From a virus, in IMG/VR virus record IMGVR_UViG_3300011115_000373, positions 1 through 62,287 of that record: DNA of 62,287 nucleotides. One strand, given 5' to 3'. Numbering within the stretch: position 1 is the stretch's first letter; each line of letters opens with the position of its first letter. The position numbers and the translations under genes are program-made. Shown here piece by piece: positions 1-62,287 of this stretch. The notes below the pieces were generated by a model that saw only the letters and a list, made by a program, of their open reading frames with translations, had not been told where the DNA came from and ran no database searches.

Positions 1-127
1 CGGGCGCGGGTAATAACGGCGGTACAGGCGGCGCAGGCGGTGGCGGCACATATCCAGCGGCAGGCACTGTAAATACTGGCGGGGGTGGCGGCAGTACTTG
101 GAATACAAATCTAGGTAGCTCTGGTGG
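1..127. repeat. exact 127-bp repeat, copy A (copy B at 55774-55900)
   Basis: All 127 bases match 55774-55900 and the copies differ at the very next base (c at 128, t at 55901). It lies inside the 3' part of a glycine-rich fibre gene. An exact 127-nt match that starts at base 1 is what a de Bruijn assembler run at k=127 leaves at a branch point. Confidence 0.95.
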
Positions 128-245
128 CTCTGGCATTGTCATCATCAGCTACGCTGGTGCGCAAAAAGGCACAGGCGGTACAGTTACCTCTTCCGGTGGC
201 AACACCATCCACACGTTCACCTCGTCTGGCACATTTACGGCGTAA
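1..245 (+). CDS. glycine-rich tail fibre protein, C-terminal fragment
   Basis: Open from the window edge in the frame whose first full codon is at base 3, ending at TAA 243-245. The product is Gly/Asn/Thr-rich and ends in a short beta-type tail (IVIISYAGAQ). It matches the C-terminus of the complete 358-aa protein at 54942-56018. If base 55773 is joined to base 1 the frame continues without a break, giving a full gene of the same 1077-bp length. Poly-glycine-rich domains of this kind occur in receptor-binding fibre tips, so a role in host recognition is inferred. Confidence 0.8.
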   Translation, partial: GAGNNGGTGGAGGGGTYPAAGTVNTGGGGGSTWNTNLGSSGGSGIVIISYAGAQKGTGGTVTSSGGNTIHTFTSSGTFTA

Positions 246-254
246 GGAAAAATC

Positions 255-596
255 ATGGCACATTTTGCAAAAGTATCAAACGGCGTAGTGGTTCAAGTCA
301 TCGTGGCTGAACCTGAGTTCTTTCAGACGTTTGTGGACACAAGCCCCGGCGAGTGGATTCAGACCAGCTACAACACCAAGGGCGGTGTTCACACCAACGG
401 TGGCACACCCCTGCGCAAGAACTACGCAGGTATCGGTTACACCTACGACCGCACCCGCGATGCGTTCATTCCCCCGCAGCCGTATGCAAGCTGGACGCTG
501 AACGAAGACACTTGCCTGTGGGACGCACCGACGCCAATGCCCACCGAGGGCGGGCCATACGTTTGGAATGAATCTACTCAGTCTTGGGAGGCATAA
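255..596 (+). CDS. small tail-fibre-associated protein (113 aa)
   Basis: Follows the glycine-rich fibre after 9 bp with a purine-rich leader (AAGGAAAAATC). It begins MAHFAKVSNG and is rich in aromatic residues and prolines. It is nearly identical to the 113-aa protein at 56027-56368, with changes concentrated at the C-terminus. In both places it sits directly after the glycine-rich fibre, so it may be a fibre tip or fibre chaperone. That role is inferred from position only. Confidence 0.75.
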   Translation: MAHFAKVSNGVVVQVIVAEPEFFQTFVDTSPGEWIQTSYNTKGGVHTNGGTPLRKNYAGIGYTYDRTRDAFIPPQPYASWTLNEDTCLWDAPTPMPTEGGPYVWNESTQSWEA

Positions 597-598
597 GC

Positions 599-1213
599 AT
601 GGCAACATCAATTAGCGGAAGCACTGGGGTCACATACCCAGCAGGTGGGGTGGACAACGTGGCTGGCGCAGGTGTCGGCACGACTGACACTCAGACGCTG
701 ACAAACAAGACGTTGGGTTCTGGAACAGTAATGCCAGCGGGGTCTATAGTGCAAGTTGTAAGCACAACTGTGACTGCCGTTGTGACAACGACAGTAAGCA
801 ACAATTCAACTTTTTATGCTATCTCTGGTTTATCTGCGACCATAACCCCAAAAAGTTCTAGCAATAAAATTTTTGCATTAGTTCAATTAGTCGGTTCTGG
901 GACTGATTCATATAGCACTGTTTGTGCTTTTCAATTGTGGAGAGCAGGAAGTCCTGTTGGTCAGGGAAATTCTGCATCTGGGTTTCGTCAAGCATCGGTT
1001 GGTAATATACGGGCATCACTTGATGGCAATTCTGACTACGCCATTGGATGGAATTATCTTGATAGCCCAGCAACAACTTCTGCTACAACATATCAAGTTG
1101 CTTGTACGGCTGAAGGTGGGAATGTGGTAATTAACACGACCTCCGCTAATACATCCGGTATTTATGCTTCTCGTAGTGCTAGCAGTATTACCCTTTTTGA
1201 GGTGGCTGCGTGA
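599..1213 (+). CDS. tail fibre / virion-associated protein (204 aa)
   Basis: The ATG at 599 is chosen over an in-frame ATG at 584 because GGGAGG (585-590) lies 8 bp upstream of it. The N-terminus has the TDTQTLTNKTL motif common in phage fibre proteins and shared with the 223-aa protein at 54265. The rest is Ser/Thr-rich and probably beta-structured. Composition changes inside the gene: the first ~160 bp are GC-rich like the fibre cassette, and the rest is AT-richer, as if a GC-rich head were joined to a local body. Receptor binding or fibre extension is inferred. Confidence 0.7.
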   Translation: MATSISGSTGVTYPAGGVDNVAGAGVGTTDTQTLTNKTLGSGTVMPAGSIVQVVSTTVTAVVTTTVSNNSTFYAISGLSATITPKSSSNKIFALVQLVGSGTDSYSTVCAFQLWRAGSPVGQGNSASGFRQASVGNIRASLDGNSDYAIGWNYLDSPATTSATTYQVACTAEGGNVVINTTSANTSGIYASRSASSITLFEVAA

Positions 1214-1506
1214 TTAGTTTTGCAACTGCACTTACATCTTTAACCAAAGGTTCCGCTTGGAGTATGGTTAAAGACGATTACGACAATATTGCTTGGTATT
1301 CTGAAGAAATAGAAAAGCCAACGCGGGAAGCTGTTTTTGCAGAACAAGAAAGACTACAAAAAATCGAAGATGCAAATGCATACAAAACCCAACGTGCTTC
1401 TGAATACCCGACCATTGCTGACCAGCTTGACTTGCTGTACCACGGCGGCATGGACGCATGGAAAGCGGCTATCCAAGCTGTCAAAGACAAGTACCCAAAA
1501 GGCTAA
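1210..1506 (+). CDS. XkdW-like small tail protein (98 aa)
   Basis: The GTG start at 1210 overlaps the TGA of the previous gene, implying translational coupling. The C-terminal half (ASEYPTIADQLDLLYHGG, then a helix ending DKYPK) matches the pattern of XkdW-type proteins found after tail fibre genes in many phages. Their exact role is not established; tail fibre assembly is often suggested. Confidence 0.6.
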   Translation: MISFATALTSLTKGSAWSMVKDDYDNIAWYSEEIEKPTREAVFAEQERLQKIEDANAYKTQRASEYPTIADQLDLLYHGGMDAWKAAIQAVKDKYPKG

Positions 1507-1509
1507 TCC

Positions 1510-1623
1510 ATGAACGACAAAATTGCCATCTCCACCAGCCTGCTGAACGCCGTGCTGGGTTACCTCGGTGACCGCCCCTACAAAGAGGTGTTCCAGTTAA
1601 TTGAGGCCATCCAAAAAGTCTAA
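1510..1623 (+). CDS. small conserved phage protein (37 aa)
   Basis: ATG 1510 to TAA 1621-1623, just after the XkdW-like gene. It starts MNDKIAISTS and continues NAVLGYLGDRPYKEVFQLIE. It is GC-rich compared with the AT-rich genes that follow, and short proteins of this pattern occur near phage lysis genes. No domain is recognised and no function can be given. Confidence 0.55.
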   Translation: MNDKIAISTSLLNAVLGYLGDRPYKEVFQLIEAIQKV

Positions 1624-1648
1624 ACAAATTATTGAATAGGAAATAAAA

Positions 1649-1819
1649 ATGACTGAAACAGAAGCTCGATTGAACAGCCACGAAGCTGTCTGTGCAGAAC
1701 GCTATGATCAAATTAATGCAAGACTAAAACGCCTTGAACAAATCATTATGAATGTAGCAGGTGCTTTGCTAGTAGGCATGGCTGGCGTAGTGTGGACTTT
1801 CCTAACTCATGTTAAATGA
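1649..1819 (+). CDS. XhlA-like membrane protein (56 aa)
   Basis: Preceded by AATAGGAAATAAAA. Residues 1-32 form a charged amphipathic helix (TEARLNSHEA to RLKRLEQI), followed by one membrane segment at about 34-53 and a short VK tail. This helix-plus-C-terminal-TM layout is typical of the haemolysin XhlA family, which accompanies holin and endolysin genes. Its TGA overlaps the ATG of the next gene. A lysis accessory role is inferred from layout and position. Confidence 0.6.
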   Translation: MTETEARLNSHEAVCAERYDQINARLKRLEQIIMNVAGALLVGMAGVVWTFLTHVK

Positions 1820-2094
1820 AATGGATAGTCATACTGCTGATACTTGTAGCCCCTATCTATGGAGCTACACCTAAGCCTGTATGTTCTGTTTCTGATTTTG
1901 TTGAGATAGCATATTCTATTAACGACCCTAAAGAAAGAAAAGAAAAAGTAGAGCAGTGGATAAATCAGTATGGTGAGTATTGCTCCAAAGAACAGTTGCT
2001 TACAGTATATAATGGATTGTCCAGTTCTTTAGGCACTTCAGACACAATAAGAATAAGAACAAAGATTGAGTTGTTATATGAGAGGATTAAATAA
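1816..2094 (+). CDS. small secreted protein in lysis cassette (92 aa)
   Basis: ATG 1816 overlaps the previous stop as ATGA. Residues 1-17 (MKWIVILLILVAPIYGA) look like a signal peptide with likely cleavage near IYG-A. There is no lipobox. The mature part carries two cysteines (PKPVCS and EYCSKE) that could form a disulphide. The position between XhlA-like and holin-like genes suggests a periplasmic lysis accessory such as a spanin-like or regulator protein, but there is no recognisable spanin signature. Confidence 0.5.
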   Translation: MKWIVILLILVAPIYGATPKPVCSVSDFVEIAYSINDPKERKEKVEQWINQYGEYCSKEQLLTVYNGLSSSLGTSDTIRIRTKIELLYERIK

Positions 2095-2321
2095 TGTCTA
2101 ATGAATCTTGGGTAGCTAAAAATATTCAGCCCATCACTGTATTATTTTTCTTGTTTAGCTATTTTTGTTTTGCTCTTCTTTCTGTTTTTGAATTGGAAAC
2201 CAGAGGAGCTTATGTAGACTTGCTAGGTCAAGCAATGATTATTGTTATAACTGCAATCTTTGCTGGTAAAACTGCTGAGAGAATTGTAGATCTTCGTACT
2301 AATAAACCTAACAAGGATTGA
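2094..2321 (+). CDS. holin-like membrane protein (75 aa)
   Basis: Two hydrophobic segments (about residues 14-32 and 44-62) follow SWVAKNIQPI, and the end is charged (KTAERIVDLR). The sequence aligns with the C-terminal half of the 170-aa protein at 57913-58425 (SWLSKNIRP, then two TMs, then RTVEKLAEIR). The left module therefore seems to carry as a separate gene what the right module has fused to an N-terminal domain. Holin or antiholin function is inferred. Confidence 0.6.
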   Translation: MSNESWVAKNIQPITVLFFLFSYFCFALLSVFELETRGAYVDLLGQAMIIVITAIFAGKTAERIVDLRTNKPNKD

Positions 2322-2323
2322 AT

Positions 2324-2824
2324 ATGGAATGGCTTAAAACCGTTGCTCCCACTATTGCCACTGCGCTGGGTGGCCCACTAGCTGGTATGGCTGTCAGTGC
2401 CGTGGCTAAAGCCATTGGCTGTGAACCTGATGCTGTACAAGACATCATCAGCAGCAACAAACTTACAGCAGAGCAAGTGGCTTCCATTCAATTGGCTGAG
2501 CTTGAGCTTAAGAAACAAGCGCAGTCTATGAACCTAGACTTTGCTAAGCTTACCGCTGAAGATAAGAAGTCTGCTAGAGATATGCAGATTGCAACAAAGT
2601 CGTGGATTCCTCCTGTGTTGGCTGTGAGCGTGACAATTGGTTTCTTTGGCATCTTGGTTGGGCTGATGTATGGGCAGATCCAGCATGCTCCACAGATTGA
2701 TATAATGCTGGGTGCTTTAGGAACTGCTTGGACAGGCATTATCAGTTTCTACTTTGGGTCTTCTGCAAGCAGCCAAGCTAAGAATGAATTGCTATATAAA
2801 TCTGTACCGACAGAGAAATCTTGA
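2324..2824 (+). CDS. GTA-type 3TM holin (166 aa)
   Basis: The ATG at 2324 is chosen because AAGGA (2313-2317) lies 6 bp upstream; a TTG at 2318 is the alternative. The N-terminal membrane-active segment (TALGGPLAGMAVSAVAKAIG) is followed by a charged helix (LAELELKKQ) and two C-terminal membrane spans around residues 92-150. This is the layout of the three-TM holins of gene transfer agents and many phages. It would form the membrane lesion that releases the downstream GH108 endolysin. Confidence 0.65.
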   Translation: MEWLKTVAPTIATALGGPLAGMAVSAVAKAIGCEPDAVQDIISSNKLTAEQVASIQLAELELKKQAQSMNLDFAKLTAEDKKSARDMQIATKSWIPPVLAVSVTIGFFGILVGLMYGQIQHAPQIDIMLGALGTAWTGIISFYFGSSASSQAKNELLYKSVPTEKS

Positions 2825-2841
2825 TATTTAAGGATATAACT

Positions 2842-3240
2842 ATGTTAGTTAAAAAACCCACAGCACAACGCACTGGCCCAAGTGATGCTGGTCAGCTTGT
2901 TGCCACCTTGTTTTTGAGTAGAGAAATTGCACATAGAGAACACTTGTTCACAGACAGTTTCTCTGTACATAAATCGCTGGAAGAGTTTTATAACGCCATT
3001 GTGGAGATAGCAGATACGATTACTGAGGCATATCAAGGACGCTGTGGTGAGCCTATTAATATTCCTATTCTCTCAGAAGAGGGTAAAGGCTCTATCAAAG
3101 ATAGACTTCAAAGCCACCTAGCTTCTATTGAGGCTATGCGGTATACAGCAATTGACAAAGAAGACACTGCTCTTCAGAACCTTGTTGATGAAGCAGTTAA
3201 AGAATACCTAACCATTAACGATAAGCTGAGAAGAACCTGA
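2842..3240 (+). CDS. DUF5856-like phage protein (132 aa)
   Basis: The start at ATG 2842 has AAGGAT (2830-2835) upstream; a TTG at 2821 overlapping the holin stop is less likely. The protein is all-helical, with the segment LFLSREIAHREHLFTDSFS and a second conserved block (YNAIVEIADTITEAYQGR). This matches my memory of the DUF5856 family of phages. The histidines and acidic residues are reminiscent of ferritin-like bundles, but that is speculative. It is coupled to the endolysin start (TGATG). Confidence 0.5.
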   Translation: MLVKKPTAQRTGPSDAGQLVATLFLSREIAHREHLFTDSFSVHKSLEEFYNAIVEIADTITEAYQGRCGEPINIPILSEEGKGSIKDRLQSHLASIEAMRYTAIDKEDTALQNLVDEAVKEYLTINDKLRRT

Positions 3241-3767
3241 TGAAGTTAAATTTTGATAAAGCCTTTGACTTGGTTATGAAGTCGGAGGGTGGATATGTTA
3301 ATGACCCTGCCGACCCCGGTGGGGAAACTAACTTGGGAGTTACTAAAGCAGCTTGGATGTCTTATCTTGGTGTGAAAGAACTTCCTGTCAATGCTATGCG
3401 TGAATTGACAAAAGAAAAGGTTAAGCCCTTTTACAAGAAGATGTATTGGGATAAGGTATGTGGAGACGACCTTCCGTCAGGCATTGACTATCTAGCCTTT
3501 GACTTTGCTGTCAACGCTGGCACTGGACAAGCTGCTAAGTTTATTCAGCGGGCTGTTGGTGCTGTGGCAGATGGTGCTATTGGCCCAGCCACAATGGAAA
3601 AAGTAATTAGGACAGCTTCAGTGGACTTGTTGATTAGCTTTAGTACACAGAAAGAAAACTTCTACAAAGACATTGCAGCTAGAAAACCAACTCAAGCTAA
3701 ATTTTTAAATGGCTGGTTAATTAGAACAGCCTCTGTCGAGAAGGCAGCTAGAACAATGCTTGTGTAA
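3240..3767 (+). CDS. GH108-family endolysin (lysozyme, 175 aa)
   Basis: N-terminal block KSEGGYVNDPADPGGET is the GH108 active-site region, with Glu16 the expected catalytic acid. It is followed by NLGVT and, from about residue 95, a C-terminal peptidoglycan-binding segment of the PG_binding_3 type (DGAIGPATMEKV). No signal peptide is present, so export through the adjacent holin is expected. The enzyme would cleave the glycan strands of host peptidoglycan. This is the first of two lytic enzymes in the window; the other, of M15 type, is at 58609. Confidence 0.88.
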   Translation: MKLNFDKAFDLVMKSEGGYVNDPADPGGETNLGVTKAAWMSYLGVKELPVNAMRELTKEKVKPFYKKMYWDKVCGDDLPSGIDYLAFDFAVNAGTGQAAKFIQRAVGAVADGAIGPATMEKVIRTASVDLLISFSTQKENFYKDIAARKPTQAKFLNGWLIRTASVEKAARTMLV

Positions 3768-3788
3768 TTTATATAGGATGACTAGATA

Positions 3789-5630
3789 ATGAAAGAAACT
3801 TTCACAGAACAACAGAGGGAGATTGTAGCTCGTAAGATGGGCTATGATGGCCCTATGCAGATGTTTGATGAATATCTAGCATCCACTCCTGCTGACGCTA
3901 CTAAGTATGCTGCCATCACTTCTAAATATGTGACTAAGATGGCTACTGGCGGCTTGGCTCAGATTGATAATAGCACTACAGACCAACCCCCAGTAACCGA
4001 TGGTTCTGATGCTACCCCTGTTACACCAACAGCCACAGTTGTTATCCCTGCTACAACAACACCTACTGAGGGTATGCAGCCTACAGCAACTACAGCAGCT
4101 ACAGCAGCCCCCGTAACAGCAGCAACCACCGCCCCTACCGAAGTTAAAACTGTAGCAGCACCCACGCCTGTACAAGGTACGGAGATCGCTGCCACTACAT
4201 CACAGGCCGCTGTTCAAGCAGAGCTAGATAAGACAAAGGCTGTACAAGGTACAGTGTCTGAAAAAGGACAAGCTACGGCTGCTACAGTAGAACCAACATC
4301 TACTGCTGTTAGTGGTATCCAAGCAGCGCAAGGTACTGCTGCCCAAACCGTAGCCCCAGTAGAAAGAACTATTCAAGCCGGTGAACTGGTTAGTGGCACT
4401 GCTGTTGATCAAGCTAAGGTGAGTGAGGCACTAGCGCAGAATGTAGCAGCACAAGGCACTGTCACTGAAGACATGACCACCTCTGGTCAGCTTAATAAGC
4501 TGATGGCATCGTTTGATGCTGGCGCTCCTCCTCCGTGGGCAGCAGCGTCAATGCGCTCTGTTACAGCACAGCTTGCAGCTAGAGGATTGGGAGCTTCCAG
4601 CTTGGCTGGACAAGCCATCATTCAAGCCGCCCTTGAATCAGCAGTTCCTATTGCTAACGCTGACGCTAAAGTGTACACAGAGATGGGCCTAACTAACTTG
4701 TCTAACAGACAAGCTATGGCTATTGAAACAGCTAAGCAAAGAGCAGCCTTTCTTGGGCAGGAGTTTGATCAAGGCTTTCAAACAAAGGTATTAAATGCCG
4801 CAAAGATTGCTGATGTTGCTAACAAGAACTTTGAAGCTAGTGTAACCATTGCACTAGAGAATTCAAGGCTAGCTAATAGCATGAACATTGCCAACCTATC
4901 GGCAAAGAATGCTCTTGTTCTAGCTGATGCCGCACAGATTGCTACGTTGGAAACAGCCAACCTGAATAATAGACAGCAAGTGGCTGTAGAGAATGCTAAA
5001 GCTTTCTTGGCTATGGATTTGAAGAATACAGACATTGCCAGCCAAACTAATCTAATCAAGGCACAGACAATTGCTAACACCATTGTTAGTGATACTGCTG
5101 CACAGAATGCAGCTAAGGCTACTAACGCATCTAATGCTTTGGAAGCAGATAAGATTAATGCTACTCTTGCTCTCACCGCTTCTCAGTATAACGCCTCTGA
5201 ACAGAACAAAGTATTAACTGCTAATAACTTGGCTGTTAATGAGATTGCTAAGTTTAACGCTAGCGAGACAAACAAGCGAGAAGAGTTTAATGCTACAATG
5301 TCTAATCAAATTAATGTTGCTAACGCTAAACTGCTGGCTGATATTTCCACTGCTAACACAAGAGAAACAAATGCAGCTAACGCTGTGAATGCAAAGAATG
5401 CTACAGACCTGTCGGCATCCACTTACTCTCAGCAGATGCAGACCTATCGTGATTTGTTGGAACTCTCCTATAAAGCAGGAGAGAACGATAAGGATAGGTT
5501 AACTCAGATAGCAACAGCCACTATCACTGCCAATGCAAGTAAGACAGCAGCAGAAATTAAAGCAAATGGCGACAGTGCTGCTGCTTGGGGTAAGCTTGCT
5601 TTTGATGTTTATAAAGCTTGGGGCTTCTAA
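3789..5630 (+). CDS. virion protein, Ala/Thr/Asn-rich (613 aa)
   Basis: Preceded by AGGATG. Residues 1-55 form a compact N-terminal domain ending in MATGGLAQ, one of several xAxGG motifs found in virion proteins of this window. Residues ~60-200 are a low-complexity Thr/Ala/Pro linker with repeated QGTV/QGTA units. The remainder is a long Ala/Asn/Thr-rich helical region with many NxxNA-type steps. It starts the block of large proteins after lysis, the place where podoviruses encode internal or ejected virion proteins. An internal-core role is inferred. Confidence 0.6.
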   Translation: MKETFTEQQREIVARKMGYDGPMQMFDEYLASTPADATKYAAITSKYVTKMATGGLAQIDNSTTDQPPVTDGSDATPVTPTATVVIPATTTPTEGMQPTATTAATAAPVTAATTAPTEVKTVAAPTPVQGTEIAATTSQAAVQAELDKTKAVQGTVSEKGQATAATVEPTSTAVSGIQAAQGTAAQTVAPVERTIQAGELVSGTAVDQAKVSEALAQNVAAQGTVTEDMTTSGQLNKLMASFDAGAPPPWAAASMRSVTAQLAARGLGASSLAGQAIIQAALESAVPIANADAKVYTEMGLTNLSNRQAMAIETAKQRAAFLGQEFDQGFQTKVLNAAKIADVANKNFEASVTIALENSRLANSMNIANLSAKNALVLADAAQIATLETANLNNRQQVAVENAKAFLAMDLKNTDIASQTNLIKAQTIANTIVSDTAAQNAAKATNASNALEADKINATLALTASQYNASEQNKVLTANNLAVNEIAKFNASETNKREEFNATMSNQINVANAKLLADISTANTRETNAANAVNAKNATDLSASTYSQQMQTYRDLLELSYKAGENDKDRLTQIATATITANASKTAAEIKANGDSAAAWGKLAFDVYKAWGF

Positions 5631-5633
5631 ATT

Positions 5634-5849
5634 ATGCAACAGATTAAAAACTATTTCAAGAAGATTGAAGCTGTCTTGGAGAAGAGAAAGTTTTCTCCTA
5701 AGAAGAAATCATCTAAGTCTAAGGGACTACTGGCTGCTCCTTCTTCTGTAGCAAAGACAGAGAAAGAAGACCCAACACTTAAGATGGTGGCAGACTACAT
5801 CGAAGGCATTAGAGAAACAAGACAGGAGATCCTAGATGGCAACAAATGA
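5634..5849 (+). CDS. small basic protein (71 aa)
   Basis: Lysine-rich (KKIEAVLEKRKFSPKKKSSK) with an acidic helical C-terminus. It starts 3 bp after the previous stop with no clear Shine-Dalgarno and overlaps the next gene by 14 bp, so it is probably translated by coupling. It may be a minor virion or assembly protein. No family recognised. Confidence 0.55.
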   Translation: MQQIKNYFKKIEAVLEKRKFSPKKKSSKSKGLLAAPSSVAKTEKEDPTLKMVADYIEGIRETRQEILDGNK

Positions 5850-6339
5850 ACTAACTGCTGGACAGGTATTACAACCTATTCCAGCCGGTATCTCTTGGAC
5901 TGCTCCAGATAAAAGCAGAGCATGGCAGAATCCTCCTAAGTTTACAAAGCTTTCTGATGTAGCTAATAACTACGTTACTATGCTGTCTTCTAAGCAGATG
6001 GCTAACAGTGTGTTGGATGCTCTGGATACTAAGGCTCCTCTAGCTTCTTTGGCTGAGGCCATTATGCTTAGTGGTGTACAGAAGGGCGCTCATACTTTGG
6101 ATACTGGTATCCTTGTTATGCCCATCATTATTGAGATGTTGAAGACAGTGGCTATGCTACACGACATCAAAACTGTTACATATTCTGAGGAATATGATGA
6201 CATGCGTGTTATACCTACTAGAGCAGTTAAGATGGCTCTGGCTAGTAAGATGGAAATGCCAACAGAAGATATGTCTTCTCTCCCTGCTCCAGAACCTAAG
6301 GCAGGACTAATGCAGCGCAAAACTAAAGTAGAGGCTTAA
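5836..6339 (+). CDS. putative virion-associated protein (167 aa)
   Basis: The start is supported by AGGAG 8 bp upstream. The N-terminus is Pro/Trp-rich (PAGISWTAPDKSRAWQNPP), as seen in small phage head or tail proteins encoded next to internal virion proteins. The middle is hydrophobic (GILVMPIIIEMLKTVAML), and the C-terminus is polar and basic. Located between the 613- and 711-aa proteins. Function unknown; a minor structural role is likely. Confidence 0.55.
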   Translation: MATNELTAGQVLQPIPAGISWTAPDKSRAWQNPPKFTKLSDVANNYVTMLSSKQMANSVLDALDTKAPLASLAEAIMLSGVQKGAHTLDTGILVMPIIIEMLKTVAMLHDIKTVTYSEEYDDMRVIPTRAVKMALASKMEMPTEDMSSLPAPEPKAGLMQRKTKVEA

Positions 6340-6340
6340 C

Positions 6341-8476
6341 ATGGATTTTGATTGGACATCTTTCGGTACTGGTTTTGCTAAAGCTGCCAGCGAGAACTTC
6401 TCTAAGGAAGAAGAGGATGCAAAGGCATTAGCTGCTGCTCATGTTAAATCTATGTACGATAACTACGCAACCGTAGTAAAAGAAAATAGAACACTCTCTA
6501 ATGACATCAAAGAGAAAATCAATGTTATCAAAGGCTTTGCTCCTAACGCCTCAGACGATCAGTTGGTAGCACTGGCTAAGGATAGAGGCATCCTAGATAT
6601 GCTGTCTACTAGACTCAAAGAGAAAGACTTTGATCCAACAGGCTTTGATATTAATAACTTTGTTAAGGTGGCTAAGTCTGATTCGCCTCTGTCGGCTGAA
6701 TCACGGATTGATCAACTCTTCACTATCCCATCTGCTATTAACTCAGCTTCCTCTGGGTTTAAATCTATTACTCCTGAGGGTGAAGTTAAAGAAGGCCCAA
6801 GCTTCCTGTCCAACTTCTCTCTTACTGATATGGCTAAGCGCGGTGCAGAGAAGCAAGCTAAGACCAGTGCTGAACAAACTGCTGCTGCCTTGGGTGTTCC
6901 TTTGGATAAACTACAGGGAGCAATGGGATACAGAAGAGGTACATCTGCATCAGGCGCAGAGTACGATTTGGTTGCACTGAAACCCGGTAAGACTTTGGAG
7001 CAGAGCATTGATGATGCTGCTGTTAAGTTGGCTGCTGCTCAGAAGAAAGGCGATCCAAAGGACATCGAACTGGCTAAGGCTAATGTTGAAAACCTAACTT
7101 CTGTTAAACAATCGCTGAGCGATCCTCAGCAGAAGTGGCTTAACAAAGTTGCTACGCTTAAAGATAAGCAGCTTAACGGCACTACAACAGAAAAGGCTGA
7201 TGCCACTAAGCAGCTAGATGCTCTCTATGCAGAAGAGAAGAGAGCCGCCGAAGCTAAGCAAATGCCTAAAGAGAAGAGAGACAATCTCATTGCCGAGTAT
7301 GAAACAAAGGCGGCTAATGGTGATAAAGAAGCTCTGGCTTGGCTGCTGAATGAAGCTGGTGTTCAGGCTAAAGTATCTGAGGCTAAGCAGACAACTACAC
7401 AACAGCGTGACAATTATCTTGCCGACTTAGACCTTACGGCTAAGGGACAGCGTGGTACACCAGCAGATCAAGAAGCGGCTAAGGCAAAGCTTGTTGAGAT
7501 GAAGAAGCTTGATAAGCTTGTTGCAGAAGCTGGGCAGACTGATACACAGGCGAGAGAGAATAGGCTTGCTGCGTTGAGAACCAAAGCAGATGGTGGTGAT
7601 CTTGAAGCTAAGAATGAACTGCTGCAAGTGGCGGCTATTGATAAAGCCATTACAGAAGCTAAAGAAACCCCTGCTCAACAGCTTACTAACAAGAAGGCTG
7701 AGCTAACCAGTAAAGCTGCTGCCGGTGACAAAGCTGCTGAGAAGGAGTTACAGACATTCTTCGCTATAGAGGGACAAGAAGCCCGCGCTAAAGAAGGAGA
7801 TGTTGCACAGCGAAACAATCGCCTTGCGGTTTTGCAAACTACCATCACTACTTCTAAGGATCCGAAGGAAGTTGCAACAGCCAAAACACAGATGGCTAAG
7901 GAACTTAAGCTCATTGCTGACGAAGCTAGAGCTAGACATGTACCTCCATCTGCTTCAGATAAAGTGCCAAGCTTGGGAGCCTTGAATAGCTTTGTTGCTG
8001 TTAGCGTTGCTCAGGCAGTGCAGAATACGCATGGCAATTTGAAGAACGATATGGCTATCGTGAGTAAGCCTAATGGTGATGGAACATTCTATCAGGACTA
8101 CGACTACATTGGAACTGATCCAGAACTAAGAAAACAAGTTACAGCTACTAAAGCTGCGGCTGCTAAAAAAGCGTTGTCTGTATATACAGATAATAATGGC
8201 GCACCGCTAGATAGAAATGTTCAGGCTGTTATGAATGTCTGGACAGGCTCTGCCACACCACCAGCAAAAGCAGGTGGACTAGGGTCTAGATCAGAGGCTG
8301 CACCAGCACCAGCACCAGCAGCAGCGGCAGCGGCTACTTCTAACACCACCACTACAGGATCTGGAGCCAGCACTGTAGTCATTGTCACTGACAAGGAAGG
8401 AAAGCAATTTAAATTTGAAGGTGCAGATGCAGCTAGAAGAGCCGCAGGGTTCAAGGAAGCAAAAGGACTTAAATAA
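6341..8476 (+). CDS. internal virion-type protein with helical tandem repeats (711 aa)
   Basis: Starts with MDFDWTSFGTGFAKAASENF. After a helical N-terminal domain, residues ~310-525 contain about five imperfect repeats of 45-50 aa, each with a core like QxxNxLAxLxxKAxxGDxEA. The C-terminus has an Ala/Pro run (residues ~650-670) and a short beta end. Position and size match the ejected core proteins of podoviruses, and the long alpha-helical repeats would suit a DNA-ejection tube. The stop overlaps the next start (TAATG). Confidence 0.6.
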   Translation: MDFDWTSFGTGFAKAASENFSKEEEDAKALAAAHVKSMYDNYATVVKENRTLSNDIKEKINVIKGFAPNASDDQLVALAKDRGILDMLSTRLKEKDFDPTGFDINNFVKVAKSDSPLSAESRIDQLFTIPSAINSASSGFKSITPEGEVKEGPSFLSNFSLTDMAKRGAEKQAKTSAEQTAAALGVPLDKLQGAMGYRRGTSASGAEYDLVALKPGKTLEQSIDDAAVKLAAAQKKGDPKDIELAKANVENLTSVKQSLSDPQQKWLNKVATLKDKQLNGTTTEKADATKQLDALYAEEKRAAEAKQMPKEKRDNLIAEYETKAANGDKEALAWLLNEAGVQAKVSEAKQTTTQQRDNYLADLDLTAKGQRGTPADQEAAKAKLVEMKKLDKLVAEAGQTDTQARENRLAALRTKADGGDLEAKNELLQVAAIDKAITEAKETPAQQLTNKKAELTSKAAAGDKAAEKELQTFFAIEGQEARAKEGDVAQRNNRLAVLQTTITTSKDPKEVATAKTQMAKELKLIADEARARHVPPSASDKVPSLGALNSFVAVSVAQAVQNTHGNLKNDMAIVSKPNGDGTFYQDYDYIGTDPELRKQVTATKAAAAKKALSVYTDNNGAPLDRNVQAVMNVWTGSATPPAKAGGLGSRSEAAPAPAPAAAAAATSNTTTTGSGASTVVIVTDKEGKQFKFEGADAARRAAGFKEAKGLK

Positions 8477-11400
8477 TGGATGATGAGGAACTAGCTAAGA
8501 AATTTGGTGGATCCCTTGTTACTCCACAGATTTCCCCCGGAAGACAGCAGCGTACCCCTGCTTTGTATAGCTCTGAAGAATTAGCAAAGAAGTTTGGGGG
8601 AACACCTGTTGCTGCCTCTACAGAGGGCGCTGCTGCCATTTCTGAAGCCCCCGCTGTACCTCCCCCACTAGTTACAAAAAGAAGCGCTGCTGCAAAGGCT
8701 CTGACAGGTGAGCAAGAGATGCCCACTGCTGCGGCCTCTGCTGGCCTCACAGAGTTTGGTAGTAAAGATCTTACGGAGTATGTTCCAAAAGAAAAGCCCA
8801 AGGCCGCTGAGATTTCTGTCGCTGAACTATCTAGCAATCCAGACAATTACAAAACAATTCTTGACTTCAGCAAAGCTAGATATAACCGTGTACCAGCTAA
8901 GGGAGAAACAAAAGAAGAGTTTGTAGCTAAGTTTCTCACGGATATGAGGAACGATGACTTCAATACGCTTAACTTAATTTCTTCCCTCAACTACATGCGT
9001 AATGCTAAGCCAGAGGATGCTGCTAAGACAGCAATGGCTAAGGCACTGTATGAGAAGACAGCTTCTCCCTTTGATGTCAGAGGTGGGGGACAGAAAGGCA
9101 TCAGTCCTTACACAGATGTATTGATGGCACTGGCTACAGATCCTGTTAATTATTTCGGTGGCATCACCGGCTTCTTTGGCAAGCAAGCACTTAAAGCTGG
9201 TGTACGCCGAGAAGCTGCTGTGCTGGCTGGAGAACAGGTGGCAAAGACGGGGCTTGCTAAAGCTGTCACTGCTACACCCGCTAAAGTTGTAACTACCGCC
9301 ACTGTTGGAGAGGGTGCTATTGGTGTTGGACAGAATGTTCTTCAGCAGAGAATGGGACAAGAACAACAAAAAGCATTAGGCCAAGAAGTGGAAGACTTGT
9401 CTGCTTCTCAAATGGCTGTCGCTGCCATCTTCTCTACAGCCTTTGGCTATGTTGGCGCTAAAGGAACAATGAAGACTTATGGTAAGTCAGGAGCAGACGA
9501 ACTAAACGATCTGATGCAGAAGGCTAAAACACAAGCTCCTGTTACTAACCCCAATGCTCCCATCACCCCAGTAGAAAGAAGGCTGGCAGATCCTGTAGCT
9601 GCTCAGATGAATCTGGAAGCTGAAGAGTTTATGAAGAGAGAGGGTGCTAGGATATTAGATGAAGTGTCCCCAGCCACGCCTCTGATGGATGCAAAGATTG
9701 CTAACGACATGTCAGCTAGGGCTGTTCGTGTTGCCCGACATATCATTGAGAATGATCCAGCGTTTCAGCTTGGGCCAAATGAGAAAATAAGCACAGCTAT
9801 TTCTAGTGTTTTTTCTAAACTAGATTCAGGTGAGATTAATGACGCTGTGCTGGAGCAAGCCATCAATGCAGCAGGACTAACTCCTAGAGAGTTTGCTCAG
9901 GCTAATAAGCTTACAGTGACAGAGGCTGCTTCTATTATGCAGCAATACTCTGTTGCTTCAAGAGCCATGAACAAGCTCAAGGAAATTGATCCTGAGTTTA
10001 AGAAGATGGCTGATGAATTGTTTGGTAAGCCTGATGAATACACATCAACAATGGGTTGGGTAGGTAAAGCAGTCAGTAGAGTAGAAAGAGAAAGTAAAGC
10101 TTTTGTTGTTAGCGGAATAGGAACCACTGTTCGAAATGTGCTTGGCACTATGCCTGTTCTTACTTATACATCTGCTGCCTCTGTCATTGAAGGAACTCTT
10201 TATACAGCAGGTAAGGTGCTGTCTGATGGTGCTTCAGGGCAGCGTCTGCAAACCCTCAAGCGGGGTATGGCTGACACAATGAAGGATGCATTTTCTGTCT
10301 ATGGCTATCTAGCTAAGACAGACTTGTCTGATGAAGTTACAAATGCTTTGCTTGAGCATAACCCCTCTATTAGAAACAACATCTTAAGTGCCACCCAAGA
10401 AAACGGCACTAATGAGTTGTCTCAAGTTGCACAACTATTTAACAGCTTGAATGCTACGCAAGATGCATGGTTTAGGAAAGCCATCTTTAATGCTTCTGTA
10501 GAAAAGAATGCAAGAAGGGCAGGACTAGATCCATTCCTTGTTATGGCAGAGGGTAAGTCTGTTCCTGCTTCTATTCTTCAAAAGTCTGCCGATGATGCGT
10601 TGAAAGCTACATTCTCTTACCAGCCTAAAGTGCAAGCTAAAGGATTTAGTACGTTAGAGTCTGGTGCTGAAACCACTGCTAACTATTTCATTAAGGCTGC
10701 TGAAGTTCCGGGAGGTAGCTTGTTTGCTACATTCCCTCGCTTTATGAGCAATGCAATTGCATTTCAATATAGGTACAGTGTGCTAGGTGCGGCTAGTGGA
10801 GCAGAGGCTATGCTGCGCGGTGGCGCTATGGAAGCAGCCGGTGATGCTGCTGGTGCTGGCCTGAAGCGTCAAGGACAAGAGAACCTAGCTAAGGGTGTTG
10901 TAGGAACTGCTGCATTGGCAGCGGCCTATGATTACCGCATGAATAATCAAGACAGCACTTGGGGAGAAATAAAGAAGGACGATGGATCCACTGTGGACAT
11001 GCGGGCCATCTTTCCTATTGGCCCATTACTGGCTGTAGCTGATGTAATAGCTAAGGTAAAGCTTGGTGAGAAGCCCGACACTGCCGGTGCTTTGGAAGCC
11101 GTGGTGGGTATGAAGATGCCAGCAGGTACGCAAAGCCAATTCCTAGATCAGTTGTTTGCTGCTTTCTCTTCCGAGAAAGATGCAGATAAGATGGAGATTG
11201 CTGTAGGTAAAGTGTTAGGCGACTTCACTGCCCGCTTCTCTGCCCCGTTTGTGTTCAAGAGTGGATATGAATTCTTAGACTTGTTTAGAGAACAAGGCAA
11301 TATCCAACGCGATCCAAATGTTATAACTGCCGCTACCACTGCTGGAAGAATTGCTGAGGCCGCTACTAACAGAGTGCAGGGTAAGCTTCCTATCTTGAAA

Positions 11401-11934
11401 GAAAACCTACCTGAAGCCGTGCCTCGCCTTAGAGAAGGGCCAGTTGTTAAGGAAGGTGAATTCTTTAATAGCTTGGTTGGCATTAGAGAGATACCAAAGA
11501 AATCCCCAGCAGAGCAAGAGATTGTCAATGTTAATGCGGATCCATTTAAAGTATACGGCGGCAGCAGCGGAAACAAAGTTTATGACAGGGCTTTCATTGA
11601 ACAAGTTAACCCACGCGCTATTGCTTATGTCGAGAAGCTTATTGAGAAGGATAACTATAAGAGCTTGTCCTTAGCAGAGAAGAGAGAGAAAGTACAGGCT
11701 GTTCTGTCTAGAGCAACGGAAGTAGCTACACTACAGACACAAGCGCACTTTATGAAAACTCCTGAAGGCAGAACAATGCTGAACAAGATGGAGTTTGATA
11801 AGCTCACTGCTGATGATCGCAAGATTATTAATGAGCGCTATGCTAAGGAACACAACGGAGTCACTTTGGAAGAAGCTAATGACTACGATAGAGTGAAGGC
11901 TTACAAAGCTAAGCTGGCTAATGTGAAGAATTGA
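8476..11934 (+). CDS. large internal/ejected virion protein (1152 aa)
   Basis: The largest gene in the window. The N-terminus carries the motif EELAKKFGG twice (residues ~3-11 and ~35-43), a short tag seen in ejected phage proteins. The middle contains Gly/Ala-rich hydrophobic stretches (around residues 220-260, 545-585 and 800-830) that could insert in a membrane. The charged C-terminus carries basic helices. No transglycosylase motif is visible to me. By position and size it is the analogue of T7 gp16-like or P22 ejection proteins; that equivalence is inferred. Confidence 0.65.
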   Translation: MDDEELAKKFGGSLVTPQISPGRQQRTPALYSSEELAKKFGGTPVAASTEGAAAISEAPAVPPPLVTKRSAAAKALTGEQEMPTAAASAGLTEFGSKDLTEYVPKEKPKAAEISVAELSSNPDNYKTILDFSKARYNRVPAKGETKEEFVAKFLTDMRNDDFNTLNLISSLNYMRNAKPEDAAKTAMAKALYEKTASPFDVRGGGQKGISPYTDVLMALATDPVNYFGGITGFFGKQALKAGVRREAAVLAGEQVAKTGLAKAVTATPAKVVTTATVGEGAIGVGQNVLQQRMGQEQQKALGQEVEDLSASQMAVAAIFSTAFGYVGAKGTMKTYGKSGADELNDLMQKAKTQAPVTNPNAPITPVERRLADPVAAQMNLEAEEFMKREGARILDEVSPATPLMDAKIANDMSARAVRVARHIIENDPAFQLGPNEKISTAISSVFSKLDSGEINDAVLEQAINAAGLTPREFAQANKLTVTEAASIMQQYSVASRAMNKLKEIDPEFKKMADELFGKPDEYTSTMGWVGKAVSRVERESKAFVVSGIGTTVRNVLGTMPVLTYTSAASVIEGTLYTAGKVLSDGASGQRLQTLKRGMADTMKDAFSVYGYLAKTDLSDEVTNALLEHNPSIRNNILSATQENGTNELSQVAQLFNSLNATQDAWFRKAIFNASVEKNARRAGLDPFLVMAEGKSVPASILQKSADDALKATFSYQPKVQAKGFSTLESGAETTANYFIKAAEVPGGSLFATFPRFMSNAIAFQYRYSVLGAASGAEAMLRGGAMEAAGDAAGAGLKRQGQENLAKGVVGTAALAAAYDYRMNNQDSTWGEIKKDDGSTVDMRAIFPIGPLLAVADVIAKVKLGEKPDTAGALEAVVGMKMPAGTQSQFLDQLFAAFSSEKDADKMEIAVGKVLGDFTARFSAPFVFKSGYEFLDLFREQGNIQRDPNVITAATTAGRIAEAATNRVQGKLPILKENLPEAVPRLREGPVVKEGEFFNSLVGIREIPKKSPAEQEIVNVNADPFKVYGGSSGNKVYDRAFIEQVNPRAIAYVEKLIEKDNYKSLSLAEKREKVQAVLSRATEVATLQTQAHFMKTPEGRTMLNKMEFDKLTADDRKIINERYAKEHNGVTLEEANDYDRVKAYKAKLANVKN

Positions 11935-11946
11935 TAGGGGATATCT

Positions 11947-13776
11947 TTGCTACCAATTAATAAACTAGTTACCCCTCTCGCGGAAGAGGTAGGTACAGAT
12001 GTGCTTAAAAAAGAGGCAGGTACTATAGCTTCTAAAGTTGTTAAGCCAACTCCCCTTATATCTAAAACAACTGCATCAATCACTAAAAAACAACTGGAGC
12101 AGGAAGCTGCCTCTGCTGTTGATGATGTCTTGGGTATTGTTGCTAAACCAATACCAGCAGTAGAGCAGACAGCGACAGCACTGGCTAAGAAGAAACCCGC
12201 TGCTGTTGTTCCAGACATTCCCCTTTCATCCACTAAGCGCCCTGTCTTTCAGCCTACATCTACTTCTAAGGTGGTAAAAGACGAAGGGCCATACCTTGGT
12301 GAGGTGGAAAGAGAAGGACGCTTTGTAGACAATGGAGAGCCTATTGTTGCTAAGCAGGAAGCTGCACCAGCACCTACACCACCCGCAGAAGAAGTGCCTG
12401 TGTGGAAACAACAATACGATTTGTATAAGAAGTACGAAGCAGCAGGAGAAGATGTTGGTGACTTTGATCCCGACACACCTTTCTCTTGGAACAACCCTGA
12501 AAAGCAAACAGTAGCAGCGCCAGCAAGACCGCCAGCAGAGCCAGTTATTCCTGAAGCTAAAGTTATTCAGGGTAATTTAGACGCTACTAGTTTTGCTAGG
12601 AATGGGCCAACCTCTAGAAAGCAAGTGCTGTCCACTATCAGGGAGATGAGGACGGATGCTTTTGATGGGCTTATTAATCTTCCTAAAGTAAAAGAACTAC
12701 CAGATGCTGAAGATGTAATGGCAGTGGTGCAGGGAGATTTTCGTCTTAAAGAAGGCAGAGAGATTAATCTTTCTAGTCCTAAGGATGTAGCCATTGCGGA
12801 AGACATGGCTACCGCAGCACAGAAAAGACTTGATGCTTTGCGTGTGGAGTATAAAGATACGCCACCTATCAAACTCTATCATGGCAAAGATGCCTCATGG
12901 AATGAAGCACCTACCAATAGATTTATAACAGGCTTTGAAGATCCGCAGAAGTTTAGTAAGTATCACAGTGAATTAGAAGTGGGCGGCACATCTTTCACCA
13001 GAGATCTTAACCTCAATTTTGAAACACCATCTTTTGGTGGGACAAATCCCGACAAGTTCTTATACACCGAAATGCCGTATGCTGATTACATGTTTAAAAG
13101 AATTAACATGACACCGACAGCATATGAAGATAAGAATTTAAATATCATTGCTCAATCAATTAATGGATCTGACAGGGTAGTTAGACCTGTTAGCATACCT
13201 AGATCTGCTTCGTTTAAAGAAACAGAGGATATGATTACGGAGACAGACAAACTTCGTCCCGAAGGAAAAGGTACGGGAAGTCAGCTTGAAGTTAAATCAG
13301 GAAAGAATGAAGTGGCTGATAAGGCTGCTGGTTTCTTGGAAAGAAGAAAACAAGAAGACAAGATAAAAGAAAACATCGTTTCTTTGGCTGGGGACTTGAA
13401 CACAGAGAAAGGTGTTGTTGCTGCTAACAAGATTTATACTGAGCTAAAAAATCTTCTCAACAACTATCTAGATAAAGCTAACTTGACTTCCACTAAGGAA
13501 GGGATGGGCCAGCGATATCACAAAGAGCTTTCTAATCTCGGCGTTATCAGAGGGGAGAAAGATCTTGTGACTACAGATTCAATGCTTAAAACAGTAAGCA
13601 CTATCTTGGAAAAGCAAGGGTCTAAAGAAAAAGCATCCTTACTCAGGTCTTTGAGAACTGAGTTAAGAGTGCTAGAACAGGACTACAGAACAGACGCGCA
13701 AGTACAAGTGCAGTCTGTCAACAAGGTTAGAGAGCTAACCCGCAAGTTTGCTAAAGGCGGGCTAGCTGCTAGATAG
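11947..13776 (+). CDS. virion protein with possible ADP-ribosyltransferase-like domain (609 aa)
   Basis: The TTG at 11947 is the likely start, with AGGGG (11936-11940) upstream. Residues 1-205 are a disordered Pro/Ala/Thr/Lys-rich region. Residues ~305-430 hold a globular domain with KLYHGKDASW (LYHG at 310-313), GFEDPQKF, SFTRD (349-353) and a Glu/aromatic-rich part. Its order recalls the YHG...SFT...E layout of ART-fold toxins, but this is a pattern call without alignment. The C-terminus ends in KFAKGGLAAR. It is the last + strand gene, converging on the early arm. It may deliver an enzyme into the host. Confidence 0.55.
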   Translation: MLPINKLVTPLAEEVGTDVLKKEAGTIASKVVKPTPLISKTTASITKKQLEQEAASAVDDVLGIVAKPIPAVEQTATALAKKKPAAVVPDIPLSSTKRPVFQPTSTSKVVKDEGPYLGEVEREGRFVDNGEPIVAKQEAAPAPTPPAEEVPVWKQQYDLYKKYEAAGEDVGDFDPDTPFSWNNPEKQTVAAPARPPAEPVIPEAKVIQGNLDATSFARNGPTSRKQVLSTIREMRTDAFDGLINLPKVKELPDAEDVMAVVQGDFRLKEGREINLSSPKDVAIAEDMATAAQKRLDALRVEYKDTPPIKLYHGKDASWNEAPTNRFITGFEDPQKFSKYHSELEVGGTSFTRDLNLNFETPSFGGTNPDKFLYTEMPYADYMFKRINMTPTAYEDKNLNIIAQSINGSDRVVRPVSIPRSASFKETEDMITETDKLRPEGKGTGSQLEVKSGKNEVADKAAGFLERRKQEDKIKENIVSLAGDLNTEKGVVAANKIYTELKNLLNNYLDKANLTSTKEGMGQRYHKELSNLGVIRGEKDLVTTDSMLKTVSTILEKQGSKEKASLLRSLRTELRVLEQDYRTDAQVQVQSVNKVRELTRKFAKGGLAAR

Positions 13777-13778
13777 AG

Positions 13779-13943
13779 CTAGTCTTTAACAAACCAGACA
13801 AGCCATGCTATTAGCAGGAATATCACTATTGTAAATAGTGTAGGCGATAGTACCAGCCACCAAGACCAATCAATAACATTGAAGAGTTTGGCCCCGACAA
13901 AAATCAGTGTAAGCAGATTGAAGAAGTTAAGATTGATAGTCAT
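13779..13943 (-). CDS. TMFXF-like small membrane protein (54 aa)
   Basis: ATG at 13943 with AAGGAAATAAT upstream. Two membrane segments flank the motif NVIDWSWWLVLSP, which matches the short 'transmembrane Fragile-X-F' proteins of phages and prophages, whose function is unknown. It is the last gene of the minus-strand arm and stops 2 bp from the end of the converging 609-aa gene. No strong terminator lies between them. Confidence 0.6.
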   Translation of the reverse strand: MTINLNFFNLLTLIFVGAKLFNVIDWSWWLVLSPTLFTIVIFLLIAWLVWFVKD

Positions 13944-13964
13944 ATTATTTCCTTGAGATGGTGG

Positions 13965-14038
13965 TTTGCCCTATTGGAATTGAACCAATGACCTACAGCT
14001 TAGAAGGCTGTTGCTCTATCCAACTGAGCTAAGGACAA
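13965..14038 (-). tRNA. tRNA-Arg (anticodon TCT)
   Basis: On the minus strand the acceptor TTGTCCT pairs with AGGGCAA, the D-arm region reads TAGCTCAGTTGGATAGAGC, and the anticodon stem ACAGC/GCTGT closes the loop CTTCTAA (anticodon TCT). The T arm is ATTGG/CCAAT. All four stems close, with one GU in the acceptor. The 3' CCA is not encoded. It reads AGA, the arginine codon that recurs throughout the AT-richer phage genes here. Confidence 0.93.
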
Positions 14039-14041
14039 GTA

Positions 14042-14116
14042 TGGTTCCGGTTGACGGGCTTGAACCGCCGACCTACCGCTTACAAGGCGGTTGCTCTACC
14101 ACTGAGCTAAACCGGA
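14042..14116 (-). tRNA. tRNA-Thr (anticodon TGT)
   Basis: Acceptor TCCGGTT pairs with AACCGGA, followed by A and an encoded CCA. The anticodon stem ACCGC/GCGGT closes the loop CTTGTAA (TGT). It lies 3 bp upstream, in the sense of transcription, of the tRNA-Arg gene, so the two are probably made from one transcript. It reads ACA. Confidence 0.94.
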
Positions 14117-14121
14117 AGATC

Positions 14122-14304
14122 TTACAGTCCCTGTTTCAGGGCGTAGATATTTTCGAAGTAGCCCCTATCGAAGCCACGCTGCCACTCCTTGCCCTGCACT
14201 GTGTCAGGATCGTATTGGTTGGCAAGCCAGCCTTTGTAAAAGGCATTCCTTCCTTGATCAAACTGGATCCGCAGAGGGGGAGTTCGTTCAGGTTTGATAG
14301 TCAT
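14122..14304 (-). CDS. small RMF-like phage protein (60 aa)
   Basis: Good Shine-Dalgarno (AAAGGAGAAACC-ATG) and ATGA coupling with the upstream nuclease gene. The pattern GRNAFYKGWLANQY...WQRGFDRGYFEN resembles the G-x-x-A-x-x-x-G...W-x-x-G-x-x-x-G pattern of ribosome modulation factor-like small proteins carried by many phages. Ribosome binding has not been shown for the phage forms, so the name is a pattern call. Confidence 0.55.
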   Translation of the reverse strand: MTIKPERTPPLRIQFDQGRNAFYKGWLANQYDPDTVQGKEWQRGFDRGYFENIYALKQGL

Positions 14305-14777
14305 GGTTTCTCCTTTAGTTGACTTATCTTAATGTTGTAACAGTCGCTCTTCACAGTGTAACCGTTAGCTGGATCCACTGTACCTTTCTGCATGAAGACA
14401 GCATCTTTCATGTACTGGTCTTTATTATACACACCTAAGTACCAGCCCACAGAGAAGTCATTCTTCACACGCACAAAGGCGTAGTAGTCACAGTCTTGCT
14501 TTGTGTTGAGAGCAGCAATAGAGCAGTCGTAAGTAGGCAGAGGGACATAGCCCGTCTGCTTAGTCTTTACATCCACCTTAGTGCCATCAGGTAACACAAG
14601 ATCGTAGTCGTAGGTGTTGAATAGTTCACCACCTAAGACCTGCTGGGCAATAGCCTCACCAATGAAGCCAGCAATATTGCCAGCTCCTCTGATGATGCTA
14701 TTGCGTAACTGTCCCATCTCAGCAGCCTTGTCTCTGGCCTCGACCAGCATGGCTGGAGATATGACTACCTCTATCAT
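14301..14777 (-). CDS. PD-(D/E)XK-type nuclease (158 aa)
   Basis: The start at ATG 14777 overlaps the RNR stop as ATGA; an upstream in-frame ATG at 14804 lies inside the RNR gene and is rejected. The core has Glu41 (FIGEAIAQ), then YDYDLVLPDG and VDVKTK (Asp69-x-Lys71), the catalytic arrangement of the PD-(D/E)XK superfamily. It sits with replication and nucleotide genes. Degradation of host DNA or processing of replication intermediates is the likely role, but the exact substrate is unknown. Confidence 0.65.
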   Translation of the reverse strand: MIEVVISPAMLVEARDKAAEMGQLRNSIIRGAGNIAGFIGEAIAQQVLGGELFNTYDYDLVLPDGTKVDVKTKQTGYVPLPTYDCSIAALNTKQDCDYYAFVRVKNDFSVGWYLGVYNKDQYMKDAVFMQKGTVDPANGYTVKSDCYNIKISQLKEKP

Positions 14778-16687
14778 CTGATGGGGCAAGCGCCAGTGGC
14801 ACACTCGTCATCAAGGCCAATGGCGGCTTCAGCGACTTGCGTGATGAGGCGGGTAGAGGCAACCAAAGCATCGTATTGCTCTTCAGTAATTTCTTCCAGC
14901 GGGGCTTGTTTAAAGCCATGCTCACTGTGCAGCAGGAAAGACAGACTCTTGTGTGAGTGCTTGTAGTGCTTCTTCAGATACTTCTTGATTTCAGGAAGCT
15001 CTTCCTTCTTGTAGTAGACAGTGCAGCTAACGCTGTTGTCACTCCAATTTTCCTGCAACCAGCGAACAGTATCAAGCTGATCCAACGCATCCACTTCGCT
15101 GGCAAGCGTAGCCACTTCCGAATGACGGAAGGGGAACGACACCACTACAGTGCTGTGGTCAGCAGAGCCATCAAAGTTTTGTTGGTACTCCACAGGATAC
15201 CCGTGGTCACGGCAGGTCTGAACCAGCGGATGATTGGCACTGATGCGAATGCGTCTTATCATATACCGTGCATATGCTGGATGGCAACCCGGTGTAACAC
15301 CCGGCAGCAGGGACAGCGTACCGCTAGGCTTGATGGTGGTCAGCTTGATCGACTTGTTAAAGCCGTTCTGAGCGCTGTAGTCCTCGTCAAACTTACGCAG
15401 ATGGGTGTAGGTATCCTTGAGCCAGCTAAGCTGCTCCTTGGTGCTTTCTAGTACGCCTGTGATGCCAATGCCCATACGCATGTTCTTGTTGACAATGGTT
15501 TGGGTGGACTCAAGGTGGCAGGACAAAGCCAAGCTATGCTTGTTGATTCGATATAGCAATGTTGCTACATCTACCAACTCTTCTTTTGAAGTAATGTTTG
15601 GCAAGAAGATTTCTGCTAGGCAGCAGGTTTCTTTATCAGCCAAGCTTTGCTCTGCACATGGGTTGTATCCCTGCACATCAGGATCGGGATACTGTGTATC
15701 TCCCAAGCGTCCAATCTTGCGGGACAGGCGCAGGTTAATCAGGCCGTAGGGTTCTCCCTTGCCTTCATATCCATCCCAGAAGAATTCATGCAGGTCTTCA
15801 ATGTCGTTACAGACAACGCTGTTATTTGACATCGCTCTCCATGAGGGAATGTTGCCCATATCCCAGCGCTTAGCCAACAAGAATTCCACATCATCGGGAT
15901 CGCCAATGGCAATCTGTGCAGAGCGGCGTACATTACCTGCCACCACCACAGCACCGATGATATTCATAATGTCCAAGCAGTCGATAGGACGCAGCTTACG
16001 CCCCGCACGGCGGGACAAGATTTCGCTGATCTTACCGATGCCCCACACCAGATCTTCAGGGCCGCTAGCAGTGCCACCAAAGCCCTTGATGGGTGCGCCC
16101 TTGCTACGAATAAGCTGTGTGCTGTAGGTGAATGTCTGATTGCCACTGCTGTGAGCGAGGAACGCTGCCTTCAGCGTCTTGCCAAGCAGAGCAACCCATC
16201 CTTCACGGCTGTCAGGAACAATGAAGTTGGCATCAGATGTATCTGTGCGAGTAGGTGCTTTGAAGTTAGCATTAACTTCAGGTAGCTTGTCCACATTCTT
16301 CTTCTGAATGTTGTAGCCAACACCGCTGCCAAGCATCAACAAATCCATAGCCCAAGTGAAAGGCTCGACAGGTTTATCCACCACAGTGAAAGCACAATTC
16401 TGTAGGCTAGCAAGGCCAAGCTTATCCACTGTATTAGTTCCTAGCTGCCACAAGAAGCGACCAGCAACACTACCTTTGAGTTCAAGGAAATGTTTAGTGA
16501 GTCGTGCTTGTTCTTCTTCTGTGAAGTTACAGCCTAGCTGGGTATTGGTTGCATCCACTACACGCTTAATGGTGTCAGTGAATTCTTCTGTTGGACTATT
16601 GATATCAGTCTCGTTGAGGCGGCGTGAGTAGGTACGCTTGTATGTGAGGTAGCCAACAGATGACCAAGGGGTTTGGATTTCGTTCAT
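14774..16687 (-). CDS. nrdJ: adenosylcobalamin-dependent (class II) ribonucleotide reductase (637 aa)
   Basis: Reduces ribonucleoside triphosphates to deoxyribonucleotides for phage DNA synthesis. The sequence has Cys98 (LQNCAF), the GSGVGYNIQ loop (120-128), NPCAEQ with the thiyl Cys344 and Glu346, and the second redox cysteine at 355/356. The C-terminal shuttle CATGACPIR has a C-x4-C pair (629/634). These match the monomeric RTPR type of class II enzyme; at 637 aa it is shorter than the ~740-aa Lactobacillus protein. It needs B12 from the host or environment. It has its own leader after a terminator at 16705-16731. Confidence 0.92.
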   Translation of the reverse strand: MNEIQTPWSSVGYLTYKRTYSRRLNETDINSPTEEFTDTIKRVVDATNTQLGCNFTEEEQARLTKHFLELKGSVAGRFLWQLGTNTVDKLGLASLQNCAFTVVDKPVEPFTWAMDLLMLGSGVGYNIQKKNVDKLPEVNANFKAPTRTDTSDANFIVPDSREGWVALLGKTLKAAFLAHSSGNQTFTYSTQLIRSKGAPIKGFGGTASGPEDLVWGIGKISEILSRRAGRKLRPIDCLDIMNIIGAVVVAGNVRRSAQIAIGDPDDVEFLLAKRWDMGNIPSWRAMSNNSVVCNDIEDLHEFFWDGYEGKGEPYGLINLRLSRKIGRLGDTQYPDPDVQGYNPCAEQSLADKETCCLAEIFLPNITSKEELVDVATLLYRINKHSLALSCHLESTQTIVNKNMRMGIGITGVLESTKEQLSWLKDTYTHLRKFDEDYSAQNGFNKSIKLTTIKPSGTLSLLPGVTPGCHPAYARYMIRRIRISANHPLVQTCRDHGYPVEYQQNFDGSADHSTVVVSFPFRHSEVATLASEVDALDQLDTVRWLQENWSDNSVSCTVYYKKEELPEIKKYLKKHYKHSHKSLSFLLHSEHGFKQAPLEEITEEQYDALVASTRLITQVAEAAIGLDDECATGACPIR

Positions 16688-16704
16688 AGTTTTCCTGTTT
16701 TGAA

Positions 16705-16731
16705 AGATAAAAAAAGGGAGCCAATGCTCCC
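16705..16731 (-). terminator. rho-independent terminator between MazG and RNR genes
   Basis: On the minus strand GGGAGC-ATTG-GCTCCC is followed by a run of seven T. The stem is perfect (6 bp, tetraloop). It lies after the MazG gene and 18 bp before the RNR start, so it should end or attenuate transcription entering the RNR gene. Confidence 0.85.
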
Positions 16732-16756
16732 ATAGGGAAAGTAGTTATACTAGAGT

Positions 16757-17071
16757 TTAACGCTCATCCCCACTACCCATAATTTTATTACGGGCTTTTC
16801 TGTCGGCTAGTTTTGTTAGGTTTGCTGTACAGATTTCCGACAGGCTTAGACCTGCATCATCTGCTACAGCACAGACCATCCACATAACATCGCCAAGTTC
16901 TTTCTTCATCAGTTCTTCCATGTTGCTTTCACCTGCTCCATCGCGGATGAGTTTGGCAACAAGGCCCAATACTTCTCCAACTTCTGCTGCCAAATTAAAT
17001 AGGGCATAGGCTTCGTTAGCACTGTCAATGCGATATGACATTGCTTCTGTCTGATAAAAATCTAAATCCAT
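16757..17071 (-). CDS. mazG: MazG-like nucleotide pyrophosphohydrolase (104 aa)
   Basis: All-alpha NTP-PPase. It has the paired acidic motifs of the family: Glu30/Glu33 in LAAEVGEV and Glu58/Asp61 in KKELGDVMWM, and residues 63-77 continue the conserved helix. The likely role is hydrolysis of (d)NTPs or of signalling nucleotides such as ppGpp, as proposed for other phage MazG proteins. Shine-Dalgarno AAGGAAT lies just before the start, and ThyX is immediately upstream, giving a nucleotide-metabolism block with RNR. Confidence 0.85.
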   Translation of the reverse strand: MDLDFYQTEAMSYRIDSANEAYALFNLAAEVGEVLGLVAKLIRDGAGESNMEELMKKELGDVMWMVCAVADDAGLSLSEICTANLTKLADRKARNKIMGSGDER

Positions 17072-17072
17072 C

Positions 17073-17693
17073 TTATTCCTTAAAGAGTGAGGGGAACAAA
17101 GATTGTACTACAGTCTGACACTGCGTAGCAATTTCTCTGTGTTCTTTTTGTGTAGCAGCATCACAGCGGATGTCAATGTAATGCAACCAACTACGCAGTG
17201 TACCGTTCATGTACATGCGGGACATCATCATACCTTCAGGTAAGATTTTCCTAGCCACTTCCTTAGCAATACCATTTTGTAGTGCTGCCTCGTAGTTTGC
17301 TATTGCTGTTTTAATTACTTGAACCTGTGACTCATGCCACATCTTAGACAGTTCTCTATCCTGCACAGGAATACTGTTCTGTCTATTCTTACTATCTTGC
17401 AACCTGACTTCGGAGAAGTCGTAGTCGTGGACAGCAGTGTAGCGTTGGCTTAGTTCTTGAAAGCTAAAGCTTCTGTGTCTTAAGATTTGTCTGGCTATGT
17501 CTCTGGTGGTTTCAATTTCCATGCAGATGTTAACCATCTCAAACGGTGACCAGTGTTTGTTATCAATCAAATACTTGAGAAGTTTGGGTGCTGTTTCTTT
17601 GTTGTCTTGATTCTCTGGATTGGAAACCCTCGCCATGTAAGCGACAAGGGTTTCCGCATCAGGAGTAGACCAAATTAGTTTTACTCCACTCAT
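17073..17693 (-). CDS. thyX: flavin-dependent thymidylate synthase (206 aa)
   Basis: Makes dTMP from dUMP with methylene-tetrahydrofolate and FADH2. The ThyX signature is seen at residues 72-85 (RHRSFSFQELSQRY), fitting RHRxxSxxxxSxR; a Gln stands where many members have Asn. ERE-like and HxS elements around residues 48-62 (HWSPFE) are also typical. Length is slightly short for the family. Lies between the acidic 139-aa gene and MazG with a 1-bp gap to the latter. Confidence 0.9.
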   Translation of the reverse strand: MSGVKLIWSTPDAETLVAYMARVSNPENQDNKETAPKLLKYLIDNKHWSPFEMVNICMEIETTRDIARQILRHRSFSFQELSQRYTAVHDYDFSEVRLQDSKNRQNSIPVQDRELSKMWHESQVQVIKTAIANYEAALQNGIAKEVARKILPEGMMMSRMYMNGTLRSWLHYIDIRCDAATQKEHREIATQCQTVVQSLFPSLFKE

Positions 17694-17699
17694 TGAGTA

Positions 17700-18119
17700 T
17701 TACTCAGCCCACTCATTCCAAACATTGGCAGTGAGGTTCCAGAAGTAATCAGAAGCTGCTTCTTCACCCATGTAAAGGGTTAGCATCTGTGATGCTGCGT
17801 GTGCAAGTTCAGCACACTTTCCTTCTTCATCGTCCGCTTCCAATGCGTAATACTCGTAGCAGGTTTTCAACTCTGCAATGACAGCAGCATAAGGATCTTC
17901 TTCCACTTCCTCTTCCTCTTCTTCCTCATCCCAATCCCAAGACCACTCAGCTTCTTCCTCTTCTTCTTCTTCAACAGCATGCTGTTGAGCAATGTAGTTT
18001 TGCAACATGGCAATGAAGCCCATGTTAATCAATTCAACTTTGGATTCATCATCCATCTCCAAACTGACGATAGCACCACCGTCTTCAAGTTCTTCAAGGT
18101 GTGTACAAGTAATGTTCAT
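17700..18119 (-). CDS. strongly acidic protein of unknown function (139 aa)
   Basis: Good Shine-Dalgarno (AAAAGGAAATC) and ATGA overlap with the HNH gene upstream. Residues ~48-75 are a run of Glu/Asp with interspersed Trp (EEEEEEAEWSWDWDEEEEEE type). The rest is a helical, Ala/Tyr-rich C-terminal domain. Such charge suggests a DNA-mimic or a binder of basic protein, but there is no recognised family and this is only a guess. Confidence 0.6.
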   Translation of the reverse strand: MNITCTHLEELEDGGAIVSLEMDDESKVELINMGFIAMLQNYIAQQHAVEEEEEEEAEWSWDWDEEEEEEEVEEDPYAAVIAELKTCYEYYALEADDEEGKCAELAHAASQMLTLYMGEEAASDYFWNLTANVWNEWAE

Positions 18120-18511
18120 TTTGATTTCCTTTTAAGTTTCTCACTAAGAGTTTTTACCTTATGGCAATCCAGACACAATATCTGAAAGCCTACCACTTCA
18201 CAGTACATATTCTCAATGTACTTATCCCAACTAACAAACCCGACATCTGGATCCACTACAGGATGGATATGATCTACCTGTACATCATTAGCTACAAACT
18301 CTCCAGTGCATGCAGCGCATCTGTAATGCTGTGCTAACTTACCTGTCTTCTTATTTTCTTTTCTTCCTATCAGAGCATCCCTTAGTGCTGCATACTTAGG
18401 AGGCCACCTACGCGAGGCAGACCTCAGGGCTGATGTTACGAAGCTTCGATACCTAGCCTCTGTCCACTCACCACCATTACGGGGTTTGATGGTTTGTTTC
18501 TTAGAAGCCAT
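18116..18511 (-). CDS. HNH endonuclease (131 aa)
   Basis: The HNH core lies in the C-terminal half: a CxxC pair (RCAACTG, about residues 60-66), VDHIHPVVD (~74-82), then QILCLDCHKVKT (~107-118) with the second CxxC and the final His. A basic N-terminus precedes it. Situated inside the replication block, it could be a free-standing homing endonuclease or a recombination/packaging nuclease. There is little Shine-Dalgarno, and the gene begins 6 bp after the previous stop. Confidence 0.8.
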   Translation of the reverse strand: MASKKQTIKPRNGGEWTEARYRSFVTSALRSASRRWPPKYAALRDALIGRKENKKTGKLAQHYRCAACTGEFVANDVQVDHIHPVVDPDVGFVSWDKYIENMYCEVVGFQILCLDCHKVKTLSEKLKRKSK

Positions 18512-18517
18512 CGGTAT

Positions 18518-18784
18518 CTATAGTCCCATCTTGTCAAGCTTGTTGACAATAAGCTGGGCATACCCAGCAATGTCTTGCCAGCTATCCTTGTAGAAAGGAT
18601 CGCCGTTAACAATGCGGGCAATCTTATTAGCAATCATGTCCAAGCTTTCGCGCATATCTTCGTCAGCAGTTGTGGCTGCTCCCAAAGATATGATACGCTT
18701 TATCTCTTGGCTGGTGGTTGCTACATTAATGTATTCACCATAGCGATCACCCCGCTGCTGCAATATCTCGCCTACAGAAATCAT
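18518..18784 (-). CDS. DUF6378-like phage protein (88 aa)
   Basis: Starts MISVGEILQQRGDRYGEY and contains NGDPFYKDSWQDIAGYAQL, the pattern of DUF6378 proteins that are frequent in phage replication regions. Helical and soluble. It overlaps the upstream 121-aa gene by ATGA, so it belongs to the same coupled string from SSB to ThyX. Function unknown. Confidence 0.6.
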   Translation of the reverse strand: MISVGEILQQRGDRYGEYINVATTSQEIKRIISLGAATTADEDMRESLDMIANKIARIVNGDPFYKDSWQDIAGYAQLIVNKLDKMGL

Positions 18785-19146
18785 TGCACCCCTCCTACAG
18801 TGGGAGTATTGATATCAAAAGAGCGCAGGTCTTTATCTAGATCAGCAAAGCTGTTGTGATTCATGTCGTAATCAACACCAATAGCATTGTGTGCATAGAA
18901 CTTATTGCAGTGATCCATAATCTCTGCTGCCACTTCTTCATTGCTTTCCATGAGGGGAACAACAGAGGCCAGCAATACTGCCATGCCAATCATATCGTCC
19001 ATCGCTTCCTTAGAAATAGTGACAGGGCCAAAGCCACTAATAATAACTTCATATGTTTGATCCCACTCCCCATCTTTTCCCACATGAGGGCGCAAGATAA
19101 TCGCAACATCATTGGGCTGTAGATCATTCTTGGAATTCCTTTTCAT
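18781..19146 (-). CDS. conserved phage protein in replication block (121 aa)
   Basis: ATG 19146 is preferred because AAAGGAT lies 6 bp upstream and it overlaps the exonuclease stop as ATGA; an in-frame ATG at 19173 is inside the exonuclease gene. It opens MKRNSKNDLQPNDVAIILRP and ends acidic/Gly-rich. A helical middle (DMIGMAVLLASVVPLM) is present. No family recognised. Confidence 0.6.
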   Translation of the reverse strand: MKRNSKNDLQPNDVAIILRPHVGKDGEWDQTYEVIISGFGPVTISKEAMDDMIGMAVLLASVVPLMESNEEVAAEIMDHCNKFYAHNAIGVDYDMNHNSFADLDKDLRSFDINTPTVGGVQ

Positions 19147-19862
19147 ACTGTATCCTTTATTGGTGGTTGCCATAGTTCATCCTCATATCTTCTAAGCCAG
19201 AGAAGTCTGGCATTCTCAATAACTCTTTCTTCATTCCCACCATATTGCTCAAGACAAATGGAATACATTTCCATTTCATCTGTTGCTTCTGATAGGAGTT
19301 TGTCAGCAGTGATGGGGCCAATCCCTTTTATGCCTATAATATTATCAGCGGAATCCCCTGTTAATATTTGTTTGTAGAATCTATACATACCCTCTTCAGG
19401 AGTTATGTTATACCCTACCTTCTTTACAAAATTATAATGCCAGCCAGCTATCTGATCTAAATCTTTATCGACAGAAGCAATGACAAAATTACTTTGCAAC
19501 TTAGTTGCTTCTATTGCTATAGCATCGTCAGCTTCCTGACCATCAATAATAGTTGCACCCCATTCATCCACCAAATACTTTCGCAATATTGGTAAGTGTT
19601 TTGGTTTTGGTGCTGTTCTATTACCTTTATACACAGCAGTGGTTGCTATGTCTAGACGGAAATTATTCTTCCCTGTTAGGTAGAGTTTCCATTCATCGGC
19701 ATAACAACCACTGTATGTATTATCAACGCCAATCAGTAGGATGTCGGTGAGATAACTACTAAGAGATCTCTTAGCTGTCTTCCCATCGTCATCCTTACAA
19801 GCGAATGCTATGCGGTAAGCAATAATGTCAGAGTCAACTAACGCTATCACCTTGCTTTGCAT
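19143..19862 (-). CDS. 5'-3' exonuclease, FEN/PIN type (239 aa)
   Basis: Phage 5' nuclease like T7 gp6 or T5 D15, used to degrade host DNA and remove primers. Metal-binding acidic motifs are visible: LVDSDIIAYR near the N-terminus, GQEADDAIAIEA (~108-119), ASVDKDLDQIAG (~128-139) and TGDSADNIIGIKGIGP (~168-183), the last being the helix-hairpin-helix entry. It lies downstream of the polymerase and SSB in the usual T7-like replication order. Confidence 0.88.
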   Translation of the reverse strand: MQSKVIALVDSDIIAYRIAFACKDDDGKTAKRSLSSYLTDILLIGVDNTYSGCYADEWKLYLTGKNNFRLDIATTAVYKGNRTAPKPKHLPILRKYLVDEWGATIIDGQEADDAIAIEATKLQSNFVIASVDKDLDQIAGWHYNFVKKVGYNITPEEGMYRFYKQILTGDSADNIIGIKGIGPITADKLLSEATDEMEMYSICLEQYGGNEERVIENARLLWLRRYEDELWQPPIKDTV

Positions 19863-19867
19863 TGTTG

Positions 19868-20065
19868 TTACTGATTAGGATCTTCCAAGGGAAGCTCCAT
19901 TTGCAGAGCATCTTCCTTTGACTTAGCCTGTGCTGCCTCAACTTGAGGGATAGCCTGTCGTTGAATCTCATTGATGTGAGGAGCAACGGCCTTGTAAGGC
20001 AACTCTCCCAGCCCTGTAAGAGCAGCATTAACGGTATCGATATGCAGGTTTAGTGTGATGTTCAT
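19868..20065 (-). CDS. small helical phage protein (65 aa)
   Basis: Shine-Dalgarno AAAGGAAACC. Begins MNITLNLHIDTVNAAL and ends acidic (MELPLEDPNQ). Between SSB and exonuclease. Small proteins with this N-terminus occur in many phage replication regions; the function is not known to me. The C-terminal acidic tail recalls that of the SSB. Confidence 0.6.
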   Translation of the reverse strand: MNITLNLHIDTVNAALTGLGELPYKAVAPHINEIQRQAIPQVEAAQAKSKEDALQMELPLEDPNQ

Positions 20066-20076
20066 TCCGGTTTCCT

Positions 20077-20490
20077 TTACAAAATATCTTCGTCATCAAG
20101 AGCGGACTCAGTACCGAACTCCACAAGCTCAGTGATTACAAGCTTACCCAAGGACGGACTGATGCCCTTCTTGTTCTTGTAAGACCACTCATATGCACCC
20201 ACCAAAGCTTTGGATTTACTCCCATTGCCGATGGCTTCTTCAATCAAATCACCGTCTGTATCAAACACCTTGATAGGCGACTGACTCTTGCAGGTAATAT
20301 ACCGGCCCATCTCAGCCTTCTTATCTTCACCAGTTTGAACACTGATACCCATTGCTTCCAAAGCATCACAAGCAGCATCGCTCAGATTGCACAGGTTAAG
20401 CTGATACTTACCTGACATATCATTCACTTTGGTATGCTGACACCAGAACACATCAGCTTTAATCTTAACTCGTTTTGACATATCTGCCAT
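20077..20490 (-). CDS. single-stranded DNA-binding protein, T7 gp2.5-like (137 aa)
   Basis: An OB-type protein for the replication fork. It has the KYQLNLCNLSDAACDALEAM block and the IGNGS/LVGAYEWSYKNKKG strand region seen in phage SSBs. The C-terminus is acidic and ends with a hydrophobic residue (ALDDEDIL), the tail that recruits polymerase and helicase. Shine-Dalgarno AAAGGAAATAGT precedes the ATG. It stands between polymerase and exonuclease genes. Confidence 0.75.
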   Translation of the reverse strand: MADMSKRVKIKADVFWCQHTKVNDMSGKYQLNLCNLSDAACDALEAMGISVQTGEDKKAEMGRYITCKSQSPIKVFDTDGDLIEEAIGNGSKSKALVGAYEWSYKNKKGISPSLGKLVITELVEFGTESALDDEDIL

Positions 20491-20529
20491 ACTATTTCCT
20501 TTATGAAAAATAAAAACCCACTTGTATCG

Positions 20530-22356
20530 TCAGTGGCAATCACGCCAGTTGTTGCCGATCTTTCCTTCGGCAGCAACAGGACATCTAAATTTTAACACAA
20601 GCCCAGCCTGAGTAGCAGCCTCTTCAATAATCTTCATTGCTTTCTCAGCATCTTCTTTAGCAACTTCCCATTGGGTTTCATCGTGGACAAAGGCAATGAG
20701 CTTTGCATTTATTCCATGCAACTTCAACGCTTCGTTACACTCGACCAACCATTGCTTAGCCACAATAGCACCGGCAGATTGCAGTAGGGTATTCAAAGCA
20801 GCGTGTGCATTCCTAACCCATACTTTCCTACCATCTAATGCTGGCAGCAAACCATTAGCAGACAACCTAGCAATCTTATCTTTAAGCTTCTTCAATGCTG
20901 GGGTGTTATCTAAGAAGTTATCAATAAGCTTCTTTCCTTTTGTTGGTGATACGCCAGCGGTTAAACCAATCTTAGCGGCACCTGCACCATAGAGCATGGC
21001 ATAGGTCATGGTTTTAGTTTGGTTCCTAAACTTCTTGTGTTCGGGATTGCTATCTTCCTTCACTGTACCCTTTGGCACTAATCCAAAAGCTTGGCAGTTC
21101 ATCCAATGCACATCACCCTTCAAGAGTTCTTCCTGCCATCTCTCGTCCTGCATGTAATGTGCAAGGCAGCGTAGCTCAATGCCGCTTAGGTCTACACCTA
21201 CCTGCACATTGCCCTGCTCCACCGTCCACATCTCCCTGCACTCAGCGCCATAGGGCGTATCAGGATTGACTGCTGGCACTTGCCCCATGTTGGGACTGCT
21301 ATGGGTACAGCGACCCGTCACAGCACCGTTGGTGATGATGCGTCCATGTACCCTGCCATCATCCTCAACAAACTCCATCCAGCTACTGATCTGTGCTGTG
21401 CGTTTCTGTAGCATCAGATACTCAGCAACCAGCTTAGCCTCTGGCAGGTCTATGCCTTGCAGCACTGTCTCGTCCACAATGACATTGCCCTTCTCTGTGT
21501 GCTTATTAAACTTCACACCCAGCGCAGTCAATCGTTCAGCAATCTGCTGTCTGCTACCAGCATTGAACAGATGTTCTCTCACCTTCATTGGCCCAGCAAT
21601 GGCTTCCTTTACCAAGGAAGTTTTGTAGCCAGCTTGTCGAAGTAAGGACAAGAGTTCTGTCTTAGTCTCTGCCCTGTATTCTTTCCAATCAGGTGTAACC
21701 ACTTCCCAATACTGAGGAGTTTTTAGTTCCTCATAGGTGGGCTGAAACACTTCCTGCATCTTTGCTTCAATGTCAGACATGCGCCCAATCAAGTGTGCAT
21801 GCAGGGACATAGCTTTAGGCATATCCAACTTGAACCCGTTGTCTTCCATCTGCTTACAGATGATGGCAACCCTATGCTCAAGCTCAATACTTTGAGTGCT
21901 GAACTTATCTCTGTAAAGTAGAGACATGATGTGGTGATACAGCTTCTCAAGAAGCAGCACATCCTGCTCACAATAAGCAGCCATCTCCTCAGACCAGCCA
22001 GCATCATAGTCAGTAAAGTCTATCTTGTGGCTTTTAAGTCTGATGCCCCACGCCTGTAAGCTGTGAGGTGGTGGTACTTTCTGTCCCTCTATGAATGCAA
22101 TGTCTACATCAGGATTGTGCAGACGCGAGAGGATAAGTGTGTCTATTAAACTGGAACTGGGTATGGTGACATCCCACACCCTCTTGAGTACAGGAGCATC
22201 AAAACCAATAATGTTATGACCACATACTTCGTGGCCCTCAAGATATTCCTGTAGCCCATCCTTATTTCTCCAGTGTTTTATCTCCCCATCTTTCGCTGTA
22301 ACACAGAGCCATATCTGTTTGTGCTTTGTATCGGTTTCGATATCCAAGTAAATCAT
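20530..22356 (-). CDS. DNA polymerase, family A (T7 gp5-like, 608 aa)
   Basis: Replicative polymerase. The N-terminal 3'-5' exonuclease begins at once with YLDIETDT (Asp5/Glu7) and continues with GHNIIGFDAPVL and AAYCEQDVLL. The polymerase domain has motif A (DLSGIELRCLAHYM), motif B/O-helix (KTMTYAMLYGAGAAKIG) and motif C (HDET at ~558). Proofreading residues look intact. At about 610 aa it is shorter than T7 gp5 (704 aa). The genes before and after are primase-helicase and SSB, the conserved T7-like unit. Confidence 0.95.
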   Translation of the reverse strand: MIYLDIETDTKHKQIWLCVTAKDGEIKHWRNKDGLQEYLEGHEVCGHNIIGFDAPVLKRVWDVTIPSSSLIDTLILSRLHNPDVDIAFIEGQKVPPPHSLQAWGIRLKSHKIDFTDYDAGWSEEMAAYCEQDVLLLEKLYHHIMSLLYRDKFSTQSIELEHRVAIICKQMEDNGFKLDMPKAMSLHAHLIGRMSDIEAKMQEVFQPTYEELKTPQYWEVVTPDWKEYRAETKTELLSLLRQAGYKTSLVKEAIAGPMKVREHLFNAGSRQQIAERLTALGVKFNKHTEKGNVIVDETVLQGIDLPEAKLVAEYLMLQKRTAQISSWMEFVEDDGRVHGRIITNGAVTGRCTHSSPNMGQVPAVNPDTPYGAECREMWTVEQGNVQVGVDLSGIELRCLAHYMQDERWQEELLKGDVHWMNCQAFGLVPKGTVKEDSNPEHKKFRNQTKTMTYAMLYGAGAAKIGLTAGVSPTKGKKLIDNFLDNTPALKKLKDKIARLSANGLLPALDGRKVWVRNAHAALNTLLQSAGAIVAKQWLVECNEALKLHGINAKLIAFVHDETQWEVAKEDAEKAMKIIEEAATQAGLVLKFRCPVAAEGKIGNNWRDCH

Positions 22357-22365
22357 TTACTTCTT

Positions 22366-23970
22366 TCATAACAAGGTTTCTTCTTGGGCTTCTATCTCAA
22401 ACATGCGGCCTGTCTCTTTGTTGTAAAGCAGGTTGCAAGCAGGGCCAGTGATTCCACTGAAGCGGTTCTTCAATACCCTAACCTTGGTGGTGTTTCGTTC
22501 CACTAAGTCTTCGGCCTGACCGTTACGCTCTAGTCCAATCACCATATCGCTAAGCTGGGCAATAGCTCCACTACCACGAAGCTGTGCAAGTGATGTAGCT
22601 GCGCCTTCCTCATGGCCTACAGTGGCAGGACGCTTGAGATGGCTGACGATTATAAGCGCAATGTTTGTCTCTTGCACAAGCATGCGTAGCTTCGTCATAA
22701 TTTCATCAAGAGCCTTACGCTCGTCACCACTTTCTTGTGCAGACACAATGATGGAGAGGTGATCTAGGAATACATACTTGCAGGACATGCCCTTTGCTAG
22801 GTAGCGTACACGGTTGACAATGTTCTCCACCGCTGTGCTACCGAAGTGATCGAACAAATACAAGCGGCCTGTGCCTAGTGTACGTTCAAATGCATCACGC
22901 CTCTGTTCAGGTGTTGCCACCACATCGGGTAGATGCAAAGGTGCATTAGCAGCCAGCGACATTACTGACAAGCCCGTCTTCTTAACGCTCTCCTCTAAGA
23001 ACATCAGGCCAATGTTGTCGTTTGTTTTCTGAAGCAGATGCCACACAATCTCACGCAGCACTTGACTCTTACCTAACCCACTACCGGCTGTCACTGTTAC
23101 CAGTTCACCGAAGCGTAGGCCATAGGTTAAGTCGTTCAGTCCTGCCCAAGGGTAGGTGCAGTCTGCTGGTGGCATAGGCTTAGACACCAGTTCCCACATG
23201 CTTGTTCCACTAACAATGCCATCGGGTACATACGCCTCAGATCTCCACCACCGCTCTACAAACTTAGCCTCACCATTATCAGCCAGCCAATCGCATGCGT
23301 CTTTGTACTCAGGCACAGGCTTGAACAGCTTGCACTTGCTTCCGAACAACTCAGCAACTTCCTTCGCTGCCTTCTGCCCAACAGCATCACCATCAAAGCA
23401 TACGACAATGGTTTCAAAGCTAGAGATATATTCGTATTGAGCCTTGCAGTCTTTGACAGCAGAGCCAGCACCATTGCGGATAGACACAACAGGATACTTA
23501 GATCCTGTCATTTGAAATGCAGCTAGTGCATCAAACTCTCCCTCAACAATGGTGAGATATTTACCACCAGAGGGAAACAGGTTCTGTCCAAACAAGATCC
23601 CTTTAGACCAGCTACCCACTGCGCTAAACTTCTTGTCAGATACAGCCCTAACTTTAGCAGCTACAAGCTGACTGTTATCGTCATAGTAGGGGAAGTAATA
23701 ATTATCTGCTTCGCGGATAACACCGAACTTCTCCATTGTGCTTTTGCTAATGCGCCGATCAGATACACTGACAGCAGCTCCTTCTTTAAATACTTTCAAA
23801 GCGGAGGAGACAACTTCAACTTCTTCATCAATCACTATATGTATTTCCTGTTGGTTAGTGGAGGGTGTGAATGTATCGCATACAAAACACTTCGTGCTGT
23901 GGTCTTCGTTCATGGCTAAGCCATCGCTACTACCACAAGTAGGGCATGGCAGGTGAGTCTTTATAAACAC
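22366..23970 (-). CDS. bifunctional primase-helicase (T7 gp4-like, 534 aa)
   Basis: The GTG at 23970 is needed to include the zinc finger (Cys9, Cys12, Cys28, Cys31). A TOPRIM primase follows (TIVEGEFDALAA ~138-150; VVCFDGDAVGQKAA ~188-201). The C-terminal RecA-like helicase has Walker A in TVTAGSGLGKSQ (~290-301), Walker B near KYVFLDHLSI (~400), and a Q/H-loop with LIIVSHLKRP. It would unwind DNA and lay primers at the fork. It overlaps the upstream 137-aa gene by 10 bp. Confidence 0.94.
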   Translation of the reverse strand: MFIKTHLPCPTCGSSDGLAMNEDHSTKCFVCDTFTPSTNQQEIHIVIDEEVEVVSSALKVFKEGAAVSVSDRRISKSTMEKFGVIREADNYYFPYYDDNSQLVAAKVRAVSDKKFSAVGSWSKGILFGQNLFPSGGKYLTIVEGEFDALAAFQMTGSKYPVVSIRNGAGSAVKDCKAQYEYISSFETIVVCFDGDAVGQKAAKEVAELFGSKCKLFKPVPEYKDACDWLADNGEAKFVERWWRSEAYVPDGIVSGTSMWELVSKPMPPADCTYPWAGLNDLTYGLRFGELVTVTAGSGLGKSQVLREIVWHLLQKTNDNIGLMFLEESVKKTGLSVMSLAANAPLHLPDVVATPEQRRDAFERTLGTGRLYLFDHFGSTAVENIVNRVRYLAKGMSCKYVFLDHLSIIVSAQESGDERKALDEIMTKLRMLVQETNIALIIVSHLKRPATVGHEEGAATSLAQLRGSGAIAQLSDMVIGLERNGQAEDLVERNTTKVRVLKNRFSGITGPACNLLYNKETGRMFEIEAQEETLL

Positions 23971-24374
23971 TTGAGATAATCATCAATGATGCTGCTTGCC
24001 GATTCTCCCTTAAGCAGTGGAGTATCCCAAGCACCATCTAGTCCATGCTCTTTTCGATAGGTAGCAGTTAGCATCTGAATGGTATTTAATGCCATGATGA
24101 GAAGCTCTTTCTCGGATACCTTCACTCTAAATTCTTTTGAGAACGCTTGAGCTTTCAAGTATATAGCAATGCTATGTAGTGTGTCCTTACCAAAGGATTC
24201 TTTGAAGTCTACACTCATCTTGTCTGCTGCTGTATTCAATGCATCGTTCCAGCCTTGCGCGTAGTTTTGTTTGACCAAACCAAGCTGCTTAAAATATTTG
24301 TCTCGCAACTCATCACGCTGTGCATGGATGCACTCAGCATGCTGGCAGTGGTAGCTACAACTGTGGTCAATCAT
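23961..24374 (-). CDS. conserved phage protein, Cys/His N-terminus (137 aa)
   Basis: The N-terminus HSCSYHCQHAECIHAQRDELR has a cluster of Cys and His that could bind zinc, followed by a helical body. It is coupled to genes on both sides (ATGA upstream, 10-bp overlap downstream) and immediately precedes the primase-helicase, so a replication accessory role is possible. No family recognised. Confidence 0.6.
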   Translation of the reverse strand: MIDHSCSYHCQHAECIHAQRDELRDKYFKQLGLVKQNYAQGWNDALNTAADKMSVDFKESFGKDTLHSIAIYLKAQAFSKEFRVKVSEKELLIMALNTIQMLTATYRKEHGLDGAWDTPLLKGESASSIIDDYLKCL

Positions 24375-24547
24375 GTGTTCGCCTCCTTCAGAAACTCAAC
24401 ATATTGATTAAGACGGACAATCACACTAGGCTCTAGTGCTATCACTTTATTCTCGGAATGATTAACTGCTAACCAGATTTGGTAGCCATCAGTGCTGGCA
24501 TATACACCATCACCTAAGTAAACTGAATAGGAATCATCTTCAATCAT
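24371..24547 (-). CDS. small conserved phage protein (58 aa)
   Basis: ATG 24547 to TGA 24371-24373. Product starts MIEDDSYSVYLGDGVYASTD and includes YQIWLAVNHSENKVIALEP, probably a small beta-sheet protein. This short protein recurs in phage early regions in my recollection. ATGA overlap with the next gene. Function unknown. Confidence 0.65.
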   Translation of the reverse strand: MIEDDSYSVYLGDGVYASTDGYQIWLAVNHSENKVIALEPSVIVRLNQYVEFLKEANT

Positions 24548-24956
24548 TTGTTTTCTCCATTAATTCTGCGGAATAAAGCGGCAAATTAAACTTTCCATTT
24601 ATATGGGTGTAGCTGTTTAAGCGCTCATGTTCCTTGCGGATTTTGTTCGTCATAAACTCATCTTCTTGTGCGCTATACCAACCAAAAGGTTCCTGCGCTG
24701 GCTGTGGTGGGGCGGTGTAGAGGGGATTCCATGCAGTAATGTCAGCATTTTTTGGTAATTTCTTTCTAAAGTGTGCTGACCCTAACCATTGCCACGCCAC
24801 AGGCTCTTGCGCTGGCTGCGCCAAAGCTGCGTTGATGGCGGTGATGGCTCCGCATGTTTGAACATGCAGTCCATTTTTATTTTTACCAACTTCTACTAAA
24901 GAAAATTCATTTGCCATCAACACCTCAAGCGCCAGCTTCAATGCTTCACGTTCCAT
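24540..24956 (-). CDS. PAQEP-repeat mosaic early protein (138 aa)
   Basis: Starts MEREALKLALEVLMANEF, continues TAINAALAQPAQEPVAW, and repeats APPQPAQEPFGW later. Its N-terminal module (EREALKLAL) and AQPAQEP linker also occur in the next gene, with matching DNA (for example the CGCCAGCTTCAATGCTTCACG block at 24928 and 25559). This region is GC-richer than its neighbours. The family is common in phages of Burkholderiales; function unknown. Shine-Dalgarno AAGGAG supports the start. Confidence 0.65.
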   Translation of the reverse strand: MEREALKLALEVLMANEFSLVEVGKNKNGLHVQTCGAITAINAALAQPAQEPVAWQWLGSAHFRKKLPKNADITAWNPLYTAPPQPAQEPFGWYSAQEDEFMTNKIRKEHERLNSYTHINGKFNLPLYSAELMEKTND

Positions 24957-25692
24957 TGTTCTTCTCCTTATTCACGTTCTCATCCAGCCAAGCCTGCACT
25001 TCGCCACCACTCCACATCTTGCGTAGCATGGTCGGGAATACCACTCGTTCGCGCTTTGGTGGGGCCGCCTCAATCACCCAACGCCCAAATTCGGTTGTGC
25101 TATAGATACCGCCGCTGGTGTGATGCACTACGCCAATTTGTGCCAGCCGTTGCATCATCTGCTTGGGTACGTCATAACCTTCGCCGTCATCGCAAGTTTC
25201 CGTGAACCGCTCAAGGGCTTTGCGTTCATCGTTCGTCAGCCCTACCCACTCGCGCTGTGGTGGGGTGTGTTCAAGTGCCGCATCCCATGCTCTGTGGCAT
25301 CCATCTTGAAAATCCTCATTTCCCCAAATTGCGTTTTCGTACCAATCAAGAAACGCCACAGGCTCCTGCGCTGGCTTCTTGCAGGCATCATTAAAACCCT
25401 CTGCGTACCCCAAAGCGTAGTCACCGGATGTAGGCTCCTGCGCTGGTTGTGCCAAGGCTGCTTTGATGGCGGTTAATGCTTGTTCGGCTTCTGCGCCGCA
25501 CCAATCATCGTAGTATGCGGTTGTTGCATTTTCTGCAATTTCTTCCAACGACTTCAGCGCCAGCTTCAATGCTTCACGCTCAGGCTCCTGCAACTTGTCC
25601 GCAGCCATCTGCTGCTTGGCTTGATAGCCACTACCCCAATCGCCTTGCCTTGTAGCGAGTTCATCAAAGGCTTCATCTTCAGGTGTCTTCAT
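24946..25692 (-). CDS. PAQEP-repeat mosaic early protein (248 aa)
   Basis: ATG 25692 is chosen because it overlaps the stop of the upstream gene (ATGA); an in-frame ATG lies at 25707. An N-terminal unique part (KTPEDEAFDELATRQGDWGS) is followed by the EREALKLALKSLEEIAENAT helix module, then AALAQPAQEP, KKPAQEPVAF and a C-terminal part with PPQREWVGLTNDERKALE. The repeated linker suggests modules added by duplication or recombination. No catalytic motif seen. Confidence 0.65.
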   Translation of the reverse strand: MKTPEDEAFDELATRQGDWGSGYQAKQQMAADKLQEPEREALKLALKSLEEIAENATTAYYDDWCGAEAEQALTAIKAALAQPAQEPTSGDYALGYAEGFNDACKKPAQEPVAFLDWYENAIWGNEDFQDGCHRAWDAALEHTPPQREWVGLTNDERKALERFTETCDDGEGYDVPKQMMQRLAQIGVVHHTSGGIYSTTEFGRWVIEAAPPKRERVVFPTMLRKMWSGGEVQAWLDENVNKEKNNGT

Positions 25693-26006
25693 ATAATTAT
25701 CCACCAAACAATGCCACCTAGTGCAGCGGCTAATAAAACAAAAAGGAATATGGCAAGGACAACTTTAAAGAAGTCGATGAACATATCTCCACCAGCATCA
25801 GTATCATCCTCAAACATATCCTCTACTCCAAAATGTTTTTTAATACAGTCAGATGTTTTGTATGGCTCAGTAGTTTCTGCTATTACTGCACACTTCAGCA
25901 CAATTAGTTTAGCAAACTTTTCCTTATCAAAATATTCGTAGCTTGCGCCCCAGCCATACTCCTCAGTGGTGGTGGCTTGCTCAATTAACTTATCGATGTT
26001 CTTCAT
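25689..26006 (-). CDS. small membrane protein (105 aa)
   Basis: The ATG at 26006 (AGGAG 8 bp upstream) is preferred to an upstream ATG at 26039 inside the previous gene. The soluble N-terminal part is MKNIDKLIEQATTTEEYGWG..., with a cysteine-containing middle and an acidic stretch (EDMFEDDTDAGGD). A single C-terminal membrane span (VVLAIFLFVLLAAALGGIVW) ends in WIII. A tail-anchored topology is likely. Possible roles include superinfection exclusion or membrane takeover, but none is shown. Confidence 0.6.
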   Translation of the reverse strand: MKNIDKLIEQATTTEEYGWGASYEYFDKEKFAKLIVLKCAVIAETTEPYKTSDCIKKHFGVEDMFEDDTDAGGDMFIDFFKVVLAIFLFVLLAAALGGIVWWIII

Positions 26007-26265
26007 GTGCATCACTCCTATCATTAAGCCATCTACCAAACTTACTTAGTTCTGGCATTGTCCGATTAAAATCTTTAGCAGCTTGTATGTTAAGGCACTT
26101 AACACCATGCTCCATATCTGACAGCAGAGCAGACCAATACTCATCTGCTATTGCTTCACGCTCAGCCGCTGCTACCAACTCGGCAAACTTTTCCAACTTA
26201 GTTGGCATACCGTTGGGGTTGTATGTAGGTAATCCAGCCTTGTGAGCAAGTTCTCTGATGTTCAT
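25990..26265 (-). CDS. conserved early phage protein (91 aa)
   Basis: Start at ATG 26265 (ATGA overlap with upstream gene); a GTG lies 6 bp further upstream. Contains EKFAELVAAAEREAIAD, a helix block found in several phage early proteins of the PAQEP group. Helical throughout. Function unknown. Confidence 0.6.
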   Translation of the reverse strand: MNIRELAHKAGLPTYNPNGMPTKLEKFAELVAAAEREAIADEYWSALLSDMEHGVKCLNIQAAKDFNRTMPELSKFGRWLNDRSDAHEEHR

Positions 26266-26393
26266 AGCCACCCCAATCCTCTGCCAGCAGCAACAGCAAG
26301 GAGAGTACTACCTATAATTATGCTGTCATAAATTCTACAATGTGGAGCAATCCAAACTGTGCCAAGAATCGCTAGAAATTGTATGTCAGTCAT
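26262..26393 (-). CDS. small hydrophobic protein (43 aa)
   Basis: ATG 26393 with GAAGGAG upstream; TGA 26262-26264 overlaps the next start. The sequence MTDIQFLAILGTVWIAPHCR and IIIGSTLLAVAAGRGLGW suggests two short membrane segments. Coupled into the early gene string. Unknown function. Confidence 0.5.
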   Translation of the reverse strand: MTDIQFLAILGTVWIAPHCRIYDSIIIGSTLLAVAAGRGLGWL

Positions 26394-26578
26394 GCTTGCT
26401 CCTTCGGTTTCTCAAACGAATGCTTGTAAGTTTTAGGCAGCAGCTTGCGGGCCTCAACAATCAAAGCCTTGTCAGGTGGGCCATCGAGCATACGATCAAT
26501 GATGGAGTAGAGCTTGGGCAGCAATGTCTTTAGGGTGGCGGCATACACACTTAGCTGTGCCTCTTCAAGCGGTGTCAT
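26390..26578 (-). CDS. small helical early protein (62 aa)
   Basis: Begins MTPLEEAQLSVYAATLKTLL and has a conserved-looking PPDKALIVEARKLLPKTY end. Weak Shine-Dalgarno (GAGAG) but ATGA coupling with both neighbours. No family recognised. Confidence 0.55.
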   Translation of the reverse strand: MTPLEEAQLSVYAATLKTLLPKLYSIIDRMLDGPPDKALIVEARKLLPKTYKHSFEKPKEQA

Positions 26579-26787
26579 ACTTGCTCTCTCGCTTTCAGCA
26601 TTGCGTCTGCCGCTACATACGCACCTTTTGCGTATACGCTTGCTAATGCATCAGCATTGCTATTTGGATGTGCAATCATTGCTTGCATAGCCAGCCCAGC
26701 AAAATGATCCCGTAGGGTCATGTCCTTGGCATAGCCGCCGTTCTTCACCAGCCATGTGGGGTCAATAGGTGTGATGTCTTCTCTCAT
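26575..26787 (-). CDS. small early phage protein (70 aa)
   Basis: ATG 26787 has AAGGAG 6 bp upstream and is preferred to ATG 26811, which lies in the preceding gene. The motif MTLRDHFAGLAMQAMIA, followed by an Ala-rich helical C-terminus, is typical of a family of short phage proteins of unknown role. Confidence 0.6.
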   Translation of the reverse strand: MREDITPIDPTWLVKNGGYAKDMTLRDHFAGLAMQAMIAHPNSNADALASVYAKGAYVAADAMLKAREQV

Positions 26788-26797
26788 TACTTGCTCC

Positions 26798-27196
26798 TTA
26801 TTGCATGTCAATGTTAGGCAGGATGGTGGATGGCTTGAATATCACACGGTAGTGATAGATGCTAGCCTTGCTTGGCTCCATCTGCTCGACAAAATAAGTT
26901 ACATTGTCAGACAGCCCAAGGAAGTGTTTCTTATACTGGTCAGGGCCAACTTTGCAGGTGATGGATAGCTCACGATTTTTATCGTAGTTACCCAACGAAC
27001 ACAGCCCTTCCACAGTGAGCATGTACTCACCAGTGATGCCGTTGTAAAACACCACACGGCGTGACACTTCAAAACTATCTGCTGCTTTGGACAGATTTTT
27101 AGAGGCAACATTCGCTGCTGAGTCGCAGCCCTGTAGAAGATAAGCTGCTGTCATTAAGACAAGGCCCAGCCCTACCATTCGTGTCTGTTGTTTCAT
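26798..27196 (-). CDS. beta-sandwich-type lipoprotein (132 aa)
   Basis: Signal peptide with a lipobox (LLQGC, lipidated Cys24) followed by a beta-rich mature domain containing YNGITGEYMLTVEG, CKVGPDQYKKHFLGLSDN and YHYRVIFKPS. Phage-encoded lipoproteins of this pattern are placed in the cell envelope of the host, and some exclude superinfecting phages. The C-terminus overlaps the RBS region of the next gene. Export is well supported; the exclusion role is inferred. Confidence 0.7.
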   Translation of the reverse strand: MKQQTRMVGLGLVLMTAAYLLQGCDSAANVASKNLSKAADSFEVSRRVVFYNGITGEYMLTVEGLCSLGNYDKNRELSITCKVGPDQYKKHFLGLSDNVTYFVEQMEPSKASIYHYRVIFKPSTILPNIDMQ

Positions 27197-27600
27197 GCTG
27201 TCACCTCCACCAATTGTTTTGCCAATGATTCACATTCGTTGATGCAATACTCTAAAGTCTTGACCGTATCGCCATCAAAAGATATCTCTCGGTGCAGCCC
27301 TTTGTCATACATTTTTTTATACTTGCCCGACATTAGCTCAGGGTCTTGTGCGTCACCAAGATGGGCGCAGTCGTAGCCCAGCCACCACAGCCCCTCGGAT
27401 GAGGATGGGTAATCGCGTTCGCTCCCTGCATAAGTTAGGCCGCCATGCACATCGGCAGGAACATCATCGTACCCTTTGCTATGATGTGTATGGCTTGCTG
27501 GCACACCAACATAACCGCAACGATGTCCCGCAGGATGAATCACAACTACGGAACGCAAGCCTACTTCTGTTGTCCAATCTTTCTCAACAATAAAACTCAT
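27193..27600 (-). CDS. conserved early phage protein (135 aa)
   Basis: Contains HRCGYVGVPASHTHHSKGYDD and HGGLTYAG, then GLWWLGYDCAHLGD. The His-, Cys- and Asp-rich blocks could bind a metal. Homologous proteins are widespread in phages and prophages in my recollection, without a known function. ATGA overlaps link it to both neighbours; GAGGAG precedes the start. Confidence 0.65.
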   Translation of the reverse strand: MSFIVEKDWTTEVGLRSVVVIHPAGHRCGYVGVPASHTHHSKGYDDVPADVHGGLTYAGSERDYPSSSEGLWWLGYDCAHLGDAQDPELMSGKYKKMYDKGLHREISFDGDTVKTLEYCINECESLAKQLVEVTA

Positions 27601-27827
27601 GCTTGCTCCTCTTCTGTTTCAATAACTGTACACACAAGGGTAGGAAACAACTCATCGATCTGACTCACCATCATAAACTCTTTATTGCTTATTTCTGGAA
27701 TCATAAACATTCCGAAGTAGGCATCAAGCCATTTGCATAGCATCCTTCCTGTTGGGAAGTCTGCATAAAATTCAGCCTTGTCAAACCCATTCTTCTCTGC
27801 CCACTTTTGGCACTGATATAAATTCAT
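27597..27827 (-). CDS. small early phage protein (76 aa)
   Basis: Starts MNLYQCQKWAEKNGFDKAEF and ends acidic (VIETEEEQA). Good Shine-Dalgarno (AAGGAATACAT). It is soluble and aromatic-rich. Coupled to adjacent genes. No family recognised. Confidence 0.6.
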   Translation of the reverse strand: MNLYQCQKWAEKNGFDKAEFYADFPTGRMLCKWLDAYFGMFMIPEISNKEFMMVSQIDELFPTLVCTVIETEEEQA

Positions 27828-28036
27828 ATGTATTCCTTCTTAATGTTAACTGTAATGCATGTACCTTCAAGAACAATAGCTTCTCCAGCAATAGCTGCTT
27901 GCCTACGCATACTTTGCTTTTGAATCTCCATAGACTGTTGGCACTGTGCCTCAGTTTGAAAATATACAACTGCCTGTAAGAAGTTACAATTTGCATTCAT
28001 ACAGGCCCATATCACAGGGATAAATATACTAGCCAT
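27824..28036 (-). CDS. small exported Cys-containing protein (70 aa)
   Basis: The hydrophobic start (MASIFIPVIWACMNANCNFL) is followed by a charged helix and a C-terminal CITVNIKK strand. It is a paralogue of the 65-aa protein at 58422-58619, sharing the order short hydrophobic start, CxFLQ, YF/YY, EC/QC and TCI. The other copy sits in a lysis cassette, so both may be small periplasmic or spanin-like proteins. Shine-Dalgarno AGGATG. Confidence 0.55.
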   Translation of the reverse strand: MASIFIPVIWACMNANCNFLQAVVYFQTEAQCQQSMEIQKQSMRRQAAIAGEAIVLEGTCITVNIKKEYI

Positions 28037-28178
28037 AACTACATCCTTTAGTAAATAAATGAAAAGTGGAATAGCAAGAGGGCTTAACTATTATGTACAC
28101 ACAATAGAAACACACTGCCTGTATCACCACGACAACTCCCAGTAGGTGGAAGAAAGAAAGTATTTTCTGCACCACCAT
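28029..28178 (-). CDS. possible small membrane protein (49 aa)
   Basis: The ATG at 28178 is proposed; the long open frame continues upstream to 28283, but that part (very Arg/Leu-rich) lies inside the real gene 28183-28353. One membrane segment (LLGVVVVIQAVCFYCVYIIV) is predicted. The Shine-Dalgarno is poor (AAAGAG abuts the ATG), so confidence is modest. Confidence 0.4.
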   Translation of the reverse strand: MVVQKILSFFHLLGVVVVIQAVCFYCVYIIVKPSCYSTFHLFTKGCSYG

Positions 28179-28182
28179 CTCT

Positions 28183-28353
28183 TTATTCTTCTTCAGAATC
28201 AAGCAGCAAGTTAAACTTAATAATCTCAAGCACTCCAATAGCCGCAGCCACCGTAATCTTGCCCTCATATTTCTCAATCGCATCTAGGATGTCATCCTCT
28301 AGTTGGTGTACTGCAAGAGTTCCTTTGTTGAAGCCACCTTCGATTACTTCCAT
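28183..28353 (-). CDS. small acidic early protein (56 aa)
   Basis: ATG 28353 to TAA 28183-28185, preceded by AGGAGATGAT. The product starts MEVIEGGFNKGTLAVHQLED and ends LLLDSEEE, a short helical acidic protein. It lies directly after the integrase gene. Function unknown. Confidence 0.6.
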   Translation of the reverse strand: MEVIEGGFNKGTLAVHQLEDDILDAIEKYEGKITVAAAIGVLEIIKFNLLLDSEEE

Positions 28354-28368
28354 ATCATCTCCTGTTGG

Positions 28369-29469
28369 TTAAACAAATCCTCGCATTCTCGCCGCCACTG
28401 TAGCACCCTTGAGTGTGTGCTTCATGTAGGGAGCAACGCTCTGTGGTGTGGCATGGCCTGTCATAGCCATGATGTTAGGAAGAGGCACTTCTGCCTCTAT
28501 CATCTCAGTCACTGCTGTCCTTCGCAGATCCATGAGCAGGATGGCTTTGGGTATGCCAGCCCTGTCCATTATTCTACTGCCAATTCTAGCCAATGAGTTA
28601 GCACTGTATGGAAGTAGCCCACCCTTCTGATCCCTGATGGTGCTAGGTGCTATGTACTGCTGCCAGCCAAAGTCTTTGTGCTGCTGTGCCAGCATCTCTC
28701 GCAGGTTCTCTGATGTAGGCAGGGACACATTAGCCCCACGCTTGCTCTGCTCAAGGGTTAGTGTACCTGTGCCACTGTCGTAGTTGCTCCACTTGAGCAG
28801 CCTGACATCTCCTAACCTCTGCCCCCACTCATATGCCATCTGCACTATGAGTCCTACATTACGCAGCCTGAACTCGCTGTATGCCACCGTTAGGAATGCA
28901 GCCACATGCTCCTTCTCCCACACCACCTTGCGCTGCTTGTCTGCCCGCTTAAGTATGTGTGTGAATGGGTTGTGTGTGGTGTATCCATTGCGGATGGCGT
29001 GGTTGAACAGCAGCTTGTACACAGCTAGGCTGTGGTTGGCTAGGCTCACACTGCTGGTGGCATGGATGTCATAGACACGCTGACACATGGGGGTTAGGAT
29101 GTCGCACAGCTTAGCCTTAGCCAAGGGTACACCTCCCACCCTATCATGCAACCAGCGTGACAAGTAGTAGTCGTAGTCTGATCGTGTCTTAAACTCAAGC
29201 TTTTGATAGCCTAAACTATCCTTATAGTTTATTAACAGATCAGATACAGTGGATGTGCTGGATAAATTCTTTAGACGCTTACGCTCTTCGCGCCACTCAT
29301 CCAAGATTTTATTCTGTTCATCCGCATACTTGAAAGCAATCTTCCAGTTGTTACCCAGCGACTTACTCTCCACCACCCCTGCCTCAATAGCAGACGATGG
29401 TGGATTGTATCGATAGATAACACCAGTTGGTTTATCTTCTCGCATTAGGTAGCGGGGAAGCTTATTCAC
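28369..29469 (-). CDS. int: tyrosine recombinase / integrase (366 aa)
   Basis: It has an N-terminal arm-binding part, a SAM-like core-binding domain (~70-175) and a catalytic domain. Visible catalytic residues are Arg218 (EWGQRLGDV), Lys243 (EQSKRG), Arg316 (MDLRRTAV), His339 (TGHAT) and Tyr348 (APYMKHT). The first His of the usual HxxR motif is replaced by Met313. It would integrate the phage or resolve multimers. No CI-type repressor or excisionase is recognisable in the window, and no attP could be assigned. The 8-bp overlap with the ADP-ribosylglycohydrolase indicates one transcript. Confidence 0.88.
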   Translation of the reverse strand: MNKLPRYLMREDKPTGVIYRYNPPSSAIEAGVVESKSLGNNWKIAFKYADEQNKILDEWREERKRLKNLSSTSTVSDLLINYKDSLGYQKLEFKTRSDYDYYLSRWLHDRVGGVPLAKAKLCDILTPMCQRVYDIHATSSVSLANHSLAVYKLLFNHAIRNGYTTHNPFTHILKRADKQRKVVWEKEHVAAFLTVAYSEFRLRNVGLIVQMAYEWGQRLGDVRLLKWSNYDSGTGTLTLEQSKRGANVSLPTSENLREMLAQQHKDFGWQQYIAPSTIRDQKGGLLPYSANSLARIGSRIMDRAGIPKAILLMDLRRTAVTEMIEAEVPLPNIMAMTGHATPQSVAPYMKHTLKGATVAARMRGFV

Positions 29470-30343
29470 CTACCATCTCCTCTGCCATACGCTCAGGAAT
29501 TCGAACAGTTCCCATGTCATACAGCTTTTCAGCCATGTCCAACAACTCATCCCGTTTAGCCAGTGCCTTTAGCCACCGCTTAGGGATGTCCTTGTACCCA
29601 TACATAGCACCAGCCATCATGCCTGTCACTGCACCCACTGTGTCTGCATCGTGGCCCTTGTTAACAGCATGCACCACAGCATCCTCAAAGCATGTGTTCA
29701 TGTAGCAGGATTGGGACGCTTGAACATAAGCATGCATGATGGATCCGCTGTTGTCTCTGCCACTGCTACGGATGTTGAAGCTACGCAGTTTGTTGTAGTT
29801 GGTGTACATCTTACCCGCCATGCACTCAACAATGAAAGCCGCTGTGTACCGGACAACATCAGGACTACCATGAGTCATCAGCGACACAGCAACACCCTCA
29901 GCAACAGCCATACCTACAGTGTCATGGTTGGCTAGCATGATGGGAGCTAGTCGCATGATGGAGCCATTGCCACTGGCCTTAGTGTCTGCGCTGCCAGCAT
30001 AGGGAAACTCAGATGTCATACGGCTAATAGCACCGGAACAAGTGCGGCCTATGTCAAAGACATAGTTTCGTGTACCGAAGTGTCCACTCTTTTTCCATGT
30101 CTTGAAGTTGCTAGCAATCTCAGCAGGATCGAAGCCGCCTTTGCTAATGTAGGCTTCAGCAATGGCAACAGCCATAGCCCCATCATCAGTCCACTCGCCA
30201 GCCTCTGTGCTGTGTACACCACCACCTGTCATCTCGCTATGCACACCCTTGATCTCATGGGGACGGAGGAATTCCAGCGGTGCACCTAGTGCATCGCCAA
30301 CAAACAATCCCATGAACATGCCAATGGCATTGTCTTTAATCAT
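29462..30343 (-). CDS. ADP-ribosylglycohydrolase (DraG/ARH family, 293 aa)
   Basis: Removes ADP-ribose from modified targets. Metal-binding motifs are present: GDALGAPLEF (~16-25), EWTDDGAMA (Thr52-Asp53-Asp54), GNGSIMRLAP (~125-134) and KGHDADTVGAVTGMMAGAM (~229-248), with the second Asp pair of the dinuclear centre. Length is normal for the family. In a phage it could reverse host ADP-ribosylation-based defence or regulate a phage ART; a candidate ART-like domain is at ~12862-13230. The target is unknown. Confidence 0.88.
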   Translation of the reverse strand: MIKDNAIGMFMGLFVGDALGAPLEFLRPHEIKGVHSEMTGGGVHSTEAGEWTDDGAMAVAIAEAYISKGGFDPAEIASNFKTWKKSGHFGTRNYVFDIGRTCSGAISRMTSEFPYAGSADTKASGNGSIMRLAPIMLANHDTVGMAVAEGVAVSLMTHGSPDVVRYTAAFIVECMAGKMYTNYNKLRSFNIRSSGRDNSGSIMHAYVQASQSCYMNTCFEDAVVHAVNKGHDADTVGAVTGMMAGAMYGYKDIPKRWLKALAKRDELLDMAEKLYDMGTVRIPERMAEEMVGE

Positions 30344-30536
30344 TGGTATTCACTTTCAAATGTTTCAGGTAGCCACGAAGACGGGTGATCTGTGCTGTAC
30401 GGTAGGCAATGATGGAGTCAGCGTATTCCGCTGCTGTCTCTGCTTCCAGCAGGGAAAGCTCAGCCTCTGCTAGCTCAGCACTCACTGACTCCAACACGGT
30501 GATTTGTTTAAATACTTTGCGAATGAATTGATACAT
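30336..30536 (-). CDS. small coiled-coil protein (66 aa)
   Basis: Leu/Ala/Glu-rich helix (SVSAELAEAELSLLEAETAA) followed by a basic end. Shine-Dalgarno AAGGAAATACATC. Its untranslated leader carries the structured RNA element at 30626-30700, so its translation may be controlled by that RNA. No family recognised. Confidence 0.6.
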   Translation of the reverse strand: MYQFIRKVFKQITVLESVSAELAEAELSLLEAETAAEYADSIIAYRTAQITRLRGYLKHLKVNTND

Positions 30537-30625
30537 GATGTATTTCCTTGAAATAAAAAATAGGAAGCCCTGTCATAAGAGTCGATAGCTATCGCCATTC
30601 TCTTTGATAGCAAGGATTCCCGAAA

Positions 30626-30700
30626 GGTGGGGTACTCGCTGCACTGCGCTTGCTGTATTCCCAGCAGAACTAGGCAGGGCGCAGCATCCGCTTTCCCCCG
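30626..30700 (-). ncRNA. structured RNA element, copy 1 (leader of 30336-30536)
   Basis: Minus-strand RNA between two genes. The outer strands GGGG/CCCC close an internal loop whose sides (GAAAGCGGAT and GCAGCGAGTA) are identical to copy 2. The inner helix CUGCGC/GCGCAG differs from copy 2 by a compensatory C-G for U-A change. The tip holds a small hairpin (UGCUG...CAGCA). There is no U-tract, so this is not a simple terminator. A cis-regulatory leader or small RNA is inferred; no Rfam family was recognised. Confidence 0.6.
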
Positions 30701-30709
30701 TAAATCAAC

Positions 30710-30916
30710 TTAATAATCCATTGCACTACGAATGTCACGGATACGCATCTTGAGCAGGGGCTGAAGATCAATCTTGCTTTGCTCAAGGCGGGCAAGTTCC
30801 ATCTTCAAGGCATGGATGCGGTTGTCAATGTTCTCTTCAACGGTGGGGTTGTGGTCATTGATTTTTGGGCCTACCATTTGTGCCTCAGCAGCGTAAGTCT
30901 TTTCTAGATAATTCAT
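30710..30916 (-). CDS. small coiled-coil protein (68 aa)
   Basis: Starts MNYLEKTYAAEAQMVGPKIN, then NIDNRIHALKMELARLEQ forms a coiled coil. AAAGGAAT precedes the ATG. It lies between the two copies of the structured RNA, with copy 2 as its leader and copy 1 just after its stop. Unknown function. Confidence 0.6.
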   Translation of the reverse strand: MNYLEKTYAAEAQMVGPKINDHNPTVEENIDNRIHALKMELARLEQSKIDLQPLLKMRIRDIRSAMDY

Positions 30917-30941
30917 TTTGAAATTCCTTTAAGTTAAAAAT

Positions 30942-31025
30942 GGTGGGGTACTCGCTGCACTGTGCCTAGCCGTCAGTTCAAGATCGGGCCTTGCAAGTTT
31001 GTCGCACAGCATCCGCTTTCCCCCG
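30942..31025 (-). ncRNA. structured RNA element, copy 2 (leader of 30710-30916)
   Basis: Same architecture as copy 1, with a longer tip (84 nt against 75 nt). The inner helix is CUGUGC/GCACAG, and the tip contains CAAG...CUUG. Flanking strands are invariant (19 nt on the 5' side up to the covarying base, about 20 nt on the 3' side) while the tip has no similarity, which argues for a conserved RNA fold. It starts 15 bp after the DUF932 stop. Confidence 0.6.
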
Positions 31026-31040
31026 AAACCTGCCTAAAAA

Positions 31041-31982
31041 TTAAGCAATTGCTGTCTCGGCAACAGCCCAGCCATGAGGAGCCACCTCTTCTACGGCTGT
31101 GCCACAATAGGCATCTGCAATTGTCCACAGTTCGCTGTTGACACGGATCCCCTCAGACACACTGCTGATGGGGCGGGCTTTCCGCATAATGCCAGTGTCA
31201 CCATGCTTTGTGTTGGCCTTGCTGAGGCTACGAACAAACGCATTACCCCGCACCACCGCTTCCTGAATACGATTGAACACAGTGAATGCATCCATGTAAT
31301 CGTCTTCGTTACGCTGCACTGCCAATGCATCACGCACCGTCTTCTCTGTGGCATAGGAGCCAAAGGGAACGCTTTCGGAATAGGGCAGGTCTGTGATGAT
31401 GTCATCAAACATTTTCCAGCGAGTCTGAACACCCTTACGGGCCATGTCAGCAGCATCACCGTAGGACAGCTTGGTGCAGCGCAGCTTTTCGATACGCTCC
31501 ATCAGCAGAGGCAGCGAGTTAACGGTGCTAGCCAGCATATCTTCGAAGCCGTTGATCGACTTAGCGCTGTGGTACATACGGGATTGGAACCCATCACCAG
31601 CAACGATGCCGTTGGAGCAGATGAAGCGGAAACAACCAGCAAACAAACGCACACTGCTGCTACCATCATGGCTGTTGTAGAGAATAATCTCAGGGCGAAC
31701 ATCACCGATGATGTCTTCGGTGTGGTAGGTTTTGGCAAAGCTCAGCATGTGGCTGGAGTGCTGTGCCTCACCCTTGCGGCTCTTCTTCTGAGCAGCTTGC
31801 ATGGGGAAGTAACCGAAGTCTGCCAACACAGGCAGCAATTGGGCAGTGTTCAGCGAAGCGTAACGCTCTGACAAGCCCTCTGCTTTGGTGCTGCTGAATA
31901 CAGCAGGAGCCAACTGCTGGATCCGCTCATTGGTCAGAGCAGTGTTGTTGGCATTACGGGAGAAGATGAGATGCTTTTGCAT
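31041..31982 (-). CDS. DUF932 phage/plasmid protein (313 aa)
   Basis: Matches the DUF932 family of phages and plasmids: YNSHDGSSSVRLFAGCFRFICSNG block (~105-128), then GFEDM and long helices, and a C-terminal RMRK-like part. The family is widespread and often highly expressed early; its function is unknown. A sigma70-like promoter at 32031-32058 and AAGGAA Shine-Dalgarno precede it. Codons are GC-richer (CGC, GTG) than in nearby small genes, consistent with high expression. Confidence 0.82.
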   Translation of the reverse strand: MQKHLIFSRNANNTALTNERIQQLAPAVFSSTKAEGLSERYASLNTAQLLPVLADFGYFPMQAAQKKSRKGEAQHSSHMLSFAKTYHTEDIIGDVRPEIILYNSHDGSSSVRLFAGCFRFICSNGIVAGDGFQSRMYHSAKSINGFEDMLASTVNSLPLLMERIEKLRCTKLSYGDAADMARKGVQTRWKMFDDIITDLPYSESVPFGSYATEKTVRDALAVQRNEDDYMDAFTVFNRIQEAVVRGNAFVRSLSKANTKHGDTGIMRKARPISSVSEGIRVNSELWTIADAYCGTAVEEVAPHGWAVAETAIA

Positions 31983-32030
31983 ACGAAAGTTCCTTATAGG
32001 AGGGTTGAGAAAACGAAATAAAGCGGCGTT

Positions 32031-32058
32031 AATTTACCACTTTCCACAGGGCTGTCAA
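32031..32058 (-). promoter_or_regulatory. putative sigma70 promoter before DUF932 gene
   Basis: On the minus strand TTGACA (32053-32058), 16-bp spacer, TAAATT (32031-32036). The -35 is perfect and sits inside a hairpin (ACAGGG...CCCTGT, ~32045-32066) formed by the end of the upstream transcript. It would start RNA about 42 nt before the DUF932 start. Confidence 0.5.
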
Positions 32059-32079
32059 GTCCCTGTAGAAAATGTCCTA

Positions 32080-32310
32080 CTATTTCGTAGGGCTATTGGT
32101 CTTCTTCACCAGTGGAATCACCGTGGTGAACGCTGATATATGCACCACCTCACCGAACATGTTAGTGCAGTAGCTGTACATGCCATCAATGTGATCGAAG
32201 TGCAGCACATAATCTGTGGCTGGCATCTTGATGAAGCTGTTGTTCGGTACTTTGTACAGCAACTCAATCGGTAGCTGTTCGTAGTCGTTGATGTCTATCT
32301 CGGTTAGCAT
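32080..32310 (-). CDS. small early protein (76 aa)
   Basis: Starts MLTEIDINDYEQLPIELLYK; beta-rich, with VLHFDHIDGMYSYC. The stop lies just before the DUF932 promoter. No family recognised and no clear motif. Coding is supported by a strong RBS (AAAGGAATGAC) and tight packing with neighbours. Confidence 0.6.
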   Translation of the reverse strand: MLTEIDINDYEQLPIELLYKVPNNSFIKMPATDYVLHFDHIDGMYSYCTNMFGEVVHISAFTTVIPLVKKTNSPTK

Positions 32311-32311
32311 G

Positions 32312-32479
32312 TCATTCCTTTGCGTTAAGTTGTTGGTGACGGTAGATATCTAGCTTTAGCTCTTGCTGACCAGCAGCATATCCCCTGTCGTAGTCTGCTT
32401 GAGCCAGTGCCAAATCGCCGAAGCTCACTCTCGCTGCTGCCCTGTAGCCACAGATGAATCCGTATTCGTAGAATGACAT
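32312..32479 (-). CDS. small early protein (55 aa)
   Basis: ATG 32479 to TGA 32312-32314. Product MSFYEYGFICGYRAAARVSF then YDRGYAAGQQELKLDIY. The G-x-x-A/G-x-x-x-x-G spacing recalls RMF-like helical hairpins (compare the protein at 14122), but it is weak. Packed between genes with 1-3 bp gaps. Confidence 0.55.
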   Translation of the reverse strand: MSFYEYGFICGYRAAARVSFGDLALAQADYDRGYAAGQQELKLDIYRHQQLNAKE

Positions 32480-32482
32480 GCA

Positions 32483-32917
32483 TCACCCCTCAAACTTGTA
32501 TGATGCCATCAAACGCTTACCAGCTTTGTTACTGCCGGTATCCACTATAGCCCCATCCACTACAGCAACGGCATGCCTTGTTATTACAACAACATACCTC
32601 CCTTTGGGGTGACGCTCTAGGAATGTCTCTAGTGTCATACTCTTTGGACGGAAAGGAACGCTGCGCTTTTCAGACAGCCGCCGCATTCTCTCGCCGTAGT
32701 AGGTGACATCGAAAGCACCAGCCATCGTATACACCTTGTCTAGTACATCCCAAGGTGTGCCTCTGCCCCGTGGTCTACCCTCTTGTGCCATGAGTCGCAA
32801 TGCTACGGGGTAGGGGTAAGCACCTACATTGGCAATCGCTCTCACAGCACAATCATTCTTTTCGACAATGCCGAAGTCGGCGGGTACATATCCAATGGAT
32901 TTAGGTATGATATACAT
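32483..32917 (-). CDS. putative papain-like / C39-like cysteine protease (144 aa)
   Basis: The N-terminal block EKNDCAVRAIANV puts Cys23 at the start of a helix. The C-terminal block VVVITRHAVAVVDGAIVDTG has His115 at a strand start and Asp121/Asp126 next. This Cys-helix / His-strand / Asp layout is that of papain-fold peptidases and related amidases. A target is not known; phage proteins of this type might cut a host or phage protein. The leader has the SD-pairing mini-hairpin (32922-32934). Confidence 0.6.
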   Translation of the reverse strand: MYIIPKSIGYVPADFGIVEKNDCAVRAIANVGAYPYPVALRLMAQEGRPRGRGTPWDVLDKVYTMAGAFDVTYYGERMRRLSEKRSVPFRPKSMTLETFLERHPKGRYVVVITRHAVAVVDGAIVDTGSNKAGKRLMASYKFEG

Positions 32918-32921
32918 AAGT

Positions 32922-32934
32922 TTCCTTTCAGGAA
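32922..32934 (-). promoter_or_regulatory. SD mini-hairpin before the 32917 start
   Basis: On the minus strand TTCCT-GAA-AGGAA, followed by AC and the ATG. The Shine-Dalgarno AGGAA is paired in a 5-bp hairpin with a 3-nt loop. Same motif at 34068, 34213, 34686, 34915 and 36053. Confidence 0.6.
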
Positions 32935-32941
32935 TGAGAAG

Positions 32942-33211
32942 TTAAACGGTTGGTTGGTAGCTTTCGTAAGACCTGATTTTGCTAGCCTTGTCGGTGTGTT
33001 TGTAAACAAACTTGATACGAACACCCCGTTGGTGTAGCTCACCACACAGCAGCCCTAAGTCATGGTCTTCCTCTAGGTACACATTATCCCGTAGCTGGTA
33101 GCTGCAATCGCTTACACCCTGTGCCAGCCCTAGATTGTCTATGACCTGACGCTTCACCTTACCCCATGAGTGTGCTGGGTCTGAGTACACCATGATGGTG
33201 AATGTCTTCAT
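32942..33211 (-). CDS. early protein (89 aa)
   Basis: Starts MKTFTIMVYSDPAHSWGKVK, then an HDLGLLCGELHQRGVRIKFV segment. An alternating beta/alpha pattern could form a small ferredoxin-like fold. It overlaps the upstream gene by ATGA. No family recognised. Confidence 0.6.
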   Translation of the reverse strand: MKTFTIMVYSDPAHSWGKVKRQVIDNLGLAQGVSDCSYQLRDNVYLEEDHDLGLLCGELHQRGVRIKFVYKHTDKASKIRSYESYQPTV

Positions 33212-33432
33212 GCATATTCCCCTGCTGTGTTACGCTTCTTGATGGCCTTGTTGATGGCGGGGTACGGAGTAGGCTCCAGCAGCACATCATATCCCAATCG
33301 GGCTATCTTAGCCAGTGCTGCCACCGTCAGTGTCTTCGTGCCGCAAAGCTCAGCGAAGAGCAGGGCTTTGTCGCAGATCGGATACGCTGTAGGTACGCCG
33401 TAGTTTTCTTTGATGTGAATAGAAATTTGCAT
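33208..33432 (-). CDS. early protein (74 aa)
   Basis: Start at ATG 33432 (MQISIHIKENYG), overlapping by 2 bp... the upstream stop region; ATG 33444 lies inside the preceding gene. Contains YPICDKALLFAELCGTKTLT and an Ala-rich helix, resembling a small DNA-binding helical domain, but no clear HTH. Function unknown. Confidence 0.55.
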   Translation of the reverse strand: MQISIHIKENYGVPTAYPICDKALLFAELCGTKTLTVAALAKIARLGYDVLLEPTPYPAINKAIKKRNTAGEYA

Positions 33433-33434
33433 AA

Positions 33435-33821
33435 TTACCACCATGAATAATAAAAAACTGCATCACCATCAAGCAAAGCTTGCTTGGCATCTTGAATAAA
33501 AGTCTCTGTGTGGATGATGTGAAGATCGTCCCACTCAGAAGTGCCGAAGAAAAACCCCGGTGTATACACCAGTTTACGATTGTCCAGTGCATCCTTGAGC
33601 CGATCTAAATCGGCCTGTTCCAGCCTGACATATACACAATTAAAATCAAGCTTATCACCGCCCTTCTCTCTATAGAGAGCCTCCATCCAACCATGTAGGT
33701 GGTTGAACTTACGCCAATAGGCTATCTCAACTCGCTCAATATCATCAGACCAGCCATCCATAGTTTGAGTGTCGCCAGCCTCTTTCGCTTTCATCTTGAA
33801 AGCATACATATCTAAGCCCAT
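33435..33821 (-). CDS. conserved phage protein (128 aa)
   Basis: Begins MGLDMYAFKMK and has EIAYWRKFNHLHGWMEALY, then GFFFGTSEWDD and a C-terminal FYYSWW. This set (MGLDMY, YWRKxNxxHxW, FFxG) marks a family of small phage proteins of unknown function. The conserved aromatic and His residues suggest a ligand-binding pocket. GAAAGGAC precedes the start. Confidence 0.65.
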   Translation of the reverse strand: MGLDMYAFKMKAKEAGDTQTMDGWSDDIERVEIAYWRKFNHLHGWMEALYREKGGDKLDFNCVYVRLEQADLDRLKDALDNRKLVYTPGFFFGTSEWDDLHIIHTETFIQDAKQALLDGDAVFYYSWW

Positions 33822-33822
33822 A

Positions 33823-34062
33823 TCAGTGTCCTTTCATGTAGTGCCGTGAATAAACAATATCGCCGTTAAACTCTTCGGGGATTACATAATCCCCAGTGTG
33901 GTTGTTGGCATCAATGTAGGCCTCGATGTCAGCCTCTAGCATGTGCCTCTTCTCATGTATGACATGTATCACACATATCTTACCGCCAAAACCGTGGCCT
34001 ATACTGAAGCTGCCCATCTCCATCTCGCCAAACCACACCATCACAGCAGTGTCTTTGCTCAT
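33823..34062 (-). CDS. early protein (79 aa)
   Basis: Starts MSKDTAVMVWFGEMEMGSFS and contains GHGFGGKICVIHVIHEKRHM and a C-terminal acidic and Tyr-rich end. Leader with the SD mini-hairpin (34068-34080). No family recognised. Confidence 0.6.
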   Translation of the reverse strand: MSKDTAVMVWFGEMEMGSFSIGHGFGGKICVIHVIHEKRHMLEADIEAYIDANNHTGDYVIPEEFNGDIVYSRHYMKGH

Positions 34063-34067
34063 GTTGT

Positions 34068-34080
34068 TTCCTTTCAGGAA
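34068..34080 (-). promoter_or_regulatory. SD mini-hairpin before the 34062 start
   Basis: TTCCT-GAA-AGGAA then ACAAC-ATG on the minus strand; identical to the copy at 34686. Confidence 0.6.
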
Positions 34081-34208
34081 TATTTAACTTCATCCAGTAT
34101 CTCAAGTGCCTCTTCGAGAGCCTTGATTCCATCCTCTTTGTTACCTTCGGTAACATCGTAAAGAGCAGCGTGGAGTATTTCCCACACAAGATTTTCGGTA
34201 ATCGTCAT
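34074..34208 (-). CDS. small acidic helical protein (44 aa)
   Basis: ATG 34208 to the stop at 34074, so the end overlaps the next leader hairpin. Product MTITENLVWEILHAALYDVT then ALEEALEILDEVKYS, two short helices. A longer frame up to 34352 overlaps the gene upstream and is rejected. Function unknown. Confidence 0.55.
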   Translation of the reverse strand: MTITENLVWEILHAALYDVTEGNKEDGIKALEEALEILDEVKYS

Positions 34209-34212
34209 ATGT

Positions 34213-34225
34213 TTCCTTTCAGGAA
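34213..34225 (-). promoter_or_regulatory. SD mini-hairpin before the 34208 start
   Basis: TTCCT-GAA-AGGAA then ACAT-ATG on the minus strand. The SD is paired in the stem. Confidence 0.6.
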
Positions 34226-34281
34226 CTGTTGCAAAATTGCAACCAGTAACAGTCCTGTCACGGCTGTTACAAGGGCAACTC

Positions 34282-34680
34282 TTACAGAGACAGAGAGTAA
34301 ATGTAGCCCACCTTGATGCCATTGGCATTTGGTGCAACCAGCATCGTAGCACTGCGGCTCTTCAGCATGGGCAACTCTGTTGCTGCACTCACAAATGTGC
34401 TGTACTTGTAGGGGTTGTATGTAACCCTAGTACCCATCGTCACATACCGCTCTATGACAGCCGGTGCAGTGTCCCCTAGCCATGTGCCACAGACACCAGC
34501 ATGGACATTCTTACGCTGCTCTCGCAGTACCCGCTGCCGTCCTGCCTCACTCACTTTGTAGGTGCAATCGTATAGCTGCACCTCATGTTTGTGGGCTATC
34601 ACTCGCCCCTTGTTGACACCCTCAAGGGCTTTGATGGAGAAGCACCGTAGGTGCAGATTGAAATATACAAAAACTCGCAT
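34282..34680 (-). CDS. conserved phage protein (132 aa)
   Basis: Starts MRVFVYFNLHLRCFSIKALE. A central block KVSEAGRQRVLREQRKNVHA is followed by GVCGTWLG. The pattern is one I recall from several podovirus early regions, with no known function. The basic central helix would fit nucleic acid binding. Leader with SD mini-hairpin (34686-34698). Confidence 0.65.
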   Translation of the reverse strand: MRVFVYFNLHLRCFSIKALEGVNKGRVIAHKHEVQLYDCTYKVSEAGRQRVLREQRKNVHAGVCGTWLGDTAPAVIERYVTMGTRVTYNPYKYSTFVSAATELPMLKSRSATMLVAPNANGIKVGYIYSLSL

Positions 34681-34685
34681 GTTGT

Positions 34686-34698
34686 TTCCTTTCAGGAA
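34686..34698 (-). promoter_or_regulatory. SD mini-hairpin before the 34680 start
   Basis: TTCCT-GAA-AGGAA then ACAAC-ATG on the minus strand. Confidence 0.6.
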
Positions 34699-34907
34699 TT
34701 GATTGCTTCAGCCATTGCATTTTCACTGTCGATTGTCAACTGGTCAAACACCTGTTGCTTCGTGCCTTTGTAGCCCATACCTTTCAAAATTGCATAGCAA
34801 GTTTGCCCTTTGGAGGTGAGTCGCATACCCCGCATTTCCAATTTAAGACCTTGTCTTAAAGAGCGAAGACGGAAGGCTTCGATTTGGGACTGTGTCGTTA
34901 ACATCAT
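34692..34907 (-). CDS. small basic early protein (71 aa)
   Basis: Two ATGs in tandem (34907, 34904). Contains EAFRLRSLRQGLKLEMRGMRL and CYAILKGMGYKGTKQQVFDQL, a basic helical pair followed by an acidic end. The gene ends inside the leader hairpin of the next gene. Function unknown; DNA or RNA binding is possible. Confidence 0.6.
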   Translation of the reverse strand: MMLTTQSQIEAFRLRSLRQGLKLEMRGMRLTSKGQTCYAILKGMGYKGTKQQVFDQLTIDSENAMAEAINS

Positions 34908-34914
34908 AATGTGT

Positions 34915-34926
34915 TTCCTTTAGGAA
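34915..34926 (-). promoter_or_regulatory. SD mini-hairpin before the 34907 start
   Basis: TTCCT-AA-AGGAA then ACACATC-type spacer and ATG on the minus strand. The loop is one base shorter than in the other copies, while both stem arms are kept. Confidence 0.6.
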
Positions 34927-35293
34927 TAAATCTTTCAGACCGTTTGCTTGATAGAAGCCCTTTAGCCATGTGCCACAGAGCTTCTGAAAGCACCCACCGT
35001 CTAGCACCGACCCCAATGCCACTGTGGATGTCCTATGCATATTATCACCATGATATGCTAGCATGAATGGCAGACATTAGCCCGCTGCCACCTAGACCCA
35101 GCCTATTTCAGCTTCGCTGTAGTGTTTGGGAAACACCATGCAAAGCATACTGATACCGGAATTAAATTGTTAAAGATCCAATCGAGAGAAGCTACGCTTC
35201 ACAGCGAGGCTAAGCTCTATAGAGAAAGTACGATAACCCTCTGGAAAGCCCTTTAGGGCTTGCCGCAGTGCTATCTAGCGATAGTGCTATCTA
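34927..35293 (-). other. gene-poor leader region with serial small hairpins
   Basis: 367 bp with no convincing gene (the open frame 34843-35064 lacks an RBS and runs into the next gene). Perfect small hairpins are GTGTTT/AAACAC (35122-35136), GAAGC/GCTTC (35188-35200), AAGCCCT/AGGGCTT (35246-35261) and CTATC/GATAG near 35271-35284, plus AGTGCTATCTA as a direct repeat (~35268 and 35283). It may hold a small RNA or a processed 3' UTR of the 250-aa gene. Confidence 0.5.
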
Positions 35294-36046
35294 TTATGCT
35301 GCCACTGCTATGGGAATGATCTTACGATCAAACACAAATCCGCTGTAGTCGTTTTTCGCTTTGCCTTTGGCATAAAGAGCCACAACCACACCCTTATCTT
35401 CTAAGTGACGAATGTCACTGTTATCACCACCGATAACCGGCATTCCTCTGTGCATCTTAGGGATAGATGCTACATCACGGAATACTGTGGCAATTCGCAT
35501 TCCCAATGCCACAGCTTTTTCGACAAAGGGCTGAAAGCCCTGCACCCCGCTGTCGCTGAATGTCAGATCGTAGTTGGAGGGAATAACCTTACGGTTAACA
35601 TCTTTGGTGTAGTCGTAGAATTGAACATCGGGAAAAGCATCGAAGATGCTTGCATACTCAGTGCCATCGGCATCGGTAAAACCTACGGTTTCCCACCGAA
35701 TGTCGCTTGTACCATTCAATCGGATCAATGGGGTTTTCCCTTGCTTTGTTGCTTTAGCAACTAGCTGACGAATATTCAAAGCAAGCTGTACCATGAAAGA
35801 GCTACGCTCTTCAAAGAACCATATCGTTTTGTTGATTCTGCCCTGAGCCACTGTTGACATAGCACCCCGTCCAGCGGTGAACAAGCATGCCTTGCCACAA
35901 TCCGCTATCTTAGCCATGCTGCAAGTATTCCACTTTGTGGAAGTGTATGGTGCTAGGTAGAGGATGCCGGTTAAGAAACCGTAGGTTTCACCCTTGACTG
36001 TTTTGGCATCGCTGCCGATAGAAAGCAAAGCTTTAGACTTGAACAT
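35294..36046 (-). CDS. gp88-like early phage protein (250 aa)
   Basis: First gene of the early arm. It has CSMAKIADCGKACLFTAGRG (~42-61), then PLIRLNGTSDIRWE (~105-118), VQFYDYTKD (~140-148) and a C-terminal DRKIIPIAV. These blocks match the family named after mycobacteriophage gp88, found in many phages and of unknown function; the Cys cluster may hold a metal. The leader contains a perfect palindrome over the SD (36053-36066) and an extended -10 promoter at 36096. Confidence 0.65.
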   Translation of the reverse strand: MFKSKALLSIGSDAKTVKGETYGFLTGILYLAPYTSTKWNTCSMAKIADCGKACLFTAGRGAMSTVAQGRINKTIWFFEERSSFMVQLALNIRQLVAKATKQGKTPLIRLNGTSDIRWETVGFTDADGTEYASIFDAFPDVQFYDYTKDVNRKVIPSNYDLTFSDSGVQGFQPFVEKAVALGMRIATVFRDVASIPKMHRGMPVIGGDNSDIRHLEDKGVVVALYAKGKAKNDYSGFVFDRKIIPIAVAA

Positions 36047-36052
36047 ACCGTG

Positions 36053-36066
36053 TTTCCTTAAGGAAA
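36053..36066 (-). promoter_or_regulatory. SD palindrome before the 36046 start
   Basis: Perfect 14-nt palindrome TTTCCTTAAGGAAA that includes the Shine-Dalgarno AAGGAA, 6 nt before the ATG. Variant of the mini-hairpin seen before five other early genes. Confidence 0.6.
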
Positions 36067-36095
36067 GAGTGTGGCAAAATCGCCGTGAGAACCGT

Positions 36096-36104
36096 ACTAT
36101 AGCA
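36096..36104 (-). promoter_or_regulatory. extended -10 promoter for the early (minus) arm
   Basis: On the minus strand TGCTATAGT (TG-n-TATAGT). No good -35 at 16-18 bp, which is tolerated by extended -10 promoters. Expected start near 36090, giving a leader of about 44 nt to the 250-aa gene. Confidence 0.5.
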
Positions 36105-36155
36105 GAACAATAATGACCACAAAGGCCGTGGGGTTATCGCTGTCTTTTCTCATTT

Positions 36156-36241
36156 TTTGTCTTTCATTTTTTATTAAGAAGAAAGTATTTCCCCTTTTCA
36201 TACTTAAAAGGGGATACTTTCTTCAAAAAATGAAAGACAAA
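36156..36241. repeat. large 86-bp inverted repeat
   Basis: Outer arms of 17 bp are perfect (TTTGTCTTTCATTTTTT with its complement) and inner arms of 19-21 bp (GAAGAAAGTAT..CCCCTTTT) have a 2-nt bulge, around a short loop. U/A-tracts lie on both sides, so it could terminate transcription in both directions. Alternatively it is a cruciform-forming part of the origin. Confidence 0.85.
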
Positions 36242-36265
36242 GATTCGCGTATGATGCGCGCAGAT

Positions 36266-36335
36266 CTTCCTAAATTAATACAATTCTAGACGCCATCAGA
36301 GATGGCATAAGAATTGTCTCAATTAATTTAGGAAG
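36266..36335. repeat. 70-bp inverted repeat with nested hairpin
   Basis: Arms CTTCCTAAATTAAT (36266-36279) and its complement at 36322-36335, then ACAATTCT/AGAATTGT, and at the tip GCCATC-AGA-GATGGC. One arm has an extra CTCA. Adjacent to the DnaA boxes, it suggests a replication-linked structure. Confidence 0.8.
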
Positions 36336-36365
36336 CGTGTACGAGGTAGATTGTTGGCGGTCTGC

Positions 36366-36429
36366 GTTATCCACAGAAGCTGCACTTTTTGTTGGCGAGC
36401 TTTTCTGTGGTGGATAAGCTGTGGATAAC
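36366..36429. other. inverted pair of perfect DnaA boxes
   Basis: TTATCCACA at 36367-36375 and its complement TGTGGATAA at 36420-36428, extended to an 11-bp inverted repeat (36366-36376 with 36419-36429). A degenerate third copy (TGTGGTGGATAA) lies at 36406-36417. Perfect consensus boxes suggest host DnaA can bind here, so this is likely part of the phage replication origin. Confidence 0.65.
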
Positions 36430-36439
36430 TTCGATAATG

Positions 36440-36514
36440 CTGTCGATTTATACAGCACTGGATAGCACTGGCTTTCTGTACAGCATAACTGTCGATTTGT
36501 ACAGCACTGGATAG
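36440..36514. repeat. iteron-like direct repeats
   Basis: A 26-bp unit beginning CTGTCGATTT and ending CAGCACTGGATAG occurs at 36440-36465 and 36489-36514 with one mismatch, period 49 bp. Between them CTGTACAGCA (36476-36485) repeats the TACAGCA core, and GTACAGTGTACAG follows at 36527-36539. Repeats of this kind bind initiators in iteron origins. Confidence 0.7.
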
Positions 36515-36546
36515 TCGCTGGGTTTTAGTACAGTGTACAGACTGCC

Positions 36547-36563
36547 GGTATATTCTATATACC
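36547..36563. repeat. short perfect hairpin GGTATAT-TCT-ATATACC
   Basis: Seven-bp arms around a 3-nt loop, followed by a GGCGG-rich hairpin (36562-36582). Part of the structured origin region. Confidence 0.6.
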
Positions 36564-36754
36564 GCCTCGCCAAAGGTGGCGGTGTGCTTAAAAAAGAGGC
36601 AGTTTCCAACTAAAGTTTGGTTCTGAGCTGATTCCGAATCAGAATGCATTCTTATGTAACCCATTGAATTCATTAGGTATTTGGTATTCAAGGTGAATTT
36701 AGGTATCCTCAAAAGAATCACCTGACTTCATTGAATTCAAAAGACAATTAATTC

Positions 36755-36850
36755 AGCGCAGTCGCAGCCGTAGGTGCAGCCCTACGCAGCCCTGCGCGGC
36801 GGCGCGAGCGCGACTGAGCGGGGGCGGGCGTGGGCCACCGGGGGGTATGG
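36755..36850. other. GC-rich island with G-quadruplex motif
   Basis: A ~95-bp GC-rich island in an AT-rich region. At 36820-36845 four G-runs (G5, G3, G3, G6) are separated by loops of 1, 3 and 5 nt, a canonical G4 pattern on the + strand. CGTAG/CTACG arms and CGCAGTCGC/GCGACTGAGCG arms also lie here. It could pause replication or mark the origin. Confidence 0.6.
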
Positions 36851-37432
36851 CGCTATTTGTGTATGGCCTAGCCCACAGAAGGGGATTTTAAGATTAGCAA
36901 CTATAGTTGGAGAGCTACACAGTCTAATCAGCTAAAAACAAGGCACAGGCTACCTAGCCCTTGGCTATTGGAGAAAGAGGCTGTAAAGACCGATGCAGTG
37001 CCTTGCTGAGGCAACGGTAATGGAAAGCCATCTCGACAGAGCAAGCACTTCCAACAACAATCCATTTGTGGTACATTAGCAGATAGTGTGTTGTCTATCA
37101 GCTACTGCTGCCTAAAAATTAAGCAGATAGTACTAGTGTTGTTTCTTTGCAACATATGTACATTGTCAGTTGCTTTGTGCTATCATCTGTGTCATACCTC
37201 CATCTGTGGGGGGTAGGGGGGTTATGAAGATCTTCACAGATGCTGATAGCAACATAAGCGTTAATAGCGATAAAGCAGATTAGATCTTCTTACTTTACTT
37301 ATCTCTAAACTCTTTATCTTGGCTATATAGTAATGATTCCTCTACTTAGTAGCTAATGTATACTTAAGCTATAATTTTACTATATAAGCAATTTTTATGC
37401 CAATTAAAGCATCAATGCTATAATCCCACAAT
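36851..37432. other. late-arm leader, no gene
   Basis: 582 bp without an open frame of note. It holds a stem-loop at 36939-37005 (CAAGGCAC/GTGCCTTG enclosing TAGCC-CTT-GGCTA), a hairpin GATAG/CTATC near 37084-37100, and a bulged hairpin GCTATCATCTGTG ... CACAGATGCTGATAGC (~37181-37250) enclosing two G6 runs. AT-rich DNA with several TATAAT-like boxes follows. It may encode a small RNA for the late operon. Confidence 0.5.
37416..37424 (+). promoter_or_regulatory. extended -10 promoter directly at the 37433 start
   Basis: TGCTATAAT (TG-n-TATAAT). The -10 ends 8 nt before the ATG at 37433, so the expected transcript begins at about the A of ATG. No Shine-Dalgarno is present (CCCACAATATG). A second TATAAT lies at 37370-37375. 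Confidence 0.55.
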
Positions 37433-37723
37433 ATGAAACAAACAGTGAGTGATTATTCTTTTTTGTTAAAAACAAAAGAGCAATTGGATGCTAAAGGATT
37501 GTTATCTTCTCCACCCTACTCGGTGATGTCAGAGATCTATATAGCTATGCACAACGATAAATTAGAAACAGTGCATATCCCTCACAGTGATGTTTACTTT
37601 GTTAGAACTGCTTTAGAGAAGCGCACAGGTTATTGGTTTCCTCTTGATGCTGTTGAATATGCAATGAAGCAAGAGGGTTGGAATGATAGGAAAGGCACTA
37701 GTAGGTTTTCTACTAGCGAATAA
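37433..37723 (+). CDS. first gene of the late arm, unknown (96 aa)
   Basis: Starts MKQTVSDYSFLLKTKEQLDA. Mixed alpha/beta with HNDKLETVHIPHSDVYFVRT and WFPLDAVEYAMKQEGW. No Shine-Dalgarno and a -10 box just upstream suggest leaderless translation. The place at the start of the arm would suit a regulator; there is no recognisable HTH. Confidence 0.6.
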   Translation: MKQTVSDYSFLLKTKEQLDAKGLLSSPPYSVMSEIYIAMHNDKLETVHIPHSDVYFVRTALEKRTGYWFPLDAVEYAMKQEGWNDRKGTSRFSTSE

Positions 37724-37726
37724 CAA

Positions 37727-37999
37727 ATGGAAATTAAAAGAGGATCAGAAACATTCAGCGGGTATAATAAACCTAAAGCTACCCCATCGCATCCCACTAA
37801 GAGTCATGTTGTGTTGGCTAAAGAAGGGGACAAGGTTAAGCTTATTCGTTTTGGACAGCAGGGTGTCAAAGGTGCTGGAGCGCATCCAACCACCGAGAAA
37901 GAGAAAGCAAGGCAGAAGAGCTTCAAAGCTAGACATGCCAAAGACATTGCCATTGGAAAGATGTCAGCGGGATATTGGTCTGATAAAATAAAGTGGTAG
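37727..37999 (+). CDS. small basic conserved phage protein (90 aa)
   Basis: MEIKRGSETFSGYNKPKATP, then KLIRFGQQGVKGAGAHP and SFKARHAKDIAIGKMSAGYW. The FGQQGVKG and RxxSFKARH blocks recur in small phage proteins in my recollection. Basic; nucleic acid binding is plausible. A 36-nt shared region precedes the HNH promoter. Function unknown. Confidence 0.6.
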   Translation: MEIKRGSETFSGYNKPKATPSHPTKSHVVLAKEGDKVKLIRFGQQGVKGAGAHPTTEKEKARQKSFKARHAKDIAIGKMSAGYWSDKIKW

Positions 38000-38025
38000 A
38001 CAAACCAAAGTGGTAGTGATATAAC
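37997..38025 (+). promoter_or_regulatory. promoter TAGACA-N17-TATAAC upstream of HNH gene
   Basis: TAGACA (37997-38002), 17-bp spacer, TATAAC (38020-38025) within AGTGATATAACTA. The HNH ATG is at 38032, only 6 nt after the -10, so its transcript should be leaderless. The 13-nt core repeats at 38524-38536, and 11 nt of it before the capsid gene. Confidence 0.6.
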
Positions 38026-38031
38026 TACTAT

Positions 38032-38532
38032 ATGGAAATAACTAAAGGCTCAGACAATAGATGGTATAAACCCTGCCCTACCTGTGGAGTAATGCAGAGT
38101 TACTTGCGTAAGAATTATGCCGAAGGATCATTAAAAGCAAATAAAGAATGCAAAGCTTGCTCAAATAAAAAAGTTGATAATTGTCATAGAGGCTGGCATA
38201 GAGGCATAAGAGTCTCTTGGTTTAATAAATTTAAAATAGGAGCCGAGGTACGGGGGCTTGAATGGAAAATTAACTTAGATGATTTAGCTGATCTGTATGA
38301 GAAACAAAATTATCGTTGTGCTTTAACAGATGTAAATATTGTTTTCCCTGAAGTGGGCCACCCACAGGAAGCCTTAGCTTCTATTGATAGGATAGACAGT
38401 AAAATTGGATACATAAAAGAAAATATTCAATTAGTTACTAAACAAGTGAACATGATGAAGCAATCGTATGACCAAGAATTTTTTATATCTACTTGTGTAG
38501 CGGTAGCTATAAAAACTAAAAGAGTGATATAA
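38032..38532 (+). CDS. HNH homing-type endonuclease (166 aa)
   Basis: N-terminal CPTCG...CKACS gives two CxxC pairs (zinc ribbon, ~17-42). The C-terminal core has YRCALTDVNI, then ASIDRIDSKIGYIKENIQLV and NMMKQSYD, the form of HNH enzymes in free-standing homing elements (H-N-H reduced to D-N-type). It is flanked by AGTGATATAACTA repeats and sits between small genes of another type. It probably cuts related phage genomes lacking it. Confidence 0.75.
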   Translation: MEITKGSDNRWYKPCPTCGVMQSYLRKNYAEGSLKANKECKACSNKKVDNCHRGWHRGIRVSWFNKFKIGAEVRGLEWKINLDDLADLYEKQNYRCALTDVNIVFPEVGHPQEALASIDRIDSKIGYIKENIQLVTKQVNMMKQSYDQEFFISTCVAVAIKTKRVI

Positions 38533-38562
38533 CTAAGAGTAGTTTTTAAAGGAACACGAAAT

Positions 38563-38850
38563 ATGGCAACACAGACAGCGGCAGAGAAGGTGGCAATGTA
38601 CAGAGAGAAAGCAAAGGATGCTTCTTTGCCTCAGGATGTTCGCAATGCTTATTTGGACAAAGCCACTGCGCTGGAAGCCAAAGCCTACGAAGAAACCAAG
38701 GCTGGCACTACCAAATCTAACACCCCTCCGAAAGAGACATACGCTAAGGGTGGACTCACTCCTCGTTGGTTGAAACCAATGAAGATGAATAAAGGCGGCT
38801 ATGTCAATTGTGGGGCTTCGGTTCCTCCTGCTCAGAAAGGCAAGAAATAA
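38563..38850 (+). CDS. small KGG-motif protein (95 aa)
   Basis: Helical N-terminus (AEKVAMYREKAKDASLPQDV), linker, then TYAKGGLTPRWLKPMKMNKGGYV. AAAGGAACACGAA is the RBS. The YAKGG/NKGG motif is shared with several virion proteins. Possibly packaged or virion-associated; function unknown. Confidence 0.6.
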   Translation: MATQTAAEKVAMYREKAKDASLPQDVRNAYLDKATALEAKAYEETKAGTTKSNTPPKETYAKGGLTPRWLKPMKMNKGGYVNCGASVPPAQKGKK

Positions 38851-38851
38851 A

Positions 38852-39091
38852 ATGGCTACTAAGAAAATTGTTGAAGGTAAAGAAACCTATGCTTCCAAGG
38901 GTGCAATGATGAAGCATGAGAAGAAAGAGCCGATGAAGAAAGAGAAGCAAGAAGAGATGGCATATGCTAAAGGCGGTGCTGTCAAGAAAGGTGCTAAGAC
39001 ACCCGCTGTTGCTCTCATCATCGGTATGGGCAAGCCTAAGGGTAAAACCATGATGAACAAAGGTGGCATGGCTAAGGGAAAGAAATGCTAA
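38852..39091 (+). CDS. small Lys/Met-rich KGG-motif protein (79 aa)
   Basis: Start ATG 38852, one bp after the previous stop; the frame opens earlier, at 38801, inside the 95-aa gene. Extremely basic (KKEPMKKEKQEE, YAKGGAVKKGAK, NKGGMAKGKKC). Such proteins are common in aquatic phages. DNA condensation is conceivable. Its 3' part repeats the KGG tag three times. Confidence 0.55.
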   Translation: MATKKIVEGKETYASKGAMMKHEKKEPMKKEKQEEMAYAKGGAVKKGAKTPAVALIIGMGKPKGKTMMNKGGMAKGKKC

Positions 39092-39092
39092 C

Positions 39093-39257
39093 ATGGCTAC
39101 GAAACTTTCTAAAAAGCAAACTGCCAAAGTGGGTAAAGTGATGCATGAGTTTAAGGGCAAGTCTTTGCATAGTGGCAAAGGTGGCCCTGTTGTTAAGAAC
39201 CCCAAGCAAGCCATTGCCATTGCCCTGTCTGAAGCTTCTAAGCTAAAGAAGAAGTAA
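39093..39257 (+). CDS. DUF6496-like protein (54 aa)
   Basis: ATG 39093 is preferred to the in-frame 39063 in the previous gene. Contains KVGKVMHEFKGKSLHSGKGG and NPKQAIAIALSEA, the signature of DUF6496 proteins, which are shared by phages and bacteria. Basic, helical, function unknown. Confidence 0.65.
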   Translation: MATKLSKKQTAKVGKVMHEFKGKSLHSGKGGPVVKNPKQAIAIALSEASKLKKK

Positions 39258-39260
39258 GCT

Positions 39261-39629
39261 ATGCCATTTGAGGCGGCGAGTAAGTTTAAGACAGAGGGTG
39301 CTAACATCACTGCTACGGCAGCGGGTGCTAGCGCCCAAGTTATTTACTCCTGCCCCGCTAACTTCTCAGCAATTGTTCGGTTTTTAAACATTGCTTCTGG
39401 ATCTACAGCCAATAAACATATTTCTGTTCAGTTCTATCATACGGAAGACACCACTTATCATTACTTGTTAAATGCCTATGATATGGCATCAGCTTCTTCA
39501 TTTAATGTGTTGAATGCTGGCATTATGTCCTTGCACCAGAACGATAAGATTGTAGCTTTCTCTGATAGTGTAGGAAACTTTGATATTGTTATATCTGTAG
39601 AGGAATACTTTGATCCTGTGAGGAGATAA
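39261..39629 (+). CDS. putative virion structural protein (122 aa)
   Basis: Beta-rich, starting MPFEAASKFKTEGANITATA, with VIYSCPANFSAIVRFLNIAS and a C-terminal VISVEEYFDP. It resembles small head decoration or fibre-related proteins. Near the terminase genes. Identity is not certain. Confidence 0.55.
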   Translation: MPFEAASKFKTEGANITATAAGASAQVIYSCPANFSAIVRFLNIASGSTANKHISVQFYHTEDTTYHYLLNAYDMASASSFNVLNAGIMSLHQNDKIVAFSDSVGNFDIVISVEEYFDPVRR

Positions 39630-39632
39630 AAC

Positions 39633-39809
39633 ATGGCTACTAAGAATTGGATTAAAGACGCTATTAAGAAACCCGGAGCTTTGCGGGAATCCTTAGGCGT
39701 TAAGGCAGGTAAAAATATTCCAGCTAAAGCACTTGCTAAAGCAGCAAAGGCTCCCGGTAAATTGGGACAAAGAGCTAGGCTAGCTGAGACATTGAAGAAG
39801 ATGAAGTGA
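39633..39809 (+). CDS. small basic Ala-rich protein (58 aa)
   Basis: ATG 39633 (AGGAG upstream) to TGA 39807-39809. MATKNWIKDAIKKPGALRES, then GVKAGKNIPAKALAKAAKAP and an RARLAETLKKM end. It is similar in kind to the other small basic proteins here and recurs in phages. Its stop overlaps the next ATG (TGATG). Confidence 0.6.
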   Translation: MATKNWIKDAIKKPGALRESLGVKAGKNIPAKALAKAAKAPGKLGQRARLAETLKKMK

Positions 39810-39997
39810 TGGCTACAGCAAAGAAAAGCTCTGTCAATGCTGCGAAGAATTACACAAAGCCAGCACTGAGGGAGAGGCTGTTTAACACCATCAAGAACAG
39901 TGAAGTGCAGGGTACAGCAGCAGGGCAGTGGTCAGCTAGAAAAGCACAGCTACTGGCTAAGAAATACAAAGAACAAGGTGGAGGCTACAAAGATTGA
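39809..39997 (+). CDS. small basic protein (62 aa)
   Basis: ATG 39809 overlaps the previous stop. MATAKKSSVNAAKNYTKPAL, then RERLFNTIKNSEVQGTAAGQ and WSARKAQLLAKKYKEQGGGYKD. Lysine-rich helical protein; phage homologues occur beside the next DUF5872-like gene in my recollection. Unknown function. Confidence 0.6.
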   Translation: MATAKKSSVNAAKNYTKPALRERLFNTIKNSEVQGTAAGQWSARKAQLLAKKYKEQGGGYKD

Positions 39998-40227
39998 AAG
40001 CCCCGCAGAAATCGCTAAAGGATTGGACAGAGCAGAAGTGGCAGACTAAGTCTGGTAAGCCTTCTTCCAAGACAGGAGAACGCTATCTGCCAGCGGCTGC
40101 AATCAAAGCTCTCTCTGCTTCTGAGTATGCCGCCACCACAAAAACTAAGCGAGAAGGAAAAGCTAAGGGTAAACAATTTGTAGCGCAGCCTAAAGCTGTT
40201 GCTGCTAAAACAGCGAGATACAGATAA
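39994..40227 (+). CDS. DUF5872-like protein (77 aa)
   Basis: The TTG start at 39994 overlaps the previous TGA; GGTGGAGG lies 10-16 nt upstream. The N-terminus SLKDWTEQKWQTKSGKPSSK and GERYLPAAAIKALSASEYAA is the pattern of the DUF5872 family. Very basic, 10 kDa. Probably binds nucleic acid or virion; unproven. Confidence 0.6.
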   Translation: MKAPQKSLKDWTEQKWQTKSGKPSSKTGERYLPAAAIKALSASEYAATTKTKREGKAKGKQFVAQPKAVAAKTARYR

Positions 40228-40598
40228 TGGCAAAAGAACTAGACGAAAGACAAAAGAAATTTCTAGAGGTGTTGTTTGAAGAGGCAGCAGGAAATCCTGT
40301 CACTGCTAAGAAGCTAGCTGGATACTCTGAAGGCTACTCCACCAAAGAACTAATCAACTCCTTGAAGGAAGAGATTGCTGAGGCCACTACATTGTACATC
40401 GCCATGAATGCCCCACGCGCTGCATGTGCTATAATTAGTGGCATTGAAAGTCCTACGCAACTGGGCCTCAAAGAAAAACTTAGCGCTGCTAAGGATATGC
40501 TTGATAGAGCCGGTCATGTTAAGACAGACAAGGTGCAAGTAGAGGCAATGAATGGTGTGATGATTTTGCCAGCAAAGGATAAATCCGAGGAAGACTAA
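40227..40598 (+). CDS. terS: putative terminase small subunit (123 aa)
   Basis: It has an N-terminal helical DNA-binding type region (ERQKKFLEVLFEEAAGNPVT, AKKLAGYSEGYSTKEL) with Tyr-rich turn as in TerS HTH domains. A coiled middle and the C-terminal KDMLDRAGHVKTDKVQVEAM are also typical of small terminases. It would recognise the packaging site and load the large subunit. Located two genes before TerL with TAATG coupling. Confidence 0.7.
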   Translation: MAKELDERQKKFLEVLFEEAAGNPVTAKKLAGYSEGYSTKELINSLKEEIAEATTLYIAMNAPRAACAIISGIESPTQLGLKEKLSAAKDMLDRAGHVKTDKVQVEAMNGVMILPAKDKSEED

Positions 40599-41044
40599 TG
40601 AGTGAACGCACTGCTGGCAAGTGGATACTGCCACAGCCAGAAGGAGGTAAGGAGTATGTCTCAGTACCTCAGCTTTCTAGAACAGTTCCATTTGGATATA
40701 AGAAGGATGAAGAGAATGAGGGGTGGCTTCTCCCCATCCCTAAAGAGCTAGATGCTCTTGAGCAAGCGAAGAAATACCTAAAGCAATATTCGTATAGGCA
40801 AGTTGCTGATTGGTTGACCGAAGCATCAGGTAGACAAATTTCTCACGCAGGACTTAAGAGCAGATTAGAACATGAACAGTCGAATAGGAGAAAATCTTCA
40901 ACTTACCGCCTCCTTGCCCAGCGGTACGAAGAAGCCCTTAGGAAGGCCGAAGAGTACGAAAAGAGGATCGGCTCAGAAGGAAGCTACTTCAAGTCCGATC
41001 ATTACAGAAATATCTCCTCCAACTTCCGAAGTAGTGATATCTAG
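40598..41044 (+). CDS. HTH-containing packaging-associated protein (148 aa)
   Basis: Has a resolvase-like HTH segment (YSYRQVADWLTEASGRQISH, ~65-84) after a WLLPIPKELDALEQA stretch, and a charged C-terminus. It overlaps the ATG proposed for TerL by 173 bp in another frame, which is unusual. Homologues seem to lie before TerL in related phages. It could be a second DNA-recognition factor for packaging. Confidence 0.6.
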   Translation: MSERTAGKWILPQPEGGKEYVSVPQLSRTVPFGYKKDEENEGWLLPIPKELDALEQAKKYLKQYSYRQVADWLTEASGRQISHAGLKSRLEHEQSNRRKSSTYRLLAQRYEEALRKAEEYEKRIGSEGSYFKSDHYRNISSNFRSSDI

Positions 41045-42458
41045 TTCTGTACAGGCTCCTGCACAGAACATCATCTTTAAGCCCAACGCAGGGCCACAAA
41101 CATTCTTCCTATCTGCCTCAGAACGTGAGGTGTTATATGGTGGTGCTGCTGGTGGTGGCAAAAGCTACGCCATGTTAGCAGATCCTCTGCGCTATCTAGG
41201 CCATCCCCAATTCTCTGGCCTGTTGTTACGCCACACAACAGAGGAACTCCGCGAACTTATCTGGAAAAGCCAAGAGATATATCCCAAAATCTACCCAAAC
41301 ATTAAGTGGAGTGAGCGAAAAATGCAGTGGGTAGCTCCCTCTGGTGCTAGATTGTGGATGTCCTACCTAGATAGAGACGAAGATGTACTTCGTTATCAGG
41401 GATTAGCGTTTAGCTGGATTGGTTTTGATGAGCTAACCCAGTGGCATACCCCGTTTGCATGGAACTACATGAGGTCACGGCTGCGTACTCCTGCTGCTGA
41501 CCTGCCAATTTACATGAGAGCCACCACAAATCCGGGTGGGCCGGGACATGCTTGGGTGAAAAAGATGTTTATTGACCCAGCACCAGCAGGAAAAGCGTTC
41601 TGGGCCACCGATATTGAGTCTGCCACCACCCTAACCTACCCTAAAGGACACAGCAAAGAGGGTCAACCTCTGTTCAAACGCAGGTTTATACCCGCAATGT
41701 TGTCCGATAACCCCTATTTGGCTGAGACAGGTGACTACGAAACCATGTTGTTGTCCTTACCAGAGCATCAACGCAAGCAATTACTGGAAGGAAACTGGGA
41801 TATTGCAGAGGGAGCAGCGTTTCCTGAGTTTAATAGGGCTGTTCATGTGGTAGAACCCTTTGACATTCCACATAATTGGGTTAAATTCAGGGCATGTGAC
41901 TATGGATATGGGAGTTATAGCGCTGTTGTATGGTTTGCTGTCACACCAAGTGAGCAATTGGTCATCTATCGTGAGCTATATGTCTCAAAGGTGTTGGCAA
42001 AAGACTTAGCTAAGATGGTGTTACAGGCAGAAGAGAACGATGGAACCATTAGATATGGTGTATTAGACAGTAGCTGCTGGCATAAGCGTGGTGATACAGG
42101 GCCATCCCTAGCAGAACAGATGATTATGGAGGGATGCCGGTGGCGACCTTCCGATAGAAGTGCAGGAAGTAGAGTATCTGGTAAGAATGAGATACATAGA
42201 AGGCTACAGGTTGATCCATTTACAGATATGCCAAGAATGGTTATAACTAGTAACTGTGTAAACATAGTAGCTCAGCTTCCTATTATCCCTTTGGATAAAA
42301 GAAATCCAGAGGACATTGACACGAAAGCAGAAGACCATCTTTATGATGCTATTCGCTACGGAATTATGAGTAGGCCACGAAGCAGTCTGTTTGATTACGA
42401 TCCAGCTAAGACTAAGCAGTATGGGATGAAAGTGGCAGACCCTGTTTTTGGTTATTGA
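40872..42458 (+). CDS. terL: terminase large subunit (528 aa)
   Basis: ATPase: Walker A GAAGGGKS (91-98, Lys97) and Walker B WIGFDE (182-187). Nuclease: acidic residues Asp343 (RACDYGYG), Asp399 (GVLDSS) and Asp488/Asp492 (DHLYDAIR). It drives DNA into the capsid and cuts it. Start: ATG 40872 gives a 173-bp overlap with the HTH gene; GTG 41034 would remove most of it but lacks a Shine-Dalgarno. The region 1-55 is low-complexity, so the true start is uncertain. Confidence 0.9.
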   Translation: MNSRIGENLQLTASLPSGTKKPLGRPKSTKRGSAQKEATSSPIITEISPPTSEVVISSSVQAPAQNIIFKPNAGPQTFFLSASEREVLYGGAAGGGKSYAMLADPLRYLGHPQFSGLLLRHTTEELRELIWKSQEIYPKIYPNIKWSERKMQWVAPSGARLWMSYLDRDEDVLRYQGLAFSWIGFDELTQWHTPFAWNYMRSRLRTPAADLPIYMRATTNPGGPGHAWVKKMFIDPAPAGKAFWATDIESATTLTYPKGHSKEGQPLFKRRFIPAMLSDNPYLAETGDYETMLLSLPEHQRKQLLEGNWDIAEGAAFPEFNRAVHVVEPFDIPHNWVKFRACDYGYGSYSAVVWFAVTPSEQLVIYRELYVSKVLAKDLAKMVLQAEENDGTIRYGVLDSSCWHKRGDTGPSLAEQMIMEGCRWRPSDRSAGSRVSGKNEIHRRLQVDPFTDMPRMVITSNCVNIVAQLPIIPLDKRNPEDIDTKAEDHLYDAIRYGIMSRPRSSLFDYDPAKTKQYGMKVADPVFGY

Positions 42459-42471
42459 ATTAAGGAATACT

Positions 42472-44574
42472 ATGGTAGAGAAGCAACAATCGCTAGGAGA
42501 TAAAAGCTTAGCCCTCAATGATGTGAAGTCAGCAGAAGATACTGACACACAGGGCAGTGGCATTATTGCCTATGTAGAAGAGCGCTTTACCCGTTCTGAG
42601 ACAAGCCGAAAACAAGACGAAGCTAGATGGCTACGCGCCTATCGCAACTATCGTGGCATCTATGGCACTGATGTTCAATTCACTGAACATGAGAAGTCGC
42701 GGGTCTTTATTAAAGTTACTAAGACAAAGACACTGGCTGCTTATGGGCAAATCATTGAAGTATTATTTTCCAATAACAAATTCCCTCTCAGCGTAGATCC
42801 AACAGTCTTGCCTGATGGTGTAGTAGAGGATGTTCATTTTGATCCTAACGATAAGACACCTCCGTCAGAAAAGAAACAAACAGAGATTCCTTTTGGCGAA
42901 GAGGGCGGTAAATCTATTCAAAGCGGATTCACTCTTGACAATCTAGAAGAGATGTTGGGAGCAATGAAGGATGAGCTTAAAGATATTCCTAATCTAAAAG
43001 AAGGGCCGGGAGTAACTCCTTCCTCTGTCACGTTTAGTCCTGCTATGGTGGCAGCTAAGAAGATGGAGAAGAAAATCCACGACCAGCTAGACGAGACAGG
43101 GGCTTCAAAGCACCTACGCTCCACAGCCTTTGAGATGGCCCTATTCGGCACAGGCGTTATGAAAGGCCCATTTGCTGTTAATAAGGAATATGCTAATTGG
43201 GACGCTGACGGTAAATACAAACCAATTATTAAAACAGTGCCTGAAGCTTCCCATGTTTCTATTTGGAACTTCTATTGGGATCCTGATGCAAGCAACACTG
43301 GTGATTGCCAATACACCATTGAGCGTCATAAGCTGTCACGCACACAACTGAGAGCGCTCAAGAAGCGCCCACATTTCCGAGCCAATATCATTGATCAAAT
43401 CATTGAAGAAGGCGAAGGCTATACAAAGAAATATTGGGAAGATGATCTCAAAGACTATGCTCCTACATTTGGAGTGGAGCGCTTTGAAGTTTTGGAATAC
43501 TGGGGCAATGTAGACATTGATTTGTTGGAAGAGAATGAAGTTGTCATTCCTGATGACATGAAAGACTCTGGAGAACTGCAAGCCAACATCTGGTATTGCA
43601 ATGGCAAAATCTTGCGTCTTGTTCTCAATCCATTTAAGCCCTCTCGCATTCCTTACTACGCTGTTCCTTACGAACTCAATCCCTACTCCCTTGCTGGTGT
43701 TGGCATTGGTGAGAACATGGATGATACACAGACGTTGATGAATGGCTTCATGCGTATGGCGGTGGACAACGCTGTGTTGTCTGGCAACTTAATCTTTGAA
43801 ATTGATGAAACCAATCTTGTCCCCGGTCAAGACTTGTCCGTCTATCCGGGCAAGGTGTTCCGCAGACAAGGCGGCGCTCCGGGTCAATCGTTGTTTGGAA
43901 CTAAGTTTCCCAATGTATCTAATGAGAACCTGCAACTGTTTGACAAGGCTAGACAGTTAGCAGATGAGTCTACAGGACTTCCATCATTCTCACACGGTCA
44001 AACAGGTGTGTCGGGAGTAGGCCGAACTGCCAGCGGTATTAGCATGTTGATGAATGCTGCTAGCGGTAATATCAAAACGGTTATTAAGAATGTTGATGAC
44101 TACTTGCTTGCTCCTTTAGGACAGGCGTTCTTCAACTTCAATATGCAGTTTGACTACGATCCAGCAATCAAAGGCGACTTGGAAGTATCAGCTAAAGGCA
44201 CAGAGAGTCTGATGGCTAATGAAGTTAGAAGCCAGCGCTTAATGCAATTCTTGCAGATTGCCAGCCAACCCTCTCTTGCTCCGTTTGCTAAGTTTCCCTA
44301 CATCATCCGTGAGATTGCTAAGAGCATGGACTTGGATCCAGAGAAGGTTACTAACAACATGGATGAAGCCATGAAGCAAGCCTTCCTGTTGCAACAGAAC
44401 GCTCCTCCACCTCCCGCAGAAGGCGCTCCCGGTGCTGCCCCTCAAGGCGCTCCTCCGCAGGGCGTAGCTGGCCCTCCAAGCGTTGCAGACATGAGTGGTG
44501 GTGGTGGTGGCAACATCGGCGTTGGCGCTGCTCCTGCACCACAAGAACAAGGATTTAGCGGCAATGCAGGATAA
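42472..44574 (+). CDS. portal protein (700 aa)
   Basis: ATG 42472 has AAGGAA 5 bp upstream; the frame also opens at TTG 42448. Long helical N-terminus, an R/K-rich wing, then QTLMNGFMRMAVDNAVLSGN (~430-450) and GKVFRRQGGAPGQ, typical of podovirus-type portals. The C-terminus is Pro/Gly/Ala-rich (crown or barrel). Forms the dodecameric DNA entry and exit channel. Between TerL and the scaffold cluster. Confidence 0.85.
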   Translation: MVEKQQSLGDKSLALNDVKSAEDTDTQGSGIIAYVEERFTRSETSRKQDEARWLRAYRNYRGIYGTDVQFTEHEKSRVFIKVTKTKTLAAYGQIIEVLFSNNKFPLSVDPTVLPDGVVEDVHFDPNDKTPPSEKKQTEIPFGEEGGKSIQSGFTLDNLEEMLGAMKDELKDIPNLKEGPGVTPSSVTFSPAMVAAKKMEKKIHDQLDETGASKHLRSTAFEMALFGTGVMKGPFAVNKEYANWDADGKYKPIIKTVPEASHVSIWNFYWDPDASNTGDCQYTIERHKLSRTQLRALKKRPHFRANIIDQIIEEGEGYTKKYWEDDLKDYAPTFGVERFEVLEYWGNVDIDLLEENEVVIPDDMKDSGELQANIWYCNGKILRLVLNPFKPSRIPYYAVPYELNPYSLAGVGIGENMDDTQTLMNGFMRMAVDNAVLSGNLIFEIDETNLVPGQDLSVYPGKVFRRQGGAPGQSLFGTKFPNVSNENLQLFDKARQLADESTGLPSFSHGQTGVSGVGRTASGISMLMNAASGNIKTVIKNVDDYLLAPLGQAFFNFNMQFDYDPAIKGDLEVSAKGTESLMANEVRSQRLMQFLQIASQPSLAPFAKFPYIIREIAKSMDLDPEKVTNNMDEAMKQAFLLQQNAPPPPAEGAPGAAPQGAPPQGVAGPPSVADMSGGGGGNIGVGAAPAPQEQGFSGNAG

Positions 44575-44779
44575 GTCTTATCTCTCTAAGTTAAAAGGGC
44601 TGGTTGCTAATAACAATCAGTGGGATGGCTTTTGTGAAATGCTCCAATTTAATATTGAACAGCAGCAACGCAAGCTGGAACAGGCAGCAGACACACGCGA
44701 AATCTATCAAGCTCAAGGAGCTATAACTGCGCTTCGTCAATTGAAATATCTCAAGGAAGAAATAAATGCAAACAAATAA
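44564..44779 (+). CDS. small helical head protein (71 aa)
   Basis: ATG 44564 lies inside the end of the portal gene (11-bp overlap); the longer frame from 44495 overlaps the portal more and starts with a Val-rich segment. MQDKSYLSKLKGLVANNNQW, then QAADTREIYQAQGAITALRQL. Helical, Gln-rich. Probably a minor head or connector factor. Function unknown. Confidence 0.55.
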   Translation: MQDKSYLSKLKGLVANNNQWDGFCEMLQFNIEQQQRKLEQAADTREIYQAQGAITALRQLKYLKEEINANK

Positions 44780-46475
44780 TTTGCTGGCAACTGGTGGTGT
44801 GATGCAAGAGGGTGGAACCAAAGATCCCGTCAGCGGTAATGATGTTCCTGCTGGCGCATTAAAAGAAGAAGTTAGAGATGATATTGATGCCAAGCTCAGC
44901 CCCGGAGAATTTGTCTTTCCCGCTGATGTAACTCGTTACATTGGTTTGGATAAGCTTATGCAGATTCGTGATGCAGCCAAAGAAGGCTTGCAGGAAATGG
45001 AGAGCAAAGGACAGATGGGCAATTCTGAAGAAGTTGCTAATGATAGTGTAGGTGAAGACAAGTTCTCGTCACACATTGATGAAATCATTGCTGGTCTTGA
45101 TGGAGGTGAGCCTAAGAAGTTTGCTGCTGGTGGTGCAGTGAATACTTCTGACTACAGTGCTGCTCCCCTCAAAGGGTTTAAGATGGTGCAGTATGAGGAT
45201 GTAGAAACAAAGGCAGTTAAGTATATTCCATTTGTAAATGGCAAACCTTTGCTGCCTATTCCCACCGGATACACAGAAAAGAAAGCAACCACCACAACCA
45301 CACCAACTACACCAACTACAGGAACTACTACAGGAGAAATTATTCCTGAACCAATTCGTGGCAACTCTGGTGGACAGTCAACAGAAAAACCAGAAACAGG
45401 AACTGCTGTTTCTCCAGAAAGAGATACTGGAGTAGAAGGCTTCGGTGATGTTGCAGGAGGAACAAACCCGATGATAGCTAGGGCAGCAGGTGTTGTTGCT
45501 GGATTTATCAATCCTGTTCTTGGTCTTGTTGTATCAGCAGCAGGAGCTTATGCTACAAAAGAGAATAATAAGAAAGTGGCGGCTGCTAATGTAAAAGCTA
45601 TGGATGCTTCTTCTTTAGCTTCTATGGGATTCTCTGCTACAGATATCAAGGCAGCACAAGACGCTGTGGCAACAGCTACATTAGAGGGTAAGTCTGCCAA
45701 GGATATTGCAGTGGCTGCTGCTAATGCAGTTGCTGCTAGTAATCCAAGCAAGACATCTCTTGATGGATTAATTGCTGTTACTAAGGGATGGAATACAGCC
45801 ACTCCTGAGCAGATGAAGGCAGACGCTATGCCTGATTCGTTGAAAAATCAAATTCCAAATGGGACATGGGACTCTGTTGTTAAATCAATTAAAGAGGGAT
45901 TATCCCCTGAACAAGCAGTTGAAAAAGCAGTTAGCATTATGGATACCGCTGTCGGTTCATATTTTACTGGCACTATAAATGATAGGGAAGTTACTGCTAG
46001 ACTTGCTGCTGATGGACTTGAAGGAAGAGTTCCTGCTGGTGAATTTAATAATGTTGTCAAAGATATGCAAGATGGATATACCACACAACAAGCTATAGCT
46101 AGAGCAGAAGAAAGAGCAGTTGGCCCAACTGATTCTCAACTAGCAGAGAAGGACGCTGCTATAAGACAAGAGGCAGCAGATAAAGCAGAGAAAGCACAGC
46201 AAGAAAGAAATGCAGAAGTAGCTAAACAAGAAGCTGATAGAGCAGCCCAGCAGTCAGCAACAGAAAGAGCAGCTAAAGAAGCAGCAGATAGAGCATCACA
46301 ACAAGCTGCTCAAGACGCAGCAAATAGAGCAGAGCAACAGCGTCAAGCGGATAGTGAAGCAAAATCTGAAAGAGCTAGCCAGTTTGGTGGGCAACAAAGC
46401 GCTGGAGAAGGTGGAAGCTATAGTAATAGTTTGACTAGAGCCGGTGTTGATACCACTGGTGGTGATGCTCCATAA
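44766..46475 (+). CDS. virion protein with SPGEFV motif and Ala-rich coil (569 aa)
   Basis: The N-terminal domain has DDIDAKLSPGEFVFPADVTR and YIGLDKLMQIRDAAKEGL, a block seen in virion proteins of related phages, then KKFAAGGAVNT, a KGG-type tag (~117-128). A Thr/Pro linker, a Gly/Ala hydrophobic patch (~225-265) and a C-terminal Ala/Glu/Gln/Arg coil (~445-540) follow. Position between portal and scaffold suggests a head or core component. Identity unknown. Confidence 0.6.
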   Translation: MQTNNLLATGGVMQEGGTKDPVSGNDVPAGALKEEVRDDIDAKLSPGEFVFPADVTRYIGLDKLMQIRDAAKEGLQEMESKGQMGNSEEVANDSVGEDKFSSHIDEIIAGLDGGEPKKFAAGGAVNTSDYSAAPLKGFKMVQYEDVETKAVKYIPFVNGKPLLPIPTGYTEKKATTTTTPTTPTTGTTTGEIIPEPIRGNSGGQSTEKPETGTAVSPERDTGVEGFGDVAGGTNPMIARAAGVVAGFINPVLGLVVSAAGAYATKENNKKVAAANVKAMDASSLASMGFSATDIKAAQDAVATATLEGKSAKDIAVAAANAVAASNPSKTSLDGLIAVTKGWNTATPEQMKADAMPDSLKNQIPNGTWDSVVKSIKEGLSPEQAVEKAVSIMDTAVGSYFTGTINDREVTARLAADGLEGRVPAGEFNNVVKDMQDGYTTQQAIARAEERAVGPTDSQLAEKDAAIRQEAADKAEKAQQERNAEVAKQEADRAAQQSATERAAKEAADRASQQAAQDAANRAEQQRQADSEAKSERASQFGGQQSAGEGGSYSNSLTRAGVDTTGGDAP

Positions 46476-46510
46476 CTAATTTAGTTATATAATATCCATA
46501 TCTAAACCAG

Positions 46511-46545
46511 TGGTGGGCTGGCAGATATTCAATAATAACCCACCA
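46511..46545 (+). other. stem-loop after the 569-aa gene
   Basis: TGGTGGG (46511-46517) pairs with CCCACCA (46539-46545). No U-tract follows. In the 134-bp gap before the scaffold gene; could attenuate or process the transcript. Confidence 0.45.
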
Positions 46546-46609
46546 TCATTGGCTAACCTGACTCCCCGATTTATTCGGCTACAGACCAGCCCCAACTTAA
46601 AGGTAGTTT

Positions 46610-47467
46610 ATGACAGAAGCAGTATTGGAAAAAGTAGAACAGAAAACAGCGTTTGCTAGTCGCAATGCTAATGATGAGAGAATTAAGCAAGAGGAAGAAG
46701 AGCTTAAGAATTTGATTGACCTGAACAAAGAAGGAAAACCTGCTTCCACTAGTTCAGAAGATGACAGCAATCTCAGCGCAGAAGAGAAGACATTCAAGAA
46801 GCGCTACGGTGATCTGAGAAGCCATTCTCAAAAGCAGCAGGTTCAACTTCAGAAAGAGATTGATGAACTTCGCTCACAGCTTCAAAAGAGTACCAGCAGC
46901 CAGATTAAACTCCCCACCAGTGAGGAAGACTTGGCTGCTTGGGCAAACGAATATCCCGATGTTGCTCGTATTGTGGAGACAATCGCTATCAAGAAAGCTA
47001 AGGAGCAAGCAGCGGAATTGGCTGATCGCTTCAAAGCTTTGGATGAAAGAGAGCAGCAAACTGCTAGAGACAAAGCTGAGGCTGAGCTTCTCCGTATCCA
47101 CCCCGACTTTGAATCCATTAAGGAAAGTGATGAATTCCATAATTGGGTAGAGGAGCAGCCTACTTGGGTGCAGAATGCTTTGTATGAGAATGACTCGGAC
47201 GCTAAGTCAGCAGCCCGCGCCATTGATTTGTACAAGGCAGATAAGGGAATTGGTAAGGCTAAGAAGTCTGATAGCAGAAGTGCAGCCGAAAGTGTATCCA
47301 CCCGAAGTAGCAGATCTGCTCCGTCTAATGCAGATACTGACGGTGTAATCTATGAGTCACAAGTTAATTCTATGACTTCCCAGCAGTATGAGGCCAACCA
47401 AGAAGCCATCTCCAAAGCTATCAAGTCCGGCAAATTTGTCTATGATTTGAGTGGCAATGCACGATGA
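46610..47467 (+). CDS. capsid scaffolding protein (285 aa)
   Basis: Acidic N-terminus with long coiled-coil helices (EEEELKNLIDLNKEG, then KQQVQLQKEIDELRSQLQ). A C-terminal part includes PTWVQNALYENDSDAKSAAR, AIDLYKADKG and a basic/Ser end. Directly before the major capsid gene, with AAAGGTAG upstream. It should guide procapsid assembly and leave the head later. Size and composition fit podovirus scaffolds. Confidence 0.8.
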   Translation: MTEAVLEKVEQKTAFASRNANDERIKQEEEELKNLIDLNKEGKPASTSSEDDSNLSAEEKTFKKRYGDLRSHSQKQQVQLQKEIDELRSQLQKSTSSQIKLPTSEEDLAAWANEYPDVARIVETIAIKKAKEQAAELADRFKALDEREQQTARDKAEAELLRIHPDFESIKESDEFHNWVEEQPTWVQNALYENDSDAKSAARAIDLYKADKGIGKAKKSDSRSAAESVSTRSSRSAPSNADTDGVIYESQVNSMTSQQYEANQEAISKAIKSGKFVYDLSGNAR

Positions 47468-47470
47468 GTG

Positions 47471-47498
47471 TTGACACATACTAAAAGTGTGATATAAC
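47471..47498 (+). promoter_or_regulatory. sigma70-type promoter before major capsid gene
   Basis: TTGACA (47471-47476), 16-bp spacer, TATAAC (47493-47498) in the GTGATATAACT motif shared with 38016 and 38525. The best match to consensus in the window. It would make an extra transcript for the capsid gene from about 47505. Confidence 0.7.
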
Positions 47499-47501
47499 TT
47501 T

Positions 47502-47653
47502 GAGCAAGGTTGTTAACTCAGCCTTGCTCTTAGTGTTTCTGCCGTTGCAAAACCACCACCAACACTAAGAAATGTAACGCAAACTGTCAGTGAGCAGATT
47601 ACCCAAATAATCTAGCCAATAAACATAAGCCCCCTAGAAGGTTTCTGTTTATT
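47502..47653 (+). other. three stem-loops in the capsid gene leader
   Basis: GAGCAAGG/CCTTGCTC (47502-47529), CTTAGTGTT/AACACTAAG (47529-47569) and AATAAACA/TGTTTATT (47618-47653). The first starts at the predicted transcription start and is followed by TTAGTGTTT, so it could also end the upstream transcript. The others may protect the mRNA from 5' decay. Confidence 0.6.
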
Positions 47654-47729
47654 CACCTAGCATGATTGGCCCTGTGGAACTAGGTCAGCGTATTTAAATA
47701 TATGCCCATCTATCTATAGGAGAAATATC

Positions 47730-48800
47730 ATGGCATTTCCCAAGGCAACGGGTTACGGCAATTTGCCCAATGGCAATTTTAGCCCTGTAATCTATTCCAA
47801 GCAAGTACAACTTGCATTCCGTAAGGCTTCTACTATTGAAGCAGTGACCAATAACGACTATTTTGGCGAGATTGCCAATATGGGCGATTCGGTTAAAATC
47901 ATCAAAGAACCTGAAGTTAGCGTTCAGTCGTATGCTCGTGGCACACAGATCACGGCACAAGACCTGAATGATGAGGACTTCACACTGGTTGTCGATCAGG
48001 CTAACTACTACGCCTTCAAGATTGATGACATCGAAGCTGCTCACTCGCATGTCAACTTCATGCAGATGGCTTCTGATCGCGCTGCCTACCGCATCCGTGA
48101 CCAGTATGACCAAGACGTTCTGGGTTACCTGTCGGGCTATCAGCAATCGGCTAAGCACACCCAAGCTGGCACTGCTCGTACCACCTTCCCCGGTACTAAG
48201 GCACTGACTGAGGCTGGCTCTAACGAACTGTTGGCTAGCATGCAACTGAAGAAGGGCGACTTCGGCAACATTACCACTGGTAGTGCTGGCGATCACTCCA
48301 TTCCTTTGGCTGCTCGTCTGCCCGGCGCTACTGCACTGCCTACGGCTACGGCTTCGCCTCTGATGGTGATCTCCCGTATGAGCCGCCTGTTGGATCAACA
48401 GTTTGTTGACACCAGCGGTCGTTGGTTGGTGATTGATCCCATCTTCATGGAACTGTTGAAAGACGAAGATAGCCGCTTGCTGAATAGCTTGTTTGGTGGT
48501 TCTGGTCTGCAAAACGGTTTGGTGGTGGACAATCTGCACGGCTTCAAAGTGTATGTGTCTAACAACCTGCCGAAAGTAGGAACTGGCGCTGGTACTACCG
48601 GTACTGCTAACCAGAACACCAACTTCGGTGTGATCGTTGCTGGTCATCAGTCTGCCGTTGCTACCGCTCAGCAGATCACCAAGACAGAAACCTATCGTGA
48701 CCCCGATAGCTTTGCTGACATCGTGCGTGGTATGCATCTCTATGGTCGCAAAATCTTGCGTCCTGAGGCGCTTGTCACTGCTAAGTATAACGCTGCTTAA
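47730..48800 (+). CDS. major capsid protein (356 aa)
   Basis: HK97-fold coat protein. The N-terminus MAFPKATGYGNLPNGNFSPV is followed by EVSVQSYARGTQITAQDLND and FTLVVDQANYYAFKIDDIEA. The C-terminal part has the conserved RILRPEALV-type end (GRKILRPEALVTAKYNAA). Codons are shifted to C-ending forms (ATC, CTG, CGT), as in highly expressed genes. Preceded by AGGAG and its own promoter and structured leader. Confidence 0.9.
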   Translation: MAFPKATGYGNLPNGNFSPVIYSKQVQLAFRKASTIEAVTNNDYFGEIANMGDSVKIIKEPEVSVQSYARGTQITAQDLNDEDFTLVVDQANYYAFKIDDIEAAHSHVNFMQMASDRAAYRIRDQYDQDVLGYLSGYQQSAKHTQAGTARTTFPGTKALTEAGSNELLASMQLKKGDFGNITTGSAGDHSIPLAARLPGATALPTATASPLMVISRMSRLLDQQFVDTSGRWLVIDPIFMELLKDEDSRLLNSLFGGSGLQNGLVVDNLHGFKVYVSNNLPKVGTGAGTTGTANQNTNFGVIVAGHQSAVATAQQITKTETYRDPDSFADIVRGMHLYGRKILRPEALVTAKYNAA

Positions 48801-48811
48801 GGAGAACATTA

Positions 48812-49306
48812 ATGGCAACTATTACCACTCTCTCTAATGCTGTTGGTTCGGGGCTGCAACCTGCTCGTTCCGTTCGCAACATGCCTTACATGGTTGAGAA
48901 CACCATCAACTTCGCTACAGCCACCACAGCTAAAGGCTCTGCCCTAGCTGCTGCGGATGTTATCGAAGCTGTCCAGATTCCTGCACAATCAGTTGTGCTG
49001 GCTGCTGGCTATGAAGTGATCTCTGCCATCACAGGTGATGTGACGATGAGCGTTGGTGTTACCGGCGTTCTGGCTACGGCATATGTAAACGCAGCTACCC
49101 TTGCTGCTGCTACATCTGTCGGCACTTACGGCACTTCGTCTACTACGGCTTATCCTATTGCCACTGCTACTGCGGATACGGTTGATCTCTTGATCTCCGC
49201 TTCCACCACTGCACTGTCGGCAGGTTCGGTTCGTGTGTGGGCTTTGCTCGTAGACGCACAAGATCGCGTTGGCCCTGCCTCGGTAGATCGTGAACAGTTG
49301 GCTTAA
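48812..49306 (+). CDS. putative head decoration or minor head protein (164 aa)
   Basis: Directly after the capsid gene with AAGGAG, ending before a strong terminator. Beta-rich, Ala/Thr/Val-rich: NTINFATATTAKGSALAAAD and AQSVVLAAGYEVISAITGD. Small proteins in this place often decorate capsids. Its C-ending codons imply high expression like the coat protein. Confidence 0.65.
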   Translation: MATITTLSNAVGSGLQPARSVRNMPYMVENTINFATATTAKGSALAAADVIEAVQIPAQSVVLAAGYEVISAITGDVTMSVGVTGVLATAYVNAATLAAATSVGTYGTSSTTAYPIATATADTVDLLISASTTALSAGSVRVWALLVDAQDRVGPASVDREQLA

Positions 49307-49323
49307 GCGCTAACTACCTGAAT

Positions 49324-49360
49324 AGGGGCAGCTTCCACAAGAGGTTGCCCCTTTCTTTTT
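49324..49360 (+). terminator. rho-independent terminator after capsid operon
   Basis: AGGGGCA (49324-49330) pairs with TGCCCCT (49346-49352), inner CTTC/GAGG pairs extend it, and TTTCTTTTT follows. Separates the head genes from the neck/tail genes. Confidence 0.88.
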
Positions 49361-49374
49361 GTTAAGGAACCAGC

Positions 49375-50103
49375 GTGGCCTACAATTATTTAGACTTAGT
49401 AAATGAAGTATTAAGAGGTTTTAATGAGGTAGAACTTACTTCGTCAAACTTCGCCACTGCTACTGGCTTCTATGCAAAGGTCAAGGACGCAGTGAATACT
49501 GCTATCCGCGACATCAATCACACTCACTATGAGTGGCCTTTCAACCATGTCACACAAGAGTTAACACTGACAGCAGGAACAATCAGATATGCTTTTCCGA
49601 GCAATGTTAATACAATAGACTTTGACACATTCAGAATTAAAGAGAACTCCACCTTTAATAATAGAACAATAAAATTAGCTCCTATTTCTTACGAAGATTA
49701 TCTAGATAGATATATCGATCACGAATATACAACGGAAACAAATAAAAGAACAACTCCGACATTCGTGTTCCAGACAACAGACCTGCAATTTGGTGTGATT
49801 CCTGCGCCTGATCAAGCATATGTATTAGTTTACGAATACTATAGCGTACCTACTAGTTTAGATGCGTATAGTGATGTACCTGTAATTCCTGAAAGATTTA
49901 GACATGTCATTGTAGAAGGAGCTATGTTCTACTGCTACATGTTCAGAGGTAATGAACAGTCTGCTGGTATCTCTAAACAGAGATATGAAGAAGGCATTAA
50001 ACGCATGCGTAGTATGCTTGTCAATAGATATGGATACGTTAGATCTGGTATGATTACACCGGCTAGTGGATCCGTCCGCTCCTTTGGAGACAGGGTAAAG
50101 TAA
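49375..50103 (+). CDS. head-tail adaptor / tail tubular protein A-like (242 aa)
   Basis: GTG start with AAGGA 7 bp upstream. MAYNYLDLVNEVLRGFNEVE, AIRDINHTHYEWPFNHVTQE, and a C-terminal FYCYMFRGNEQSAGISKQRY and RMRSMLVNRYGYVRSG are typical of gp11-like or P22 gp4-like adaptors. It would seat under the portal and start the tail. TAATATG links it to the next gene. Confidence 0.75.
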   Translation: MAYNYLDLVNEVLRGFNEVELTSSNFATATGFYAKVKDAVNTAIRDINHTHYEWPFNHVTQELTLTAGTIRYAFPSNVNTIDFDTFRIKENSTFNNRTIKLAPISYEDYLDRYIDHEYTTETNKRTTPTFVFQTTDLQFGVIPAPDQAYVLVYEYYSVPTSLDAYSDVPVIPERFRHVIVEGAMFYCYMFRGNEQSAGISKQRYEEGIKRMRSMLVNRYGYVRSGMITPASGSVRSFGDRVK

Positions 50104-50104
50104 T

Positions 50105-52084
50105 ATGGCAGACGCATGGAAGACTTATTCTTTTGAGTTCAAGGGTGGACTTGTAACGAATTTATCTCCACTTCAGCAGGGCGTTAATTTACCCGGCAGC
50201 GCTCGCATTCTTAAAAACTTTGAACCTTCTATTTCTGGTGGATATAAAAGAATCGAAGGATTTAGTAAATATTCAACTAGCTTTGTACCCTCTCATGGAG
50301 AACCAAAGGTACACGGCTCAGGTCAAACAGGTACTATCTTAATAGTAGGTAATATTTTTTCTGCTCCCATACAAGGAGAGCAATTTACTATTTCCGGTGT
50401 TACAGGAACATACACAATTGCAAGTGGTGGTGTAGCTTATGACAACACAAGTAAAAGAGCAACACTTACATTAACAACTTCTTTGGCAAGTAGTCCCGCC
50501 GATAAAGCTAGTCTTACTTTTGTTTCTCACAGCGGAAAAATTTTAGGGCTTTCTTCATGGCAGGGAACAACTTTGGCAGCAAGAGGTGGGGATATCTATT
50601 CCTCCACCGGGTCTACTTGGACTAAGATAAACAAGCCCTCCTATGGAACAGTGCTAGTTAATGGGGCAGGACAGACAGGCTCATCTTTAGCAATTGATGG
50701 TATCTCTAATGGTGGCCCTAGACAGGGAGACACTTTCACTATTGCTGGTGTCAATAAAATCTACACAGTGCTAGCTAACCCCACTGTAACCAGCGGAGGA
50801 ACAACACTGTCTATTGATCCTGCGTTAGCTTCTAGTCCAGCAGATAACGCTGCTGTGACTTGGTTATCTGTTGATAGAAGCAGTCAAGTAAAGCTTCGAT
50901 TTACAAAATATAGAATTGGTGGTGTTGAAAAGATAGCTGGAGTTGATAGCTATAATTATCCATTTATATATAATGGAACTACTTTTTCTGAAATCACAGG
51001 ATCTACAGATTTAGAAGGAGCAGAATTTATTTGCTTCCATAAAAATCAATTGTTCATAGCTAAAGGAAACACTCTCAATTTTACAGCTCCGTATACGGAC
51101 TCCGATCTTACGGCTGTTAATGGTGGAGGTGTTATTTCTGTTGGCGCAAAAATAACAGGACTCATTGTCTTCAGAGACGCTCTCATAATCTTTACAGAAA
51201 GAACAATTAATCAATTGGTTGGGAATACCATAGCTGATTTTGTTCTACAGCCAATTACAAGAAATGTAGGTTGCGTAGCTCCCGATACAATCCAAGAGAT
51301 GGGTGGGGATATTATTTTCTTAGGCCCAGACGGTTTACGTTTGTTTGGGCTAACAGACAGGGTTGGTGACTTTAGTTTAGGCTTAGTTTCTAAACCTATT
51401 CAGACCCAACTAACAGATCTGATTGCTACCTGCTCTAGTTTTTCTAGTGTAGTGATTAAGCAAAAGTCTCAGTATAGATTGCTGGGATTTTCTGATACTG
51501 TTACAGCATCTAGTTCTAAAGGAATTTTAGGTACACAAACAGCAAGCAACGATACAAGCAGTATTTCTTGGGCAGAGTTGTCTGGGATTAGAGCTTATGT
51601 AGCTGATTCAAATTATGTAGACGCTGAAGAAACAGTTGTATTTTCTAATGTTGATGGCTATGTATATCAAATGGAAAACGGTAGTAGCTTTGACGGGGAG
51701 AACATCACAGCTTATTTTTCCACACCGTTTGTATTCATGGACGATGCCAGACTTAGAAAGACAATGTATAAGTTGTTTCTCTACACTGATCCTAGAGGAA
51801 GTGTAAATGTAAATGTGAGTATGAAGTTTGATTTTGACACATTAGGGAGTATTCAACCTAATGCTATATCTCTAACAAATACAACAACTGCTGTGGGTTT
51901 TTATGGGTCTGCCACGGCAAAATATGGTACAACTACATACGGTACTAAATTGAAGAAACTTTTTGAGACTCAACTAATTGGATCTGGTTTTGCTGTATCA
52001 TTGCAGTTTGTGTCGGAAGGAACAGATCCTCCTTTTTCGCTGGACGCAGCTACGTTAGAATACTCATTACACGATAGACGCTAA
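50105..52084 (+). CDS. tail tubular protein B-like / nozzle protein (659 aa)
   Basis: Starts MADAWKTYSFEFKGGLVTNL, then LPGSARILKNFEPSISGGYK; the body consists of beta-strand repeats. Gene position after the adaptor and before the fibres matches T7 gp12 or P22 gp10-type tail knobs. A functional analogue at 58956-61076 (MPLQKVILKPGVNRENTRY) lies in the right module. AT-rich codon use (AGA, TTA) contrasts with the right copy. Confidence 0.7.
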   Translation: MADAWKTYSFEFKGGLVTNLSPLQQGVNLPGSARILKNFEPSISGGYKRIEGFSKYSTSFVPSHGEPKVHGSGQTGTILIVGNIFSAPIQGEQFTISGVTGTYTIASGGVAYDNTSKRATLTLTTSLASSPADKASLTFVSHSGKILGLSSWQGTTLAARGGDIYSSTGSTWTKINKPSYGTVLVNGAGQTGSSLAIDGISNGGPRQGDTFTIAGVNKIYTVLANPTVTSGGTTLSIDPALASSPADNAAVTWLSVDRSSQVKLRFTKYRIGGVEKIAGVDSYNYPFIYNGTTFSEITGSTDLEGAEFICFHKNQLFIAKGNTLNFTAPYTDSDLTAVNGGGVISVGAKITGLIVFRDALIIFTERTINQLVGNTIADFVLQPITRNVGCVAPDTIQEMGGDIIFLGPDGLRLFGLTDRVGDFSLGLVSKPIQTQLTDLIATCSSFSSVVIKQKSQYRLLGFSDTVTASSSKGILGTQTASNDTSSISWAELSGIRAYVADSNYVDAEETVVFSNVDGYVYQMENGSSFDGENITAYFSTPFVFMDDARLRKTMYKLFLYTDPRGSVNVNVSMKFDFDTLGSIQPNAISLTNTTTAVGFYGSATAKYGTTTYGTKLKKLFETQLIGSGFAVSLQFVSEGTDPPFSLDAATLEYSLHDRR

Positions 52085-52092
52085 GGAAAAGT

Positions 52093-54255
52093 ATGACAGG
52101 ATACACTCGCGCAGACACGCCCAACAATATTGCAGATGGTAATATTATCAACGCCGCTGACTTGGATGGCGAGTATGATGCTATTGCCTTAGCATTCAGT
52201 AATACACTGGGCCATACACATGATGGTAGTACGGCTGAGGGACAACCAATTACAAAGGTTGGCCCTACTCAGGAAGTTGTGGTTAGTACAACTACACTGG
52301 CTCCAAAGACAACAGCAACTATTGATATTGGTAGCAATTCTTTAAAGTTCAAAGATTTTTATTTTAGTGGCACTGGCAATGTCACTGGAACCATCACTGC
52401 CGGTGGATTCTCTGGCCCTATCAATGGCACTATCGGAGCAACCACAGCAAGCACTGGCGCATTCACAACTCTGAGTGCTAGTAGCACTGTTAGCGGTACG
52501 GGCTTCAGCACCTACTTGGCTTCCCCTCCTGCTATTGGTGGAACTGCTGCTGCTGCTGGCGCATTCACTACACTAAGCGCCAGCTCGACTGTTAGCGGCA
52601 CAGGCTTTAGCACTTATCTAGCTTCTCCTCCTGCCATTGGTGGCACAGCACCTGCTGCCATAACTGGTACAACTATAAATGGTACAACCATTACAGCCAG
52701 CATTGCTTTTGCTGGCCCTATCAACGGCACTGTAGGAGCAACAACACCTAGCACTGGCGCGTTTACCACATTGAGCGCATCTAGTACGGTGAGTGGTGTT
52801 GGCTTCAGCACCTACTTAGCTTCTCCTCCTGCTATTGGTGGCACTGCTGCCGCTGCTGGTGCATTCACTACACTAAGCGCTAGCTCGACTGTTAGCGGAA
52901 CAGGCTTTTCTACTTACCTAGCAAGTCCTCCAGCCATTGGTGGTACAACAGCAGCCGCTATAACCGGCACAACCATTACAGCTAATACTGCATTTGCTGG
53001 CCCACATAATGGTACTGTAGGAGCAACAACACCCAGCACTGGTGCATTCACTACATTAAGCGCTAGCAGCACTGTTAGCGGAACAGGCTTTTCTACTTAC
53101 TTAGCTAGTCCTCCAGCTATCGGTGGTACAGCCGCTGCTGCCATCACCGGAACAACTATCACAGCTAATACTGCATTTGCAGGGCCGCATAATGGCACTG
53201 TCGGAGCAACAACACCCAGCACTGGCGCATTCACTACACTAAGCGCTAGCAGCACTGTGAGTGGTACTGGCTTCAGTACCTACTTGGCTTCCCCTCCTGC
53301 TATTGGTGGAACTGCTGCTGCCGCTGGTGCTTTTACTACTCTAAGTGCTTCTAGTACAGTGAGTGGTACAGGTTTTAGTACTTATCTAGCTTCACCCCCT
53401 GCAATTGGTGGAACTGCTGCTGCCGCTGGTTCGTTTACAGCGTTATCCTACAGCACTACTCTAACAGGTGGTACTGGTATTGTCAATCTTGGCAGCGGTC
53501 AATTCTATAAAGATGCAAGTGGTCTTATTGGAATTGGTGTCACACCTGTTGCCTCTAAAGGAACATTGCAAGTAGGTACTATCGGCTACACCGATACTGG
53601 CGTTGTAGCGGGGTTTGCTTCAAGTGTTGCTGGATACAATCAGTTGGTATTGCAGAACACCAGCAATAATGCTGCTGCTTCCACTAACCTCAACATCTCC
53701 AACGATGCCGGTACTACCACCACCAACTATGGTGAACTCGGTATCAACTCATCCACCTTTACTGGTACAGGCTCATTCAGCCAAGCTGGTAATGTGTACT
53801 TGGCTGCTGCTTCCACAGACTTAGTTATTGGCACATACGCCGCTAAGCCAATTCGTTTTGTAGTTAACAGCGGAACAACTGATGCAGCAGTTATTGACTC
53901 TTCAGGTAAATTTGGTATTGGAACTTCCTCTCCTGCCGTGGCATTTGCAGTTAACGCCACAGATGCCATCTTAGTTCCTAATGGAACTACAGCACAGCGT
54001 CCCACAGGAGCAGCAGGTTATATCCGTTATAATACCACCACAGGTACATTCGAAGGATATACTACAGCGTGGGGTTCTATTGGTGGTGGAGCTACTGGCG
54101 CAGGTGGTGATCAAGTTTTTTACCAAAACGGACAGACTGTGAATACCAGCTACAGCATTACTGCTGGTACAAACGCAGGTTCATTTGGCCCTATCTCTGT
54201 AGCCTCTGGCGCTACAGTTACTGTGCCATCTGGCTCTGTCTGGTCTATTGTTTAA
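52093..54255 (+). CDS. repetitive tail fibre protein (720 aa)
   Basis: The N-terminus TRADTPNNIADGNIINAADL and DGEYDAIALAFSNTLGHTHD is the usual fibre-to-tail attachment region. Residues ~122-446 contain seven copies of a ~32-aa unit (core STVSGTGFSTYLASPPAIGG) with GPINGTVGATTPST inserts. The C-terminal 270 aa form a beta-structured tip with YIRYNTTTGTFEGYTTAWG. Host attachment is the likely role. It is followed by a switch to GC-richer DNA. Confidence 0.8.
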   Translation: MTGYTRADTPNNIADGNIINAADLDGEYDAIALAFSNTLGHTHDGSTAEGQPITKVGPTQEVVVSTTTLAPKTTATIDIGSNSLKFKDFYFSGTGNVTGTITAGGFSGPINGTIGATTASTGAFTTLSASSTVSGTGFSTYLASPPAIGGTAAAAGAFTTLSASSTVSGTGFSTYLASPPAIGGTAPAAITGTTINGTTITASIAFAGPINGTVGATTPSTGAFTTLSASSTVSGVGFSTYLASPPAIGGTAAAAGAFTTLSASSTVSGTGFSTYLASPPAIGGTTAAAITGTTITANTAFAGPHNGTVGATTPSTGAFTTLSASSTVSGTGFSTYLASPPAIGGTAAAAITGTTITANTAFAGPHNGTVGATTPSTGAFTTLSASSTVSGTGFSTYLASPPAIGGTAAAAGAFTTLSASSTVSGTGFSTYLASPPAIGGTAAAAGSFTALSYSTTLTGGTGIVNLGSGQFYKDASGLIGIGVTPVASKGTLQVGTIGYTDTGVVAGFASSVAGYNQLVLQNTSNNAAASTNLNISNDAGTTTTNYGELGINSSTFTGTGSFSQAGNVYLAAASTDLVIGTYAAKPIRFVVNSGTTDAAVIDSSGKFGIGTSSPAVAFAVNATDAILVPNGTTAQRPTGAAGYIRYNTTTGTFEGYTTAWGSIGGGATGAGGDQVFYQNGQTVNTSYSITAGTNAGSFGPISVASGATVTVPSGSVWSIV
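52456..53430 (+). repeat. seven-copy coding repeat in tail fibre
   Basis: Each copy encodes nearly the same 32 aa, but synonymous codons differ between copies (for example AGCACC/AGCACT and TACTTGGCT/TATCTAGCT). Protein identity is thus high and DNA identity lower. Confidence 0.9.
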
Positions 54256-54264
54256 GGAGAACCC

Positions 54265-54936
54265 ATGAGTTCAGTCGCAATCCAAGGCAACGCAGCGGGC
54301 GCTGGTGTATTCACCATCGCCGCGCCCAACAGTGCCAGCAGCTACACCGCTACGTTGCCCGCAGCCACCACCACGCTGGTGGGTACGGACGCTACGCAGA
54401 CGTTGACAAACAAAACGCTGACCAGCCCGGCTATTGGCGGCACTCCAGTAATGAGCGCAAGCATTATCACTTCTGGCACTGCTGTTGCGTCCACCAGCGG
54501 AACTAGCATTGACTTCACTGGCATTCCGTCTTGGGTCAAGCGCATTACTGTGATGTTCAATGGTGTTGGTCTTAGCGGTACGTCAATCCCCATTGTGCAA
54601 CTTGGGACAAGCGGCGGCCTTGTAACAACTGGATACACCGGAGCAGCGGGCGGTTCTGATACAACAAGTGGAAACAGCGTAAGAGCCAACACAAATGGAT
54701 TGCTTCTTATGGATAACGGCAATGCAAGCGTTGCGCATCGTGGGGCGATGACAATCCGAGCGTTTGGTAGCAACAATTGGGTTTCTACTCACGCAACTGG
54801 AGATTCAGCAGTCCCCCGCGCATATTGGGGTGGGGGAGCGATTGTTTTGTCGGGTACGCTTGACCGAATTCGTATTACCACATTGAATGGCACAGACACC
54901 TTTAATGCTGGCTCCGTCAACATCCTCTACGAGTAA
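54265..54936 (+). CDS. tail fibre / fibre-tip protein (223 aa)
   Basis: MSSVAIQGNAAGAGVFTIAA and TDATQTLTNKTLTSPAIGG, the motif also seen in the fibre protein at 599. A beta-rich C-terminus follows. GC-rich compared with the genes before it (CGC, GCC, GTC codons), marking the start of a probably transferred fibre cassette. Shine-Dalgarno AAGGAGAACCC. Confidence 0.7.
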   Translation: MSSVAIQGNAAGAGVFTIAAPNSASSYTATLPAATTTLVGTDATQTLTNKTLTSPAIGGTPVMSASIITSGTAVASTSGTSIDFTGIPSWVKRITVMFNGVGLSGTSIPIVQLGTSGGLVTTGYTGAAGGSDTTSGNSVRANTNGLLLMDNGNASVAHRGAMTIRAFGSNNWVSTHATGDSAVPRAYWGGGAIVLSGTLDRIRITTLNGTDTFNAGSVNILYE

Positions 54937-54941
54937 AAACC

Positions 54942-56018
54942 ATGACCGCTGTACTATCAGGCACAAACGGGCTGCTCCAGTCCTACGACTACCAAGTCCC
55001 GACCACGGGCTTCAGCTACACGTTCGCCGCTGGCGTTCAGACGCTGATAATGAACCCTGCTGGTACGTTGGCTACGGGAACTATCACGATGCCCGCTGCA
55101 CCAGCGGATGGCATGGTAATCACGTTCAGCAGCACGCAAACTATTGTCGCGCTCACGGTTAATGCTAACTCGGGCCAGACAATAAATAATGCACTTACAT
55201 TGTTGACGGCAGGACAATCCATGTCCTATATATACCGTTCGGCATCCACTGCGTGGTTTGCATTTTCTTCAGCATTGAACGCAACTCAGTTTTCATACCC
55301 GATAAGTTATTTGGTTGTTGCTGGCGGCGGAGGGGGCAGCGGAGGTTCCGGTGGGGGCGGCGCTGGCGGTTTTTTAACCTCATCCGCTACTGCCACTGTT
55401 GGAACCGCGTACACGGTAACTGTTGGCGCAGGTGGGGCCGCTCAACCCCCAGCAAGCAGTCCGGGAGATAACGGTAGTAATTCAGTATTTGGTAGTTTCG
55501 CCACTGCTATTGGCGGTGGTGGAGGTAGCTCCGGTACTGGTGTTGCTGGCGGTTCTGGTGGCGGAGGAAGGGGTGGTAGCGGTGGGGGCTCTGGAACTTC
55601 AGGGCAAGGGAATGCAGGGGGCGCTGGAGGTGGTGGTAATGCGTGTGGTGGCGGTGGAGGCGCTTCAGCGGCGGGCAATAATGGTTCCGGTTCTACTGGT
55701 GGGAATGGTGGCGCTGGAACAGCAAGCAGCATATCTGGCGCTAGTGTTACTTATGCTGGTGGGGGCGGTGGCGCGGGCGCGGGTAATAACGGCGGTACAG
55801 GCGGCGCAGGCGGTGGCGGCACATATCCAGCGGCAGGCACTGTAAATACTGGCGGGGGTGGCGGCAGTACTTGGAATACAAATCTAGGTAGCTCTGGTGG
55901 TTCAGGCATCGTCATCATCAGCTACGCCGGTGCTCAACGCGGTACAGGTGGAACCGTTACTTCCTCGGGCGGCAATACCATCCACACATTCACTTCATCT
56001 GGAACATATACAGCGTAA
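54942..56018 (+). CDS. glycine-rich tail fibre protein (358 aa)
   Basis: The N-terminal third (SGTNGLLQSYDYQVPTTGFS) is a globular beta domain. Residues ~128-340 are Gly/Ser/Asn/Ala-rich (GGGGSGGSGG type), and the end is beta-rich (IVIISYAGAQ). Poly-Gly II sandwich fibre tips of phages have this composition. It contains copy B of the 127-bp repeat; bases 1-245 carry the diverged alternative end. Receptor binding is the likely role. Confidence 0.75.
   Translation: MTAVLSGTNGLLQSYDYQVPTTGFSYTFAAGVQTLIMNPAGTLATGTITMPAAPADGMVITFSSTQTIVALTVNANSGQTINNALTLLTAGQSMSYIYRSASTAWFAFSSALNATQFSYPISYLVVAGGGGGSGGSGGGGAGGFLTSSATATVGTAYTVTVGAGGAAQPPASSPGDNGSNSVFGSFATAIGGGGGSSGTGVAGGSGGGGRGGSGGGSGTSGQGNAGGAGGGGNACGGGGGASAAGNNGSGSTGGNGGAGTASSISGASVTYAGGGGGAGAGNNGGTGGAGGGGTYPAAGTVNTGGGGGSTWNTNLGSSGGSGIVIISYAGAQRGTGGTVTSSGGNTIHTFTSSGTYTA
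55774..55900. repeat. exact 127-bp repeat, copy B
   Basis: Identical to 1-127. Both flanking continuations code for the same protein end but differ at ~20% of bases. See the finding on genome circularity. Confidence 0.95.
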
Positions 56019-56026
56019 GGACAAAC

Positions 56027-56368
56027 ATGGCACATTTTGCAAAAGTATCAAACGGCGTAGTGGTTCAAGTCATCGTGGCTGAACCCGAGTTCTTCCAGAC
56101 GTTCGTGGACACAAGCCCCGGCGAGTGGATTCAGACCAGCTACAACACCCACGGTGGTGTCCATGCTAACGGTGGCACTCCATTGCGTAAAAACTACGCA
56201 GGTATCGGGTTTACCTATGACCGCACCCGCGATGCGTTTATCCCCCCAAAACCCTATGCAAGCTGGACGCTGAACGAAAGCACTTGCCTATGGGACGCAC
56301 CGACCCCAATGCCGACCGACGGCGTTTACACTTGGGATGAGTCAACCACTTCTTGGGTCGCCGTATGA
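56027..56368 (+). CDS. small tail-fibre-associated protein, second copy (113 aa)
   Basis: Near-identical to the protein at 255-596 (differences include K/H, T/A, Y/F, Q/K and the C-terminal 15 residues). It overlaps the collar-domain fibre by 4 bp (ATGA). AAGGACAAAC precedes the ATG. Confidence 0.75.
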   Translation: MAHFAKVSNGVVVQVIVAEPEFFQTFVDTSPGEWIQTSYNTHGGVHANGGTPLRKNYAGIGFTYDRTRDAFIPPKPYASWTLNESTCLWDAPTPMPTDGVYTWDESTTSWVAV

Positions 56369-57285
56369 CAACTGCATATACCTCACTCTTGGGCCTTGCC
56401 CTTCCTGTCACGGGCGAACTGTCCGGCACATGGGGCGACACGGTCAACAACTACATCACCCAGTACCTTGATGCTTCCGTCGCAGGTACAAACACACTCA
56501 GCAGTGACTCGGATGTAACGCTGGTCAAAACCACCAATGCGTCACTGAGCGGCACATCTTCTCAATATGCGGTCATCCTTTGGACGGCTGGGGGCACAGC
56601 AACCCGCACCATCATTGCGCCATCTGCGTCTTCTGGGGGCCGTCAGTTTTACATTGTCGTCAACAAGACTTCTAGCACACAGTCCATCAAGCTGTGTGGC
56701 ACGGGCCCAACCACTGGGGTGACTATTACCGCAGGTAATTCAGCCGTTTGTGCATGGAATGGCTCTGACTTTATTCAAGTAGCTGCCCTTGTAAACCTAG
56801 CTACCAATGTCACTGGAGTTCTGCCAGTAGCTAACGGAGGGACACCTGTAGGTTCATTCATGTGGCACACAGCATCGACACCCCCAACAAGCTACCTAGA
56901 AGCAAACGGCGCGGCTATTTCCCGTTCAACCTATGCTGCGTTGTTTGCGGTCATTGGCACTACGTATGGAAGCGGGGATGGGTCTACAACTTTCAATGTG
57001 CCTGATGTGCGCGGATATTTTGTTCGTGGGTATGACAATGGTAGGGGCGTAGATAGCGGTCGTGCATTTGGCTCTAACCAAGCAAACTCCATACAAAGCC
57101 ATACGCACAATATGTGGCAGGCACTATCCCGAGATTCGGCAGAAGGAGACCCAAATGCAACCAGCGGGGGGACTTTTGGGGGTGGGGCAGCACAATTTTA
57201 TAAACACCCAAATACTGATTCTTCTGGGTCTACCGAAACACGCCCAATCAACATTGCATTCTTGCCTTGCATTAGGTATCAGTAA
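56365..57285 (+). CDS. phage tail collar-domain protein (306 aa)
   Basis: ATG 56365 overlaps the previous stop; an in-frame TTG at 56353 lies in the previous gene. The N-terminal fibre part (TAYTSLLGLALPVTGELSGT) and a middle beta region are followed by a tail collar domain (TYGSGDGSTTFNVPDVRGYF, RGYDNGRGVDSGRAFGSNQ, then SHTHN), ending TRPINIAFLPCIRY. It probably forms the fibre tip. No counterpart is seen in the left branch. Confidence 0.8.
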   Translation: MTTAYTSLLGLALPVTGELSGTWGDTVNNYITQYLDASVAGTNTLSSDSDVTLVKTTNASLSGTSSQYAVILWTAGGTATRTIIAPSASSGGRQFYIVVNKTSSTQSIKLCGTGPTTGVTITAGNSAVCAWNGSDFIQVAALVNLATNVTGVLPVANGGTPVGSFMWHTASTPPTSYLEANGAAISRSTYAALFAVIGTTYGSGDGSTTFNVPDVRGYFVRGYDNGRGVDSGRAFGSNQANSIQSHTHNMWQALSRDSAEGDPNATSGGTFGGGAAQFYKHPNTDSSGSTETRPINIAFLPCIRYQ

Positions 57286-57287
57286 TT

Positions 57288-57449
57288 GTGATTGACCAGA
57301 TTGTCTCTGCTGACAGCCCTTGGCCCAATACCGAGACAAAAACGGTGTTGGTCTGCCGCATCCCTAAAAAGGATGACAAGCCGGGGGCAAATGAGTTTGT
57401 AGACAAGGATGGACGTATCTGCCGTTGGGCGGTAGTGAACAGAAAATGA
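57288..57449 (+). CDS. small unknown protein (53 aa)
   Basis: GTG 57288 to TGA 57447-57449. Product includes DSPWPNTETKTVLVCRIPKK and ICRWAVVNRK. It overlaps the next ATG (57446). No Shine-Dalgarno of note. Its position between collar and lysis genes is consistent with a small linker gene. Confidence 0.45.
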   Translation: MIDQIVSADSPWPNTETKTVLVCRIPKKDDKPGANEFVDKDGRICRWAVVNRK

Positions 57450-57916
57450 TAGACCCCTTTACCGCGTTTGCAGCCGCTCAGGCAGCGGTGAAGGGAATCC
57501 AAGCAGCTATCAAGCTGGGCAAGGATGTGCAGGGGATTGCGGCAGACCTGAGCAAGTTTTTTGAAGCCAAGGACATTGTTCAGCAGGCGGCGAACAACCC
57601 TAAGAAGTTCAAGTCGGACACGGCACAGGCGCTAGAAACAGTGATGCAAGCCAAACAGCTTGCGGAGGCCGAGACCGAACTGAAGAACACGTTGATTTGG
57701 TCAGGCAATGCGGATGTATGGGAAGGCGTGCTGCTGGAGCGGAACAACATCATCCAGCGGCGCAAGAAGGCTGAGATGGAAGAGGCACTTGCCAAGGCCA
57801 AGAAGCGGCAGCAGATAATGGAAACCCTGAGTATGCTCTTCTGGATTTGTGTGTTCTTGGCTGCAATCGGTTTGAGTTATTTTTTCACAACGCTATTTTT
57901 GGAGAGACGCGCATGA
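57446..57916 (+). CDS. phage membrane-associated protein (156 aa)
   Basis: Starts MIDPFTAFAAAQAAVKGIQA. A long charged helical region (KDVQGIAADLSKFFEAKDIV, ETVMQAKQLAEAETELKN) is followed by a C-terminal membrane segment (MLFWICVFLAAIGLSYFFTTL). It is similar in layout to phage lysis accessory proteins and recurs in aquatic phages in my recollection. Coupled to the holin. Confidence 0.6.
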   Translation: MIDPFTAFAAAQAAVKGIQAAIKLGKDVQGIAADLSKFFEAKDIVQQAANNPKKFKSDTAQALETVMQAKQLAEAETELKNTLIWSGNADVWEGVLLERNNIIQRRKKAEMEEALAKAKKRQQIMETLSMLFWICVFLAAIGLSYFFTTLFLERRA

Positions 57917-58425
57917 TTCCAATCCTCGGTGCATTGCTAGGCACGTTGGCTGAAAGCGGCCTTGGGCTTTTATCGTCTGCTATCCAAGCCAAAGGCAAGG
58001 AAGTGGTTGAGAACACGCTGGGTGTGAAGATTCCTGATAACCCTACCCCTGAAGATGTTGCCAAGCTGCGCGAGTTGCAATTCCAACATGAAGAGCGTTT
58101 GATTGAACTGGGCATTGAAAAAGCCAAGATGGAGTTGGCTGAATTGGAATTACTTGCTAAAGCTGCACAGAGCGATGCAGACAACGTCACAGACCGGTGG
58201 AAATCAGACATGTCATCGGACTCTTGGCTGTCCAAGAACATCCGGCCCATGAGCCTGATTGCCATTTTTGTAGGCTACTTCCTGTTTACCATGATGTCGG
58301 CGTTTGGATACAGCCCACAAGAAAGCTTTGTAAGCCTCTTGGGTACATGGGGCCAGATTGTGTTCTTGGCTTACTTTGGCGGGCGCACTGTGGAGAAGCT
58401 GGCTGAAATACGGAGCAGTAAGTGA
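57913..58425 (+). CDS. holin with two-domain fusion (170 aa)
   Basis: The N-terminal amphipathic/hydrophobic part (MIPILGALLGTLAESGLGLL) is followed by a charged helix (QFQHEERLIELGIEKAKMEL) and two membrane spans at the C-terminus (SWLSKNIRPMSLIAIFVGYF). The C-terminal half aligns with the separate protein at 2094-2321, and the general plan is like 2324-2824. Overlaps the previous stop by ATGA; GGAGAG upstream. Confidence 0.65.
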   Translation: MIPILGALLGTLAESGLGLLSSAIQAKGKEVVENTLGVKIPDNPTPEDVAKLRELQFQHEERLIELGIEKAKMELAELELLAKAAQSDADNVTDRWKSDMSSDSWLSKNIRPMSLIAIFVGYFLFTMMSAFGYSPQESFVSLLGTWGQIVFLAYFGGRTVEKLAEIRSSK

Positions 58426-58619
58426 TATCCATTCCCGTCCTCTACATTTGCGTAGCGGCACACTGTGAGTTCTTGCAGCAAAACTCGTACTACACCAACA
58501 GGCAGGAATGCATGGAGGTAGCGGAGAAAAAGCGGCAGGAGTATGTCAAGCTGGGCGCAAAGGTAGAAGCGACGTGTATTGACGTAGTTGTTCAAAAAAG
58601 GGGTAGTTATGAGTCTTAG
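58422..58619 (+). CDS. small exported lysis-cassette protein (65 aa)
   Basis: GTG 58422 overlaps the holin stop. Short hydrophobic start (MISIPVLYICVAAHCEFLQQ), Tyr and Cys residues, and a charged helix (ECMEVAEKKRQEYVKLGAKV) followed by CIDVVV. Paralogue of 27824-28036. Could be an Rz1-like small spanin, but no lipobox is seen. Confidence 0.55.
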   Translation: MISIPVLYICVAAHCEFLQQNSYYTNRQECMEVAEKKRQEYVKLGAKVEATCIDVVVQKRGSYES

Positions 58620-58947
58620 TACCGAACAAGCAGCGTTTTTGCTGGATTTCTGCAAGCTGGTGCAGTACGCCACCGACCAAGGTTTTATGGTCACAGGCGG
58701 CGAGCTTGCCCGTACACCGGAGCAACAAGCTATCTATGTGAAGACAGGCCGTAGCAAAACCATGAACTCCATCCACCTGAAGCGCTGCGCCGCTGACCTG
58801 AACTTCTTCCGTGATGGCAAAATCATCTGGGACAAGGGAATCTTGGCTCCGCTTGGCGCGTACTGGGAGAGCCTGCATCCTAAAAATCGCTGGGGCGGAA
58901 ACTTCAAGAGCTTGGTAGACTGCCCGCACTTTGAACGGAACGTGTAA
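58609..58947 (+). CDS. M15-type peptidase endolysin (112 aa)
   Basis: ATG 58609 with AAGGGG upstream; the frame opens at 58588. Zinc site: His56 and Asp63 (SIHLKRCAADLNFF) and His107 (DCPHFERNV), the VanY/M15 pattern, and WGGNF (~95-99) near the third ligand. It would cut peptide bonds in peptidoglycan cross-bridges. Different in family from the GH108 enzyme at 3240. Confidence 0.8.
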   Translation: MSLSTEQAAFLLDFCKLVQYATDQGFMVTGGELARTPEQQAIYVKTGRSKTMNSIHLKRCAADLNFFRDGKIIWDKGILAPLGAYWESLHPKNRWGGNFKSLVDCPHFERNV

Positions 58948-58955
58948 CTGCTGCC

Positions 58956-61076
58956 ATGCCACTACAAAAAGTCATCCTCAAACCCGGTGTAAACAGGGAG
59001 AACACCCGCTACACCAACGAGGGCGGTTGGTACGAGTCTGAGAAGATTCGCTTCCGCCAAGGTACGCCTGAGAAACTAGGTGGGTGGCAACGCATTTCAG
59101 CAAATACGTTTGTAGGCGTATGCCGGTCATTGTGGAATTGGGTGACCTTGACGGGCGCTAATTTACTTGGCGTTGGCACAAGCAGCAAGTTCTATATTGA
59201 GGCCACAGGTGTTTACTATGACATCACGCCAATTTCCACAACGATTGCGCTTACTGCAAACCCCTTTGCTACGGTAAACACCACTACCGCTGTAACCGTA
59301 ACTGACATCGGCTTCAATCCCCAAGTTGGCGATTTTGTTATCTTTAACGGGGCGACTACGTTCAATGGCGTGACCATAAGCGGCGAGTACGAAGTTATAA
59401 CTGTGGTGGACAGCACTCACTACACAATTACATCAGCTACAACGGCTACAGGTACAGGTTCAGGTGGGGGCGCGGCGGTCTACGCGTCTTATATTCTTCA
59501 CATCGGTTCTGCTACAAACGTGACTTTTGGTGGATGGGGTTCTAACGTCTGGAGTTCCAGCAACTGGGGCGGCATCGGCTACGCCAGCACAGCTACCTTG
59601 GCAATTTGGTCGCAGTGGAACTTTGGCGAGAACTTGGTGTTTGGGCCCAAGCAAGGCAAGCTGTACTACTGGAATGCCACTACAGCAGTGTCACTAGCAA
59701 CCCCAACAACGGTCACCATCTCTAACGCCACTCCAGCGGTGATGACGCTGACTACTAATACGACTACTCCGCTAATTGGTGGCACGGCAATCATGTTCCA
59801 GACAACTGGGGCGCTACCTTCCCCACTTGTGCCCTACACGGTGTACTACGTCACCTACGTCACCGACACCACATACAAACTGTCTACTACCTACGCTAAC
59901 TACTTAGCGGGCACGTTCATCAACACGAGCACCGCAGGCTCTGGTACGCAAAGTCTTTCCCCTCGTGGAATTGCTGTCGCAGATTTGCCCGGTGCTTCTA
60001 GTGTGCCGCTTCAACAGAACGTCATTTTGGTATCCGACTCCAGCCGGTTCACTATGTGCTTTGGCTCCAACCCATATGGAAGCACAACCTACGACCCCAT
60101 GACGGTGCGCTGGTCAGACCAAGAGAGCGTGATTGAGTGGGCTCCAGCAATCACCAACCAAGCGGGTGAAATTCGTCTATCTCACGGCTCTTCTATTGTG
60201 TCGGTGCTGCAAAGCCGCCAAGAGATTTTGATTTGGACTGATGCTGCAATTTATTCAATGCAGTACCTTGGGCCTCCGTACGTGTGGGGCAACCAACTTC
60301 TGTCGGATAACATTTCAATTGCCAGTATCAATGCAGCCGCCTATGCCAGCGGTGTGGCGTATTGGATGGGTCAAGACAAGTTCTATAAATACGACGGACG
60401 GGTTCAAACCCTGCGTTGCGACCTGCGGCAGTACATCTATAGCGACATCAACCGTTCCCAATTCGGGCAAATATTTTCTGGGACAAACGAAGGCTTTAAC
60501 GAGGTCTGGTGGTTCTACTGCTCCCAAGATAGCACGACTGTTGACAAGTACGTCATCTACAACTACGCAGAAGACCTGTGGTACTACGGCTCTATGGCCC
60601 GCACTGCATGGCTGGATACTGCGCTTCGGAACTACCCCGTAGCGGCAACCTACGCAAACAACCTTGTCTATCACGAGTACGGGGTGGATGACAACGTCAC
60701 TGGAACCCCTGCGGCTATTGAGGCATCCATTACTTCTGCCCAATACGACATTGGGGACGGGCACAACTTCGCGTTTGTCTACCGGATGCTGCCCGACTTA
60801 ACATTCCGGGGGTCTACGGCTGGCACTACGCCGCAAGTGACTATGTACCTACAAGGACTGAACAATTCTGGCTCAGGCATTACGCAGTCTGGGGACGCTA
60901 ACGTGCCTTATACAGGCCCCGCTCCATCAGTCATTAATGTGGACCAATACACTGGGCAGATTTACATCCGTATCCGTGGTCGTCAGATGCAGATGAAGCT
61001 CACCTCCAACACGCTCGGTACGCAGTGGCAGCTTGGCGCTCCCCGTATTGACATTCGTCCTGACGGCAGAAGGTAG
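58956..61076 (+). CDS. tail tube/nozzle-like structural protein (706 aa)
   Basis: Starts MPLQKVILKPGVNRENTRYT and NEGGWYESEKIRFRQGTPEK. Long beta-strand protein similar in function to the P22 gp10/T7 gp12 type and comparable to 50105-52084, although the sequences are not close. GC-rich codons (CGC, GAC). Starts 8 bp after the peptidase gene. Its presence beyond the branch point supports that this segment comes from another tail genome. Confidence 0.6.
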   Translation: MPLQKVILKPGVNRENTRYTNEGGWYESEKIRFRQGTPEKLGGWQRISANTFVGVCRSLWNWVTLTGANLLGVGTSSKFYIEATGVYYDITPISTTIALTANPFATVNTTTAVTVTDIGFNPQVGDFVIFNGATTFNGVTISGEYEVITVVDSTHYTITSATTATGTGSGGGAAVYASYILHIGSATNVTFGGWGSNVWSSSNWGGIGYASTATLAIWSQWNFGENLVFGPKQGKLYYWNATTAVSLATPTTVTISNATPAVMTLTTNTTTPLIGGTAIMFQTTGALPSPLVPYTVYYVTYVTDTTYKLSTTYANYLAGTFINTSTAGSGTQSLSPRGIAVADLPGASSVPLQQNVILVSDSSRFTMCFGSNPYGSTTYDPMTVRWSDQESVIEWAPAITNQAGEIRLSHGSSIVSVLQSRQEILIWTDAAIYSMQYLGPPYVWGNQLLSDNISIASINAAAYASGVAYWMGQDKFYKYDGRVQTLRCDLRQYIYSDINRSQFGQIFSGTNEGFNEVWWFYCSQDSTTVDKYVIYNYAEDLWYYGSMARTAWLDTALRNYPVAATYANNLVYHEYGVDDNVTGTPAAIEASITSAQYDIGDGHNFAFVYRMLPDLTFRGSTAGTTPQVTMYLQGLNNSGSGITQSGDANVPYTGPAPSVINVDQYTGQIYIRIRGRQMQMKLTSNTLGTQWQLGAPRIDIRPDGRR

Positions 61077-61078
61077 AC

Positions 61079-61378
61079 ATGGGACAAAAGAACGTAGTTG
61101 CCCCCCGTATTCCCGGCGCGCCGGTGGAGTACGACCACCTTGCTATGAATGAGATTTTTCGGGTTCTTTCGATATACTTCAGGCAATTGGACAACAACGG
61201 CCCTATAGCTATCAGTACCCAGCGAAACGGCACGGATGTTGTTGCGGCGTTAAGCGCCCCGCCTTCAGGCAATACAACGGTTCCCAGCTTGCCGACACAA
61301 GCGGATTTGGCCAGTTTGCGGGTTGGAGACATCTACTACGACACAAGCGCAAGCAATGTACTAAAGGTAAAAACATGA
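61079..61378 (+). CDS. small tail-associated protein (99 aa)
   Basis: MGQKNVVAPRIPGAPVEYDH, then LSIYFRQLDNNGPIAISTQR and a Pro/Ser-rich linker ending LRVGDIYYDTSASNVLKVKT. Similar small proteins follow the 700-aa gene in related phages. Overlaps the next start (ATGA). Structural role inferred. Confidence 0.55.
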   Translation: MGQKNVVAPRIPGAPVEYDHLAMNEIFRVLSIYFRQLDNNGPIAISTQRNGTDVVAALSAPPSGNTTVPSLPTQADLASLRVGDIYYDTSASNVLKVKT

Positions 61379-62287
61379 GCATACAACTCGCTGCCAAACA
61401 CCTAGCCGCTCATGGGCGTGGGCCGGACACTACGCTCGTCCATATGACTCCCGGAGAAGTGGCGAGCCTCCAATCTTTGGCTCAGCAGCACGGTGGCTCT
61501 CTAAGTATTAACCCTCAGACCGGACTCCCCGAAGCCGGATTTCTGTCTGCCCTGCTGCCTATGGCTGCTGGTGCTGGGTTGGCGGCTATGGGTATGCCAC
61601 AGGGATATGCTGCACTTGCGGTTGGGGCTACGTCTGCGCTTACCAACGGTGGGAACATGCGCAAAAGCTTGATGGATGGTATCAGTGCCTACGGTGGCGC
61701 GGGTATGACCGAGTCGTTCATGGGTGCTGGGCTTGAAAGCATGGGCACTTCTGCTGCGGCTCCTACGACGGTGCTTGAGACTCCTTCGGTTATTTCGGCG
61801 GCTCCTGCTGTGGCTCCTTCGGCGGGCAGTATTGTGGGTTCTTCAATGCAAGAAGCAGTTAACCAATCAGGTATGTATGCCCCCGCTCTTACTAGCGCAG
61901 CACCAGCCGAAGCAGCCCAAGCAGCGGCGGCGGCAACCCCTGCGGCCCAACAAGCAGCGGCGCTAAAGAATATGGATATAGGACAACGGTTCGATGCGCT
62001 CAAAGCCGGTGCTACTGGCACCAATGCGATGAACTACATCAAGGCCAATCCGTTTACGTCTCTCGGCGTAGCTACAGCCGCAATGACTCCAGACGAGCCC
62101 AACGCGCCTCAAAAGGCTGCGGATACCGACCGTGGAGCTAGGGCTGGTATGCGGTACTATCCCGGCTGGAGCACTCCCCTGCCTAAGCCAAACATGCAGG
62201 GTATCGAGCAGACCTACAACCGCCCCTACTACGCTGCCGAGGGTGGCGTTACACGCATGGCTACCGGTGGTATTGCCTCCGCACCAC
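61375..62287 (+). CDS. virion protein, N-terminal part (partial, 304 aa seen)
   Basis: Open to the window end. Starts MSIQLAAKHLAAHGRGPDTT, then HMTPGEVASLQSLAQQHGGS and a Gly/Ala/Met-rich hydrophobic region (~55-110). Ends with RMATGGIASAP, the same tag as in the 613-aa protein. A virion protein whose hydrophobic region may interact with the host membrane. Incomplete; the 3' end is beyond the window. Confidence 0.65.
   Translation, partial: MSIQLAAKHLAAHGRGPDTTLVHMTPGEVASLQSLAQQHGGSLSINPQTGLPEAGFLSALLPMAAGAGLAAMGMPQGYAALAVGATSALTNGGNMRKSLMDGISAYGGAGMTESFMGAGLESMGTSAAAPTTVLETPSVISAAPAVAPSAGSIVGSSMQEAVNQSGMYAPALTSAAPAEAAQAAAAATPAAQQAAALKNMDIGQRFDALKAGATGTNAMNYIKANPFTSLGVATAAMTPDEPNAPQKAADTDRGARAGMRYYPGWSTPLPKPNMQGIEQTYNRPYYAAEGGVTRMATGGIASAP

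Follow-up and report, generated by a model that had tools for sequence, protein, structure and literature searches.

Between positions 30,626 and 31,025 of the window (the whole 62,287-nucleotide stretch of IMG/VR virus record IMGVR_UViG_3300011115_000373), two similar minus-strand sequences lie among small genes, and the question they raise is whether they are structured RNAs and, if so, whether they serve the gene that follows or the gene that precedes them. An initial annotation had read them as leaders of the small genes downstream. The locus contains the following features:

31041..31982, minus strand: gene upstream of copy 1, DUF932 / phrog_12094, 313 aa (PF06067, E 3.4e-21; phrog_12094, E 7.5e-39)
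30942..31025, minus strand: copy 1 of the element (exact matches; covariance model R1, 57.2 bits; structure backed by relatives)
31021-31024 with 30945-30948, minus strand: copy 1, outer helix P1
31009-31019 (AAAGCGGATGC) and 30949-30958 (GCAGCGAGTA), minus strand: copy 1, core strands
30959-31008, minus strand: copy 1, tip, 50 nt
30942-30944, minus strand: copy 1, ACC tail
30710..30916, minus strand: 68-aa ORF between the copies, 3' of copy 1 and 5' of copy 2 (ORF list)
30626..30700, minus strand: copy 2 of the element (exact matches; covariance model R1, 62.3 bits)
30696-30699 with 30629-30632, minus strand: copy 2, outer helix P1
30684-30694 and 30633-30642, minus strand: copy 2, core strands
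30643-30683, minus strand: copy 2, tip, 41 nt
30626-30628, minus strand: copy 2, ACC tail
30562..30621, minus strand: additional intercistronic hairpin, GGGAATCCTTG...CAGGGCTTCC, directly 3' of copy 2 and on a different scaffold (folding)
30336..30536, minus strand: 66-aa ORF downstream of copy 2 (ORF list)

Two copies in the window

The 5' arm CGGGGGAAAGCGGATGCTG has exactly two matches in the window, both on the minus strand (30682-30700 and 31007-31025), and the 3' arm GCAGTGCAGCGAGTACCCCACC is exact at 30626-30647 with a single mismatch at 30942-30963, so that the copies share a 19-nt 5' arm and a 22-nt 3' arm that differs at one position. No dinucleotide shuffle gave two matches of the shared arms, even at three mismatches; the two copies are real, beyond chance, and the near-identical pair sharing ~40 nt that the initial annotation had described is confirmed. 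Its lengths of 75 and 84 nt hold for the whole copies, not for the tips to which it had assigned them, and the copies stand 241 bp apart rather than 242. The one compensatory exchange that it had reported in the inner helix, U-A for C-G, is seen in the copies themselves: the copy at 31.0 kb has GCUGUGC/GCACAGU, the one at 30.7 kb GCUGCGC/GCGCAGU. The folding energies of the single window sequences are within the normal range (z 0.99 and −0.77), so the case for structure rests on the comparison with relatives, which is very strong.

Copy 1 begins its P1 16 nt beyond the DUF932 stop codon (31041-31043), and 10 nt separate the stop of the 68-aa ORF, which is conserved in the related contig L123, from the P1 of copy 2. 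Neither this ORF nor the 66-aa one had any match in family searches. Small ORFs do follow both copies, as had been noted; between copy 2 and its ORF lie ~90 nt that contain another hairpin. This hairpin has a palindromic apical part (AGAGAATGGCGATAGCTATC), the apical 20-mer of which was found in only two other contigs, the relatives L124/L443 and L125/L442. Elsewhere in the window (~36150-36245), folding of 36040-36330 gave a very long near-perfect hairpin between genes, TTTGTCTTTCATTTTTT...AAAAAATGAAAGACAAA, with inner GGGG/CCCC arms.

A widespread family of structured RNAs

A pattern consisting of both arms and a free tip retrieved at least 120 IMG/VR contigs, and two further patterns, one allowing short tips and one allowing different P1 arms, retrieved at least 120 contigs each. 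With other loci added, the three patterns gave at least 316 distinct sequences; three P1 pairs form in 306, and a handful of the others are chance matches. The RNA family is thus widespread, occurring in at least 300 contigs of environmental, uncultured phages. Against Rfam 15 (4227 families) the window copies had no match up to E 10, bar an unrelated chance match, and neither did the elements of 20 relatives, the sole exception being one tRNA-derived tip. No paper turned up in a literature text search with the core sequence. BLAST of isolated-phage records found nothing with a long-tip element as query, and with the minimal element gave a good match in only two uncultured-phage records. A scan of ~85,000 bacterial and archaeal genomes gave five contigs with the pattern, one of them false: the Imhoffiella match (L132), a chance match within coding DNA that has no P1. 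Three of the four real matches are labelled as betaproteobacterial bins or Pelomonas, and one relative has a Betaproteobacteria-1 RNA (RF02932, 101 bits; L140, 1787-1904) a short way 3' of its element; on these two grounds we infer that the hosts are probably betaproteobacteria.

The common architecture runs from a covarying outer helix (P1) through a near-invariant 21-nt internal-loop core to an inner helix (P3), which also covaries, and ends in a tip. P1 is mostly 4–6 bp, most often GGGG/CCCC, and changes on both sides. In 63 elements with different P1 arms, chosen for P1 variety and not for pairing and with tips cut out, 98.9% of cells pair, two-sided changes number 97 against 23 in shuffles (0/500) and the covariation score is 0.493 against 0.099 (0/500), with G-U pairs included, as in RNA. 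P3 gave 37 two-sided cells against 14 in shuffles (0/500). Covariation of both helices among relatives bears out the earlier proposal of a structured RNA.

Between P1 and P3, the core strands AAAGCGGAUGC / GCAGCGAGUA are exact in 289/295 elements, most of which were retrieved with that very pattern; in a set chosen independently by polymerase similarity (see below), each of 33 cores is at most one base off the consensus within both strands. The internal loop behaves like a recognition site, as had been suggested, in that P1 and P3 vary freely and the core does not. We propose that P1 is followed by GAA opposite AGUA (a motif which we take to be of the bulged-G or sarcin-ricin type), A.G, G-C, C-G, a bulged GGA, U-A and G-C, leading into a P3 with a short 3' bulge; this internal pairing is a proposal, as only one core pair shows any variation. 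Directly 3' of P1 there is an ACC(U) consensus (A 68%, C 89%, C 80%; n=300), and R-C-C is found in 151/162 elements with a C-only P1 and in 98/137 with another P1. Only 65/300 have four or more consecutive T within 12 nt of the stem. In the window, as had been noted, no U-tract comes directly after it.

Most of the 50 whole records were picked for having one copy, and what they tell is confined to how rare a second copy is: 46 contain exactly one detectable R1 match and the window two good ones, whilst L123 and L128 each have one good and one decayed match and one record ends inside the element. Two exact cores were found only in the window among 307 loci, and the duplication is a peculiarity of this phage.

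Exchange of the variable tips

We found 268 different tips of 8–84 nt, the shortest of which (CGAAAGG or CGCAAGG) amount to a GAAA or GCAA tetraloop only. In L019, L060, L087, L100 and L134 the tip resembles tRNA-Arg, with D- and T-arms; ARAGORN calls a tRNA-Arg in L134, the Rfam tRNA model scores 27.7 bits in L019, just below threshold, and these tips are tRNA remnants in the tip slot. Phages that share one site, with upstream DNA 90–99% identical, often have unrelated tips. For example, L054 and L259 are ~99% identical in both flanks and their tips share 0.45 identity, which is the random level; L127 and L128 likewise combine near-identical flanks with unrelated tips, and in L123 the copy-1 tip of the window is present at the copy-2 site. 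Unrelated tips between near-identical flanks imply that each tip is swapped as a unit, with recombination via the conserved arms the probable route.

Several groups in the tip listing have constant loops and changing stems, but no convincing consensus structure emerged when two tip families were quickly aligned, and constraint inside the tips is only suggestive. Stops occur at about equal frequency in the three frames of relatives' tips (38, 42 and 30 in 80 tips), contrary to the idea that the invariant parts belong to a translated frame. We also rejected a translated mini-ORF (a start-like GGGGG...ATG), as no frame is open from the conserved ATG and tip lengths are not multiples of three. In L123 (~6330-6420) and L125 (~6040-6150), tip modules ACAGGGGAYUGCGGAACGGCGGUC; GUUGCCACCUGAUUUAAAGGGUCA occur on another outer scaffold, GGAGGGAAGCU...AGCUUUCCUCC, with two such modules inside one three-way junction in L125.

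The element is anchored to the upstream stop codon

The gap between the preceding stop codon and P1 is 4–8 nt in 217/268 scored elements (10 and 16 nt in the window), whilst the distance to the next start codon covers a broad range. By crude gene calling, the upstream neighbour is on the same strand in 136/155 cases and the downstream neighbour in 127/155, and the upstream stop is TAA in 169/266. Upstream genes mostly belong to ssDNA-binding or recombination families (n=254):

phrog_18154, ssDNA-binding: 59/254
phrog_9528: 36/254
small Cys-rich peptides: 28/254
phrog_27714: 25/254
DUF669 / ssDNA-binding: 21/254
Enc34 ssDNA-binding: 14/254
Pam3 gp34-like: 14/254
DUF932 (the upstream gene in the window): 6/254
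Gp157 / Mu-Gam-like: 5/254
RecT; helicase: once each

Downstream families (DNA polymerase, exonuclease, MazG, RusA) are mutually unrelated. AlphaFold models of phrog_9528 (pLDDT 81) and phrog_27714 (pLDDT 54) gave weak Foldseek matches to a PhiC31 RDF structure, PrgE and SSBs, none with E < 0.001, and a predicted OB-like ssDNA-binding fold for the two is a lead, not a result; a profile search of the upstream proteins against PDB sequences returned nothing useful. The Cys-rich peptides are secreted-looking products of ~50–70 aa encoded in the replication module (e.g. L402, 2286-2435; L009, 7887-8093).

Other structures were observed in the same neighbourhood. Just 5' of the polymerase start, L200, L201, L208, L226, L228, L239 and L242 have a small hairpin whose loop contains the Shine-Dalgarno sequence and whose stem changes (GGAUG AAGUGAGG CAUCC / GGUUG AAGUGAGG CAACC); it may be a translational operator for the polymerase. 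The interval between element and polymerase in L165-L190 contains a second conserved structured RNA with a changing outer stem, GGCUCCUGUCAU...AUGACGGGAGCC, and a constant inner UUCCUUGGUCGGUUCG...

To see what occupies homologous gene ends, we used 80 contigs picked by DNA polymerase similarity alone, 73 of which hold the phrog_9528 gene. After its stop codon the core is present in 33/73 (31 exact, plus L197 and L225 with one substitution each), ~10/73 have hairpins with GAA/AGUA but no core, three (L205, L238, L243) have U-tract terminators, most others have plain G+C hairpins such as GGGGCGGCUUCGGUCGCCCC, and in 7/73 nothing follows the stop. The plain hairpins mostly start 5–7 nt past the stop. 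As hairpins and terminators replace the core at homologous ends, this place selects for a post-stop structure rather than a ligand-like core, the core element being one way of providing it. Intrinsic terminators resemble the element in being post-stop G+C stems found at the same place; unlike them, the element continues from P1 into ACC(U) instead of a direct U-tract, and we rejected an intrinsic terminator for that reason. The set is the strongest argument for protection, definition or processing of the 3' end, and counts against riboswitch, trans-RNA and antitermination readings.

Possible functions of the element

We give an even chance to the reading we favour, in which a cis-acting intercistronic element, placed after the stop codon of a cistron in the early or replication module, would protect, define or process the 3' end of the upstream mRNA. 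The mechanism is drawn from the position, the substitutes in relatives and the malE precedent. In E. coli operons, upstream cistrons that are stabilised have stable hairpins lacking a U-tract at their 3' ends (PMC5927463), and those of the malE-malF type (malEFG, pufBALMX and other E. coli operons; PMC5927463) are likewise stems without a U-tract, placed after a stop codon between cistrons, with an upstream product that is probably needed in excess. The phage element has this position too, right after the stop codon and between co-directional genes; it differs in its near-invariant 21-nt core, exchangeable tips and roughly one copy per genome, and protection is what we infer for it. Endonucleases would first cut the less translated downstream mRNA, and the element would then stop 3'-5' exonucleases, or help to define or process the 3' end, leaving the upstream product, usually an ssDNA-binding or recombination protein, in excess over downstream enzymes such as DNA polymerase and exonuclease, in the manner of the malE-malF structure of E. 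coli. The upstream cistron would thereby be uncoupled from the downstream genes, if the relative protein needs are as assumed. The core would adopt a compact, non-canonical fold that a host factor recognises or that acts as a rigid roadblock; the tip would be a permissive slot into which recombination via the conserved arms brings new sequences.

Several observations sit poorly with 3'-end protection, definition or processing by the element. A 21-nt core kept almost letter for letter, beside a P1 and a tip that turn over, is more than a plain roadblock requires. About one detectable copy per genome is not what a generic stabiliser would lead one to expect, and this reading leaves the ACC(U) tail without explanation. 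In the window the upstream gene is DUF932, no known ssDNA-binding protein, and the gaps are 10 and 16 nt. Conservation of the core goes beyond what a mere roadblock would explain. It is possible, if doubtful, that the core is a new kind of RNA receptor recognised by a conserved host factor, or blocks exonucleases by RNA alone, and that the tip is an exchangeable domain adding phage-specific binding; the whole would then be a modular, recombining RNA cassette system, usually present once per genome behind replication genes. The same core follows non-homologous upstream proteins, so no upstream protein is likely to be the common partner.

The tail hints at a tRNA-like 3' end and at RNase P. Were P1 and its R-C-C tail treated as such an end, RNase P or another structure-specific host RNase would cut at the 5' base of P1, severing the polycistronic mRNA just past the stop. 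In most elements R-C-C follows the stem (151/162 and 98/137, as above, with A-C-C the consensus directly 3' of P1), which recalls RNase P substrates with tRNA-like ends, a tRNA-derived tip exists, and P1 with GAA/AGUA, A.G and two pairs may stack to about the length of an acceptor-T stem. Unlike such substrates, P1 is short and R-C-C is absent in ~17%, and one tip provides the only tRNA-like Rfam match; we regard this hypothetical cleavage as unlikely. Rather unlikely, too, is a docking site from which a host or phage protein would act on transcription, in put- or nut-like antitermination, or on the operon as a whole. An invariant core between covarying helices could be its recognition element, the operon is an early or replication one, and about one copy per genome is expected of an operon-wide cis element. 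HK022 put RNA is a precedent, a structured RNA of ~70 nt with conserved unpaired nucleotides in a phage early operon, putR lying ~270 nt into its operon (PMC9378689). However, putRNA has two stem-loops and the element one, its anchor is stop codons, not promoters, and homologous places hold plain hairpins or true terminators, the opposite of antitermination; with a single hairpin and stop-codon anchoring, we did not assign it to the put RNAs.

A riboswitch or autoregulatory leader of the downstream gene, which the initial annotation had proposed for small coiled-coil genes, or autoregulation of the upstream gene by an ssDNA-binding protein, has in our judgement only a slight probability. The invariant internal loop, the duplication before small genes in the window and T4 gp32 as an autogenous translational repressor (PMC535899) speak for it. 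The downstream genes, however, lack functional coherence or fixed spacing, the tight spacing being to the upstream stop, plain hairpins and terminators stand at homologous sites, and the element comes after, not before, the ssDNA-binding gene. Equally slight is the probability of a trans-acting small RNA cut from the mRNA, with the tip as its variable targeting part: about one copy per genome and hypervariable, exchanged tips would suit it, but tetraloop tips of GAAA or GCAA offer no targeting sequence and relatives have plain hairpins instead. Least credible of all is a DNA-level mobile cassette or recombination or replication site (attC-, REP- or ssi-like), or a recoding signal at the stop. 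Tips do move between sites, and recoding stimulators have a spacing after the stop codon like that of the element. Yet second copies are rare, P1 covaries in the RNA manner with G-U pairs and the strand is constant, the same as that of the upstream gene; with no shared recombination core seen, we rejected an attC- or IS200-like site, and recoding as well, as most stops are TAA (169/266) and no frame is open through the element.

3'-end protection, definition or processing by an intercistronic element thus remains our preferred reading, in which the element probably helps to set the amount of each neighbouring protein. The family, which marks where replication and ssDNA-binding genes end, has no Rfam entry and hardly occurs in collections of isolated-phage and bacterial genomes. 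Its core stays invariant although the helices on either side change freely, from which a specific partner is predicted, and the swapping of its tips amounts to a natural experiment on modular RNA. The family would offer small constructs for studying how compact phage operons yield unequal amounts of protein from one transcript.
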